From Anaeromonas gelatinilytica (GTDB taxonomy: Bacteria; Bacillota; Clostridia; Tissierellales; SIT17): a stretch of DNA of 44,291 bases. Shown one piece after another: positions 1 through 44,291 of this stretch. The DNA is taken from positions 1 to 44,291 of the forward strand of contig NZ_WSFU01000045.1 in NCBI RefSeq assembly GCF_016820635.1. Reading direction: 5' to 3'. The notes beneath the pieces are model-generated. The model was not told the origin of the DNA and did no database searches. It saw nothing but the letters and a program-made list of their open reading frames with translations. How positions within the stretch are numbered: the first letter of the stretch is position 1; each line of letters begins with the position of its first letter. The position numbers and the translations under genes were made by a program.

Positions 1-64
1 GCACCGTCGAAGGGAAACTAGGTTTCCTTGAGCTGTGCGGACACGTTTCTAGTCCGCCTTTTTT
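1..64 (+). ncRNA. 3' end of an unidentified structured RNA or leader, cut by the window edge
   Basis: Bases 10-18 and 22-29 form a hairpin with a 3-base loop, enclosed by GCAC (1-4) pairing with GTGC (35-38). The enclosing helix shares bases 37-38 with the terminator that follows, so the two cannot both form fully, as in a riboswitch or attenuator. GC content here is well above the surroundings. I could not match it to a riboswitch family I know. The 5' part lies outside the window, and it may simply be the tail of an upstream transcript. No coding region is seen in 1-240. Confidence 0.35.
37..64 (+). terminator. Intrinsic terminator of the upstream transcript
   Basis: GCGGAC (37-42) pairs with GTCCGC (52-57) across a 9-base loop, followed by C and a run of six T. 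Confidence 0.75.
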
Positions 65-151
65 ATATGAGAAATAAATTAAAAGTATTTATAAAGTTTG
101 AGTAAATATGAAGGTTTAATATTATGAAGAATAGGTGTTTTACTTTTCATA

Positions 152-180
152 TTGATTAGTTATAAGTTAAATGTTATACT
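152..180 (+). promoter_or_regulatory. Probable sigma-A promoter of the nad operon
   Basis: TTGATT (152-157) and TATACT (175-180) are separated by exactly 17 bp. The predicted start near 187 lies about 54 bases before nadA. Confidence 0.5.
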
Positions 181-193
181 TTTAATATGTAAA

Positions 194-219
194 TGTAAAG
201 ACAGATGTAATGTCACGTA
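194..219 (+). promoter_or_regulatory. Candidate operator overlapping the nad transcription start (NiaR-like?)
   Basis: An inverted repeat GACA (200-203)...TGTC (211-214) lies just downstream of the predicted start, with a TGTAAA motif at its left. In Firmicutes the niacin-responsive repressor NiaR controls nad genes through short dyads containing ACA/TGT elements. Assigning this site to NiaR is inference from position and general character only. Confidence 0.3.
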
Positions 220-240
220 TATTGAAAGGAGAATAAATTA

Positions 241-1146
241 GTGAAGGAATGGATGGTTAATGAAATAAAAAATTTAAAAAAGAAAAAGAAAGCATTGATT
301 CTAGCCCATAATTATCAAATTCCTGAAATTCAAGAAATTGCAGATATGGTTGGAGATTCTTTAGCTCTTAGCAAAGCAGCAGTTGAAGTAGAAGAGAAAA
401 TAATAGTATTTTGTGGAGTTCATTTTATGGCAGAAAGTGCTAAGATATTATCACCAAGCAAAAAGATCTTACTTCCTGTTATGGAAGCAGGTTGTCCTAT
501 GGCAGATATGATAACAGAAGATAAGCTTAGAGAATACAAAATGAGAAATCCAGATACAGCAATAGTATGCTATGTTAATTCTTCTGCTAAAGTAAAATCA
601 GAAAGTGATATTTGTTGTACATCTTCTAATTCATTAGATATTGTAAATAGTTTAGAGGAAGATAAAATAATGTTTGTTCCAGATAAAAATTTAGGAAATT
701 TTGTCAAGGATAAAGTTAAAAATAAACGAGTTGAATTATGGCCAGGATTTTGTATAACTCATCATAAAATTGAAGGATTAGAAGTAGATAAAGTTAAAGA
801 AATATATCCTTTTGCAGAGGTATTGGTTCATCCAGAATGTAATAGGGAGGTTGTAGGAAAAGCAGATTTTGTTGGTAGTACTTCTCAAATCATAAACTAT
901 GCAAAGGAGTCCCCTAAAGAAGAATTTATAATTGGAACAGAAATAGGTGTTCTTCATAAATTAAAAAAAGAAAATCCTAATAAAAAATTTTATTTATTAT
1001 CTCATAGATTAATATGTGTTAATATGAAAAAAACTAGTTTAAAAGATGTATATTATGCTTTAAAAGACGAAAAACATGTTATTGAAATTCAAGAAGAAGT
1101 AAGACAAAAGGCCTTAGGACCTTTAAATAGAATGTTAAATCTATGA
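241..1146 (+). CDS. nadA: Quinolinate synthase NadA
   Basis: NadA condenses iminoaspartate (made by NadB) with dihydroxyacetone phosphate to give quinolinate, using a [4Fe-4S] cluster. The 301-residue protein has the three family cluster cysteines at C85 (EAGCPMADM), C171 (WPGFCITHH) and C259 (LICVNMKK); their 86- and 88-residue spacing fits the three-fold NadA layout. Also present are HNYQIPEIQ near the start and FVGSTSQII near residue 210. The start is GTG, 10 bases after GAAAGGAG. It is the first gene of nadA-nadB-nadC, and its stop overlaps the nadB region. The set is complete for making nicotinate mononucleotide from aspartate. An adjacent cysteine desulfurase and niaR, common in relatives, are not seen. 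Confidence 0.96.
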   Translation: MKEWMVNEIKNLKKKKKALILAHNYQIPEIQEIADMVGDSLALSKAAVEVEEKIIVFCGVHFMAESAKILSPSKKILLPVMEAGCPMADMITEDKLREYKMRNPDTAIVCYVNSSAKVKSESDICCTSSNSLDIVNSLEEDKIMFVPDKNLGNFVKDKVKNKRVELWPGFCITHHKIEGLEVDKVKEIYPFAEVLVHPECNREVVGKADFVGSTSQIINYAKESPKEEFIIGTEIGVLHKLKKENPNKKFYLLSHRLICVNMKKTSLKDVYYALKDEKHVIEIQEEVRQKALGPLNRMLNL

Positions 1147-1163
1147 AAAAGGAAGGTTTAAAA

Positions 1164-2657
1164 ATGATAGCTAATAATCAACCAGATGTAATAATTATAG
1201 GTGGTGGAATAGCTGGATTGTATACAGCTTTAAATATTGATAGTAGTTTAAATGTTTTAATTTTATCTAAGAAAGATATTGAAAATACTAGCTCTATTTT
1301 AGCTCAAGGAGGAGTTGCTGCTTGTCTAGATAAAGAAGATCTGAATTTATATATAGAAGATACATTAATAGCAGGTTCAGAAAAAAATAATATCAATTCA
1401 TTAAATACTATGATATCTGAATCTAAAGATAATATAAAAAGACTTATGGAATTAGGAGTTGAATTTGATAGAGATATAAATGGTAATTTTAAAAAAGCTT
1501 TAGAAGGTGGACATAGTAGTCGTAGAATTTTTCGAGCAGGTGGGGATTCTACAGGGAAGGAAATCATATATTCTCTTAGAGATAAAGCAAATAATCAAGA
1601 TAATATTCAAATATGGGATAATTCAATGGTTATGAATATAGATAAAAAAGATAATCATTTTTTAATTAAATTAATAAAAGAAGATAAATTAATAAAGATT
1701 GTATCAAATACTGTAGTGATTGCCACAGGTGGTATTGGAGGAATATATAAAAATAGTACTAATCCTATGATAGCAACAGGAGATGGAATAGTTTTAGCTT
1801 ATAGATTAGGATGTGAATTAGATAATTTAGAATATATTCAATTTCATCCTACGGCTTTTTATAATAAAAAATCTGGTGAGAGATTCTTGATATCTGAAGC
1901 AGTTAGAGGTGAGGGAGCATATTTAAGAAATAGTAGTGGAGAAAGATTTATGTTGAATGCTCATCCTAAAGGAGAATTAGCCCCTCGAGATATAGTTGCT
2001 AGAAGTATTTTTAAAGAAATGAAAAAATCTAATATTCCTCATATGTTTTTGGATATTACACATAAAGAGAAGAATTATTTAATGAGTAGATTTCCAGTTA
2101 TATATAATAAATGTCTATCCAAAGGAATAGATATGTCAGAGAATTTAGTTCCTATAGTTCCTGTAGAACATTATTTTATAGGAGGAATAAAAACAAATAT
2201 AGAGGGGAGAACCAATATTGAAGGGATATACGCCTGTGGAGAATGTGCAAATACCGGAGTTCATGGAGCTAATAGATTGGCAAGTAATTCATTGTTGGAA
2301 TGCATAGTTTTTGGTCGTAGAATTGCAAATAATATAAATAATGATATAAACAATCTTAAGATAAAGAAAAAAATCAGAATAGAGATTATAGATGATATTG
2401 AATATAATTTAGAAATAGAAGATATAAAAAAAGATATTAGAAATATTATGGATAAATACGTAGGAATAGTTAGAGAAAAGAAAGGGCTACATAAAGCTAA
2501 GTTTAAGATTAAAGATATATTACAACAAATAGATAAATTTAATTTGAATAATAAAGACTATGTAGAATTACAAAACATGGCTTTAATGGCTTATTTAATA
2601 ATCAAGAGTTGTATATACAATAAAGAAAGTATAGGCTGTCATTATAGAATTGATTAA
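1164..2657 (+). CDS. nadB: L-aspartate oxidase NadB
   Basis: NadB is an FAD enzyme oxidising L-aspartate to iminoaspartate, with fumarate or oxygen as electron acceptor, for quinolinate synthesis. The N-terminal Rossmann motif GGGIAG is at residues 13-18. It is followed by SSILAQGGVAA, the GGHSSRRIFRAGGDSTG active-site loop, FHPTAFY, a GEGAYLRNSSGERFM motif and the C-terminal FAD-binding block CGECANTGVHGANRLASNS. I chose ATG 1164 (497 aa) because AAGGAAGG lies 8 bases upstream. An in-frame ATG at 1143 overlapping the nadA stop would add 7 residues but has no Shine-Dalgarno sequence. Translational coupling to nadA is likely. The protein ends with the family-typical short tail HYRID. Confidence 0.95.
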   Translation: MIANNQPDVIIIGGGIAGLYTALNIDSSLNVLILSKKDIENTSSILAQGGVAACLDKEDLNLYIEDTLIAGSEKNNINSLNTMISESKDNIKRLMELGVEFDRDINGNFKKALEGGHSSRRIFRAGGDSTGKEIIYSLRDKANNQDNIQIWDNSMVMNIDKKDNHFLIKLIKEDKLIKIVSNTVVIATGGIGGIYKNSTNPMIATGDGIVLAYRLGCELDNLEYIQFHPTAFYNKKSGERFLISEAVRGEGAYLRNSSGERFMLNAHPKGELAPRDIVARSIFKEMKKSNIPHMFLDITHKEKNYLMSRFPVIYNKCLSKGIDMSENLVPIVPVEHYFIGGIKTNIEGRTNIEGIYACGECANTGVHGANRLASNSLLECIVFGRRIANNINNDINNLKIKKKIRIEIIDDIEYNLEIEDIKKDIRNIMDKYVGIVREKKGLHKAKFKIKDILQQIDKFNLNNKDYVELQNMALMAYLIIKSCIYNKESIGCHYRID

Positions 2658-2676
2658 TTTAAAGAGGTGAATTACA

Positions 2677-3510
2677 ATGATTAATTATAAAATAGAATAT
2701 ATTATTAAGAATGCTTTATTAGAAGATATGAATAATGGAGATATAACTACAGATAATTTGGTAAAAGAGGAAAGTAAAATTAGAGCTGAAATAAAAGTGA
2801 AAGAAGATGGAGTTATTGCGGGATTAGACATAGCTAAAGAAATATTTAAATATTTAGATAATGATATATGCTTTGAAAGTTTTATAAGAGATGGAGAAAA
2901 GATAAAAAGAGGAACAATTATAGCTATAATGGATGGACATACTAGAGCTATATTATCAGCAGAGAGAATAGCTTTAAATATTTTACAGCGATTGTCAGGA
3001 ATAGCTACTAAAACACATAAATATATAGAGAAGTTATCAGATTATAATTGTAGAATTGTAGATACTAGGAAGACTACTCCGGGGTTAAGAGTATTAGAAA
3101 AATATGCAGTAAGAGTTGGAGGGGGATTTAATCATAGATTTAATTTATCAGATATGGTTATGATTAAAGATAATCATATTAAGGTAGCCGGAGGAATTAA
3201 TGAGGCAATAAATATAATTAAGTCTAAGGTTTCTCCTATTGTAAAAATTGAGGTTGAGGTAGAAAATTTAAGTCAATTTCAACAAGCTTTAGAATTAGGA
3301 GTAGATATTATAATGTTAGATAATATGAGTTATGAAGACATGAAAAAAGCTGTGGAAATGAATAATAAAAAGGTATTGATTGAAGCATCCGGAAATATAG
3401 ATTTAGATACAATTGAAGAAGTTGCAAGAACAGGAGTAGATATTATTTCTTCTGGTGCTTTAACTCATTCTGTAAAGGCTTTAGATATAAGCCTAAATGT
3501 TGTATACTAA
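2677..3510 (+). CDS. nadC: Nicotinate-nucleotide pyrophosphorylase (quinolinate phosphoribosyltransferase) NadC
   Basis: NadC converts quinolinate and PRPP to nicotinate mononucleotide, CO2 and pyrophosphate. The 277-residue length is normal. The type II PRTase signatures are clear: AERIALNILQRLSGIAT (95-111), DTRKTTPGLR (129-138) and GGGFNHRFNLSDMVMIKDNH (148-167), which carry quinolinate- and PRPP-binding Arg, His and Lys residues. It starts at ATG after AAAGAGGTG, 19 bases past nadB, and is followed at once by a terminator, so it closes the nad operon. Confidence 0.96.
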   Translation: MINYKIEYIIKNALLEDMNNGDITTDNLVKEESKIRAEIKVKEDGVIAGLDIAKEIFKYLDNDICFESFIRDGEKIKRGTIIAIMDGHTRAILSAERIALNILQRLSGIATKTHKYIEKLSDYNCRIVDTRKTTPGLRVLEKYAVRVGGGFNHRFNLSDMVMIKDNHIKVAGGINEAINIIKSKVSPIVKIEVEVENLSQFQQALELGVDIIMLDNMSYEDMKKAVEMNNKKVLIEASGNIDLDTIEEVARTGVDIISSGALTHSVKALDISLNVVY

Positions 3511-3537
3511 AAGATGATAGTTTTATCATCTTTTTTT
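3511..3537 (+). terminator. Intrinsic terminator of nadABC
   Basis: AGATGATA pairs with TATCATCT across a 4-base loop, followed by a run of seven to eight T, directly after the nadC stop. Confidence 0.85.
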
Positions 3538-3597
3538 ATTTGCTAATAATTATATAATTATGATTGAATTATATAAAATAATTTTGAGGAGGAAAAA

Positions 3598-4950
3598 ATG
3601 AAAAATATAATATTAGATTATTCTAATGCACTAATTAAAGAGGAAGAATTACAAGGAATAAAGCCTGTTGTTGAATTGGGTCATGAATTATTACATACTA
3701 AAGAAGGATTAGGGAACGAGTATTTAGGATGGATTGATTATCCTATTAATTATGATAAAGAAGAATTTAATAGAATAAAGGAAGCTTCTAAAAGAATAAA
3801 AGGAAATTCTGATGTTTTTATTGTGATAGGTATTGGTGGCTCTTATTTAGGAGCTAGGGCTGCTATAGAAGCTTTAAATCATACATTTTATAATAATTTA
3901 AATAAGGAAGAAAGAAAAGCACCAGAGATATATTATGTAGGCAACAATATAAGTGGAAGATATATTAAGGATTTATTGTGTGCAATTAAAGATAAAGATG
4001 TAAGTATAAATATTATATCTAAATCTGGTACTACTACTGAGCCAGCTTTGGCCTTTAGAATTTTAAGAAAATATTTAGAAGATAAGTATGGAGAAGAAGA
4101 AGCTAGAAATAGAATATATGCTACTACGGATTCCTCTAAGGGAGCTCTGAGACAATTAGCGGATGATGAAGGATATGAGTCTTTTGTTATTCCTGATGAT
4201 ATAGGGGGTAGATTTTCTATTTTTACTCCAGTAGGATTATTACCCATAGCAGTATCTGGATTAAATATAGATGAGATGATGAAAGGTGCTAAAGATGCTA
4301 GAGAAGAATACAGTAAAAGAAGGTTTAAAGATAATATAGCATATCAATATGCAGCCATAAGAAATGTTTTATATAATAAAGGAAAAGAAATTGAGATATT
4401 AGTAAACTATGAACCTTCATTACATTTTTTATCAGAGTGGTGGAAGCAATTATATGGAGAGAGCGAAGGGAAAGATGGAAAAGGTATTTTCCCTTCATCT
4501 GTTGATTTTTCAACTGATTTACATTCCATGGGACAATATATTCAAGAAGGGAAAAGGCATTTATTTGAAACTGTTATAAATATTGAGAAGCCTAATTTAG
4601 ATATAAAAATAGAAAAGGATGATAAGAATCTAGATGGACTCAATTATTTAGTTGGAAAAACTATGGATTTTGTAAATAAAAAGGCTTTTGAAGGCACATT
4701 ATTAGCCCATATAGATGGGGGAGTTCCAAATTTAGTTATTGGTGTACCAAAATTAAATGAATACTATTTTGCTAAATTAATATATTTCTTTGAAAAAGCT
4801 TGTGGAATAAGTGGATATATATTAGGAGTAAATCCATTTAATCAACCAGGAGTAGAAAGTTACAAAAAAAATATGTTTGCATTGTTAGGGAAAGAAGGAT
4901 TTGAGGATTTGAGAAGAGGATTAAATAATAGAATAAATAGAAATGAATAA
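3598..4950 (+). CDS. pgi: Glucose-6-phosphate isomerase
   Basis: It interconverts glucose 6-phosphate and fructose 6-phosphate in glycolysis and gluconeogenesis. The protein has 450 residues, the short Firmicute type. The sugar-isomerase domains carry [11 protein letters not shown] (78-88) and the phosphate-binding SKSGTTTEP (141-149). [16 protein letters not shown] (278-293) holds the catalytic glutamate region, [14 protein letters not shown] follows, and HIDGGVPNL comes late in the protein. It starts at ATG behind GAGGAGG. It is probably monocistronic, lying after the nad terminator. The only candidate below it before the next terminator is a 23-codon reading frame. Confidence 0.96.
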
Positions 4951-4954
4951 TAAT

Positions 4955-4974
4955 CTTGTATCATTGCATACAAG
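4955..4974 (+). promoter_or_regulatory. Hairpin covering part of a ribosome binding site
   Basis: CTTGTAT (4955-4961) pairs perfectly with ATACAAG (4968-4974) across a 6-base loop, and its right arm overlaps the AAGGAG (4972-4977) in front of the 23-codon frame. There is no T-run, so it is not a terminator. It may mask the ribosome binding site. Confidence 0.4.
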
Positions 4975-4985
4975 GAGAAGAGTAG

Positions 4986-5057
4986 ATGATCATAAGAAAA
5001 CTAATAAATAAATTTATATCAGATATTGCAATTGAAAATGTATTTAATAAAATATAG
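4986..5057 (+). CDS. Candidate 23-residue peptide downstream of pgi
   Basis: ATG lies 8 bases after a full AAGGAG and opens a 23-codon frame ending in TAG inside the left arm of the following terminator. The predicted product alternates hydrophobic and basic residues (MIIRKLINKFISDIAI at the N-terminal part), consistent with a short amphipathic helix. I recognise no family. It could be a real small protein translated from the pgi mRNA tail, or a remnant of a longer lost gene. Support rests only on the ribosome binding site, its spacing and its fit between the pgi stop and the terminator. Confidence 0.35.
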   Translation: MIIRKLINKFISDIAIENVFNKI

Positions 5058-5084
5058 CTACCCTAGAGGGTAGCTATATTTTAT
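5047..5084. terminator. Bidirectional terminator between pgi and the nitroreductase
   Basis: A perfect 17-bp stem (5047-5063 with 5068-5084) and a TAGA loop has A-runs on the left and T-runs on the right, so it can end transcription from both sides. Its right arm contains the stop codon of the - strand nitroreductase. Confidence 0.85.
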
Positions 5085-5719
5085 TCGATTATAGTAAGAA
5101 CTTCTTCTATTGGTTTTCTAGGAGGTTTTTTTATTTCTGTACTAGTAGGTATTCCTAGAGGAGTTATAGCTGCTAGGAAATAATCTTTTTTATTAAAGCC
5201 TATAAAATCAGTAATTTCTTTTTTAGCATAGAGAGGACCTGTCATCCAACAACTTCCATATCCCATAGAAGTAGCTGCCAAATGTAAATTTTCCATTGCT
5301 GCAGCAATATTTTGAATTCCTGGTGATGGTTTAAGAAGATCATGTATTTCTTCTTTAGAAGCTCCTTTAGCTTTTAAAGCTTTTAATCCTGCAGGGATAT
5401 AAGGGCCTGCATATAATAATATTAAAATAGGAGCATTCTTAAATATAGTATGATATTTTAAGAATTTTGTTAGACTTTTCTTATCTTTTTCACTATCTAA
5501 ATAAGAAGCTAATTTACTATTTTTCTTTTCTACTATTTCTGCAATAGCATTAATTTTTTCTTTATCTTTTATAACAACAAAGTGCCAATTTTGAAGGTTT
5601 TTTCCTGATGGAGCTTGAGTTGCTGCTTTGATTAATGTTTTAATGTCATCATTACTTATAGTTTCATCGGTGAATTTTCTTATACTTTTTCTTTTATAAA
5701 TAAAGTCTAAATTTGCCAA
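5081..5719 (-). CDS. Nitroreductase-family FMN oxidoreductase
   Basis: This 212-residue member of the nitroreductase superfamily is expected to bind FMN as a dimer and reduce an organic substrate with NAD(P)H. The natural substrate cannot be told from the sequence. Family features: RKSIRKFTDETIS at the start (FMN-phosphate-binding RxSxRxF), AATQAPSGKNLQNWHFVV, a central AAMENLHLAATSMGYGSCWM, and LGIP near the end. The start is TTG at 5719-5717, with AAGGAGG (complement of 5727-5733) 7 bases upstream. It is convergent with pgi. Its upstream region has a tandem repeat that duplicates a TATAAT hexamer. Confidence 0.85.
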   Translation of the reverse strand: MANLDFIYKRKSIRKFTDETISNDDIKTLIKAATQAPSGKNLQNWHFVVIKDKEKINAIAEIVEKKNSKLASYLDSEKDKKSLTKFLKYHTIFKNAPILILLYAGPYIPAGLKALKAKGASKEEIHDLLKPSPGIQNIAAAMENLHLAATSMGYGSCWMTGPLYAKKEITDFIGFNKKDYFLAAITPLGIPTSTEIKKPPRKPIEEVLTIIE

Positions 5720-5731
5720 AAATATACCTCC

Positions 5732-5761
5732 TTATTAGATTATAAATTATTAGATTATAAA
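5732..5761. repeat. Perfect 15-bp tandem duplication in the nitroreductase promoter
   Basis: TTATTAGATTATAAA occurs at 5732-5746 and again at 5747-5761. On the - strand each copy carries TATAAT, so the duplication gives two possible -10 boxes 15 bp apart in front of the nitroreductase. Confidence 0.7.
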
Positions 5762-5786
5762 GTTGAAATGTTGTAAACTTTATAAT
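5754..5786. repeat. 11-bp inverted repeat upstream of the nitroreductase
   Basis: ATTATAAAGTT (5754-5764) and its exact complement AACTTTATAAT (5776-5786) flank an 11-base spacer. It resembles an operator and sits at the promoter position of the divergent nitroreductase. It does not match the PerR box well. Confidence 0.5.
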
Positions 5787-5899
5787 ACTTCTTTTAAATA
5801 TTATAATCCTCATTTTTTACTTCTGCAAGTTCTTTAGTGTGTGCATTTTAATATGCTATATCTAATGATATATTATTGAATATGAGGTTTTTAGTACAA

Positions 5900-5961
5900 A
5901 TTAAATAATCATGTATGGATTTTAATACATATGTATTAAAATCCATACATGATTATTTAAT
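5900..5961. promoter_or_regulatory. Perfect 62-bp palindrome, candidate enhancer of the crt operon
   Basis: Bases 5900-5930 are the exact reverse complement of 5931-5961 with no spacer. Each half holds its own dyad of ATGTAT and ATACAT separated by 8 bp: 5911-5916 with 5925-5930, and 5931-5936 with 5945-5950. The two dyad centres are 20 bp apart, about two helical turns. They lie about 109 and 129 bp before the predicted sigma-54 start, a usual place for an enhancer bound by a sigma-54 activator. No T-run follows, so it is not a terminator. A further weaker dyad, GCAT-N6-ATGC, is at 5843-5856. The rest of the gene-free stretch 5787-5899 shows nothing else I can assign. Confidence 0.6.
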
Positions 5962-5968
5962 GAAATAG

Positions 5969-5977
5969 TGGTATAAT
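5969..5977 (+). promoter_or_regulatory. Extended -10 promoter (sigma-A) before crt
   Basis: TG-G-TATAAT is a perfect extended -10 element. There is no good -35 box; the -35 position falls in the right arm of the 62-bp palindrome. A protein bound there could block or recruit polymerase. Confidence 0.45.
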
Positions 5978-6022
5978 ATAGCTGGAAGTCTTAAAATAGC
6001 AAATAATAATTTTCAAAGATCT

Positions 6023-6038
6023 TGGCATATTATTTGCA
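6023..6038 (+). promoter_or_regulatory. Sigma-54 (RpoN) promoter of crt
   Basis: TGGCATATTATTTGCA matches the -24/-12 consensus TGGCAC-N5-TTGCW at all positions but one, with correct spacing between GG (6024-6025) and GC (6036-6037). The predicted start near 6049 gives a 27-base leader containing the crt ribosome binding site. Such promoters need an ATP-dependent enhancer-binding activator; none is encoded in this window. Confidence 0.7.
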
Positions 6039-6075
6039 TTTGTATATACATAATAGAAGTCAAAGGAGGGATAGT

Positions 6076-6855
6076 GTGGATTTTAATAGTCTAACACTAC
6101 AAAGAGAGGGTAGCATAGCAATTCTTAAGATTAATCGACCTAAGGCTTTAAATGCACTAAATACTGAAGTATTATTGGAGCTTGATAAAGCAATAGAGGA
6201 TTTAAAGTTTGATGAAGATGTAGATGTTATTGTTTTATCAGGAGAAGGAAAAGCATTCGTAGCAGGCGCAGACATCTTAGAGATGAAGGATAAGAATGCT
6301 AATGAAGCTAGAGTTTTTGCTGAAATAGGTATTAGTGTGTTTAGAAAGATCGAAACAATGGAAAAACCAGTAATTGCAGCAGTAAATGGATTTGCTTTAG
6401 GAGGAGGATGCGAACTTTCGATGGCATGTGATATGAGAATCGCATCTGAAAAAGCTAAATTTGGACAGCCAGAGGTAGGATTAGGAATAATACCTGGATT
6501 TTCAGGAACTCAAAGATTATCAAGATTAGTTGGTACAGCTAAAGCTAAGGAATTAATATTCACTGCTGATACAATAAATGCCAAAGAAGCAGAAAGAATT
6601 GGGTTAGTAAATAAAGTTGTAGCTCCTGAGGATTTAATGAATGAAGCTATTGATTTAGCTGAGAAGATTTCGTCTAAAGCTCAAATAGCTATTAGACATT
6701 CTAAGATGGCTATAAATAGAGGTATAGAAACAGATATTGAAACAGGAATGGAGATAGAAAAAGATTTATTTGCATTATGTTTTGCAAGTGAGGATCAAAA
6801 AGAAGGAATGACTGCCTTTACAGAAAAAAGAAAGGCAAATTTTAAAAATAAATAA
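6076..6855 (+). CDS. crt: Crotonase / enoyl-CoA hydratase (3-hydroxybutyryl-CoA dehydratase)
   Basis: It reversibly hydrates crotonyl-CoA to 3-hydroxybutyryl-CoA in butyrate formation or use. The 259-residue crotonase fold shows GKAFVAGADI (59-68) and NGFALGGGCELSMACDM (104-120), which form the oxyanion hole. The likely catalytic pair is E113 and E133, 20 residues apart as in rat enoyl-CoA hydratase (E144/E164). I chose GTG 6076, behind AAAGGAGGG, because an upstream in-frame TTG at 6022 lies inside the sigma-54 promoter. It is followed 24 bases later by hbd. The name crt is inferred from this neighbour; other short-chain enoyl-CoA substrates are possible. Confidence 0.9.
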   Translation: MDFNSLTLQREGSIAILKINRPKALNALNTEVLLELDKAIEDLKFDEDVDVIVLSGEGKAFVAGADILEMKDKNANEARVFAEIGISVFRKIETMEKPVIAAVNGFALGGGCELSMACDMRIASEKAKFGQPEVGLGIIPGFSGTQRLSRLVGTAKAKELIFTADTINAKEAERIGLVNKVVAPEDLMNEAIDLAEKISSKAQIAIRHSKMAINRGIETDIETGMEIEKDLFALCFASEDQKEGMTAFTEKRKANFKNK

Positions 6856-6879
6856 ATAGCAAAAATAGGGGGTATATTA

Positions 6880-7725
6880 ATGAAAGTCAGTGTTATAGGT
6901 GCAGGTACAATGGGTTCAGGAATAGCTCAAGCTTTTGCTCAAGCGGGTCATGAAGTAATAATTAAAGATATTGCTCAAGAAGGTATTGATAAAGGAATTG
7001 GTGTAATATCTAAGAATTTAGATAGGTTGGTTAAGAAGGAAAAAATAACTAATGAAAAAAAAGAAGAAATTCTTTCAAGAGTAAGTGGAACATTGAAGAA
7101 TGATGGTATAAAAGATTCTGATATTGTAGTAGAAGCTGCTTTAGAGAAAATGGAAGCAAAGAAAAGCATATTTAAAGAATTAGATGAGATATGTAAAGAG
7201 GATACTATATTAGCTTCTAACACTTCATCATTATCGATTACTGAAATTGCTAGTGCAACAAACAGACCAGATAAAGTAATAGGAATGCATTTCTTTAATC
7301 CAGTACCAGTTATGAAATTGGTAGAGATTATTAAAGGTATTGCAACATCACAAGAAACATACAATAAAGTATTTGAATTGTCTAAGGAATTAAGCAAAAA
7401 ACCTGTAAAAGTTGAAGAGGCTCCAGGTTTTGTTGTTAATAGAATTCTTGTTCCGATGATTAATGAAGCTATAGGTATATTAGCTGATGGAGTTGCTTCA
7501 GCTGAAGATATAGATGAAGCAATGAAATTAGGTGCAAATCATCCTATAGGACCTTTAGCTTTAGGAGATTTAATTGGAAATGATGTTTGTCTAGCTATTA
7601 TGGAAGTATTATATGAAGAGTTTGGGGATTCTAAGTATAGACCACATCCTTTACTGAGAAAAATGGTAAGAGGTGGACTTTTAGGAAGAAAAACAAAAAA
7701 GGGATTTTATGATTATAACAAATAA
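6880..7725 (+). CDS. hbd: 3-hydroxybutyryl-CoA dehydrogenase
   Basis: It interconverts acetoacetyl-CoA and (S)-3-hydroxybutyryl-CoA with NAD(P)H. The 281-residue length is typical of clostridial Hbd. It has the N-terminal dinucleotide fold [14 protein letters not shown] (7-20), SNTSSLSI with S117, the catalytic HFFNP (H137) and E149, and a C-terminal domain ending [12 protein letters not shown]. It starts at ATG after a purine-rich GGGGG. It lies 24 bases after crt and is almost certainly co-transcribed with it. thl follows after a modest hairpin. Confidence 0.93.
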
Positions 7726-7740
7726 TTATGAGTCGCTTAG

Positions 7741-7765
7741 GGAACCCTGTTTAGTACAGGGTTTC
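7741..7765 (+). other. Hairpin between hbd and thl
   Basis: A 10-bp stem with one G-U pair (7741-7750 with 7756-7765) and a 5-base loop is not followed by a T-run. It is a weak terminator or an mRNA processing or stability element, so thl may be partly co-transcribed with crt-hbd. Confidence 0.5.
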
Positions 7766-7861
7766 TATTGCATTTATACATTGTTAAATTATTAACCAAA
7801 ATATATTTTTAAAAATAAAAGTATATATATTAGTAATATAATTTTAAAGGAGGAAATTAAG

Positions 7862-9040
7862 ATGAGAGAAGTAGTAATTGTTGGTGCAGCAAGAACACCA
7901 GTTGGATCCTTTGGAGGATCATTATCAAAATTATCAGCTGTAGATTTAGGAGTTATGGCTACAAAAGAAGCAATAAAAAGAGCAGGTATTAAACCTGAAA
8001 TTGTAGATGAAGTTATCATTGGGAATGTATTATCATCAGGATTAGGTCAAAATCCAGCAAGACAGATAGCTGTAAACACAGGATTACCTGAAACCATTCC
8101 AGCTATGACTGTAAATAAAGTTTGTGGTTCAGGACTTAGAACAGTAAGTATGGCAGCACAATTTATTATGCTTGGAGATGCTGATGTTATCGTTGCAGGA
8201 GGAACAGAAAGTATGAGTAATGCTCCATATCTTTTACCTAATACAAGATGGGGAAAGAGAATGGGAGATGGAAAGATTGTAGATAGTATGATTAAAGATG
8301 CATTATCTGATGCATTCCATAATATTCATATGGGAATTACAGCAGAAAATATTGCTGAACAATGGAATATAACTAGAGAAGAACAAGATGATTTTGCACT
8401 TATAAGTCAAAATAGAGCAGAAAAGGCCCAAAAAGAAGGAAGATTTAAAGATGAAATAGTTCCAGTGGAAGTTCCTCAAAGAAAAGGAGATCCTATATTA
8501 GTAGAAGATGATGAATTTATCAAACCTGGAATGACAATAGAAAAATTATCTAAACTTAGAACAGCTTTTAAGAAAGATGGTACTGTAACGGCAGGGAATG
8601 CTTCAGGAATTAATGATGGAGCAGCAATGTTAGTAATTATGTCAAAAGAGAAGGCTGAAGAATTAGGACTTAAACCATTAGCTACAATTAAATCTTATGG
8701 TTCATCAGGATTAGATCCAAGAATTATGGGATATGGTCCAGTACCAGCAACTAAAAAAGCACTAGAAAAAGCTAATATGAAGGCTGAAGATATTGAGTTA
8801 ATAGAAGCAAATGAAGCTTTTGCAGCACAATCATTAGCAGTAGTTAAAGATTTAGGATTAAATCCTGAAATAGTAAACGTTAATGGTGGAGCAATATCAA
8901 TTGGACATCCAGTTGGAGCAAGCGGTGCCAGAATTCTTATAACATTATTATATGAAATGATTAAAAGAGATGTTAAGACAGGTCTTGCAACACTTTGTAT
9001 AGGTGGCGGTCAAGGTACTGCAGTAATACTTGAAAGATAA
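7862..9040 (+). CDS. thl: Acetyl-CoA C-acetyltransferase (biosynthetic thiolase)
   Basis: It condenses two acetyl-CoA to acetoacetyl-CoA, the first step towards butyrate, or runs in reverse. The 392-residue protein has the complete thiolase triad: nucleophile C88 (VNKVCGSGL), H349 ([12 protein letters not shown]) and C379 ([12 protein letters not shown]), with NEAFAAQ also present. It starts at ATG with AAAGGAGG. With hbd and crt it spans acetyl-CoA to crotonyl-CoA; butyryl-CoA dehydrogenase and the Etf subunits, often in the same operon, are absent here. Confidence 0.95.
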
Positions 9041-9081
9041 ATAAATGATGAAAATTTAAATTGAATTATGATGTGAAAGAT

Positions 9082-9123
9082 ATAGAATAGATAGTTTAAT
9101 ATAACTATTTATTCTATTCTTTT
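9082..9123 (+). terminator. Terminator after thl
   Basis: A 15-bp AU-rich stem with one G-U pair (9082-9096 with 9103-9117) and a 6-base loop is followed by TCTTTT. Confidence 0.65.
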
Positions 9124-9188
9124 GTGAAAATAATTTATTTTTAATTTTTATATTATGATTAATGTTTAAATTGAAAACTAGAGAAAAT

Positions 9189-9230
9189 ATTATAAAACAG
9201 TTGTTTGTTTTATAATTGTAATATTACAAT
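9189..9230. repeat. Two adjacent inverted repeats upstream of the LCP gene
   Basis: The gene-free stretch 9124-9407 contains an 11-bp inverted repeat (9189-9199 with 9206-9216) touching a perfect 16-bp palindrome ATTGTAATATTACAAT (9215-9230). TATAAT hexamers follow, for example at 9318-9323, but without a convincing -35 box. The dyads could be operators. I see no small gene here. Confidence 0.45.
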
Positions 9231-9407
9231 TAAATTAACCCATATTGATATATTGATATAAATTTGATATAATTTGCAACTAAAGTGAATATTATGTTTG
9301 CTTTTTCATATATATGATATAATAGAAATATATTTTTGTTATTTAGAGTAAATATTATGTAGAAAAAATTTTATTCGATATATTGAATATTAAGGGGAAA
9401 TGATAAT

Positions 9408-10394
9408 ATGAAGTATTTTTTTAAAGTATTTATCATAGCTTTTATAGGTTTTACTTTAGTGGCTGGAGTAGGTTTATATGCTTATTTTAGTTTTTTTCAC
9501 ACAGCAGAAGCTGAGGATAATATGGAAGATAGAAGAGAAGAGTTATCAAAAGAGGAAATTGAAAACTTACCACCATTTGAAAAGGCAATAGCTACTAGTA
9601 ATAGAGTTAATGCTTTATTAATTGGATTAGAAAGAGAAGGTAGAAGTGATACTTTGATATTTGCAAGTTTTGATCCAGACACTAAGAGTGTAGATATGAT
9701 TTCTATACCTAGGGATACTTATTACTATGTAAGAGGGTATGATGCTGCAGATAATAGGAAACTTAATGCAGTTTATATAAGAAACTTGAAAGATGGACAT
9801 GATGTAGCTGCCAATAAAACTACGGATGTAGTTGAAGAAATACTAGGTGTTCCAATAGATTATTATGCAACTATCTCTTATGACGGAGTAAAGAATATAG
9901 TAGATTCTTTAGGAGGAGTAAAGATAGATGTCCCTCAAGACATGGAATACGATCACATTTATTCTAATGGAAAAGCAGAAAAGAAGGTTCTTAGGAAAGG
10001 AACTCAAACTTTAGATGGAGCACAGGCTGTAGGATTTTTAAGATTTAGAAAGGGATATTCTAATGGTGATATTGGAAGAGTTGAGGCTCAACAGAAATTT
10101 ATTAAGGCCGCTATGAAAAAAGCTCTAGGTTTTAGTCTTCCCAAAGTAGCAACGACTGCTATAAAAGAAGTCGATACTAATATGGATATTCTTGATATTA
10201 CTTCTAATGCTACAAAGGCAATTGGTATGAATATGGAAGATATAAATACTCATGTTTTACCTGGGGAAGCAGAATCAATGACATTTGATGGATGGACGTT
10301 ATCTTATTTTGTTCACGATAGTGAAAAAATAAAGGAATTAATGAAGGAAATATATGATGTAAAAGAAGAATCTGAAGAAAATACAAATGAATAA
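9408..10394 (+). CDS. LytR-CpsA-Psr (LCP) family wall-polymer ligase
   Basis: LCP enzymes move polyprenyl-pyrophosphate-linked anionic glycopolymers onto peptidoglycan outside the membrane. The 328-residue protein has one N-terminal membrane segment (about 7-29) and an extracellular LCP domain. Visible motifs are LLIGLEREGRSDTL (70-83, metal-binding Asp), SIPRDTY (99-105), and FLRFRKGYSNGDIGRVEAQQ, whose arginines bind the pyrophosphate. It starts at ATG with AAGGGG, has its own terminator and is convergent with murC, so both neighbours concern the cell wall. Whether it handles teichoic acid or another polymer cannot be read from the sequence. Confidence 0.88.
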   Translation: MKYFFKVFIIAFIGFTLVAGVGLYAYFSFFHTAEAEDNMEDRREELSKEEIENLPPFEKAIATSNRVNALLIGLEREGRSDTLIFASFDPDTKSVDMISIPRDTYYYVRGYDAADNRKLNAVYIRNLKDGHDVAANKTTDVVEEILGVPIDYYATISYDGVKNIVDSLGGVKIDVPQDMEYDHIYSNGKAEKKVLRKGTQTLDGAQAVGFLRFRKGYSNGDIGRVEAQQKFIKAAMKKALGFSLPKVATTAIKEVDTNMDILDITSNATKAIGMNMEDINTHVLPGEAESMTFDGWTLSYFVHDSEKIKELMKEIYDVKEESEENTNE

Positions 10395-10426
10395 AAAAAG
10401 ACTCCCAATATTGGGAGTTCTTTTTT
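10393..10426. terminator. Bidirectional terminator between the LCP gene and murC
   Basis: GACTCCCAA pairs with TTGGGAGTT across a 2-base centre (10400-10419), with an A-run on the left and a T-run on the right, between two convergent genes. Confidence 0.85.
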
Positions 10427-10484
10427 ATGGGGGAGTGGGGACTAAGGTATATTATATTTATAACCAAATAAGAGACTTTTAAAC

Positions 10485-11879
10485 CTATTTCTTAGAAATA
10501 ATTTTTTCTTTAAACATATCACCAATTTTATACACATCTCCTGCTCCAATTGTAATGATAATATCACCGTTATCCACACTTTTTTCTAAATAATCTACTA
10601 TTTCGTCAAAGTTTTTAATATACATGGCATTTACATTATTATTTTTAAGTTCTTGGACTAGATCTTTTGAGTGAACTAAGCCAGTATCTTGTTCTCTAGC
10701 TGCATATATATCTGTAATAATGACTTCATCAGCATTATTAAAGGATTCTCCAAATTCTTTTAGTAACGATTTAGTTCTAGTATAAGTATGAGGTTGAAAT
10801 ATACACCATCTTTTATTATACTTTTTTGATATGGAACTTAAATTAGCCTTTATTTCTGTAGGGTGATGAGCGTAATCATCTATTATTTGTATATTATTAA
10901 TTATACCTTTATCTTCAAATCTTCTATGAGTTCCTTTATATAATTTTAAACCTGTTTTTATGTTTTTTATTTTAACGTTTGTAATTCTAGTAGAGGCAAT
11001 TGCTGCTAAAGAATTATATATATTATGTTTTCCTAACACATTGAGGATGATTCTTTCTATAAATATTTTATTAATGTATAAATCATATGAAGGACATCCT
11101 TTATCGTCATATTTAATATTATCCGCATAATAATCATTAGAGGCGTCAAGTCCAAATGTTATTATGTTTTTTTGCTTATGAGGAATTATAGATTTGATAT
11201 TTTCATCATCTCCGTTAAGAATAATATGACCAGAATCTGGAATTAAATCTATAAATTTTCTAAATGTTTCTTTAATATCTTCAATTCCTTTAAAGAAGTC
11301 CAAATGATCTTCCTCAATATTAAGTATTATTCCGATAGATGGATGGAATTTCAAAAAATTTTCTTTATATTCACAAGCCTCTGTAAGTAATAATTCAGTG
11401 CCATCTATTTTAACATTTCCACCTATACTGTCTAATTCTCCTCCTAATAGTATAGTTGATTTTAGTTCAGAATCATTTAATATAGAAGCAATCATTCCTG
11501 TAGTGGTAGTTTTACCATGAGTTCCAGACACAGCGATAGAATCTTGATACTCTTTCATTAATTCTCCTAAGAGAGTAGCTCTATCCATTATAGGTATATT
11601 ATTATTTATTGCATACCTATATTCAGGATTTTGTTCATTTATGGCAGATGTATAAACGACTAAATCTGAACCTATAACATTTTTAGCTTCATGTCCTATA
11701 TTTATAATAGCGCCTCTTTTCCTTAATTTACTTATTAATTTAGATTCATTAATATCAGAACCAGTGACATTGTAGTTGTTGTTTAATAGAATTTTAGCTA
11801 AACCGCTCATGCTAATTCCGCCTATTCCTATAAAATGAACATTTTTATATTTTGATTTATTAATATTAAAATTTAACAT
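10485..11879 (-). CDS. murC: UDP-N-acetylmuramate--L-alanine ligase MurC
   Basis: MurC is the ATP-dependent ligase adding L-alanine to UDP-MurNAc, the first peptide step of peptidoglycan synthesis in the cytoplasm. The 464-residue protein has an N-terminal UDP-binding fold with HFIGIGGISMSGLA (15-28) and the ATP loop SGTHGKTTTT (118-127). A central NxEEDHLDFF motif and the YAHHPTEI segment also fit Mur ligases. I chose ATG at 11879-11877, with AAGGAGGAA 5-6 bases upstream, over an in-frame ATG 30 bases earlier that lacks a ribosome binding site. It reads against the flanking genes and is divergent from purR, an arrangement common in Clostridia. Confidence 0.95.
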   Translation of the reverse strand: MLNFNINKSKYKNVHFIGIGGISMSGLAKILLNNNYNVTGSDINESKLISKLRKRGAIINIGHEAKNVIGSDLVVYTSAINEQNPEYRYAINNNIPIMDRATLLGELMKEYQDSIAVSGTHGKTTTTGMIASILNDSELKSTILLGGELDSIGGNVKIDGTELLLTEACEYKENFLKFHPSIGIILNIEEDHLDFFKGIEDIKETFRKFIDLIPDSGHIILNGDDENIKSIIPHKQKNIITFGLDASNDYYADNIKYDDKGCPSYDLYINKIFIERIILNVLGKHNIYNSLAAIASTRITNVKIKNIKTGLKLYKGTHRRFEDKGIINNIQIIDDYAHHPTEIKANLSSISKKYNKRWCIFQPHTYTRTKSLLKEFGESFNNADEVIITDIYAAREQDTGLVHSKDLVQELKNNNVNAMYIKNFDEIVDYLEKSVDNGDIIITIGAGDVYKIGDMFKEKIISKK

Positions 11880-12077
11880 ATCAGTTCCTCCTTGACTTAT
11901 ATAATTCATATTATTTCCAATTTATTTATTATTTATTTTATTCCAAAAAAATTTCTAAGTGACTATATTAAATATCATTGTTTTTAAAGAGTATTAGGAT
12001 AAGTTACTGTGATGATTATACCACAATGTTAAAAGATATAAAATGAAAATTATAATATTATTGATAAATTATATAAA

Positions 12078-12115
12078 AACGAATAAAATGATATATAATA
12101 AGGGAATTATTCGTT
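12078..12115 (+). promoter_or_regulatory. Candidate PurR box pair around the purR -10 region
   Basis: AACGAATAA (12078-12086) and its exact complement TTATTCGTT (12107-12115) flank a TATAAT at 12094-12099. Bacillus PurR boxes are inverted repeats centred on CGAA, so self-control of purR is plausible. The spacing has not been compared rigorously with known sites. Confidence 0.45.
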
Positions 12116-12130
12116 CTAGGAGGGATATCT

Positions 12131-12946
12131 ATGAAAAAATTTAATAGAAAAGAAAGAATTGCAGCTATAATGAATATATTAACTGAGAAAACAAATCATG
12201 TGTTTACTTATAATTATTTTACAAAAATGTTTGGAACGGCTAAATCTAGTATAAGTGAAGATATAATGATAGTAAAAGATTTAGTTAAAGATCTTGAATT
12301 AGGTAAGATCATAACTATATCAGGAGCTAGTGGTGGTGTTAAGTTTATCCCTACTATATCAAAGAAAGAGTCAGAAGAATTTTTAAAAGAAATTTCTTTG
12401 GAATTAGGGGATAATAATAGGATTATAACGGGCGGGTTTATGTATATGACAGATATACTTTATTCTCCGAATATTTCTTATAAGATAGGTAGAATATTTG
12501 TTACTAAATATTGGGCTGAAAATATTGATTATGTGGTAACCGTAGAAACGAAAGGAATACCTTTAGCTATGATGACTGCAAAGATATTAAATGTACCTTT
12601 GGTTATAATAAGAAGAAATCTGAAAGTTACTGAAGGTCCTACAGTAAGTATAAATTATGTTAGTGGTTCTACTAGAAAAATTCAAACTATGTCATTATCA
12701 AGAAAGGCCATTAGGGAGGGAGCAAGGGTCTTAATTATTGATGATTTTATGAAAGCTGGAGGTACAGCTAAAGGTATGAAGGATATGATGAAAGAATTTA
12801 AGGCGGAAGTAGTAGGAACTGGAGTATTAATATCTACACCTGAACCAAAGAAAAAACTTATAGAAGAGTATACAGCTCTTATTAATCTGAAAAGCATAAA
12901 TGATGTTGATAATGAAATAATACTTACTCCCAACGATAAATATTAA
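12131..12946 (+). CDS. purR: Purine operon regulator PurR
   Basis: PurR is a PRPP-responsive DNA-binding repressor of purine genes in Firmicutes. The 271-residue protein has an N-terminal winged helix (about 1-75) fused to a phosphoribosyltransferase-like domain. Its PRPP loop VLIIDDFMKAGGTAKGM (200-216) keeps the acidic pair and glycine-threonine of the family. It starts at ATG behind TAGGAGGG. As in Bacillus it precedes spoVG, but yabJ, which lies between them in B. subtilis, is missing. The dyad over its own promoter suggests autoregulation. Confidence 0.93.
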   Translation: MKKFNRKERIAAIMNILTEKTNHVFTYNYFTKMFGTAKSSISEDIMIVKDLVKDLELGKIITISGASGGVKFIPTISKKESEEFLKEISLELGDNNRIITGGFMYMTDILYSPNISYKIGRIFVTKYWAENIDYVVTVETKGIPLAMMTAKILNVPLVIIRRNLKVTEGPTVSINYVSGSTRKIQTMSLSRKAIREGARVLIIDDFMKAGGTAKGMKDMMKEFKAEVVGTGVLISTPEPKKKLIEEYTALINLKSINDVDNEIILTPNDKY

Positions 12947-12976
12947 AAAAAATTAATAAAATTTCATCAAAAAAGA

Positions 12977-13001
12977 AGGAATTTTTAAATATATAGAGAA
13001 T
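12977..13001 (+). promoter_or_regulatory. Sigma-H-type promoter of spoVG
   Basis: AGGAATT (12977-12983), a 14-bp spacer and GAAT (12998-13001) match the published sigma-H pattern (AGGAWWW...GAAT) and the known sigma-H control of spoVG in B. subtilis. Confidence 0.6.
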
Positions 13002-13060
13002 AGTAGCAATAGGGTAGTTTTGAATGTAATCGATGATTCGTTGGGGAAGGTGGTGAAAGC

Positions 13061-13339
13061 ATGAAAGTAACTGACGTAAGAATTAGAAAGATTAACGATG
13101 ATGGAAAAATGAAAGCTATAGTATCTGTTACATTGGATAATGAGTTTGTAGTCCATGATATTAAAATAATCGAGGGGTTGAATGGTCTATTTATAGCTAT
13201 GCCTAGTAGGAAAATGGCAGATGGCGAATTTAGAGATATTGCTCATCCAATTAATTCAGAAACTAGGACTAAAATTCAGAATGCAGTATTTGAAGAGTAT
13301 GAAAATCAGATACAGATAGAGGCAGATGATCTTGTATAA
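13061..13339 (+). CDS. spoVG: Septation and sporulation regulator SpoVG
   Basis: SpoVG is a small DNA- and RNA-binding regulator affecting septation, sporulation and, in other Firmicutes, virulence and metabolism. The 92-residue protein matches the family from [11 protein letters not shown] through the central [21 protein letters not shown] motif, the most conserved part. It starts at ATG after AAGGTGGTG and is followed by a perfect-stem terminator. A sigma-H-type promoter lies about 60 bases upstream, so expression probably rises on entry to stationary phase. Confidence 0.95.
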
Positions 13340-13361
13340 ATTCTTTCTTATAAAAACCACC

Positions 13362-13397
13362 AAAATACCTTTGATTATAATCAAAGGTATTTTTTGT
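13362..13397 (+). terminator. Terminator after spoVG
   Basis: A perfect 32-bp palindrome (13362-13377 with 13378-13393) ends in a T-run. Confidence 0.85.
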
Positions 13398-13560
13398 TAG
13401 TTTGGTATAATTAATTTAATAAAATGTTATATTATTATCTTATTAAGACTATAAAATAGTATATCTTTCTGTTATAATGTAATGGGAATTGTATAAGCTT
13501 AAAGAGAATTATGATGAACATATGTTGTTTAAAAAAGAAATAAAAATTAGAGGTGTTAAT

Positions 13561-14937
13561 ATGATACTTTCTGTAATACTTGCAGCTGGCGAAGGTACTA
13601 GGATGAAGTCTAATATACCTAAGGCAGCTCATAAAGTATGTGGTAAATCCATGGTAAATCATGTTATAAATGCAGCAAGAGATGCTTCTTGTGAGAAGAA
13701 TATTGTAATTGTAGGCCATGGAAAGGAAAAAGTAATATCTTCGGTGGAAGGTAATGATGTAGAATTTGTAACACAACCTGTAGGGGATGATATGCCTTAT
13801 GGAACAGGGTATGCAGTTATGCAAGCTAAGGAATACATATCTGATGAAGATAAGGTATTAATACTAACAGGGGATACTCCTTTAATAGAAGGAGATACCT
13901 TAAAAGAATTAGTAGATTATGGTACAAATAATAATTTAGATGCTATAGTTTTAACGGCAAAGTTTAAAGATTCTACAGGATATGGAAGAATAAAGAGAAA
14001 TGAGAAGGGGAATATACTAGGAATAATAGAGCATAAAGATGCATCAGAAAATGAGTTAGATATTAAGGAAATTAACTCTGGGATATTTCTTTTTAGTGGT
14101 AAAGCATTAAAGGAAGCTTTAGAAAATTTGACTAATGATAATTCTCAAAATGAGTATTATATAACAGATACAATAGAAATTTTGAATAGGAAAGGATATA
14201 ATGTTGGGGGATATTTACTCAAAGATAATAAAGAAATATCTGGAGTAAATTCAAAGGTTCAATTAGCTGAAGCAGAAAAAATCATGAGAGATAAAATTAA
14301 TATTGAACATATGCTTAAAGGAGTTACATTAATTAATCCAGAAAATACCTATATTGAAAAGGGTGTCATTATAGGAAGAGATACAATAATATATCCAGGT
14401 GCTATCATTAAAGGAAGTACAAAAATAGGTGATAATTGTATCATTGAAGGAAATTCGGATATTAAAGATTGTATTATTGGAGATAGAGTTAATATAAAGT
14501 CATCAACTTTAATAGAGAGTAAAGTTGATGATGATACAAAAGTAGGACCTAATGCTTATTTAAGACCTAATAGTGTTATAGGAAAATCGGTTAAAATAGG
14601 TGATTTTGTAGAAGTGAAAAATTCTAAGATAGGAAATGGTTCAAAAGCTTCACATCTTTCATATATTGGAGATGCAGAAATTGGTGAAAATGTAAATATA
14701 GGTTGTGGTGTAGTATTTGTTAATTATGATGGAGAGAAAAAGCATAGAACTATAGTAGGTGATAATGCTTTTATAGGTAGTAATTCTAATTTAGTAGCTC
14801 CAGTAATAATTAGAGATAATGGTTATATTGCAGCAGGTTCAACAATAACTCATGAGGTGAAAGAAGGAGATTTGTCAATAGGTAGGGCTAGACAAATTAA
14901 TAAGCCAGGTTGGGTTTTTAGAAAGAATAACAAATAG
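13561..14937 (+). CDS. glmU: Bifunctional UDP-GlcNAc pyrophosphorylase / GlcN-1-P acetyltransferase GlmU
   Basis: GlmU acetylates glucosamine 1-phosphate and couples it to UTP, giving UDP-GlcNAc for peptidoglycan and wall polymers. The 458-residue protein has an N-terminal nucleotidyltransferase domain with LAAGEGTRMKSNIPKA (7-22), YGTGYAVMQA and LTGDTPLI. The C-terminal half is a left-handed beta-helix of hexapeptide repeats ending in the acetyltransferase motifs ASHLSYIGDAEIG and GCGVVFVNYDG. I chose ATG 13561, which follows AGAGGTG; an in-frame TTG at 13489 has no ribosome binding site. A TATAAT at 13473-13478 probably marks the promoter. prs follows 21 bases later. Confidence 0.96.
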   Translation: MILSVILAAGEGTRMKSNIPKAAHKVCGKSMVNHVINAARDASCEKNIVIVGHGKEKVISSVEGNDVEFVTQPVGDDMPYGTGYAVMQAKEYISDEDKVLILTGDTPLIEGDTLKELVDYGTNNNLDAIVLTAKFKDSTGYGRIKRNEKGNILGIIEHKDASENELDIKEINSGIFLFSGKALKEALENLTNDNSQNEYYITDTIEILNRKGYNVGGYLLKDNKEISGVNSKVQLAEAEKIMRDKINIEHMLKGVTLINPENTYIEKGVIIGRDTIIYPGAIIKGSTKIGDNCIIEGNSDIKDCIIGDRVNIKSSTLIESKVDDDTKVGPNAYLRPNSVIGKSVKIGDFVEVKNSKIGNGSKASHLSYIGDAEIGENVNIGCGVVFVNYDGEKKHRTIVGDNAFIGSNSNLVAPVIIRDNGYIAAGSTITHEVKEGDLSIGRARQINKPGWVFRKNNK

Positions 14938-14958
14938 AAAAAATGGGAGGCTATTGTA

Positions 14959-15906
14959 ATGAAAATTATGGGGAGAGACATCAAGATTTTTTCCGGAAAT
15001 GCTAATAAAAAATTAGCTCAAAAAATCTGTGATGAGATAGGAGTATCTTTAGGAGACTCTAATGTTACTACATTTAGTGATGGAGAGATATCAGTTGCAT
15101 TTAATGAAACTGTAAGAGGAGCAGATGTGTTTGTAATTCAACCTACATGTCCTCCAGTTAATGAAAATTTGATGGAATTATTAATAATGATAGATGCATT
15201 AAAAAGAGCATCAGCAGGTAGAATAAATGCAGTTATTCCTTATTATGGATATGCTAGGCAAGATAGAAAAATAAAAGCAAGGGATCCAATTACATCTAAA
15301 CTTATAGCAGATTTATTATCTATCGCAGGAGCAGATAGAATTGTTACTATGGATTTACATGCTACTCAAATTCAGGGTTATTTTGATATTCCAGTAGATC
15401 ATTTATTAGGAGGACCTATTTTAGCAAAAGATGTAGTAAGTAGATTGAATAAAGATACTGTGGTTGTATCTCCTGATATTGGAGGAGTAAGAAGAGCTAG
15501 AAACTTTGGTAGTATATTAGATTTACCTATAGCTATAATAGAAAAGAGAAGACCTAAAGCTAATGTATCTGAAGTCATGAATATTATTGGTGATGTAAAG
15601 GATAAAGATGTAGTAATAGTTGATGACATCATAGATACTGCTGGTTCTATGACTAGAGCTGCCGAAGTATTAAAGGATTTTGGTGCTAAAGATGTATATG
15701 CTGCTTGTACTCATGCTGTATTATCTGGACCGGCGATAGAAAGATTAGAAAATTCTGTTATAAAGAAATTAATAGTAACAGATACATTACCATTATCAGA
15801 GAGAAAAGAAATAGATAAAATTGAGAGTGTATCGGTTTCATCATTATTTGGAGAAGCAATTAAAAGAATTCATGAAAATCAATCAGTGAGCAAGTTATTT
15901 GATTAA
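14959..15906 (+). CDS. prs: Ribose-phosphate pyrophosphokinase (PRPP synthetase)
   Basis: It makes PRPP from ribose 5-phosphate and ATP for purine, pyrimidine, NAD, His and Trp synthesis. The 315-residue length is standard. Class I signatures are present: [10 protein letters not shown] (95-104, ATP binding), [11 protein letters not shown] (132-142), a flexible catalytic-loop region, and the PRPP loop [11 protein letters not shown] (221-231). It starts at ATG behind GGGAGG. The order glmU-prs-pth is conserved in Firmicutes; ctc, which lies between prs and pth in B. subtilis, is absent. Confidence 0.96.
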
Positions 15907-15926
15907 TATTTGAGGAGCTGAATATT

Positions 15927-16487
15927 TTGTATGCAGTAATAGGATTGGGAAATCCAGGGAAAAAATACAATGGCACCAGACATAATGTAGGATTTGATGT
16001 TATTGACTATTTATCTCAAAGAAATAATGTTAAAATGACAAAACTAAAACATCAATCTGTGTATGGTGAATTTAATATTAATGGAGAAAAAGTAATATTG
16101 GTAAAACCTCAGACATATATGAATAATAGTGGTATTTCTGTAAGGTCAATAGTGGATTATTATAAGATAGATATTGAAGATGTAATTATAATATATGATG
16201 ATATTGATATAGACGTAGGGGTTTTACGTATAAGAAAAAAAGGTAGTGCAGGAAGCCATAATGGAATGAAATCTATTATTTATCATTTACAAAGGGATGA
16301 TTTTCCTAGAATTAGGATAGGCATAGGGAGACCTCAGGAAAATGAAGATTTAGTAGATTATGTTTTAAAAAAGTTTAGTAAAGACGATAGAGAAGAGATT
16401 GATGATACTATTGTTAGAGCAGCTAAAGCAGTAGAAGAAACCATAAAAACTGATATAGATAAAGCTATGAATCTATATAATGGTTAG
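15927..16487 (+). CDS. pth: Peptidyl-tRNA hydrolase
   Basis: Pth frees tRNA from prematurely released peptidyl-tRNA. The 186-residue protein has the family start VIGLGNPGKKYNGTRHNVGF with catalytic H19, then KPQTYMNNSG and DDIDIDVG...GSAGSHNGMKSI. The start is TTG at 15927, 9-10 bases after GAGGAG; the codons after it match the conserved N-terminus directly, and no better start exists. It sits 20 bases after prs and is likely in one transcript with glmU and prs. Confidence 0.95.
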   Translation: MYAVIGLGNPGKKYNGTRHNVGFDVIDYLSQRNNVKMTKLKHQSVYGEFNINGEKVILVKPQTYMNNSGISVRSIVDYYKIDIEDVIIIYDDIDIDVGVLRIRKKGSAGSHNGMKSIIYHLQRDDFPRIRIGIGRPQENEDLVDYVLKKFSKDDREEIDDTIVRAAKAVEETIKTDIDKAMNLYNG

Positions 16488-16510
16488 TAATAAACAACAA
16501 TTACTTAATA

Positions 16511-16534
16511 AGCCCAGGGCCATAATCCTGGGCT
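16511..16534 (+). other. GC-rich hairpin between pth and mfd
   Basis: AGCCCAGG (16511-16518) pairs perfectly with CCTGGGCT (16527-16534) across an 8-base loop. Its GC content stands out from the surroundings. No T-run follows, so it looks like a processing, stability or partial attenuation element, not a full terminator. Confidence 0.5.
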
Positions 16535-16565
16535 ATAGGTGTTTCATAATCAAGGAGCTGATATT

Positions 16566-19500
16566 ATGAATATATTTATAGATCAACTAAAAAATCTTCA
16601 TTCATATAATCAAATAATTAAAGGAATTGAAGAAAAAATATCTCCTATATCACTTCATGGTCTTTCTAAAGAAAATATATCTCATATTGCTTATGCCGTA
16701 AAGGAAGACATAAATAATCAAATACTTATTATAACTTATGATGAATTAAGAGCTAAATCAATAATGGAAGATTTGACGTTATTTAGTCAGAATGATTCAG
16801 AATTATATCCTAGTAGACAATTGGTATTTTATGATTTTGATGCTGTTAGTCATACTATATCTAATCAACGACTTAGGGTATTAGATAGGCTTGTAAATGA
16901 GGAAAAGATTATAGTAGTGGCCTCTATTGAATCTATTTTAAATAAAGTTATGAAAAAGAATTTATTTGAAAAATATAGGAAGGTAATTAAGTTTGGAGAA
17001 GATATTAATTTAGAAGATGTAATAAGATCTTTAGTAATACAAGGCTATGAGAGTGTGGATATGATAGAGGGGCATGGTCAGTTTAGTGTAAGAGGTGGAA
17101 TAATTGATTTTTTTCCTATAACTAATGATAATCCATATAGAATAGAACTTTTTGATAATGAGGTTGATTCTATAAGGACTTTTGATATAAAAGATCAGAG
17201 ATCTATATCAAATTATGATACAGCGGAAATAACTCCTGCTAAGGAGATATTAATTGAAGAAAACTTAAGAGGATCTATGGTTGATAATATAAAGAAGGAA
17301 TTAAAAAAGGTTATTGGAAATTTCAAGAAAAATAATGAAGAGAAATATGCTGAAAAAATAGAAGATAAATTTTCTAGTTATATAGATAGAATACAGAATG
17401 GTTTGAATATTGATAATATGGATATAATTTTACCATATATGAATAAAGAATTATCAAATATAATTGAATATATGACTAAAGATGCAGTAGTTTTGTTAGA
17501 TGAACCTAATAGAATTGATGATAGTGTGACAAATTTGAACAATGAATTTATAAATAAATACAGTGAATTATATAGTACAGGAGAAGTGTTAAAATCTCAT
17601 CAGAAAATATATATACCTTATGAAGATATGATTGAAGTTTTTAAAAGCAAAAACATATTAACAGTAACAGGATTATTAAAAAATAATGTAAATTTTAAAC
17701 CTCAAAAAATAATTAATATTTTAACTAAAGGGGTTCAGGCTTTTCATAATAAAATTGATATACTTGAAAATGAATTAAAAGATTTAAAATATAAAGGTTA
17801 CAAGATTATTATATTATCTGGAGTTGAAGACAGAGGAAGAAGACTTTCCAAAAATTTGATGGATAGAGGTATTGAATGTATATACTCAGAGACTTATGAT
17901 ACGAATATCAAGTCAAGTCAAGTCGTCATTTTACCTGGGACTATATCTGCTGGATTCGAGTATCCTAGGATTAAATATATTATAATTAGTGATAAAGAAA
18001 TATTCGGGACTATTAAGAGAAAAAGAAAGGTAAAAAGCAAAAAAAACCAAAGAAAAATAATATCATTTAGAGATTTAAAAATAGGAGACTTTGTTGTACA
18101 TGAAAATCATGGAATAGGTAAATATGTTGGAATGGAACAATTAAATGTGCAGGGAGTAAAGAAAGATTATTTGAGTGTAAAATACTCTGGACGGGACAGA
18201 CTTTACATTCCAGTAGATCAAATAGATTTAATACAGAAATATATGGGTTCAGATGCTGGAAAACCAAAGGTAAGTAAATTAGGTAGTGGTGAGTGGTCTA
18301 GAACAAAAAAAAGAGTAAAAAAAGCTATAGAAGATATGGCAATGGATTTATTAGAACTGTATGCCAGAAGAAGTACAGTGAAAGGATATTCATTTTCAAA
18401 GGATCAACCATGGCAAAAACAGTTTGAAGATACATTTCCTTATGAGGAAACTGAAGATCAATTAAAATGTATAGAGGATATAAAAAAAGATATGGAAAAA
18501 ATAAGGCCTATGGATAGGCTATTGTGTGGTGATGTGGGGTATGGAAAGACAGAAGTAGCATTAAGAGCTGCATTTAAGGCTTCTTTAGATGGTAAACAAG
18601 TGGCAATATTAGTTCCTACTACTATATTAGCTCAACAACATTATAATACGATAATAGAAAGATTTAGTGATTTTCCTATAAATGCAGAAATGTTGAGTAG
18701 ATTTAGAACTCCTAATCATCAGAAAAAGATAATAAACGAACTTAAAAGTGGAAATATTGATATAATTGTAGGAACACATAGATTATTATCTAAGGATATT
18801 AAATTTAATAATTTAGGTTTATTGATAGTAGACGAGGAGCAAAGATTTGGAGTAAAGCATAAAGAGTCTATAAAACAGATTAAAGAATCTGTAGATGTAC
18901 TTACATTAACAGCTACTCCAATACCTAGGACACTTCATATGTCTCTTATAGGTGCTAGAGATATGTCTACAATTGAAGAACCGCCTGAGGAACGGTATCC
19001 TATTCAAACCTATGTAGTTGAATATAATGAAAACATGGTTAGAGAGGCTATTATAAAAGAAATTAATAGAAATGGTCAGGTGTATTTTGTATATAATAGA
19101 GTCAAAGGTATCAAAAAAATGGCAACCCATATCAAGGAATTGATTCCAGAAGCAAGAATTGCAGTAGGACATGGACAGATGAGTGAAAGAGAATTGGAAA
19201 AAGTTATGCTGGATTTTATGAATGGCGAGTATGATGTATTAGTTTGTACTACTATAATAGAAACAGGATTAGATATATCTAATGTTAATACAATGATTAT
19301 TCATGATGCAGATAAAATGGGACTTTCTCAATTATATCAATTGAGGGGAAGAGTTGGTAGGTCTAATAGAATAGCATTTGCTTATTTCACATATAAAAAA
19401 GATAAAGTATTATCGGAAGTGGCAGAAAAAAGATTAAAGGCTATAAAAGAGTTTACAGAGTTTGGTTCAGGATTTAAAATAGCTATGAGAGATTTAGAGA

Positions 19501-20084
19501 TAAGAGGTGCAGGAAATTTACTAGGTTCAGAACAACACGGGCATATGACAGCCATAGGATATGATTTATATGTTAAATATTTAGAAGATGCAGTGAAGAA
19601 GTTAAAAGGTGAAACACAAGTAGAAAATGTAGAAACTATAATAGAAATAAATGTAGATGGTTATATTCCAGATAAATATATCTCTAATGAAGAACAAAAA
19701 ATTCAAATGTATAAAAAGATATCTTCTGTAGAAAGTAAGGAAGAATATAGAGATTTATTAGAAGAAATAATTGACAGATATGGTGATGTACCTAAGCCTG
19801 TTGATAATTTATTAAGGATAGGATATATTAAATCATTAGCAAATAAATTAATGTTCACAAATATTTCACAAAAGAATGATACATTAGTACTTGAGTTTCA
19901 CAAAATAAATAGTATAACTCCAGAGATAATAAATATATTATATGATAGCTTTGGAAGAAACATGACATTTGATCTTTCTAAGACCCCAGCCTTGAAATAT
20001 AAACTTAATAATGCTAGTCAAGATAGAGTATTAGCAATATTAGAGGGAATACTTGAGAAGATCCATAGTTTAAATAAAGAATAA
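16566..20084 (+). CDS. mfd: Transcription-repair coupling factor Mfd
   Basis: Mfd removes stalled RNA polymerase from DNA lesions and recruits UvrA. The 1172-residue protein is full length. In order it has a UvrB-like N-terminal region (VRGGIIDFFPI near residue 180), a CarD-like polymerase-interacting domain near 500-560 (FVVHENHGIGKYVGME), the translocase with Walker A GDVGYGKTE near 655, the DEEQ box and TATPIPRT near 782, RGRVGRSNR, and a C-terminal TRCF domain. I chose ATG 16566, after AAGGAG; an in-frame GTG at 16539 has no ribosome binding site. The fin gene, between pth and mfd in B. subtilis, is absent. Confidence 0.96.
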   Translation: MNIFIDQLKNLHSYNQIIKGIEEKISPISLHGLSKENISHIAYAVKEDINNQILIITYDELRAKSIMEDLTLFSQNDSELYPSRQLVFYDFDAVSHTISNQRLRVLDRLVNEEKIIVVASIESILNKVMKKNLFEKYRKVIKFGEDINLEDVIRSLVIQGYESVDMIEGHGQFSVRGGIIDFFPITNDNPYRIELFDNEVDSIRTFDIKDQRSISNYDTAEITPAKEILIEENLRGSMVDNIKKELKKVIGNFKKNNEEKYAEKIEDKFSSYIDRIQNGLNIDNMDIILPYMNKELSNIIEYMTKDAVVLLDEPNRIDDSVTNLNNEFINKYSELYSTGEVLKSHQKIYIPYEDMIEVFKSKNILTVTGLLKNNVNFKPQKIINILTKGVQAFHNKIDILENELKDLKYKGYKIIILSGVEDRGRRLSKNLMDRGIECIYSETYDTNIKSSQVVILPGTISAGFEYPRIKYIIISDKEIFGTIKRKRKVKSKKNQRKIISFRDLKIGDFVVHENHGIGKYVGMEQLNVQGVKKDYLSVKYSGRDRLYIPVDQIDLIQKYMGSDAGKPKVSKLGSGEWSRTKKRVKKAIEDMAMDLLELYARRSTVKGYSFSKDQPWQKQFEDTFPYEETEDQLKCIEDIKKDMEKIRPMDRLLCGDVGYGKTEVALRAAFKASLDGKQVAILVPTTILAQQHYNTIIERFSDFPINAEMLSRFRTPNHQKKIINELKSGNIDIIVGTHRLLSKDIKFNNLGLLIVDEEQRFGVKHKESIKQIKESVDVLTLTATPIPRTLHMSLIGARDMSTIEEPPEERYPIQTYVVEYNENMVREAIIKEINRNGQVYFVYNRVKGIKKMATHIKELIPEARIAVGHGQMSERELEKVMLDFMNGEYDVLVCTTIIETGLDISNVNTMIIHDADKMGLSQLYQLRGRVGRSNRIAFAYFTYKKDKVLSEVAEKRLKAIKEFTEFGSGFKIAMRDLEIRGAGNLLGSEQHGHMTAIGYDLYVKYLEDAVKKLKGETQVENVETIIEINVDGYIPDKYISNEEQKIQMYKKISSVESKEEYRDLLEEIIDRYGDVPKPVDNLLRIGYIKSLANKLMFTNISQKNDTLVLEFHKINSITPEIINILYDSFGRNMTFDLSKTPALKYKLNNASQDRVLAILEGILEKIHSLNKE

Positions 20085-20141
20085 ATTAATATATAATATT
20101 GTATTATACTTTAGATATAAAATTTAGAGGAGATGGTAAAT

Positions 20142-21149
20142 TTGGGTAAGTGGAATAAAGGAATTATTTTAACAATGATATTATTATTAACGGTTACAAT
20201 TTTTCTTTCTGGTTGTAATGGATCGGAGAAAGAAGTAGTAGCTAAAGTAAATGGTGCTGAAATTAGTCAAAGTCAATTAGACAAATATGTAGACTATAGA
20301 AAAAAAGAGTCTGAGTTAAGTGGATATATTTCCTCAGATATGTGGGAAGATAAAATAGAGGGTAGCAATAAAACATATGAAGATCAATTAATAGAAAGTT
20401 CTTTAGAAGATTTAATAAATCAAGAAGTATTGTTACAAAAAGCAGAAGAATTAGATATAAAAATAGATGATAAAGATGTAGAAAAAGAATTAGAGCAATT
20501 TAAAAGTACAGATGAAAATGCTAAAAGTTTTAATGAGTATTTAGATAGTATAGGTATATCTGAAGATTATTTTAAACAAATGTATAAAGAAAGTATGATA
20601 ATTACTGCACTTATAGAGGAGACTGTAGATATAAGTGATAAAGAGGCAGAAAAATTTTATGAAGAGAATGTCGATACGTATGATAAGGTTGAAGCAAGTC
20701 ATATATTGTTAGAATCTAAAGAAGAGGCTGAAAAGGTTAAGAAAAAATTAGATTCTGGAGAAGATTTTAGTGAATTAGCAAAGGAATATTCTCAAGATGG
20801 AAGTGCTGAAAATGGAGGTAACTTAGGATATTTTGCTAGACCTCAAATGGCTAGTGAGTTTTCAGATGTAGCTTTTGATCTAGAAAAAGAAGAAGTAAGT
20901 GATGTAGTGAAAACAAAATCTGGATATCATATAATCAAAGTTACTGATAAAAAATTAGGGTTTAAAAGTAATAAAGAGGAAATTATTTCAGAATTGCAAA
21001 ATCAAAAATTTAATGAAAAAGCATTAGAATTAATAGAAAAAGCAGATATAGAAAGAATTTTAGAATTTGAAGATGATACAGAAGAAAAAGATGAAGATGA
21101 TACAAAAAGCACAGATGATGCAGAAAATGCAGAAGAAGATAGTGAATAA
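20142..21149 (+). CDS. prsA: PrsA-like foldase lipoprotein (parvulin peptidyl-prolyl isomerase)
   Basis: It is an extracytoplasmic, lipid-anchored chaperone and prolyl isomerase assisting folding of exported proteins. The N-terminal signal peptide ends in the lipobox LSGC, with Cys near residue 25 becoming the lipidated first residue. A SurA-like N-terminal helical region precedes one parvulin domain: EASHILLESKEEAEKV, FSELAKEYSQDGSAENGG, LGYFARPQM and SGYHIIKV. The last 30 residues are highly acidic. I prefer TTG 20142, 9 bases after AGAGGAG; ATG 20133 directly touches the ribosome binding site and would add 3 residues. Its place between mfd and spoVT breaks the B. subtilis order. Confidence 0.87.
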   Translation: MGKWNKGIILTMILLLTVTIFLSGCNGSEKEVVAKVNGAEISQSQLDKYVDYRKKESELSGYISSDMWEDKIEGSNKTYEDQLIESSLEDLINQEVLLQKAEELDIKIDDKDVEKELEQFKSTDENAKSFNEYLDSIGISEDYFKQMYKESMIITALIEETVDISDKEAEKFYEENVDTYDKVEASHILLESKEEAEKVKKKLDSGEDFSELAKEYSQDGSAENGGNLGYFARPQMASEFSDVAFDLEKEEVSDVVKTKSGYHIIKVTDKKLGFKSNKEEIISELQNQKFNEKALELIEKADIERILEFEDDTEEKDEDDTKSTDDAENAEEDSE

Positions 21150-21156
21150 TATTTTT

Positions 21157-21185
21157 AAAAGATTACCATTAGGTAGTCTTTTTTA
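21157..21185 (+). terminator. Terminator after prsA
   Basis: AAAAGATTACC pairs with GGTAGTCTTTT (one G-U) across a 4-base loop, followed by T. Confidence 0.8.
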
Positions 21186-21292
21186 TTATTAGTTAGATTA
21201 ATATTATTAGATAAATTATCAATCGTGCATAAATTATGGTAAAAAGTAAAATAATAAAATTAACATAGACATAATATATTAGGAGGTAAAAA

Positions 21293-21844
21293 ATGAAAGC
21301 TACAGGAATAGTTAGAAGAATAGATGATTTAGGAAGAGTTGTAATACCAAAAGAGATTAGAAGAACTTTAAGAATAAGAGAGGGGGATCCTTTGGAAATT
21401 TTTACCGATAGGGAAGGAGAGGTAATATTAAAAAAATATTCACCTATCGGAGAATTAAATGAATTCGCTACAGAATATGCAGAGTCATTAAACGAAAGTA
21501 CAGGACATATTACTATAATATGTGATAGAGATAATGTAGTTGCTATAGCTGGAGGTCCAAAGAAAGAATATTTAAATAAAAGGATTAGTCCAGAGTTAGA
21601 AAAATTAATAGAAGGAAGAGATATTTATTTAACAGAAGGAAATACTAAACCTATAAGAATAACAGTTGAAGAATATAATCCCAAAGAATACATTACTCAG
21701 GTTATATCTCCTATAGTATCTCAAGGGGATCCTATAGGTGCTGTGATACTAACATCTAAAGATTCTGATATAGTTATGGAGGAATTGGAGATTAAATTAG
21801 CAGGTACAGCATCTAATTTCCTATCAAAACAAATGCAACAATAA
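21293..21844 (+). CDS. spoVT: Stage V sporulation transcription regulator SpoVT
   Basis: SpoVT is a tetrameric DNA-binding regulator that tunes sigma-G-dependent genes in the forespore. The 183-residue protein has the AbrB-type swapped-hairpin domain at 1-50 (MKATGIVRRIDDLGRVVIPK) and a C-terminal GAF-like domain, the full SpoVT length, not a short AbrB. It starts at ATG behind TAGGAGG. The gene has terminators on both sides, so it is its own unit. In B. subtilis it is made from a sigma-G promoter; I could not find a correctly placed one here. Confidence 0.93.
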   Translation: MKATGIVRRIDDLGRVVIPKEIRRTLRIREGDPLEIFTDREGEVILKKYSPIGELNEFATEYAESLNESTGHITIICDRDNVVAIAGGPKKEYLNKRISPELEKLIEGRDIYLTEGNTKPIRITVEEYNPKEYITQVISPIVSQGDPIGAVILTSKDSDIVMEELEIKLAGTASNFLSKQMQQ

Positions 21845-21848
21845 TTAT

Positions 21849-21878
21849 AATACCTACCTATGGTAGGTTTATTTTTTT
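21849..21878 (+). terminator. Terminator after spoVT
   Basis: ACCTACC (21852-21858) pairs with GGTAGGT (21862-21868) across TAT, followed by a T-rich run. Confidence 0.85.
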
Positions 21879-22000
21879 GTATTTAAAAAATAATATTTTT
21901 ATAGAAATTAATATATATCTTTTAGTACTATAAAGTTTTTGATATAATCAAAGTATTAGTTTATTAAAGGTTGGATAATCTATTCAGGAGGTAAAAATAG

Positions 22001-23617
22001 ATGAGTAAAGATAATTTTTTGAAAGGAGCTGCAATACTAGGTATAGCTGGCTTTTTAGTAAAAATATTAGGAGCAATATATAGAATACCTTTAGGTAATA
22101 TGCTTGGTGATGTTGGTATGGGATATTATCAAACTGCATATCCTTTATATACATTAATGTATGCTATTTCAACAGCAGGATTACCAGTAGCAGTTGCCAA
22201 ATTAGTGTCGGAAAAAAGGGCAATGGGAGATTATAGAGGCGCTCAGAGGATATTTAAAGTTGCATTTTTAGGACTTGTGATAGGAGGAGTATTAACATTT
22301 ACTTTTGTATTTGTAGGAGCAAAATTTATAGTTGATAAATTAGGGAATTCAAATGCATATTATGCAATGATAGCTTTAGCTCCTGCTTTATTATTTACAC
22401 CTATTATGTCAGCATTCAGAGGATATTTTCAAGGTAGACAGGATATGACTCCTACGGCTTTATCTCAGATAATAGAGCAATTTTTTAGAGTTTCAGTAGG
22501 ATTAATGGTTGTAGGAATTATTATGAAACTTGATAAAGGGTTACCTATGGCAGCAGGAGGAGCGTCATTTGGAGCATCAGCAGGTGCATTATTAGGTACT
22601 ATTATTATTATGTACATATATTCTAAGAGGAAGAAAAAAATAGGCAGAGAAATAAGAAAATCTTCTAGATTTAAAAGAGAAAGTACAAAGAGCATTATAA
22701 GAAATATATTAGCAATATCTATACCAATAACTATTGGTGCATGTATTATACCTTTATTTGGAACAATAGATGTTGCTATAGTAATGAAAAGACTTCAAAG
22801 TATAGGATATACAGAGGCAGAAGCATCTGGATTATATGGTCAACTTACCGGTATGGCTCAAACATTAATTAATTTTCCTCAGGTATTTTCTGTAGCAATA
22901 GCTGCTAGTTTAGTACCAGCTATATCTACAGCTTTTGCGAAAAAAGATTATAGAGAGATAAAAAAGACTGCAACATCCGGAATTAGAGTTACATTACTTG
23001 TTGGATTACCAGCTGCATTAGGACTTTTTATATTATCCACACCAATAATAAAATTATTATATTTTGGGAATCCTTTAGAAGTCCAAGAAAGTGCAGGTCA
23101 AATATTAGCAGTTTTATCTTTTAGTGTGATATTTTTAACTCTTGTTCAATCATTGACAGCAATATTGCAAGGTATAGGTAAACCATTTATACCTGTTAGA
23201 AATCTTTTAATAGGTGTATTGGTAAAAGTTGTTGTAGTATATGTGTTGACAGGAATCCCTCAGATAAATATAAAAGGAGCAGCTTTAAGTACCATAATTG
23301 CTTATACTATAGCAGCTATATTAAATTTTGCATCGGTTAAACATTATACAAATATTAAATTTAATATATTAAATTTAGTCATAAAACCAATGATTTCGGT
23401 TGCTATAATGGGTATTGTTGTATGGGTAACATATAATGGAGCTAATACAATGATTGGAAATAAATTGGCTACAGTTATATCTATTTCTTTAGGAGGTATA
23501 ATTTATGGCCTAGCCCTTTTAAGAACAGGTACAATTACCAGTAGAGATTTTGATTTGATTCCTGGAGGAGTTAAATTAGCAATAAAATTAAAGAAAATAG
23601 GATTATTAAAAAAATAA
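22001..23617 (+). CDS. MOP-superfamily polysaccharide flippase, YabM/SpoVB-like
   Basis: A 538-residue membrane protein with about 14 hydrophobic segments, of the MOP (MATE/MurJ/Wzx) exporter superfamily. It begins with FLKGAAILGIAGFLVKILGA and contains IPLGNMLGDVGMGYYQTAYPLY, both typical of the SpoVB/YabM branch. These proteins are thought to flip lipid-linked saccharides, for instance cortex or wall precursors. The position between spoVT and mazG equals that of B. subtilis yabM, whose exact substrate is unknown to me. It starts at ATG after TCAGGAGG. It could alternatively serve as a lipid II flippase. Confidence 0.85.
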   Translation: MSKDNFLKGAAILGIAGFLVKILGAIYRIPLGNMLGDVGMGYYQTAYPLYTLMYAISTAGLPVAVAKLVSEKRAMGDYRGAQRIFKVAFLGLVIGGVLTFTFVFVGAKFIVDKLGNSNAYYAMIALAPALLFTPIMSAFRGYFQGRQDMTPTALSQIIEQFFRVSVGLMVVGIIMKLDKGLPMAAGGASFGASAGALLGTIIIMYIYSKRKKKIGREIRKSSRFKRESTKSIIRNILAISIPITIGACIIPLFGTIDVAIVMKRLQSIGYTEAEASGLYGQLTGMAQTLINFPQVFSVAIAASLVPAISTAFAKKDYREIKKTATSGIRVTLLVGLPAALGLFILSTPIIKLLYFGNPLEVQESAGQILAVLSFSVIFLTLVQSLTAILQGIGKPFIPVRNLLIGVLVKVVVVYVLTGIPQINIKGAALSTIIAYTIAAILNFASVKHYTNIKFNILNLVIKPMISVAIMGIVVWVTYNGANTMIGNKLATVISISLGGIIYGLALLRTGTITSRDFDLIPGGVKLAIKLKKIGLLKK

Positions 23618-23660
23618 ATAAAGATTATAGTAGAAACCCTTGATTTTATTGTTATTCAAC

Positions 23661-23676
23661 ACTATACTAGTATAGT
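23661..23676. repeat. Perfect 16-bp palindrome upstream of mazG
   Basis: ACTATACTAGTATAGT reads the same on both strands and lies 41 bases before the mazG start. It has no T-run. It could be an operator. Its core TACTAGTA partly recurs in the dyad before the methylmalonyl-CoA mutase gene. Confidence 0.4.
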
Positions 23677-23716
23677 AGCTAATATACTTTTATATATAAG
23701 TCTATGGAGGTTAAAA

Positions 23717-25171
23717 ATGATTAAAATAAATATTATAGGATTGGGATTTGGTGATATAGAAAAAATTACATTACATAGTATTGAAACTATAAAGAAATGG
23801 AAAGTTTTTCTAAGAACTGATAAGAGTCCCATTATAGATTATTTCAAGGATAATAACATAGACTATGAAAGTTATGATAATATATATGAAACACTAGATA
23901 CTTTTGATGAAGTATATAACTATATTGTCGAGGATTTGGTTAAAAAAGCTAATGAAAATAATATTATTAATTATTGTGTGCCTGGAAGTCCTACTTTATC
24001 CGATAAAGTTACGGAGATATTATTAGATAATAAGGAAAAATTAGGGATTGACATTGAAGTTTTAGATAATTTTGGACTCTTGGAGGGAGTATATAATAGT
24101 CTAGATAAGACAATGAAAAAAAGTGTTAAGGTAATTGATGCTTTAGATATTAAATCTATAGACATAGATATAAATAGTGACTTAATAATAACTCAAGTTC
24201 ATGATAAGATTATTGCATCAGAAGTGAAAATATTTTTAGAAGAAGTATATGCTGATGAGTACAATATAAAAGTAATAAATGATTTGTATGATAGAGAAAA
24301 AAATAAAAGTATTTTATTGTATAAATTAGATAGAATTGAAGACTATAATCATATGACAATTATATATATTCCAGCAGTTAAAGGTGAAGAAAATATTTAT
24401 AATATGAATAATTTAATAGATATAATGGAAATATTAAGAAGTAAAGATGGTTGTTTATGGGATAATGAGCAGACTCATAAGTCTTTAAGGGAGTATGTAA
24501 TTGAAGAAGCATACGAAGTAGTGGATGCAATAGATAATGATGATATGATATTATTAGAAGAAGAGTTAGGAGACATATTATTGCAAGTAGTATTTCATAG
24601 TCAGATAGCTAGAGAAGAAGGATATTTTAATATATGGGATGTTATTACATCAATATCTAAGAAATTAATATATAGACATCCTCATGTTTTTAAACATGAT
24701 AGGGCTGAAAATATAAAACAAGCTAATGAAAATTGGGATAGTATGAAAGCTAAATCTAAAGATTATTTAAGTTATACAGAATCTATGATAGATACCTCTA
24801 AGGGTTTGCCATCACTAATGAAATCATATAAAGTTCAAAAGAAAGCTTCTAAAGTAGGATTTGATTGGGATAATAAAGAAGACGCTTATAAAAAAGTAGT
24901 AGAGGAAATACATGAACTTGAAGAAGCAGTTGAAAAGAATAATTTTAATGAAGTAGAAGAAGAATTTGGAGATTTATTATTTGCTTTAGTGAATTATGGT
25001 AGATTTTTAGATATAAATCCAGAGACAGCTTTGAACAAAACATTTAATAAATTTATTGAAAGATTTAAGTATATAGAATATATTAGCAAAAAAGAAGGTA
25101 AACATTTAGAAGAATTGACCTTAAATGATATGAATCAGTTGTGGAATAGGGCTAAAAGCCTAAATAAATAA
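23717..25171 (+). CDS. mazG: YabN-type fusion: tetrapyrrole-methylase-like domain plus MazG pyrophosphohydrolase
   Basis: The 484-residue protein has an N-terminal TP-methylase-like domain (about 1-215: IIGLGFGD, CVPGSPTLSD) and a C-terminal MazG domain (about 230-484). MazG removes pyrophosphate from nucleoside triphosphates. It is duplicated here: the first lobe has CLWDNEQTHKSLREYVIEEA and EEELGDILLQVVFH, the second EEIHELEEAVEK and EEEFGDLLFALVN, both with the EExxE/ExxD metal sites. The methylase motif is GLGFGD where most relatives have GLGPGD or GLGAGD; the activity of that domain is unknown. It starts at ATG with GGAGG and lies at the same place as B. subtilis yabN. Confidence 0.9.
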   Translation: MIKINIIGLGFGDIEKITLHSIETIKKWKVFLRTDKSPIIDYFKDNNIDYESYDNIYETLDTFDEVYNYIVEDLVKKANENNIINYCVPGSPTLSDKVTEILLDNKEKLGIDIEVLDNFGLLEGVYNSLDKTMKKSVKVIDALDIKSIDIDINSDLIITQVHDKIIASEVKIFLEEVYADEYNIKVINDLYDREKNKSILLYKLDRIEDYNHMTIIYIPAVKGEENIYNMNNLIDIMEILRSKDGCLWDNEQTHKSLREYVIEEAYEVVDAIDNDDMILLEEELGDILLQVVFHSQIAREEGYFNIWDVITSISKKLIYRHPHVFKHDRAENIKQANENWDSMKAKSKDYLSYTESMIDTSKGLPSLMKSYKVQKKASKVGFDWDNKEDAYKKVVEEIHELEEAVEKNNFNEVEEEFGDLLFALVNYGRFLDINPETALNKTFNKFIERFKYIEYISKKEGKHLEELTLNDMNQLWNRAKSLNK

Positions 25172-25199
25172 AAAAACATAAAAAATGATAATAAAAAGA

Positions 25200-25224
25200 A
25201 GGAATTTAAGAAAAAACCTAGAAT
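25200..25224 (+). promoter_or_regulatory. Sigma-H-type promoter upstream of hup
   Basis: AGGAATT (25200-25206), a 14-bp spacer and GAAT (25221-25224) have the same -35, spacing and -10 core as the spoVG promoter at 12977. It lies about 110 bases before hup. Confidence 0.45.
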
Positions 25225-25339
25225 ATGCTATTTAAAGCATTTTTTAATCCATGATTAGGAAAGGAGATAATTGAAATCTATTTTCCATAAGATGGATGTA
25301 TAATTTAAAATATTAAAAATAAGTAGGGAGGAATAATTA

Positions 25340-25618
25340 ATGAACAAAGCAGAATTAATTACAAGTATGGCAGAAAAGAGTGGTTTAACTAAAAAAGATG
25401 CAGAGAGTGCATTAAATGCATTTATGAATAGTGTTGAGGATGCTCTAGTTAAAGAAGAAAAGGTTCAATTAGTTGGTTTTGGAACTTTTGAAGTTAGAGA
25501 AAGAAAAGCTAGAGAAGGAAGAAATCCAAGAAATCCTAAAGAAAAAATTCAAATACCTGCATCAAAAGCACCAGTATTCAAATCAGGTAAGACTTTAAAA
25601 GAATCAGTTAATAAGTAA
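25340..25618 (+). CDS. hup: HU-family DNA-binding protein
   Basis: HU is a dimeric, sequence-independent DNA-bending protein that compacts the nucleoid. The 92-residue protein has the N-terminal helices MNKAELITSMAEKSGLTKKD and the DNA-binding arm signature VGFGTFEVRERKAREGRNP, with the intercalating proline region and KIQIPASKAPVFKSGK. It starts at ATG with AGGGAGG and is followed by a strong terminator. The placement of hup next to rqcP and yabP is common in Clostridia. A sigma-H-type promoter upstream suggests induction at the onset of sporulation. Confidence 0.96.
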   Translation: MNKAELITSMAEKSGLTKKDAESALNAFMNSVEDALVKEEKVQLVGFGTFEVRERKAREGRNPRNPKEKIQIPASKAPVFKSGKTLKESVNK

Positions 25619-25635
25619 TTAATATTTATTATGAT

Positions 25636-25669
25636 GAAGAAATCAGGTCTATGACCTGATTTCTTCTTT
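25636..25669 (+). terminator. Terminator after hup
   Basis: A perfect 14-bp stem (25636-25649 with 25653-25666), a TAT loop and a short T-run. Confidence 0.85.
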
Positions 25670-25696
25670 GAATAGTGTAATTTAAGGTGGGATATT

Positions 25697-25939
25697 ATGA
25701 GAATAGATAAATTTCTTAAAAATTCAAGAATAATAAAGCGTAGAACAGTAGCAAAAGAAGCTTGTGATACAGGAAGAGTATATATTAATGGAAGAGCAGT
25801 TAAAGCTGGTAGTGAAGTGAGTGTGGGGGATAAAATAAAAATAGATTTTGGTAATAATACTATGGAAGTAAAAGTATTAGAATTATTAGAACATGCTCCC
25901 AAGGATAAAGCTCAAGGTATGTATAAGATTATTAATTAA
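25697..25939 (+). CDS. rqcP: RqcP (YabO), S4-domain ribosome quality control protein
   Basis: RqcP binds stalled 50S subunits carrying peptidyl-tRNA and works with RqcH to add C-terminal alanine tails. The 80-residue protein is nearly all S4 RNA-binding domain: MRIDKFLKNSRIIKRRTVAKE, ACDTGRVYINGRAVKAGSEV and the short tail MYKII. This matches B. subtilis YabO closely in length and motifs, and the location between mazG/hup and yabP fits. HslR (Hsp15) is a related heat-shock protein with a longer C-terminus. It starts at ATG with AAGGTGGG. Confidence 0.92.
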   Translation: MRIDKFLKNSRIIKRRTVAKEACDTGRVYINGRAVKAGSEVSVGDKIKIDFGNNTMEVKVLELLEHAPKDKAQGMYKIIN

Positions 25940-25941
25940 AG

Positions 25942-25979
25942 ATACCCAATAAATCTTAAGATTTATTGGGTATTTTTTT
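25942..25979 (+). terminator. Terminator after rqcP
   Basis: A perfect 32-bp palindrome (25942-25957 with 25958-25973) is followed by six T. Confidence 0.88.
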
Positions 25980-25980
25980 G

Positions 25981-26009
25981 TAATAATCTTAGAAATATAT
26001 TCATACATT
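25981..26009 (+). promoter_or_regulatory. Sigma-E-type promoter of yabPQ
   Basis: TAATAAT (25981-25987), a 14-bp spacer and CATACATT (26002-26009) match the sigma-E consensus (KMATATT, 14, CATACANT) at 6/7 and 8/8 positions. B. subtilis yabP and yabQ are mother-cell sigma-E genes, which supports the call. Confidence 0.6.
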
Positions 26010-26039
26010 TATACATAGGAATAGTAGGAGGTAATATAT

Positions 26040-26318
26040 ATGGAGGACAAAGTTAAATCACAAAATCTTATTTTAGAAGATAGAAAAAAGTTAAGTATCT
26101 CCGGAGTAGAACATGTTGAAAATTTTAATGAAGAACAAATTGTGCTTGATACAGTGGAGGGATCTCTAATGATTAAAGGAGAATCTTTAAATATAAGCAA
26201 ATTAAATTTAGAAGATGGAAATGTAAAGATAGAAGGAATGCTACAATCTCTTGTATATAGTAATAAATCTACTTCTAATTCTAAAGAAAATGGGTTTTTA
26301 AGAAAAATTTTTAAATAA
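26040..26318 (+). CDS. yabP: Sporulation protein YabP
   Basis: YabP is a small protein of the YabP/YqfC family, needed for spore cortex or coat formation in some species; its biochemical role is unknown. The 92-residue sequence keeps the family core LEDRKKLSISGVEHVENFN, then TVEGSLMIKGESLNI and LNLEDGNVKIEGMLQSLVY. It starts at ATG with TAGGAGGT. A sigma-E-type promoter precedes it and yabQ follows, so the pair is probably made in the mother cell during engulfment. Confidence 0.92.
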   Translation: MEDKVKSQNLILEDRKKLSISGVEHVENFNEEQIVLDTVEGSLMIKGESLNISKLNLEDGNVKIEGMLQSLVYSNKSTSNSKENGFLRKIFK

Positions 26319-26349
26319 ACCGATGGTTTTAGCCATTGGTTTAATTTTT
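26317..26349 (+). terminator. Weak terminator or attenuator between yabP and yabQ
   Basis: AAACCGATGG pairs with CCATTGGTTT (one G-U) across a 6-base loop, followed by AATTTTT. It overlaps the yabP stop and may reduce read-through into yabQ. Confidence 0.6.
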
Positions 26350-26362
26350 GATTGGAGGCATT

Positions 26363-26872
26363 ATGGAAAACTTAGTATCAAATCAATTTCATGTATTTCT
26401 CACATCTATTTATGGTGGTATATTAATAGCTTTTATTTATGATTTATATAGAATATTTAGATATTATGTTAAACCTAAAAGTGTTGCAACTATTATTCAA
26501 GATATAGTATTTTGGATAATCATTCTTATGACTACTTTAATACTATTATATTATAGTAATTGGGCAGAATTAAGGTGGTATATATTTTTAGGATTCATTA
26601 TAGGTTTCTTTTTATATAATAGATTATTAAGTAAAATAGTAATAAAAATTCTAGTTTATATAGGAGAGAAGATAATTAATTTAATAAAGAAGATTATATA
26701 TATTGTTACTTATCCTATAAGGATTATTATTAATATCTTGAAAATTCCTGGGAGAAAAATTTTAAAACAAGGAAAAATTGGAGGTAAAAAGATAAAAAAA
26801 TATTGTAAAATACCTATTTTAACAACAAAAGAATATAAAAAACAGATTAAAAAGTTAATTAGGAAAAAATAG
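26363..26872 (+). CDS. yabQ: Spore cortex protein YabQ
   Basis: YabQ is a membrane protein required for spore cortex formation in B. subtilis. The 169-residue protein has about four hydrophobic segments in its first 110 residues, starting FLTSIYGGILIAFIYDLYRIFRYY in the family manner, then a strongly basic tail of about 60 residues rich in Lys and Ile. I chose ATG 26363, which follows TTGGAGG closely; an in-frame TTG at 26348 has no ribosome binding site. It is the second gene of the yabPQ unit and precedes divIC as in Bacillus. Confidence 0.9.
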   Translation: MENLVSNQFHVFLTSIYGGILIAFIYDLYRIFRYYVKPKSVATIIQDIVFWIIILMTTLILLYYSNWAELRWYIFLGFIIGFFLYNRLLSKIVIKILVYIGEKIINLIKKIIYIVTYPIRIIINILKIPGRKILKQGKIGGKKIKKYCKIPILTTKEYKKQIKKLIRKK

Positions 26873-26967
26873 GTATAAATTACGACTTTAATAAATTATA
26901 GTTTTAACATATAATATAAATATATAGTATAAAGCCTTATGTTAATAAAAAATAGAGGATGAGGTAT

Positions 26968-27351
26968 ATGAAAAAGCGAAAAAAATTCAAAATAAAATAT
27001 ATCTTGATAATTGCTTTAATAATCTATTTGGTAAGTATGTTTATAAAACAAGAAATGAAAGCTAATGAACTTCAATCTCAAATTGAGAAAAAAGAACAAG
27101 AAAAAGAAAGTTTAAATAAATACATAGAAGATAATACTAAGAAGGCAGAATATTTAGATAAGATAGTATTAGCTGATGATCCTATGAAATATATTGAGTC
27201 ACTGGATAATGATGAACAAATTAAGGAGTATAAAAATATATTAGAATATATAGAGAATATAGCTAGAGAAGAACTTTTTATGGTAAAACCTAATGAAATT
27301 ATATATATAGATAAGAATAAATTAAATAATATATTCAAAGAAAATCCTTAA
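26968..27351 (+). CDS. divIC: Septum formation initiator DivIC (FtsB family)
   Basis: DivIC is a bitopic divisome protein that pairs with FtsL and DivIB to activate septal wall synthesis. The 127-residue protein has a basic cytoplasmic start (MKKRKKFKIK), one membrane segment (about 11-27), an extracellular coiled coil rich in Glu, Lys and Gln, and the family end motif ARExL..VKPNEIIYI. About 25 acidic residues between coil and end motif make it somewhat longer than many. I chose ATG 26968, with AGAGGA 8 bases upstream; ATG 26959 touches that site. Confidence 0.88.
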   Translation: MKKRKKFKIKYILIIALIIYLVSMFIKQEMKANELQSQIEKKEQEKESLNKYIEDNTKKAEYLDKIVLADDPMKYIESLDNDEQIKEYKNILEYIENIAREELFMVKPNEIIYIDKNKLNNIFKENP

Positions 27352-27364
27352 ATTATTAGTGATA

Positions 27365-27393
27365 TTGACATCTATTAAATCTTAATATATACT
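27365..27393 (+). promoter_or_regulatory. Sigma-A promoter of yabR
   Basis: TTGACA (27365-27370), 17 bp, TATACT (27388-27393): a near-consensus promoter about 45 bases before the yabR start codon. Confidence 0.65.
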
Positions 27394-27437
27394 TTAGTAG
27401 ATTATAGTTATATTTTAAAAGGAGGAGTATTGTATTT

Positions 27438-27839
27438 ATGCCCGTTAAAGTAGGAAATGTAGTTGAAGGAACTGTTACTGGGATAACTAATTTTGGTGCA
27501 TTTATTCAACTATCAGAAGGAGAAACAGGACTAGTGCATATTTCTGAGGTTTCTGATGATTATGTAAAGGATATTCATAATTATTTAAAGAAAAATCAGA
27601 AAGTTAAGGTTAAGGTATTATCTGTAGAAAAAGGTAAGATAAGTTTATCTGTCAGACAAGCTAAACCTAAAACAAATAATCCTGGAGAAATTGATTGGTC
27701 TAATAAAAGTGATCAAAAAATGAAAAAAATGTCTTTTGAGGATAAACTTTCAAAGTTCTTAAAAGAAAGTACTGAAAGACAAGACCAGATCAAATCAAGA
27801 GATTCAAAAAAAGGTATAAGTTCTAAAGGTATAAAATAA
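27438..27839 (+). CDS. yabR: S1 domain RNA-binding protein YabR
   Basis: A 133-residue protein with one S1 RNA-binding domain (about 1-73: VGNVVEGTVTGITNFGAFIQL, GLVHISEVSDDYVKDI, VKVKVLSVEKGKISLSVRQA). A basic, hydrophilic tail follows. It is the YabR/YugI general stress protein 13 type, likely ribosome-associated; the precise role is not established to my knowledge. It starts at ATG, 10 bases after AAAGGAGGAG, a slightly long spacing. A strong promoter precedes it and a strong terminator follows, so it is monocistronic. B. subtilis has two tRNA genes between yabR and spoIIE; none is present here. Confidence 0.9.
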   Translation: MPVKVGNVVEGTVTGITNFGAFIQLSEGETGLVHISEVSDDYVKDIHNYLKKNQKVKVKVLSVEKGKISLSVRQAKPKTNNPGEIDWSNKSDQKMKKMSFEDKLSKFLKESTERQDQIKSRDSKKGISSKGIK

Positions 27840-27903
27840 TTTATATTGAATTAATAAGAGTATTTTTGTACTATGGAATAAATTGTATTAATTTTAAAAT
27901 ATG

Positions 27904-27950
27904 ATGATAAAAGAACAACTAAAAACTAGTTGTTCTTTTATCATTTTTTT
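27904..27950 (+). terminator. Terminator after yabR
   Basis: A perfect 18-bp stem (27904-27921 with 27927-27944) with a 5-base loop and a T-run. The last T bases also form the start of a Spo0A box. Confidence 0.85.
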
Positions 27951-27957
27951 CGACAAA
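27949..27957 (-). promoter_or_regulatory. Perfect Spo0A box upstream of spoIIE
   Basis: TTCGACAAA is the exact complement of the consensus 0A box TTTGTCGAA. It lies about 140 bases before the -35 box of the spoIIE promoter. Weaker boxes are TATGTCAAA (28062-28070) and the complement of TTTGTCAAT (28095-28103), the latter overlapping the -35 box. Apart from these sites and the yabR terminator, the gene-free stretch 27840-28162 shows nothing else I can assign. Confidence 0.55.
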
Positions 27958-28095
27958 TTTAAGTATTAATATATTAATAAATATAATTGGAATATTATAG
28001 TTAATTATTTGAAAGCTTTTATGACCAAAAAAATGAAAAATTTTATAATTATAAAGTGTTATATGTCAAAAATATTTTTTATTGGACAACCCTTA

Positions 28096-28128
28096 TTGAC
28101 AAATATTTCATTTGGAATTTGATACAAT
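28096..28128 (+). promoter_or_regulatory. spoIIE promoter with 21-bp spacing (Spo0A-activated type)
   Basis: TTGACA (28096-28101) and TACAAT (28123-28128) are separated by 21 bp, too far for ordinary sigma-A use. The B. subtilis spoIIE promoter is known for this same 21-bp spacing and for activation by phosphorylated Spo0A. A 0A-box-like site overlaps the -35. Confidence 0.6.
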
Positions 28129-28162
28129 TGATACACATCATATAGAGGGTTGGTGGTTTCTA

Positions 28163-30562
28163 GTGATAAGTACTGAAGTAAGTAATTTAAGAGATAAAAA
28201 AGGATGGAGGTGGACATTAAGAATAATAATTGAAAATATTCAAAATAGAAGTATTGGGCGTAAGGATATAATAATATTTGTGATAGCTTTTTTTATATCA
28301 AGAGCATCTATAATGAATAATTTAACGCCTTTTGGTATAGCGTTTATTACGTCATATTATACTAAGAAAAGAGCAAGAATACATGTATTAATAGCAGGAA
28401 TAATTGGAATGATAAGTATTCATGGATTATATAGTTATCAGTATATAATTCCAATGATTATTATATACGTTATTATGAATGCATTAGGAGATAAAAAATC
28501 TAATATAAAAGCCTCTTTATTAGGAGGATTAATTTTAACATTATTTAAAATTATTGTGTTGATAAGTACAGATTTTTATATGTATGATTTAATAATTTAT
28601 TTATTTGAAGGAATTACGGTGTTTGCTTTAATATTTATATTCATTTATAGTATAAATCCATTAGAAACTAGTGGGGATAGATTATTAACTAATGAAGAAA
28701 TGATATCAGCAGTTATTATGATATCGGTTGGAGTTGCTGGAATAGGAGGAATATCAATTTTTGGATTATCTATAATGGATGTTGTCGGAATATTCCTTAT
28801 ATTGTTTTTTTCCTATACTAGAGGTGTTACTATGGGAACTGTAATAGGCGTTAATATTGGTTTAATAAGTTCTATGTCTCAAGTGGACATGCCTTATATT
28901 ATATCGATTTATGCTATAGCAGGTCTTTTATCAGGAGTATTTAAAGACATAGGAAAGATTGGGACGATAATAGGTTTTACTTTAGGAAATATAATTATGT
29001 CTTTTTATATAAATGGATTTGCTGAACAACTTGTAGGATTTAAAGAGATGATTTTAGCGTCGATAATTTTCCTTCTATTGTCAAATTATATATCTGAATT
29101 TGGAAATAGAATTATTGTGAGAACTAATAGAGGATATTTGATAGAAGATATCTATAGCAATAGAATAAAGGATATGACTTTTAGAAGACTTAAAGAATTT
29201 TCTACAGTATTTAAGGAATTATCAGAAATATTTAAAAAAGTATCAGAAAGAGAACGTATATTAGAAGAAAATGATATAAGCAAGTTTATGGATTCAGTTG
29301 CGTCAAAAACTTGCAAGAATTGTTCTATGAATAGGATTTGTTGGGAGCAAGATTTTTATAATACTTATCAAGAAATGTTTAAGTTGATTAATATATTAGA
29401 AAATAAGGGTCAAATAAATAAAGGAGATGTACCAGAGTTATTTAAAAAAAGATGTGTGAGATTTGAAAGACTTATAGAAGTGATTAATCAAGCGTTTAAT
29501 ATATATAAATTAAATTATAAATGGGAAGGAAAGATATTAGAAAGCAGACAATTGGTTTCTCAACAATTAGATGGAGTGAGTAATATTATTGAAGATTTAT
29601 CAAATGAGATATATGCTGATATAAAATTTAAGGAAGAAGTAGAAAAAACAATATATAGTGAATTGAAAAAAGAGAATATATCCACTAATGAAATAACTGT
29701 AACAGAATCTCAAGATAATAAATTTGAGATATATGTAGATTTAAATGTTTTAAATAATAAAGAAAGGATGATAGAAAAAGTGACAAATATAGCATCTAAA
29801 GTAGTTGGATATCGATTAATAAGAGATAGATTTTCTACAAGTGATTTAGATTATGGTAAAGGAGTAAAATTTAAATTAATTAAATCTAATAGATATAATG
29901 CTGCTACTAGAATAGCATTATATCATGATAATAATGATTGTATTTCTGGAGATAGTTATACATTTGGAGAAAGACAGAATAATTATTATGCAGTTTTGAG
30001 TGATGGGATGGGAAGGGGAGAAAGAGCCAAAGAAGAAAGTAGTATAGCAATAAATTTATTAGAAAAATTTTTAGAGGTAGGTTATGATAAAGAATTAGCC
30101 TTAAAAACCATAAATTCAATATTAGTATTAAAATCTAGTGAAGAAGTATTTACAACAATAGATATGTCAATATTAGATTTATATAAAGGGAGTGTTCAAT
30201 TTATAAAAATTGGATCGGCTCCTACATTTATAAAAAAGAAAGACAAAGTAGAAATAATCAATTCTACTACGCTACCTGTTGGCATTCTTAAGGAAGTAGA
30301 GTTTAATATTTATGAAAGTAATATGGAAGATGGGGACTTAATTATAATGATGTCTGATGGTATATTAGATGCCCATCAAGCTTGTGATGATAAAGAAAAT
30401 TGGATGAAAGATATTATAAATAATATATCTAGTAGAAATCCTCAAACTGTAGCAGATAAAATATTAGATGAGGCGATAAATATATGTGAAGAAGCTAATA
30501 GAGATGATATGACTGTTTTAGTTACTAAAGTATGGAAAAAAGATAAGACTCGTAAGAGATAA
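28163..30562 (+). CDS. spoIIE: Stage II sporulation protein E (SpoIIE), PP2C phosphatase
   Basis: SpoIIE sits at the asymmetric septum and dephosphorylates SpoIIAA, releasing sigma-F in the forespore. The 799-residue protein has about ten N-terminal membrane segments, a middle FtsZ-interacting region with a cysteine cluster (KTCKNCSMNRICW), and a C-terminal PP2C domain. Metal-binding aspartates lie in SGDSYTFGE (near 595), LSDGMGRGE (near 613), MSDGILDAH (near 731) and REDDM-like NRDDMTVLV at the end. I chose GTG 28163, after GGTGG. An in-frame TTG at 28112 lies inside the promoter and cannot be used by this transcript. Confidence 0.94.
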   Translation: MISTEVSNLRDKKGWRWTLRIIIENIQNRSIGRKDIIIFVIAFFISRASIMNNLTPFGIAFITSYYTKKRARIHVLIAGIIGMISIHGLYSYQYIIPMIIIYVIMNALGDKKSNIKASLLGGLILTLFKIIVLISTDFYMYDLIIYLFEGITVFALIFIFIYSINPLETSGDRLLTNEEMISAVIMISVGVAGIGGISIFGLSIMDVVGIFLILFFSYTRGVTMGTVIGVNIGLISSMSQVDMPYIISIYAIAGLLSGVFKDIGKIGTIIGFTLGNIIMSFYINGFAEQLVGFKEMILASIIFLLLSNYISEFGNRIIVRTNRGYLIEDIYSNRIKDMTFRRLKEFSTVFKELSEIFKKVSERERILEENDISKFMDSVASKTCKNCSMNRICWEQDFYNTYQEMFKLINILENKGQINKGDVPELFKKRCVRFERLIEVINQAFNIYKLNYKWEGKILESRQLVSQQLDGVSNIIEDLSNEIYADIKFKEEVEKTIYSELKKENISTNEITVTESQDNKFEIYVDLNVLNNKERMIEKVTNIASKVVGYRLIRDRFSTSDLDYGKGVKFKLIKSNRYNAATRIALYHDNNDCISGDSYTFGERQNNYYAVLSDGMGRGERAKEESSIAINLLEKFLEVGYDKELALKTINSILVLKSSEEVFTTIDMSILDLYKGSVQFIKIGSAPTFIKKKDKVEIINSTTLPVGILKEVEFNIYESNMEDGDLIIMMSDGILDAHQACDDKENWMKDIINNISSRNPQTVADKILDEAINICEEANRDDMTVLVTKVWKKDKTRKR

Positions 30563-30578
30563 AAAAGTTGTATATATA

Positions 30579-30623
30579 ATACCCTATTGGCAATAATTAA
30601 ATATAAATATCAATAGGGGGTAT
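30579..30623 (+). promoter_or_regulatory. Inverted repeat covering the yabS ribosome binding site
   Basis: ATACCCTATTG (30579-30589) can pair with CAATAGGGGGTAT (30611-30623), leaving a 2-base G bulge. The right arm contains the whole GGGGG ribosome binding site of yabS. Opening this hairpin could gate translation. Confidence 0.45.
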
Positions 30624-30628
30624 AATAA

Positions 30629-31345
30629 ATGGAAAAAGAAGTTCTATTTAAGCAGATAATTTTAGTTACCGATGGAGAATCAAATGGAAAAGGAGATCCT
30701 ATGGAATCTGCTAAAATAGTATCTGAAGCAGGTATAACTATAAGTACAATAGGTATTATTAACAGAGATAGTAGTGAGATGGCTAGATATGAAATAGAAC
30801 AAATAGCTAGAATTGGAAAGGGAGTCTGGGAAATAACAGAACTAGATAAACTTCAACAGACGATGCAGATGGTAACTCAGAAATCAATATATCAAACTAT
30901 ACAAACTGCAGTTAATAAAGAGTTAAAATCAATTATTGATACAGAAATAAATGATTTAAAACCTGATTCAAGAGAAAAAATACTTGGTTTAATGGATAAT
31001 TTATCAGATTCGATAAATTTAAAATGTATTATTTTATTAGATACAAGTAAAAGTATGGTATCTAAAATAGATATTGCTAAAAAAAGTATACTAAGTTTAT
31101 TGAATATATTGAATTCTAGAGAAGGTAAAAGTGAAATAGCTGTATTATCTTTTCCATATATGAGAGGAGAAAATTATAATTTAACATGTGATTTTACTGA
31201 AGATATAAATATTTTAAAGAGAAGTTTAGAGAATATAAAAATTTCAGGAAATACACCTACAGCTGAAGCATTATATGGAGCTTTTCGTATATTAGAAGGG
31301 AAAGAGATTGAAGAGGATTTAGAAGAAGGATGTTTAATATTATAG
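30629..31345 (+). CDS. yabS: VWA-domain protein, YabS-like
   Basis: The 238-residue protein resembles B. subtilis YabS in layout. The first third looks like the C-terminal half of a von Willebrand A fold (IILVTDGESNGKGDP, then GITISTIGI). The last half starts a new VWA fold with the metal site DTSKSM (near 138-143) and the later TPTAEALYGAF. Metal-ion-dependent protein binding is expected; partners are unknown. The pairing with the kinase gene yabT next door, conserved in spore-formers, suggests they act together. It starts at ATG after AGGGGG. Confidence 0.8.
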   Translation: MEKEVLFKQIILVTDGESNGKGDPMESAKIVSEAGITISTIGIINRDSSEMARYEIEQIARIGKGVWEITELDKLQQTMQMVTQKSIYQTIQTAVNKELKSIIDTEINDLKPDSREKILGLMDNLSDSINLKCIILLDTSKSMVSKIDIAKKSILSLLNILNSREGKSEIAVLSFPYMRGENYNLTCDFTEDINILKRSLENIKISGNTPTAEALYGAFRILEGKEIEEDLEEGCLIL

Positions 31346-31376
31346 GATTTAGGGTTTTCCTAGATCCTTATTTTAT
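31344..31376 (+). terminator. Terminator between yabS and yabT
   Basis: AGGATTTAGG pairs with CCTAGATCCT (one G-U) across a 5-base loop and is followed by a broken T-run. It starts on the yabS stop codon. Read-through into yabT is likely. Confidence 0.6.
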
Positions 31377-31392
31377 TATTGTGGGGTAAAAA

Positions 31393-32256
31393 ATGGAAAA
31401 GAATGATATTATAAAAGGAAAATGGAATAAAAATATTTATTGGATTGAAAATTTTATAGAAAAAGGCGGTATAGGATATATATATAAGGTAGTGGATGAT
31501 AAGGAAAGAGTATTTGTATTAAAAGCTTCTAAAGATTTAATGTCTTTAACTAAGGAATATAAAATACTTAAAGAGTTTTCTTATTTATCAGCTATACCCA
31601 GGGTTTATGAGTTAGATGATGGATACATTCAAGGAGAAGAAAATCATTTTATTATAATGGAGTATATAAAAGGGGAATCTTTAAAAAAATACTTATTAAG
31701 AACTATAAGTATAAAAGATATATTATCTGTAGCTATCATAATAGGAGAAATATTAAAGGAAATATATTCAAAAGGTTATATTTATTGGGATGTAAAGTTA
31801 GAAAATATCCTTATAGATAAAAAGAATATGATGATAAAAATTATTGATTTTGGAGGGGTTTCAAAAATAGGACAATCAATAAAAGAATATACTCCAACAT
31901 ATAATATGCATTGTTGGAGAGATAGGCCTCATTATGATGATAAGAGCTTAACTTTTTCTATTAATATGATTATAATATCTCTTTTATATAAGAAGGAATA
32001 TAATCCATTGACAAATAGCATTGAAGATATATTATATAGAATAAAGGATTCAAATCTTGCTTCTAATATAAAAAAAGTATTGATTAATGGAATGATAGGT
32101 AATTATGATATAAGAGAATATACAGGTAGACTTAAAGATATTATTAGAGAAGGTAAGTTTGAAGAAAATAAACATTGTAGAAATTGGATAGATACTTTTT
32201 TTTGGGGTAGTATAGGTATATTCCTAATATTTATATTTTTTACATTCAACAAATAG
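31393..32256 (+). CDS. yabT: Membrane-anchored Ser/Thr protein kinase, YabT-like
   Basis: A 287-residue Hanks-type kinase with one C-terminal membrane segment (about 268-285) and no extracellular sensor, as in B. subtilis YabT, a septal kinase activated by DNA and involved in spore development. Seen: glycine loop GGIGYIYKV (25-33), K44, E55, catalytic YWDVKLEN (D133, K135, N138) and DFG (152-154). The HRD motif reads YWD, so it is a non-RD kinase. The usual APE and DxxSxG motifs after DFG are not recognisable. It starts at ATG with GTGGGG. Confidence 0.82.
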   Translation: MEKNDIIKGKWNKNIYWIENFIEKGGIGYIYKVVDDKERVFVLKASKDLMSLTKEYKILKEFSYLSAIPRVYELDDGYIQGEENHFIIMEYIKGESLKKYLLRTISIKDILSVAIIIGEILKEIYSKGYIYWDVKLENILIDKKNMMIKIIDFGGVSKIGQSIKEYTPTYNMHCWRDRPHYDDKSLTFSINMIIISLLYKKEYNPLTNSIEDILYRIKDSNLASNIKKVLINGMIGNYDIREYTGRLKDIIREGKFEENKHCRNWIDTFFWGSIGIFLIFIFFTFNK

Positions 32257-32279
32257 ATTTTTAAACATGAGGTGAAATA

Positions 32280-33662
32280 ATGGAAGGGAGAGTATTAGAT
32301 ACTATAAAAATACATGACTTGATTGAAGAAGAAGATAATGTAGTAATTGGGGTTTCAGGTGGTCCAGATTCAATGTTTTTATTTTCTATTTTATATAAAC
32401 TGAAAGAGGTATTAAATTTTAATATAATAGTTTGCCATATAAATCATGGTGTTAGGGGTATAGAATCTGATGAAGATGAAAAATTTGTAAAAGATGAATG
32501 CAAGAATTTAAATATTCCATATCATTTTATAAGAGTGAATATGGATGAATATGCTAATGAGAATAATCTCACTTCAGAAGAAGCAGGAAGAGAATTGAGA
32601 TATAGATTTTTTAGAAAAACCTTATCTGATTATGGAAAAGGGGTTATTGCTGTAGCTCATAATAAAAATGATCAAGGAGAAACATTATTGATGAGGTTCT
32701 TTAGAGGTACAGGAATTGATGGACTTAAAGGAATGGATTATAAAAGTAATGATGTAATAAGGCCTATATTAGATATATCTAGAAATGAAATAGAAGAATA
32801 TATTTTATGTAATAATATACCTGTGAGAATAGATAAAACAAATAAGATGGATATTTATAGGAGAAATAGTATTAGGCTTAATTTAATTCCCATGATAGAA
32901 GAAAATTATAATCCATCTATTATAGATACTCTTTTTAGAACTTCAAGAATCATAGAGAGGGATTTTGATTTTATAAATGTTTATACTAAAGATGTTTTTA
33001 AAAGAGTTGTAATGAGGATTGATGCAAATAAGATAGAAATAGATATCAATGAATTAATAAAAGAACATAAAGCTATTCAGTATAGAATTATTAGAGTAGC
33101 TATTGAAAAAATAATAGGACATTTAAAAGGAATTGAAGAGGTACATATAGAAGTAATAATAAATCTTGTTAAAAATAATATTACAGGGAAAAAGGTTGAT
33201 ATATCTAATGATATTGAGGGATATACAGAATATAATAAATTAATTTTACAGATAAAAAAGGATAATAAAACTTGTAATTTTAAGTCTAAGCTTTATTTAA
33301 ATAGAATCAATTTCATACCAGAATTAAATATGAAAATTGATATTCAATTAGTCGATAAAAATATTAAGAATATTAAATCCAAAGATATGTTTATAAAATA
33401 TTTTGATTATGATAAAATAGATAAAGACTTGTTTATTAGAAATAGAGAATCAGGAGATAAGTTTAAACCATTAGGAATGAATGGAACTAAAAAATTAAAA
33501 GATTTTTTTATAGATGAAAAAGTACCTAGAGATAAAAGGGACAAGACACCACTAATTTATGATGAAAAAGGTATAATATGGGTGGTAGGATATAGAATAA
33601 GTGAAGATTATAAGATAGATAGCAGTACAAAAAGAATATTAAAAATTTCAATAAATAAATAG
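32280..33662 (+). CDS. tilS: tRNA(Ile)-lysidine synthase TilS
   Basis: TilS converts C34 of the CAU-anticodon tRNA-Ile to lysidine with ATP and lysine, so it reads AUA, a frequent codon in this AT-rich genome. The 460-residue protein has the PP-loop SGGPDS (26-31), HINHGVRGIESDEDE, VAHNKNDQGETLLMR, a middle substrate-binding domain and a C-terminal TilS domain ending RDKTPLIYDEKGIIWVVGYRI. It starts at ATG with GAGGTG and is followed 10 bases later by hpt, a pairing conserved through Firmicutes. Confidence 0.95.
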   Translation: MEGRVLDTIKIHDLIEEEDNVVIGVSGGPDSMFLFSILYKLKEVLNFNIIVCHINHGVRGIESDEDEKFVKDECKNLNIPYHFIRVNMDEYANENNLTSEEAGRELRYRFFRKTLSDYGKGVIAVAHNKNDQGETLLMRFFRGTGIDGLKGMDYKSNDVIRPILDISRNEIEEYILCNNIPVRIDKTNKMDIYRRNSIRLNLIPMIEENYNPSIIDTLFRTSRIIERDFDFINVYTKDVFKRVVMRIDANKIEIDINELIKEHKAIQYRIIRVAIEKIIGHLKGIEEVHIEVIINLVKNNITGKKVDISNDIEGYTEYNKLILQIKKDNKTCNFKSKLYLNRINFIPELNMKIDIQLVDKNIKNIKSKDMFIKYFDYDKIDKDLFIRNRESGDKFKPLGMNGTKKLKDFFIDEKVPRDKRDKTPLIYDEKGIIWVVGYRISEDYKIDSSTKRILKISINK

Positions 33663-33672
33663 GGGGACTTCT

Positions 33673-34212
33673 ATGAAAAAAGATATAAGAGAAATTTTAA
33701 TTACTGAGGAAGAATTGAAAAGCAAAATAAAAGAATTAGGTAAGAAAATATCAAAGCATTATAATGGAGAAGATCTTACAGTAATATGTATCTTAAAAGG
33801 TGCAATTGTATTCATGGCAGAATTAATAAAAAATATTGATATGCCTATAGAAATAGACTTTATGGATGTATCTAGTTATGGAAATCAAACTATATCCTCT
33901 GGAGTAGTTAAAATAATTAAAGATTTAGATTCTAGTATTGAGGGTAAAAATATATTAATTGTGGAAGATATTGTTGATAGTGGATTAACACTTAAATATT
34001 TAGGAGAGATATTAAAATCTAGGTCACCAAAGAGTATAGAGATATGTTCTTTATTAGATAAACCTGAAGGAAGAAAAGTAGAAATGAATGTAAAATATAG
34101 AGGTTTTGTTGTTCCAGATGTTTTTCTTGTAGGTTATGGTTTAGATTATGCTGAAAAATACAGGAATTTACCTTATATTGGTATTTTAAAGGAAGAAGTA
34201 TACCTTGGATAA
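33673..34212 (+). CDS. hpt: Hypoxanthine phosphoribosyltransferase
   Basis: It salvages hypoxanthine (and often guanine) with PRPP to IMP or GMP. The 179-residue protein has CILKGAIVFMAELI near the start, MDVSSYG, the PRPP loop VEDIVDSGLT (97-106), and FVVPDVFLVGYGLDYAEKYRNLP at the purine-binding end. It starts at ATG behind AGGGGG. In B. subtilis the HprT and TilS proteins also act together to control ftsH; the same gene order here allows but does not prove this. Confidence 0.95.
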   Translation: MKKDIREILITEEELKSKIKELGKKISKHYNGEDLTVICILKGAIVFMAELIKNIDMPIEIDFMDVSSYGNQTISSGVVKIIKDLDSSIEGKNILIVEDIVDSGLTLKYLGEILKSRSPKSIEICSLLDKPEGRKVEMNVKYRGFVVPDVFLVGYGLDYAEKYRNLPYIGILKEEVYLG

Positions 34213-34219
34213 GGCTGTA

Positions 34220-34248
34220 TTGTATTTTAGTTATATATATGGTAGAAT
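34220..34248 (+). promoter_or_regulatory. Promoter of ftsH
   Basis: TTGTAT (34220-34225), 17 bp, TAGAAT (34243-34248), with TG one base before the -10 (extended -10). Confidence 0.5.
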
Positions 34249-34288
34249 AATTTATTGTTAATTTTAAAAAGCGGAAGGAGGAACACTT

Positions 34289-36163
34289 TTGAGGAAGTTT
34301 TTTAGAGGTATAAGCATTTATTTGCTTATATTTGTAGTTTTAATTCTCATAGTCCAATATTTTTTTACAAATGATGCAAAACCTGTTGAAATGGGATATG
34401 AAGAATTAAAGGTAGAAATTGAAAAGGATAATATAAAGAGCATAACTTTTGTAGATAATACGATAAAAGGTGAGCTTGATGATAAGGATAATACTAAATT
34501 TACATCATATGTACCAGATGTACAAAAAGATTATTATGATGAGTTAATTAAAGATAGTAATATAAAAAACGTAAGTGCTGAACCAGAGCCAGGAACTCCT
34601 TGGATAATTAGTGCATTACCTACTATATTGATTGTATTGATATTTGTAGTGTTTTGGTTTGTATTTATGCAACAATCTCAGGGTGGCGGAGGAAGAGTGA
34701 TGTCATTTGGGAAAAGTAAAGCAAAAATGCATAAAGAAGATCCAAAGAATAAAATTACATTTGATGATGTAGCTGGTTTAGAAGAAGAAAAGGAAGAGTT
34801 AGTTGAAATTGTAGACTTTTTGAAGAATCCAAAGAAATTTACACATCTAGGAGCCAGAATACCAAAGGGAGTATTGATGGTAGGACCTCCAGGAACAGGT
34901 AAGACTTATTTATCAAAAGCAACAGCAGGAGAGGCAGAAGTACCATTTTTTAGTATAAGTGGTTCAGACTTTGTTGAAATGTTTGTAGGTGTTGGAGCAT
35001 CAAGAGTCAGAGACTTGTTTGAACAAGCGAAGAAAACTTCACCATGTATTGTGTTTATTGATGAGATAGATGCTGTGGGAAGAAGAAGAGGAGCAGGATT
35101 AGGGGGAGGACATGATGAAAGAGAACAAACCCTAAATCAGTTGCTCGTAGAAATGGATGGATTTGGCATAAATGAAGGAATTATTATAATAGCGGCAACA
35201 AATAGACCTGATATATTGGATCCAGCTTTATTAAGACCTGGTAGATTTGATAGACAAGTACAAGTTGGAATACCTGATATTAAAGGTAGAGAAGCTATTC
35301 TTAAGATACATTCTAGAGGTAAGCCATTAGAAGGTGATGTAGATTTAAATGTTATTGCTAGAAGAACAATAGGATTTACACCAGCAGATTTAGAAAATTT
35401 AATGAATGAAGCAGCATTATTATCTGCTAGGGAGAACCTTAAAGAAATCCCAATGAGACTTTTAGAAGAAGCAATAACTAAAGTGATTGCAGGACCAGAA
35501 AAACGTAGTAGAGTAAGAAGTGATAAAGAGAATAATCTTACTGCATATCATGAGGCTGGTCATGCGGTAGTAGGGAAATTATTACCAACGACAGATCCTG
35601 TTCATATGGTTACAATTATGCCTAGAGGAAGAGCAGGAGGGTTCACTATGAGTCTTCCAACAGAAGATAGAAGTTATATGTCTAAGACAGAGATGCAGGA
35701 AAAAATAGTAGAACTACTTGGTGGTAGAGTAGCAGAAAAATTAGTACTAGAAGATATAAGTACTGGAGCGTCTAATGATATTGAAAGAGCAACTAAATTA
35801 GCTAGAGATATGGTGACTCATTATGGTATGAGTGACAAGCTTGGACCTATGACATATGGAAAAGATGACAGCAATGTATTCCTAGGAAAAGATATAGGAA
35901 GAAGTAAAGATTATAGTGAAGAAGTTGCATCAGAAATAGATCATGAAATGAGAAGAATAATAGAAATGGCATATAGTGAAGCAGAACGTCTTTTATCAGA
36001 GAATATAGATAAACTTCACGAAGTAGCTCATAAACTATTAGAACAAGAAACATTAAATGAAAAAGAATTTAATAGCATATTTGAAGAAGATAATGAAGTT
36101 CAAAATGATGATTTAGAAGATGATACAACTGAAAATGATTCAAATGATGAAGATATAGAATAA
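34289..36163 (+). CDS. ftsH: ATP-dependent zinc metalloprotease FtsH
   Basis: FtsH is a hexameric membrane AAA protease degrading membrane and regulatory proteins. In B. subtilis it is needed for sporulation. The 624-residue protein has two membrane segments (about 8-27 and 108-127) around an extracytoplasmic domain. It then has an AAA domain with Walker A GPPGTGKT (199-206), Walker [11 protein letters not shown], the arginine-finger region RPGRFDRQ, and the zinc site HEAGH (421-425). The acidic tail is low in complexity. The start is TTG 34289, 7 bases after GGAAGGAGG, immediately followed by the conserved N-terminus. Confidence 0.96.
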
Positions 36164-36168
36164 ATATG

Positions 36169-36193
36169 ATGGTCACAATTGTGGCCATTTTTT
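36169..36193 (+). terminator. Terminator after ftsH
   Basis: ATGGTCAC pairs with GTGGCCAT (one G-U) across AATT, followed by a T-run. Confidence 0.85.
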
Positions 36194-36254
36194 ATTCGAT
36201 TTTTATATTTTTTTGTTATAATATTATATAAATAAAATAAGTAGGAGTGATAAT

Positions 36255-36638
36255 ATGGAATTTAATCTAGAATTAAATATGAAAGGTAGAGCAGAAGATG
36301 TAGTGGTTGAAGAAAATACTGCTGCTAAATTTGGAAGTGGTACCATATATGTATATGCTACGCCTATGATGATTGGATTGATGGAAAATGCTGCATTAAA
36401 TACTGTGGATGAAGCATTAGGAGAAGAATATTCCACAGTAGGCGTAAAAGTAGATGTAGATCATATTTCTGCAACTCCTTTAGGCAAAAAAGTATGGGCA
36501 AAAGCAGTACTTACAAAAATAGAAGGTAAAAGATTATATTTTAATGTCTCTGCTTATGATGAAAATAAAAAAATTGGAGAAGGAATTCATATAAGATATA
36601 TTATAAATAAGAATAAATTTTTGGATAAATTAAAATAG
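36255..36638 (+). CDS. Hotdog-fold acyl-CoA thioesterase, FlK-like
   Basis: A 127-residue hotdog-fold protein of the fluoroacetyl-CoA thioesterase (FlK) type. Seen: YATPMMIGLMENAAL, VDHISATPLGKKVWAKA and YDENKKIGEGIHIRY. The residues T36, E44 and H70 have exactly the spacing of the FlK catalytic triad T42, E50 and H76. Small acyl-CoA esters are likely substrates; fluoroacetyl-CoA itself is not expected in this setting. It starts at ATG with TAGGAGTG. A TATAAT at 36217-36222 may be its -10. It stands alone after the ftsH terminator, and a link to the CoA metabolism downstream is inference. Confidence 0.82.
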   Translation: MEFNLELNMKGRAEDVVVEENTAAKFGSGTIYVYATPMMIGLMENAALNTVDEALGEEYSTVGVKVDVDHISATPLGKKVWAKAVLTKIEGKRLYFNVSAYDENKKIGEGIHIRYIINKNKFLDKLK

Positions 36639-36719
36639 ATATGATTTTTTAGAGAAAAGCAAGTAAATGTAGAAAAATATATAATCATGTCATATAATAA
36701 CGAAAATAATAATTTGTTC

Positions 36720-36748
36720 TTGCAAATGTTTTCATGATGTATTATAAT
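36720..36748 (+). promoter_or_regulatory. Strong sigma-A promoter of the permease leader
   Basis: TTGCAA (36720-36725), 17 bp, TATAAT (36743-36748). Transcription should start near 36755, about 214 bases before the permease start codon. Confidence 0.65.
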
Positions 36749-36754
36749 AAAAAG

Positions 36755-36880
36755 TGAAAATAGTAAGAAAATTTAATAAAGATACCATATAATTATGGTG
36801 ATGGAACAACTTTCTATCAATAAAAATAATTATAACACGGTAGTCTAAGTTTTATGCCTTAGTCTTGCTGTGTTTTTTTA
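36755..36880 (+). ncRNA. Leader RNA ending in an intrinsic terminator (possible riboswitch or attenuator)
   Basis: Between the promoter and the permease there are two small hairpins: ACCATA/TATGGT (36784-36789 with 36794-36799) and GATGGA/TCTATC (36800-36805 with 36813-36818). A long two-part terminator stem follows (36834-36843 with about 36865-36874, inner CTAAG/CTTAG) with a T-run. ATAATTAT occurs at 36789-36796 and 36826-36833; being self-complementary, the copies could pair with each other and disrupt the first hairpin. I match it to no known riboswitch class. It could also be a simple terminated small RNA. The rest of the gene-free stretch 36639-36968 holds only the promoter and an orphan ribosome-binding-site-like sequence. 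Confidence 0.45.
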
Positions 36881-36909
36881 TTTTAAATTTTGATATAAAT
36901 TTAACAATT

Positions 36910-36918
36910 GGAGGTGAT
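36910..36918 (+). other. Perfect Shine-Dalgarno sequence without a following gene
   Basis: GGAGGTGAT pairs fully with the 3' end of 16S rRNA, but no ATG, GTG or TTG frame of any length starts at a suitable distance. The permease start at 36969 has its own AAGGGGG. It may be a ribosome standby site or a relic of a leader peptide. Confidence 0.4.
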
Positions 36919-36968
36919 AGACTAGTTTAAATATTTTAGGTTTCATTAAATTATAAGGGGGAATAAGT

Positions 36969-38354
36969 GTGAATTATCAGTTTTTCGACTTTGTAGGATG
37001 GATAACTAATCCTTTTATTTTAATGTTTTTAGCTGTATTTACTGGTTTGCTTTTTGGAAAAATTAAGTTTGGAAAATTTAATTTTGGAGTTTCTGGAGCA
37101 TTATTTACAGGTATTGTTATAGGATGGGTTATAACAAAATATGCAAATGGTTTTTCAGAAGGTTCTACAGGTTATAGTTCAGCACAAAATATGTTATCAG
37201 TCGGAGTTATTCCTAAGGATTTCTTTAATTTATTTTTAATATTATTTGTAGCAGCTGTAGGTTTATTAGCTGCAAAAGACATGAATGTGGTTATTAAAAA
37301 GTATGGTACAAAATTTATTCTTTTAGGCCTTGTAATTACTTGTATAGCTGCAGGAGCCACATATGTAATGACAATTTTAAGTGAGGATTCAAATCCTTAT
37401 GAAGTTGCTGGAGTATATACAGGAGCATTAACTAGTTCTCCTGGGTTAGCAGCGGCTATTGAAACTGCTACAGACCATGCAACTGATAAAATTGCAGAAT
37501 TTGATGATATGAATGACAATGAAAAAATAAAGATAGCTAAAGAGTTAGATATAGACTCAGAAGAAATTACTAAAGAAGGATTTCAATTGACATCAGAACA
37601 AAAAAGTGAGTTTATTAATAATGCTGAGGCAGGAATTGGAGCTGGTCATGCTATTGGATATCCTTTTGGAGTTCTTGTGGTTATACTTGCGGTGAATTTT
37701 TTTCCTAATATATTTAAATTAGATGTGGAAAAAGAAAGAAAATTATATAGAGAAGAGATGGAGGCTGCAAGAAAAGCTGCAAATGTGAAAGAGATTAAGA
37801 CTGTTAGTTTTGATTTGATAGCGTTTTCAGTAGCTTGTTTATTTGGTTATACTATAGGTCAGATCACTATTCCTCTTGGACCATTAGGAGATTTTAGTTT
37901 AGGAGCTACTGGAGGAGTACTTATAGGTTCTTTATTGTTAGGATATATAGGAAAGATAGGTCCTCTTTATTTTAGAATGGATAGCAATATCCTTAGTGTT
38001 GTAAGACAATTATCATTAGCATTCTTCCTTGCAATAGTTGGATTAAGATATGGATTTGTTGTTATAAATTCTGTGGTTAGTTCAACAGCGGGTGCATATT
38101 TAGCTTTAGTATCATTAGTTGTAGGTGTTGTGGGTATGTTAATTGGATTTTTAATTGGAAGATATGTATTTAAATTAAATTGGCTTATGTTGTCTGGAGC
38201 AATTTGTGGTGGAATGACATCTACGCCAGGGTTAGGTGCAGCCATTGAAGCAGCAGGAAGCGACGAACCAGCAGCTGGTTATGGAGCAACATATCCCTTT
38301 GCATTATTAGGAATGGTATTATTTACAATTATTCTTCATAAATTACCCATGTAG
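36969..38354 (+). CDS. AAE-family (aspartate:alanine exchanger / YidE-YbjL type) permease
   Basis: A 461-residue membrane protein with about 10-12 hydrophobic segments in two repeats. Each repeat holds the family signature: TGALTSSPGLAAAIE near residue 150 and GGMTSTPGLGAAIE near 420, the latter followed by GYGATYPFALLGM. AAE members include AspT and the succinate exporter SucE of Corynebacterium. The central soluble region is only about 90 residues, too short for the two TrkA-C domains of AspT. It starts at GTG after AAGGGGG. With CoA transferase and methylmalonyl-CoA genes downstream, a dicarboxylate or propionate exchanger is the best guess; the substrate is not proven. Confidence 0.8.
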   Translation: MNYQFFDFVGWITNPFILMFLAVFTGLLFGKIKFGKFNFGVSGALFTGIVIGWVITKYANGFSEGSTGYSSAQNMLSVGVIPKDFFNLFLILFVAAVGLLAAKDMNVVIKKYGTKFILLGLVITCIAAGATYVMTILSEDSNPYEVAGVYTGALTSSPGLAAAIETATDHATDKIAEFDDMNDNEKIKIAKELDIDSEEITKEGFQLTSEQKSEFINNAEAGIGAGHAIGYPFGVLVVILAVNFFPNIFKLDVEKERKLYREEMEAARKAANVKEIKTVSFDLIAFSVACLFGYTIGQITIPLGPLGDFSLGATGGVLIGSLLLGYIGKIGPLYFRMDSNILSVVRQLSLAFFLAIVGLRYGFVVINSVVSSTAGAYLALVSLVVGVVGMLIGFLIGRYVFKLNWLMLSGAICGGMTSTPGLGAAIEAAGSDEPAAGYGATYPFALLGMVLFTIILHKLPM

Positions 38355-38405
38355 TTTTTATATTTGATAGAATATAGGTAAAAGCTTTTAAATGGAGTGG
38401 TTAAT

Positions 38406-38726
38406 GTGAAGAATGATGAAGTGTTTTTGACTGGTTATGCAAAATTACCAGATGGAATTACTGCAAAAGAATTGTATGTAGTAGTAGCTTTAGGGTTAGT
38501 CGTTGATAGGGAAACAAGTGAAATATTAGAAGCTGAACCTACTTTATCTACACATGTAGCAAGAGATTTTGTTTCAAAATTATTGGTTGGAGAAAAATTA
38601 AATGACATAAATCATATTGAAAATAAATTTAGACATAACTATTTTGGTTCAGCTAAAAAGGCTGTTTTGACAGCTATTAGAACATGTCATAAAAATTACA
38701 AAAAAATTCATGGAGACTTAGAATGA
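38406..38726 (+). CDS. DUF3870 domain protein of unknown function
   Basis: A 106-residue, probably cytoplasmic protein that I recognise as the DUF3870 type, known mainly from anaerobic Firmicutes near CoA-ester genes. Visible parts are VFLTGYAKLPDGITA, a hydrophobic strand YVVVALGLVVD, TLSTHVARDFVSKLLVGE, and a His/Tyr-rich end (HNYFGSAKKAVLTAIRTCHKNY). I chose GTG 38406, which is 5-6 bases after GGAGTGG; GTG 38397 lies inside that site. It is 13 bases before the CoA transferase gene and very likely co-transcribed with it. No function is known to me; a regulatory or accessory role is a guess. Confidence 0.75.
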   Translation: MKNDEVFLTGYAKLPDGITAKELYVVVALGLVVDRETSEILEAEPTLSTHVARDFVSKLLVGEKLNDINHIENKFRHNYFGSAKKAVLTAIRTCHKNYKKIHGDLE

Positions 38727-38739
38727 AGGGGGAAATAAA

Positions 38740-40242
38740 TTGTTGGAGAAAAGATTGCGTTGTGCAAAGCTTAAAGATAAAATCATGGAAGCAAAAGAAG
38801 CAGCTAAATTCTTTGAAAAAGACATGGTAGTTGGTACCAGTGGATTTACCCCAGCAGGATATCCAAAATCTGTCCCTTTAGCATTAGCTGAAAGGGGAGA
38901 AAAGGGAGAAGATTTAGGTCTAACTATTATTACTGGTGCATCTGTAGGAGATGAATTAGATGGTGCTTTATCAAGAACAGGAGTGCTAAAAAGAAGATAT
39001 CCTTATCAGACTAATAAGGATTCAAGAAATAAAATCAATGACGGTAGTGTTCAATATTCTGATATGCATTTAAGTCATGTACCACAATGGGTTAAATATG
39101 GTTTTTTTGGTAATATAGATATAGCTTTAGTAGAAGCTGTAGCTATTAGAGAAGATGGGGGAATAGTACCTTCTACTTCAATAGGAAATTCTAATGTTTT
39201 TGTAGAAAAAGCAGATAAAGTTATAGTAGAGATAAATACTAGTCAACCATTGGCATTAGAAGGAATTCATGACATATATAGTCCTGAAAATCCACCAAAT
39301 AGGAGACCAATTCCATTAACTAGAACTAATGAAAGAATTGGTACGGATTATATACCATGTGACCCGGATAAAATAGTAGCAATAGTAATATCTGATATAA
39401 AAGATAAAACTAGACCTGTAGCTTCAATAGATGACGTATCAAAGCAAATGGCAAAACATTTAATAGGATTTCTAGAGAAAGAAGTAAAGGAAGGAAGATT
39501 GCCTGAAAATTTATTACCATTACAGTCAGGAGTAGGAAGTGTAGCTAATGCAGTTTTGGGAGGACTTGTTGATTCTAAATTTGAGGATTTGACAATATAT
39601 TCAGAGGTTATTCAGGATTCAGCATTAGATTTATTAGATTCAGGAAAAGTAACCTTTGCATCAGGTACTTCACTAACAGTATCTCCTGATAGACTAGATG
39701 ATTTTTATGATAATTTTCATAAATATAAAGAAAAAGTAGTCTTAAGACCTCAAGAAATAAGTAATAATCCTGAGGTGATAAGAAGATTAGGTATTATAGC
39801 TATGAATACAGCTATTGAATTAGATATATATGGAAATGTAAATTCTACTAATATAATGGGAAGTAAAATGATGAATGGTATAGGTGGATCTGGAGATTTT
39901 GCTAGAAATGCATATTTATCTATATTTACTACTCAATCTATAGCAAAGAATGGAGATATTTCTAGTATTGTACCAATGGTATCTCATCATGATCATACAG
40001 AACATGATGTTCATGTTATTGTTACAGAACAGGGAGTTGCAGATTTAAGAGGATTGAGTCCAAAAGAAAGAGCTAAAACAATTATAGAAAATTGTGCACA
40101 TCCAGATTATAAAGAACAGTTAATGGAATATTTATCCAGCTCTCTTGAAAAGTCTGCTTCTAAACATTTACCTCATGCCATGGATAAGTCTTTGTCTTGG
40201 CATAAAAGATTTTTAGAACAAGGTACAATGAAAATCAAGTAA
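38740..40242 (+). CDS. Acetyl-CoA hydrolase/transferase family CoA transferase (Cat1/ScpC-like)
   Basis: A 500-residue member of the family containing clostridial Cat1 (succinyl-CoA:acetate), AarC and ScpC (propionyl-CoA:succinate CoA transferase). It moves CoA between short acids through a glutamyl-CoA intermediate. The likely catalytic residue is E289 in IYSEVIQDSALDLLDSG. Family motifs: VGTSGFTPAGYPKSVP, LQSGVGSVANAVLGGL, GIGGSGDFARNAYLS and VTEQGVADLRG. The start is TTG 38740 after AAGGGGG, with a second TTG next to it. Beside methylmalonyl-CoA mutase, propionyl-CoA plus succinate giving propionate plus succinyl-CoA is the favoured reaction; acetate is also possible. Confidence 0.88.
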   Translation: MLEKRLRCAKLKDKIMEAKEAAKFFEKDMVVGTSGFTPAGYPKSVPLALAERGEKGEDLGLTIITGASVGDELDGALSRTGVLKRRYPYQTNKDSRNKINDGSVQYSDMHLSHVPQWVKYGFFGNIDIALVEAVAIREDGGIVPSTSIGNSNVFVEKADKVIVEINTSQPLALEGIHDIYSPENPPNRRPIPLTRTNERIGTDYIPCDPDKIVAIVISDIKDKTRPVASIDDVSKQMAKHLIGFLEKEVKEGRLPENLLPLQSGVGSVANAVLGGLVDSKFEDLTIYSEVIQDSALDLLDSGKVTFASGTSLTVSPDRLDDFYDNFHKYKEKVVLRPQEISNNPEVIRRLGIIAMNTAIELDIYGNVNSTNIMGSKMMNGIGGSGDFARNAYLSIFTTQSIAKNGDISSIVPMVSHHDHTEHDVHVIVTEQGVADLRGLSPKERAKTIIENCAHPDYKEQLMEYLSSSLEKSASKHLPHAMDKSLSWHKRFLEQGTMKIK

Positions 40243-40339
40243 TATTAAAAAAAATTAACATTATAATATATTGAAGGTTTTATATAAATACATGTAGAAA
40301 ATTGTAGCATAATATATGGGTTAAATTTTAGAGTTATAA

Positions 40340-40380
40340 AAAATACTCCTAATAATTTTAGTACTAGGTACTAGTATTTT
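40340..40380. repeat. Nested inverted repeats upstream of the methylmalonyl-CoA mutase gene
   Basis: AAAATACT (40340-40347) pairs with AGTATTTT (40373-40380), enclosing CCTA/TAGG. Inside lies the dyad TACTAG-GTA-CTAGTA (40362-40376). It has no T-run, so an operator or weak attenuator is more likely than a terminator. No convincing promoter was found in 40243-40456, so the mutase genes may be read through from upstream. Confidence 0.4.
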
Positions 40381-40456
40381 GTCATAAAATAAGTTAGGAT
40401 TAAGAAGAAAAGTATTTTATTGATAATCTTTAGCTCTTAATAAAGGAGGTCTAATT

Positions 40457-42136
40457 GTGATTAAAGATGAGAAAATGAAAGAAATTAAGGATTCAACTAA
40501 AAAATGGGAAGAAACAACTGTTGATAAAGCTATTTCAAGATTCCCAGAAAGAAAAAAAGAATTTAAAACTGGCTCAGGGTTAAAAGTAGATAGACTTTAT
40601 ACTCCTGAAAATGTTGAAGATTTAGATTATGAAAATGACTTAGGATATCCAGGACAATATCCATATACTAGAGGAGTCCAACCTACTATGTATAGAGGTA
40701 GATTATGGACTATGAGAATGTATGCGGGATTTGCAACTGCAGCAGAATCAAATAAAAGATATAAATATCTAGTAGAGCAGGGTTCAACAGGTCTTTCAGT
40801 AGCTTTTGATTTACCTACTCAGATCGGATATGATTCGGATCATTCATTAGCAGAAGGAGAAGTAGGAAAGGTTGGAGTTGCAATAGATTCATTAAAGGAT
40901 ATGGAATTACTTTTTGATGGTATACCATTAGATAAAGTAAGTACATCAATGACTATAAATGCTCCAGCATCTGTACTATTGGCTATGTATATAGCAGTAG
41001 CTGAAAAGCAAGGGGTATCTCAAGAAAAATTAAGGGGAACTATCCAAAATGATATCTTAAAAGAGTATATTGCTCGTGGAACTTATATATTCCCAACGGA
41101 AGAATCTATGAGATTAATAACTAATATATTTGAATATTGTTCAGAAAATGTACCAAAATGGAATACAATAAGTATTTCTGGTTATCACATTAGAGAGGCT
41201 GGATCTACAGCGGCTCAAGAAGTAGGATTTACATTAGCAGATGGTATAGCATATGTGGAAGCTGCAATTAAAGCAGGTCTTGATGTAGATTCATTTGCAC
41301 CAAGACTATCATTCTTCTTTAATGCTCATAATGATTTATTAGAAGAAGTTGCTAAGTATAGAGCTGCTAGAAGATTATGGGCAAGAATAATGAAAGAAAG
41401 ATTTGGAGCTAAAAATCCAAAATCAATGATGCTTAAATTTCATACACAAACTGGTGGTTCTACATTAACAGCTCAACAACCAGAAAATAATGTGGTTCGT
41501 GTGGCTATTCAAACATTAGCAGCTGTTCTTGGAGGAACTCAGTCATTGCATACAAATTCTAAAGATGAAGCATTGGCTTTACCTTCAGAAACATCTGTAA
41601 GAACTGCTCTAAGAACTCAGCAAATTGTCGCTCATGAAAGTGGAGTTACAGAAACAATAGATCCTTTAGCTGGATCATATTATGTGGAAGCTAAGACAGA
41701 TGAAATTGAAGAAAAAGCTATGGAATATATTAAAAATATAGACGAAATGGGTGGAGCACCTAAGGCTATTGATGAGGGATACATCCAAAAAGAAATCATG
41801 GATGCTGCTTATAATTACCAAAAGGATATTGAGTCTGGAGAAAATATTGTGGTTGGAATGAATAAATTCCAGGCAGAAGAAGAAGCTCCAAAGGATCTAT
41901 TAAAAGTTGATCCTGCAGTAGGAGAAATGCAAAAAGATAGAATAAAAGCTCTTAAAGAAGAAAGGGATAATGAAGCGGTTTCAGATAAATTAGAAAACTT
42001 AAGAAAAGCTTGTGAAAGTGATGAAAATGTAATGCCATATATAATAGATGCAGTTAAAGAATATGCCACTCTAGGAGAGATTTGTGGAGTAATGAGAGAA
42101 ATATTTGGTGAATATGAACAAGCGGTAATGTTATAG
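40457..42136 (+). CDS. Methylmalonyl-CoA mutase, catalytic (large) subunit
   Basis: It interconverts succinyl-CoA and (R)-methylmalonyl-CoA by B12 radical chemistry. The 559-residue protein is the TIM-barrel half only; the cobalamin domain is the next gene. Substrate-defining residues are readable with Propionibacterium numbering: Y89 (RMYAGF), Q197 (TIQND), R207 (IARGTY), Y243 and H244 (SGYHIREAG). Y89 with R207 marks methylmalonyl-CoA mutase; isobutyryl-CoA and 2-hydroxyisobutyryl-CoA mutases have Phe or Ile with Gln. It starts at GTG behind AAAGGAGGT. It forms one run with the next four genes. Confidence 0.93.
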
Positions 42137-42163
42137 AGATAAATGTATAAAGGAGGAGTTTAA

Positions 42164-42559
42164 ATGGATAGACCAATTAGAGTATTAGTTGCTAAGCCAG
42201 GACTAGATGGTCATGATAGAGGAGCTAAAGTTATTGCAAGAGCTCTTAGAGATGCAAGTATGGAGGTAATATATACTGGTCTTAGACAAACTCCAGAACA
42301 AATAGTAGCAGCGGCTATACAGGAGGATGTAGATGTTGTTGCTATGAGTATATTATCTGGAGCTCATAATCATTTGTTTCCAAAGGTAGTAAAACTTTTT
42401 AAAGAAGAAGGAGTAGAAGATGTACTTGTTATAGGAGGAGGAGTTATACCAGATGATGATATACCAGGACTAAAAGAAGCTGGTATAGCAGAAGTATTCA
42501 CACCAGGAACTCCTACTACTAAAACAATAGAATTTATAAAAAATAATTTGAAAAAGTAG
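42164..42559 (+). CDS. Methylmalonyl-CoA mutase, cobalamin-binding (small) subunit
   Basis: A 131-residue B12-binding domain that supplies adenosylcobalamin to the catalytic subunit upstream. The signature DxHxxG is present (D15, H17, G20 in [10 protein letters not shown]), where the histidine replaces the lower cobalt ligand (base-off, His-on). [12 protein letters not shown] and [12 protein letters not shown] complete the Rossmann-like fold. It starts at ATG with AAGGAGGAG, 27 bases after the large subunit. The split arrangement is like that of archaea and some anaerobic bacteria. Confidence 0.95.
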
Positions 42560-42569
42560 AGGATATTAG

Positions 42570-43511
42570 GTGGTGCTAAATTTGGACTTAATAAATAAAT
42601 TGCTTCGAGGAGATAAAAGAACTTGTGCAAGAATGATAACAAAAATTGAAAATAATGAAAAAGAAGCAGAAGATATTTTGAAGGGAATATATGAGCATAC
42701 TGGTAATGCTCATATAATTGGGATAACAGGACCACCAGGTGGAGGAAAAAGTACTTTAACGTATAGATTGAGTAAGGAATTAAGTAATCAGGGCAAAAAA
42801 GTGGGGATTATTGCAATTGACCCCACTAGTCCCTTCACAGGAGGGTCTATACTTGGAGATAGAATAAGAATGAATAAATTGGCAACTGATCCTAATGTAT
42901 TTATAAGAAGTATGGGTACTAGAGGACATTTGGGAGGATTATCAAAAGCAACCCATGGAGGAATAAAAGTTTTTGATGCATATGGATGTGATTATATATT
43001 TGTAGAAACAGTAGGAGTGGGGCAATCCGAGGTAGATATTGTAAAAACTGCTGATACTGTAGTAATGGTCATGGTACCTGGATTAGGAGATGATATTCAA
43101 GCTATTAAGGCGGGAATTATGGAAATAGCAGATATATTTGCTATAAATAAGAGTGATTTGGAAGGTTCTGAAAGAACTACAAGAGAAATAAGAATGATGG
43201 TTGAGATGGGAAATGAGGAGAAAAAACCGCCGATTCTTAATGTTATAGCAAATCAAAATGAGGGTATTAGAGAACTTATAGAAGAAATACACAAACATAA
43301 AGAATATTTAATTTCAACAGGTAAATTAGAAGAGAAAAGACTTGAAAGGATAAGATCAGAAATAATTACATTAATAGAAGATGAAATTAAATCAAGAATA
43401 TTTAATGATAAAGATGTATATAAGTTATTAGACAATGTATTAAAAGATGTTTATAATAAAGAATTAGATCCTTATACTGCTAAGGATAAATTATTTAAAG
43501 CTATTATCTAA
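42570..43511 (+). CDS. meaB: Methylmalonyl-CoA mutase GTPase chaperone MeaB (ArgK family)
   Basis: MeaB is a G3E-type GTPase that loads and protects the cobalamin cofactor of the mutase. The 313-residue protein has the P-loop GPPGGGKS (54-61), [34 protein letters not shown] (switch region) and the base-recognition NKSD. A C-terminal helical part promotes dimers. The start is uncertain: GTG 42570 follows AGAGGA by 6 bases, while TTG 42582 follows AGGTGGTG by 8 and would give MDLINKLL. It begins 10 bases after the small subunit and is plainly part of the same operon. Confidence 0.93.
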
Positions 43512-43525
43512 AGGAGGATATTATT

Positions 43526-43927
43526 ATGGTAAAAAAAGTAGATCATATAGGTGTGGCTGTTAAAGATTTAGAAGAAACTATAAAATTTTATACTGATATT
43601 TTAGGTATGGATTTACAAGGAACAGAAGTTGTTGAGGAACAGAAGGTTAAAGTTGCATTTTTACCTATAGGCGATAGTGAAATGGAATTGTTAGAGTCTA
43701 CAGAAAAAGATGGACCTATAGCTAAATTTATTGAGAAAAAAGGTCAAGGTATACAACATATTGCGTATAGGGTAGATGATATAGAGAAGAGTATAGAAGA
43801 ATTGAAAGCAAAAGGAATAAAAATGATTGATGAAAAGCCAAGATATGGAGCAGGAGGAGCAAAAATAGCTTTCTTACATCCTAAAAGTACTCATGGTGTA
43901 TTAGTGGAAATTTGTCAAAGAGATTAA
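43526..43927 (+). CDS. mce: Methylmalonyl-CoA epimerase
   Basis: It interconverts (R)- and (S)-methylmalonyl-CoA, linking the mutase to the carboxyltransferase that follows. The 133-residue vicinal-oxygen-chelate fold has two beta-alpha-beta-beta-beta modules. Likely metal ligands are H7 (VDHIGVAV), H78 (IQHIAYRV) and E128 (VLVEIC), with glutamates in MELLE near 53-57. It starts at ATG with AAAGGAGG, 14 bases after meaB. Confidence 0.94.
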
Positions 43928-43961
43928 TTATTATTAATCAGCTAAGAAGGAGGATTAATAG

Positions 43962-44291
43962 ATGTCCAATAACAGAGTAGAAGAATTACGCCAAAAAAAA
44001 GCAAGTGTTAAACTTGGAGGCGGAGAGAAAAGTATAGAGAAACAACATTCTAAAGGAAAGATGACAGCAAGGGAAAGAATAGAGCATTTATTAGACGAAG
44101 GAAGTTTCATTGAAATAGATACATTTGTGGAACATAGATGTACTAATTTTGGAATGGAAAAGAAAAAGGTTCCCGGGGAGGGCGTTGTTACAGGATATGG
44201 TACTGTTGATGGTAGACTAGTATATGTGTTTGCCCAAGACTTTACTGTAATAGGTGGATCTTTAGGAGAGATGCATGCGGCTAAGATTACT
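43962..44291 (+). CDS. Acyl-CoA carboxylase/decarboxylase carboxyltransferase subunit (MmdA/PccB family), truncated by the window end
   Basis: ATG 43962 follows AAGAAGGAGG and opens a frame that runs off the window after 110 codons. The visible part matches the carboxyltransferase start: [76 protein letters not shown]. This is either methylmalonyl-CoA decarboxylase alpha (sodium-pumping, making propionyl-CoA) or propionyl-CoA carboxylase beta. The genes after it (small delta/gamma membrane subunits and a GcdB-like beta subunit, or a biotin carboxylase) would decide. Spacing to mce is 34 bases. Confidence 0.9.

Follow-up and report, generated by a model that had tools for sequence, protein, structure and literature searches.

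Paired dyads inside a perfect 62-bp palindrome as a likely sigma-54 enhancer of the crt-hbd-thl operon in Anaeromonas gelatinilytica

The window analyzed here is a stretch of 44,291 nucleotides from Anaeromonas gelatinilytica, and it carries a crt-hbd-thl operon preceded by a sigma-54 promoter match and, further upstream, by a perfect palindrome that contains two dyads (Table 1). The promoter match, TGGCATATTATTTGC at positions 6023-6037, agrees with the consensus TGGCAY-N5-TTGC, and it is followed by a ribosome-binding site and then by the GTG codon of crt. A nitroreductase-family gene is transcribed divergently from the operon. More CoA metabolism appears to be encoded near crt, downstream at 36969-43927 of the window, where genes named by eye include a putative transporter, an acetyl-CoA hydrolase/transferase and methylmalonyl-CoA mutase subunits, as well as a MeaB-like GTPase and a methylmalonyl-CoA epimerase.

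Table 1. Positions of the palindrome, its proposed activator sites, the promoter element and the adjoining genes in the window
Feature	Position	Strand	Basis
Nitroreductase-family gene, divergent from crt	5081..5719	-	PF00881
Exact 62-bp palindrome, 31-bp arms, zero spacer	5900..5961	.	Equals its own reverse complement
Dyad 1, TGT-N12-ACA TGTATGGATTTTAATACA, proposed activator dimer site	5912..5929	.	bcd-site matrix score 20.0
Dyad 2, TGT-N12-ACA TGTATTAAAATCCATACA, proposed second activator dimer site	5932..5949	.	bcd-site matrix score 20.0
Sigma-54 promoter, -24/-12 element TTGGCATATTATTTGC	6022..6037	+	Pattern match; kept in 4/4 genomes of the genus
crt, short-chain enoyl-CoA hydratase, GTG start after AAGGAGGG	6076..6855	+	NF004475 above cut-off
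hbd, 3-hydroxybutyryl-CoA dehydrogenase	6880..7725	+	NF004474 above cut-off
thl, acetyl-CoA C-acetyltransferase (thiolase)	7862..9040	+	TIGR01930 above cut-off

The initial annotation of this DNA had described a perfect 62-bp palindrome built from two ATGTAT-N8-ATACAT dyads 20 bp apart, and both statements were borne out. The palindrome is the longest perfect one of the window, where the runner-up measures 32 bp, and the dyads occupy 5911-5930 and 5931-5950, with a center-to-center distance of 20 bp. Their TGT-N12-ACA cores start 111 and 91 bp upstream of the TGG of the sigma-54 element. With a transcription start placed approximately 12 bp after the -12 GC, at about position 6049, the dyad centers lie approximately 129 and 109 bp upstream of this inferred start, the same range that had been given before. 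A search of the genome found no second copy of the palindrome stretch. By our own arithmetic, in which assumed base frequencies give a probability of about 0.298 per complementary pair, 31 such pairs would be expected by chance in 44 kb with a probability of roughly 2e-12, and a chance origin was therefore rejected. The length had also been called extreme for chance. The genome itself offers a second measure: 34 perfect palindromes of at least 32 bp without a spacer occur in 686 kb, and the 62-bp palindrome is thus the longest member of a common class.

This class was defined in a survey of perfect hairpins with arms of at least 16 and spacers of 0-12, runs of N being excluded. The sample of 686 kb consisted of (i) 296 kb around activator genes and (ii) 390 kb not so chosen, and it contained 66 perfect hairpins, including the 34 with zero spacer (for instance, L031:3982-4039, L025:946-993 and L227:7571-7622). 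We refer to this genome as G000 and to the sister species of the genus as G001, G002 and G003. In samples of the sisters, the zero-spacer share was 10/21 (G002), 4/12 (G003) and 1/5 (G001); elsewhere it was 6/15 (G006), 3/4 (G248), 0/2 (G005), 0/4 (G211) and 1/1 (G219), and 4/25 in 607 kb of named crt loci of other genera. The zero-spacer share does not set the genus apart, given the values for G006 and G248 as against those for G001, G005, G211 and G219. A gene 3' end faces 29 of the 34 zero-spacer palindromes of this genome, within 60 bp in 23 cases, while four have no facing 3' end and one lies inside a reading frame. Judged by position and A/T tracts, the remaining ones mostly resemble bidirectional terminators; the crt palindrome is among the four that no gene 3' end faces.

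The genus comprises four genomes, all with crt, and in each of them a pair of TGT-N12-ACA dyads 20 bp apart precedes this gene, the first dyad lying 110 or 111 bp upstream of the TGG of the promoter. The promoter sequence TGGCAT-N2-TATTTGCA is invariant in all four. The dyads of the sister species are TGTATATTTTTTTATACA and a degenerate TGTCCGAGAAAACAGACG, the latter ending in ACG, in G001, TGTATATTATTTTATACA and TGTATGGATTTCTGTACA in G002, and TGTATATTATTTTATACA and TGTATGGGTTTCTGCACA in G003. The 62-bp palindrome is present at crt in none of these three species, and was found in this genome alone; in the alignment of the genus, the slices of G002 and G003 are shorter on the left side. The conserved unit is the dyad pair, not the 62-bp palindrome. 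Conservation of the half-sites in relatives, to which the initial annotation had tied its reading, is accordingly found for the dyad pair and promoter, in 4/4 members of the genus and in two of four further genomes with crt, but not for the palindrome itself.

When 249 genomes of the order were searched for a dyad pair combined with the promoter, five matched, namely the four of the genus at crt and one from another family (G204), and a reversed-pattern control yielded no match in the same genomes. In G204 the match precedes a gene resembling a short-chain fatty acid transporter, beside that genome's own, different activator gene, and the pattern is therefore not specific to one regulator. A dyad pair with promoter also precedes a short-chain fatty acid transporter gene (PF02667) in G002 (L177:1501-1613; G002:C1:501061), a probable further target of the crt activator or of a relative. 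We sought crt itself in five genomes picked from 27 with strong activator matches; it was found in four of them, at seven places, and six of these seven crt-like loci (all except L211) were inspected. Two of the six, belonging to G005 and G006 from two other families, have a 20-bp dyad pair with a sigma-54 element at crt, with pair-to-TGG distances of 170 and 195 bp. The order-wide pattern missed both because it allowed only 55-85 bp between pair and promoter. A dyad pair with promoter was not found at the other four loci (L207, L208, L209 and L210, from G006, twice from G010, and from G013), so that by genome G005 and G006 have the arrangement and G010 and G013 do not, though the latter two carry relatives of the activator discussed below. 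Over the four genomes of the genus together with G005 and G006, dyad starts fall 90-195 bp upstream of the -24 TGG; the pair retains its 20-bp spacing and its distance from the promoter varies between families, as an enhancer allows.

Outside the order, a crude scan of at most 500 bp before crt in 67 of 80 named loci revealed no N12 dyad pair with promoter. The 13 loci left out either had too little upstream sequence (three) or came from distant groups (ten), and the scan misses operons that start with thl (L060, L088). An exact TGGCAY-N5-TTGC precedes crt in five of the 67 loci (L064, L065, L066, L079 and L104), and a TGTTA-N6-TAACA dyad precedes it in 21, all from other genera. The operator consensus of Rex resembles TTGTTAA-N4-TTAACAA. 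No TGTTA-N6-TAACA dyad occurs in the 1.5 kb before the crt gene studied here, and a Rex operator was thus rejected for this locus. With one mismatch allowed, the pattern TGTAT-N8-ATACA is too unspecific to be informative: it occurs at 328 places in the whole genome, versus 247 for the reversed control. Besides crt and the activator locus on contig C99 described next, exact copies lie inside reading frames (contigs C10 and C69), before a frame of 221 amino acids (C86) and after a frame (C17). No exact sigma-54 match was present on C10, C17 or C86, and the one on C69 is approximately 4.7 kb off.

An enhancer of this kind presupposes both sigma-54 and an activator, and their lack had been named beforehand as one of two objections to the reading. 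This objection does not hold, as the genome encodes rpoN (G000:C87:93286-94677; TIGR02395 above cut-off, with PF00309, PF04963 and PF04552) and has 18 above-cut-off matches to the sigma-54 activator domain, of which 15 are strong. The gene for an activator with CBS, PAS, AAA+ and Fis domains is located on contig C99 (G000:C99:951-3008) between rex and bcd-etfBA; rex (L026:265-897) comes directly before it and the bcd-etf genes. The acyl-CoA dehydrogenase encoded there is nearest to NF042972, below the cut-off, and two etf-like genes follow. Between the activator and dehydrogenase genes lie TGTATGAAAATTAACACA and TGTATGAAATAATATACA together with a weak sigma-54 element, and a dyad partner 19 bp away was read by eye. 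The sigma-54-like element on the bcd side of this genome, TGGTATAGTTTATGC, is further off the consensus than that of the relatives (G001-G003, G005 and G006), which reads TGGCAC-N5-ATGC and departs from it by one base.

In all six genomes looked at, the gene for this activator or for one of its closest relatives precedes bcd and is accompanied by TGT-N12-ACA dyads and a sigma-54-like element, and bcd-side dyads 19-20 bp apart were seen in three of the six (G003, G005 and G006). CBS domains were confirmed for the activator relatives of G002, G005 and G006. By eye, the order of a rex-like gene, the activator gene and bcd recurs in G001-G003, G005 and G006. This order is suggestive of joint redox and sigma-54 control. 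The initial annotation had advised looking for an activator gene with the same dyad nearby, and a likely one, with matching dyads, is thus encoded beside bcd-etfBA.

The sites of the two operons were linked with a symmetrised matrix, for which 11 sites between the activator gene and bcd-etf were hand-picked from six genomes by the TGT-N12-ACA pattern, the crt sites being excluded from training. When 686 kb of the 2.89-Mb genome were scanned, the top two matches were the two crt dyads (20.0 each), ahead of training sites at 19.2 and 15.4 and a further match at 15.1. Likewise, among the 300-bp regions before 21 exact sigma-54 matches, that of crt came first, the second-best region scoring 13.2. 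One of the crt dyads is weak in G001, G005 and G006, with matrix scores of 5.0, 6.7 and 4.3. Most likely, the crt dyads are the enhancer of the CBS-PAS-AAA+-Fis activator, which would coordinate crt-hbd-thl with bcd-etfBA.

The same enhancer might be bound by a different activator, for example a relative of a further activator gene that lies just after thl in two sisters, G001 (L160, G001:C23) and G003 (L157, G003:C12). We consider this unlikely. The genome's 15 strong activator-domain matches and the linkage of that gene to crt in G001 and G003 speak for it, and TGT-N10..12-ACA is common to 15 activator groups in the relevant passages of PMC6615313, so that another of the genome's activators could bind. 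However, that gene does not follow thl in G000 or G002, two species whose crt dyads are kept; the dyads that adjoin the post-thl gene have the N11 rather than the N12 spacing; and the bcd-side activator, with its matching N12 motif, is present in every one of the genomes looked at. In G001 and G003 the post-thl gene precedes branched-chain amino acid transporter-like genes. Other paralogous activators of the sisters have motifs resembling TGTAAAT-N4-ATTTACA nearby, dyads of this form being at the center of perfect palindromes of 44-50 bp with A/T tracts (L156:3090-3139 and L154:2937-2980), so there, too, site and terminator-like hairpin may overlap. A bidirectional intrinsic terminator or insulator, whose hairpin would stop transcripts from either side, is a further reading: a terminator scan flags it on both strands as a stable hairpin with a T-rich tail, its RNA fold amounts to -37.2 kcal/mol (z -9.6), and the other zero-spacer palindromes of the sampled genome mostly face gene ends. 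This palindrome, however, is flanked by two divergent gene starts and faced by no gene end, its stem is AT-rich, and the dyads rather than the hairpin are conserved, all of which makes this function quite improbable.

A cruciform extruded by supercoiling, which the initial annotation had offered as an alternative, would act as a DNA-level switch that blocks or positions the activator. Such a role would suit a perfect, AT-rich symmetry of 62 bp, the longest without a spacer in 686 kb, with a DNA fold of -26.2 kcal/mol (z -10.5). Perfect palindromes are common in this genome, however, and mostly found at gene ends, and the sisters keep dyads and promoter without the symmetry, indicating that regulation there does not require it. 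The cruciform therefore draws no support from conservation, and we regard it as very unlikely. Little probability likewise attaches to an operator for a classical repressor or activator at a sigma-70 promoter, a role with which the long inverted symmetry would be compatible and for which an extended -10-like sequence (TGGTATAAT, 5969-5977) can be picked out by eye. By eye, that hexamer lacks a good -35 and is not kept in the sisters, whereas the -24/-12 element is invariant; sigma-70-like matches occur at the level of shuffled sequence (8 versus 7.6), and the distance between dyads and promoter varies by approximately 60-85 bp between families.

The perfection of the symmetry calls for an explanation separate from that of the dyads. 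Symmetric dyads that adjoin each other inherently make up a quasi-palindrome: in the 38-bp dyad pair of the sisters, 11 (G001), 12 (G002) and 10 (G003) of 19 pairs are complementary, compared with an expectation of 5.7. Imperfect inverted repeats are described as mutation hotspots whose arms become homogenized, with template switching acting at quasi-palindromes, in passages on E. coli (PMC7202029) and yeast (PMC8604942). Template-switch correction in this lineage probably made the palindrome perfect, a proposal that, unlike the quasipalindrome mutation treated in those passages, is drawn from a comparison of four species, no mutation having been observed. In the sisters, a gene cluster whose last member was named by eye as an ABC-transporter ATPase gene ends immediately upstream of the dyads. 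Nothing in this genome closely matches that ATPase (best identity, 40%), synteny clearly shows the sisters' intervening genes to be absent, and the nitroreductase gene adjoins crt, which makes the left flank new here. We infer that the correction, or a fold-back event, would have occurred near the new left-flank junction. The outer 11 bases of the palindrome agree with the right flank of the sisters at 8, 9 and 8 of 11 positions, and with their left flank at 7, 6 and 6 of 11. Activator binding and the enhancer role most likely do not depend on symmetry outside the dyads, and the eye-catching perfection is probably incidental. It is extremely doubtful that the symmetry was selected, with the enhancer doubling as a supercoiling-sensitive cruciform; if it was, extrusion would remove or expose both activator sites at once and couple butyrate synthesis to DNA topology, and so to energy state. 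The species comparison separates the conserved core, the paired dyads, from a lineage-specific perfection of the palindrome, and cautions that length of symmetry should not be read as function.

We think it likely, on the strength of these sequence comparisons, that the palindrome serves as the upstream activating sequence of the crt-hbd-thl sigma-54 promoter, the C99 activator most likely being the protein bound. Each dyad would receive one dimer of a Fis-type enhancer-binding protein. The two neighboring dimers would be separated by about two helical turns, and by looping of the DNA their AAA+ domains would reach the closed polymerase with sigma-54, approximately 110-130 bp away. If the bound protein is this CBS-PAS-AAA+-Fis activator, one signal would switch on both halves of the pathway from acetyl-CoA to butyryl-CoA; the CBS and PAS domains suggest that this signal may involve the sensing of nucleotides and of redox state or a ligand. 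The initial proposal, an enhancer serving a CoA-metabolism activator, is thus supported as a prediction by the conserved pair and promoter, by rpoN, and by the matching dyads beside bcd-etfBA. The element is real and in all likelihood functions as an enhancer of a known type, for which there is a good candidate regulator. That candidate is a CBS-PAS protein whose gene neighbors rex and bcd, with a paired-dyad enhancer, and the separate crt-hbd-thl and bcd-etfBA operons are predicted to be co-regulated.

Among known systems, the AdhR enhancer of C. beijerinckii (PMC7017808) similarly consists of several activator sites located upstream of a clostridial sigma-54 promoter, and mutating any one of its three sites is described there as cutting promoter activity. 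It differs in the alcohol dehydrogenase targets, the three sites and the GAF and PAS sensor, and the passages on its sites describe no perfect palindrome. In the same species, the butyryl-CoA operon is apparently still expressed in a sigL mutant, according to the pertinent part of PMC6510779, and passages of PMC7017808 report more butyrate in sigL mutants, along with Rex control of crt-bcd-etfBA-hbd. These accounts suggest that butyryl-CoA and butyrate synthesis continues in C. beijerinckii without SigL, which counts against sigma-54 control as a general rule.

At an E value of 1e-20, a relative of the activator was found at four of the 80 named crt loci. In C. thailandense and Clostridium sp. 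OS1-26, this relative is 41-52% identical over residues 228-684, the CBS domains falling outside the match, and its gene precedes thl-crt and bcd/etf-like genes, with N12 dyads at a spacing of 33 bp. The pattern used detected no sigma-54 element before thl in either locus, and both are therefore only suggestive. In OS1-26, two reading frames apiece correspond to the activator gene, thl and a bcd-like gene (L088:938-2307, 2781-3972 and 4797-5935); these are frame breaks in the gene or in the assembly.

The closest parallel is the CrbR system, for which sigma-54 control of butyryl-CoA synthesis was already published in 2019 (PMC6615313). As far as its description of that system extends, the two share the same genes, a predicted sigma-54 promoter, multiple TGT-N10..12-ACA sites and a Fis-type activator, and upstream activator sites are mostly placed there at 100-250 bp from the sigma-54 promoter. 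The present system departs from the one so described in that (i) crt-hbd-thl and bcd-etfBA are separate operons, (ii) the activator has N-terminal CBS domains and is encoded beside rex and bcd, and (iii) the dyads come as a pair with 20-bp spacing, which in this genome makes up a perfect palindrome. By analogy, the crt enhancer is predicted to work like the CrbR enhancer, and a further lineage of anaerobes would then likely be added to those in which sigma-54 controls the synthesis of butyryl-CoA.
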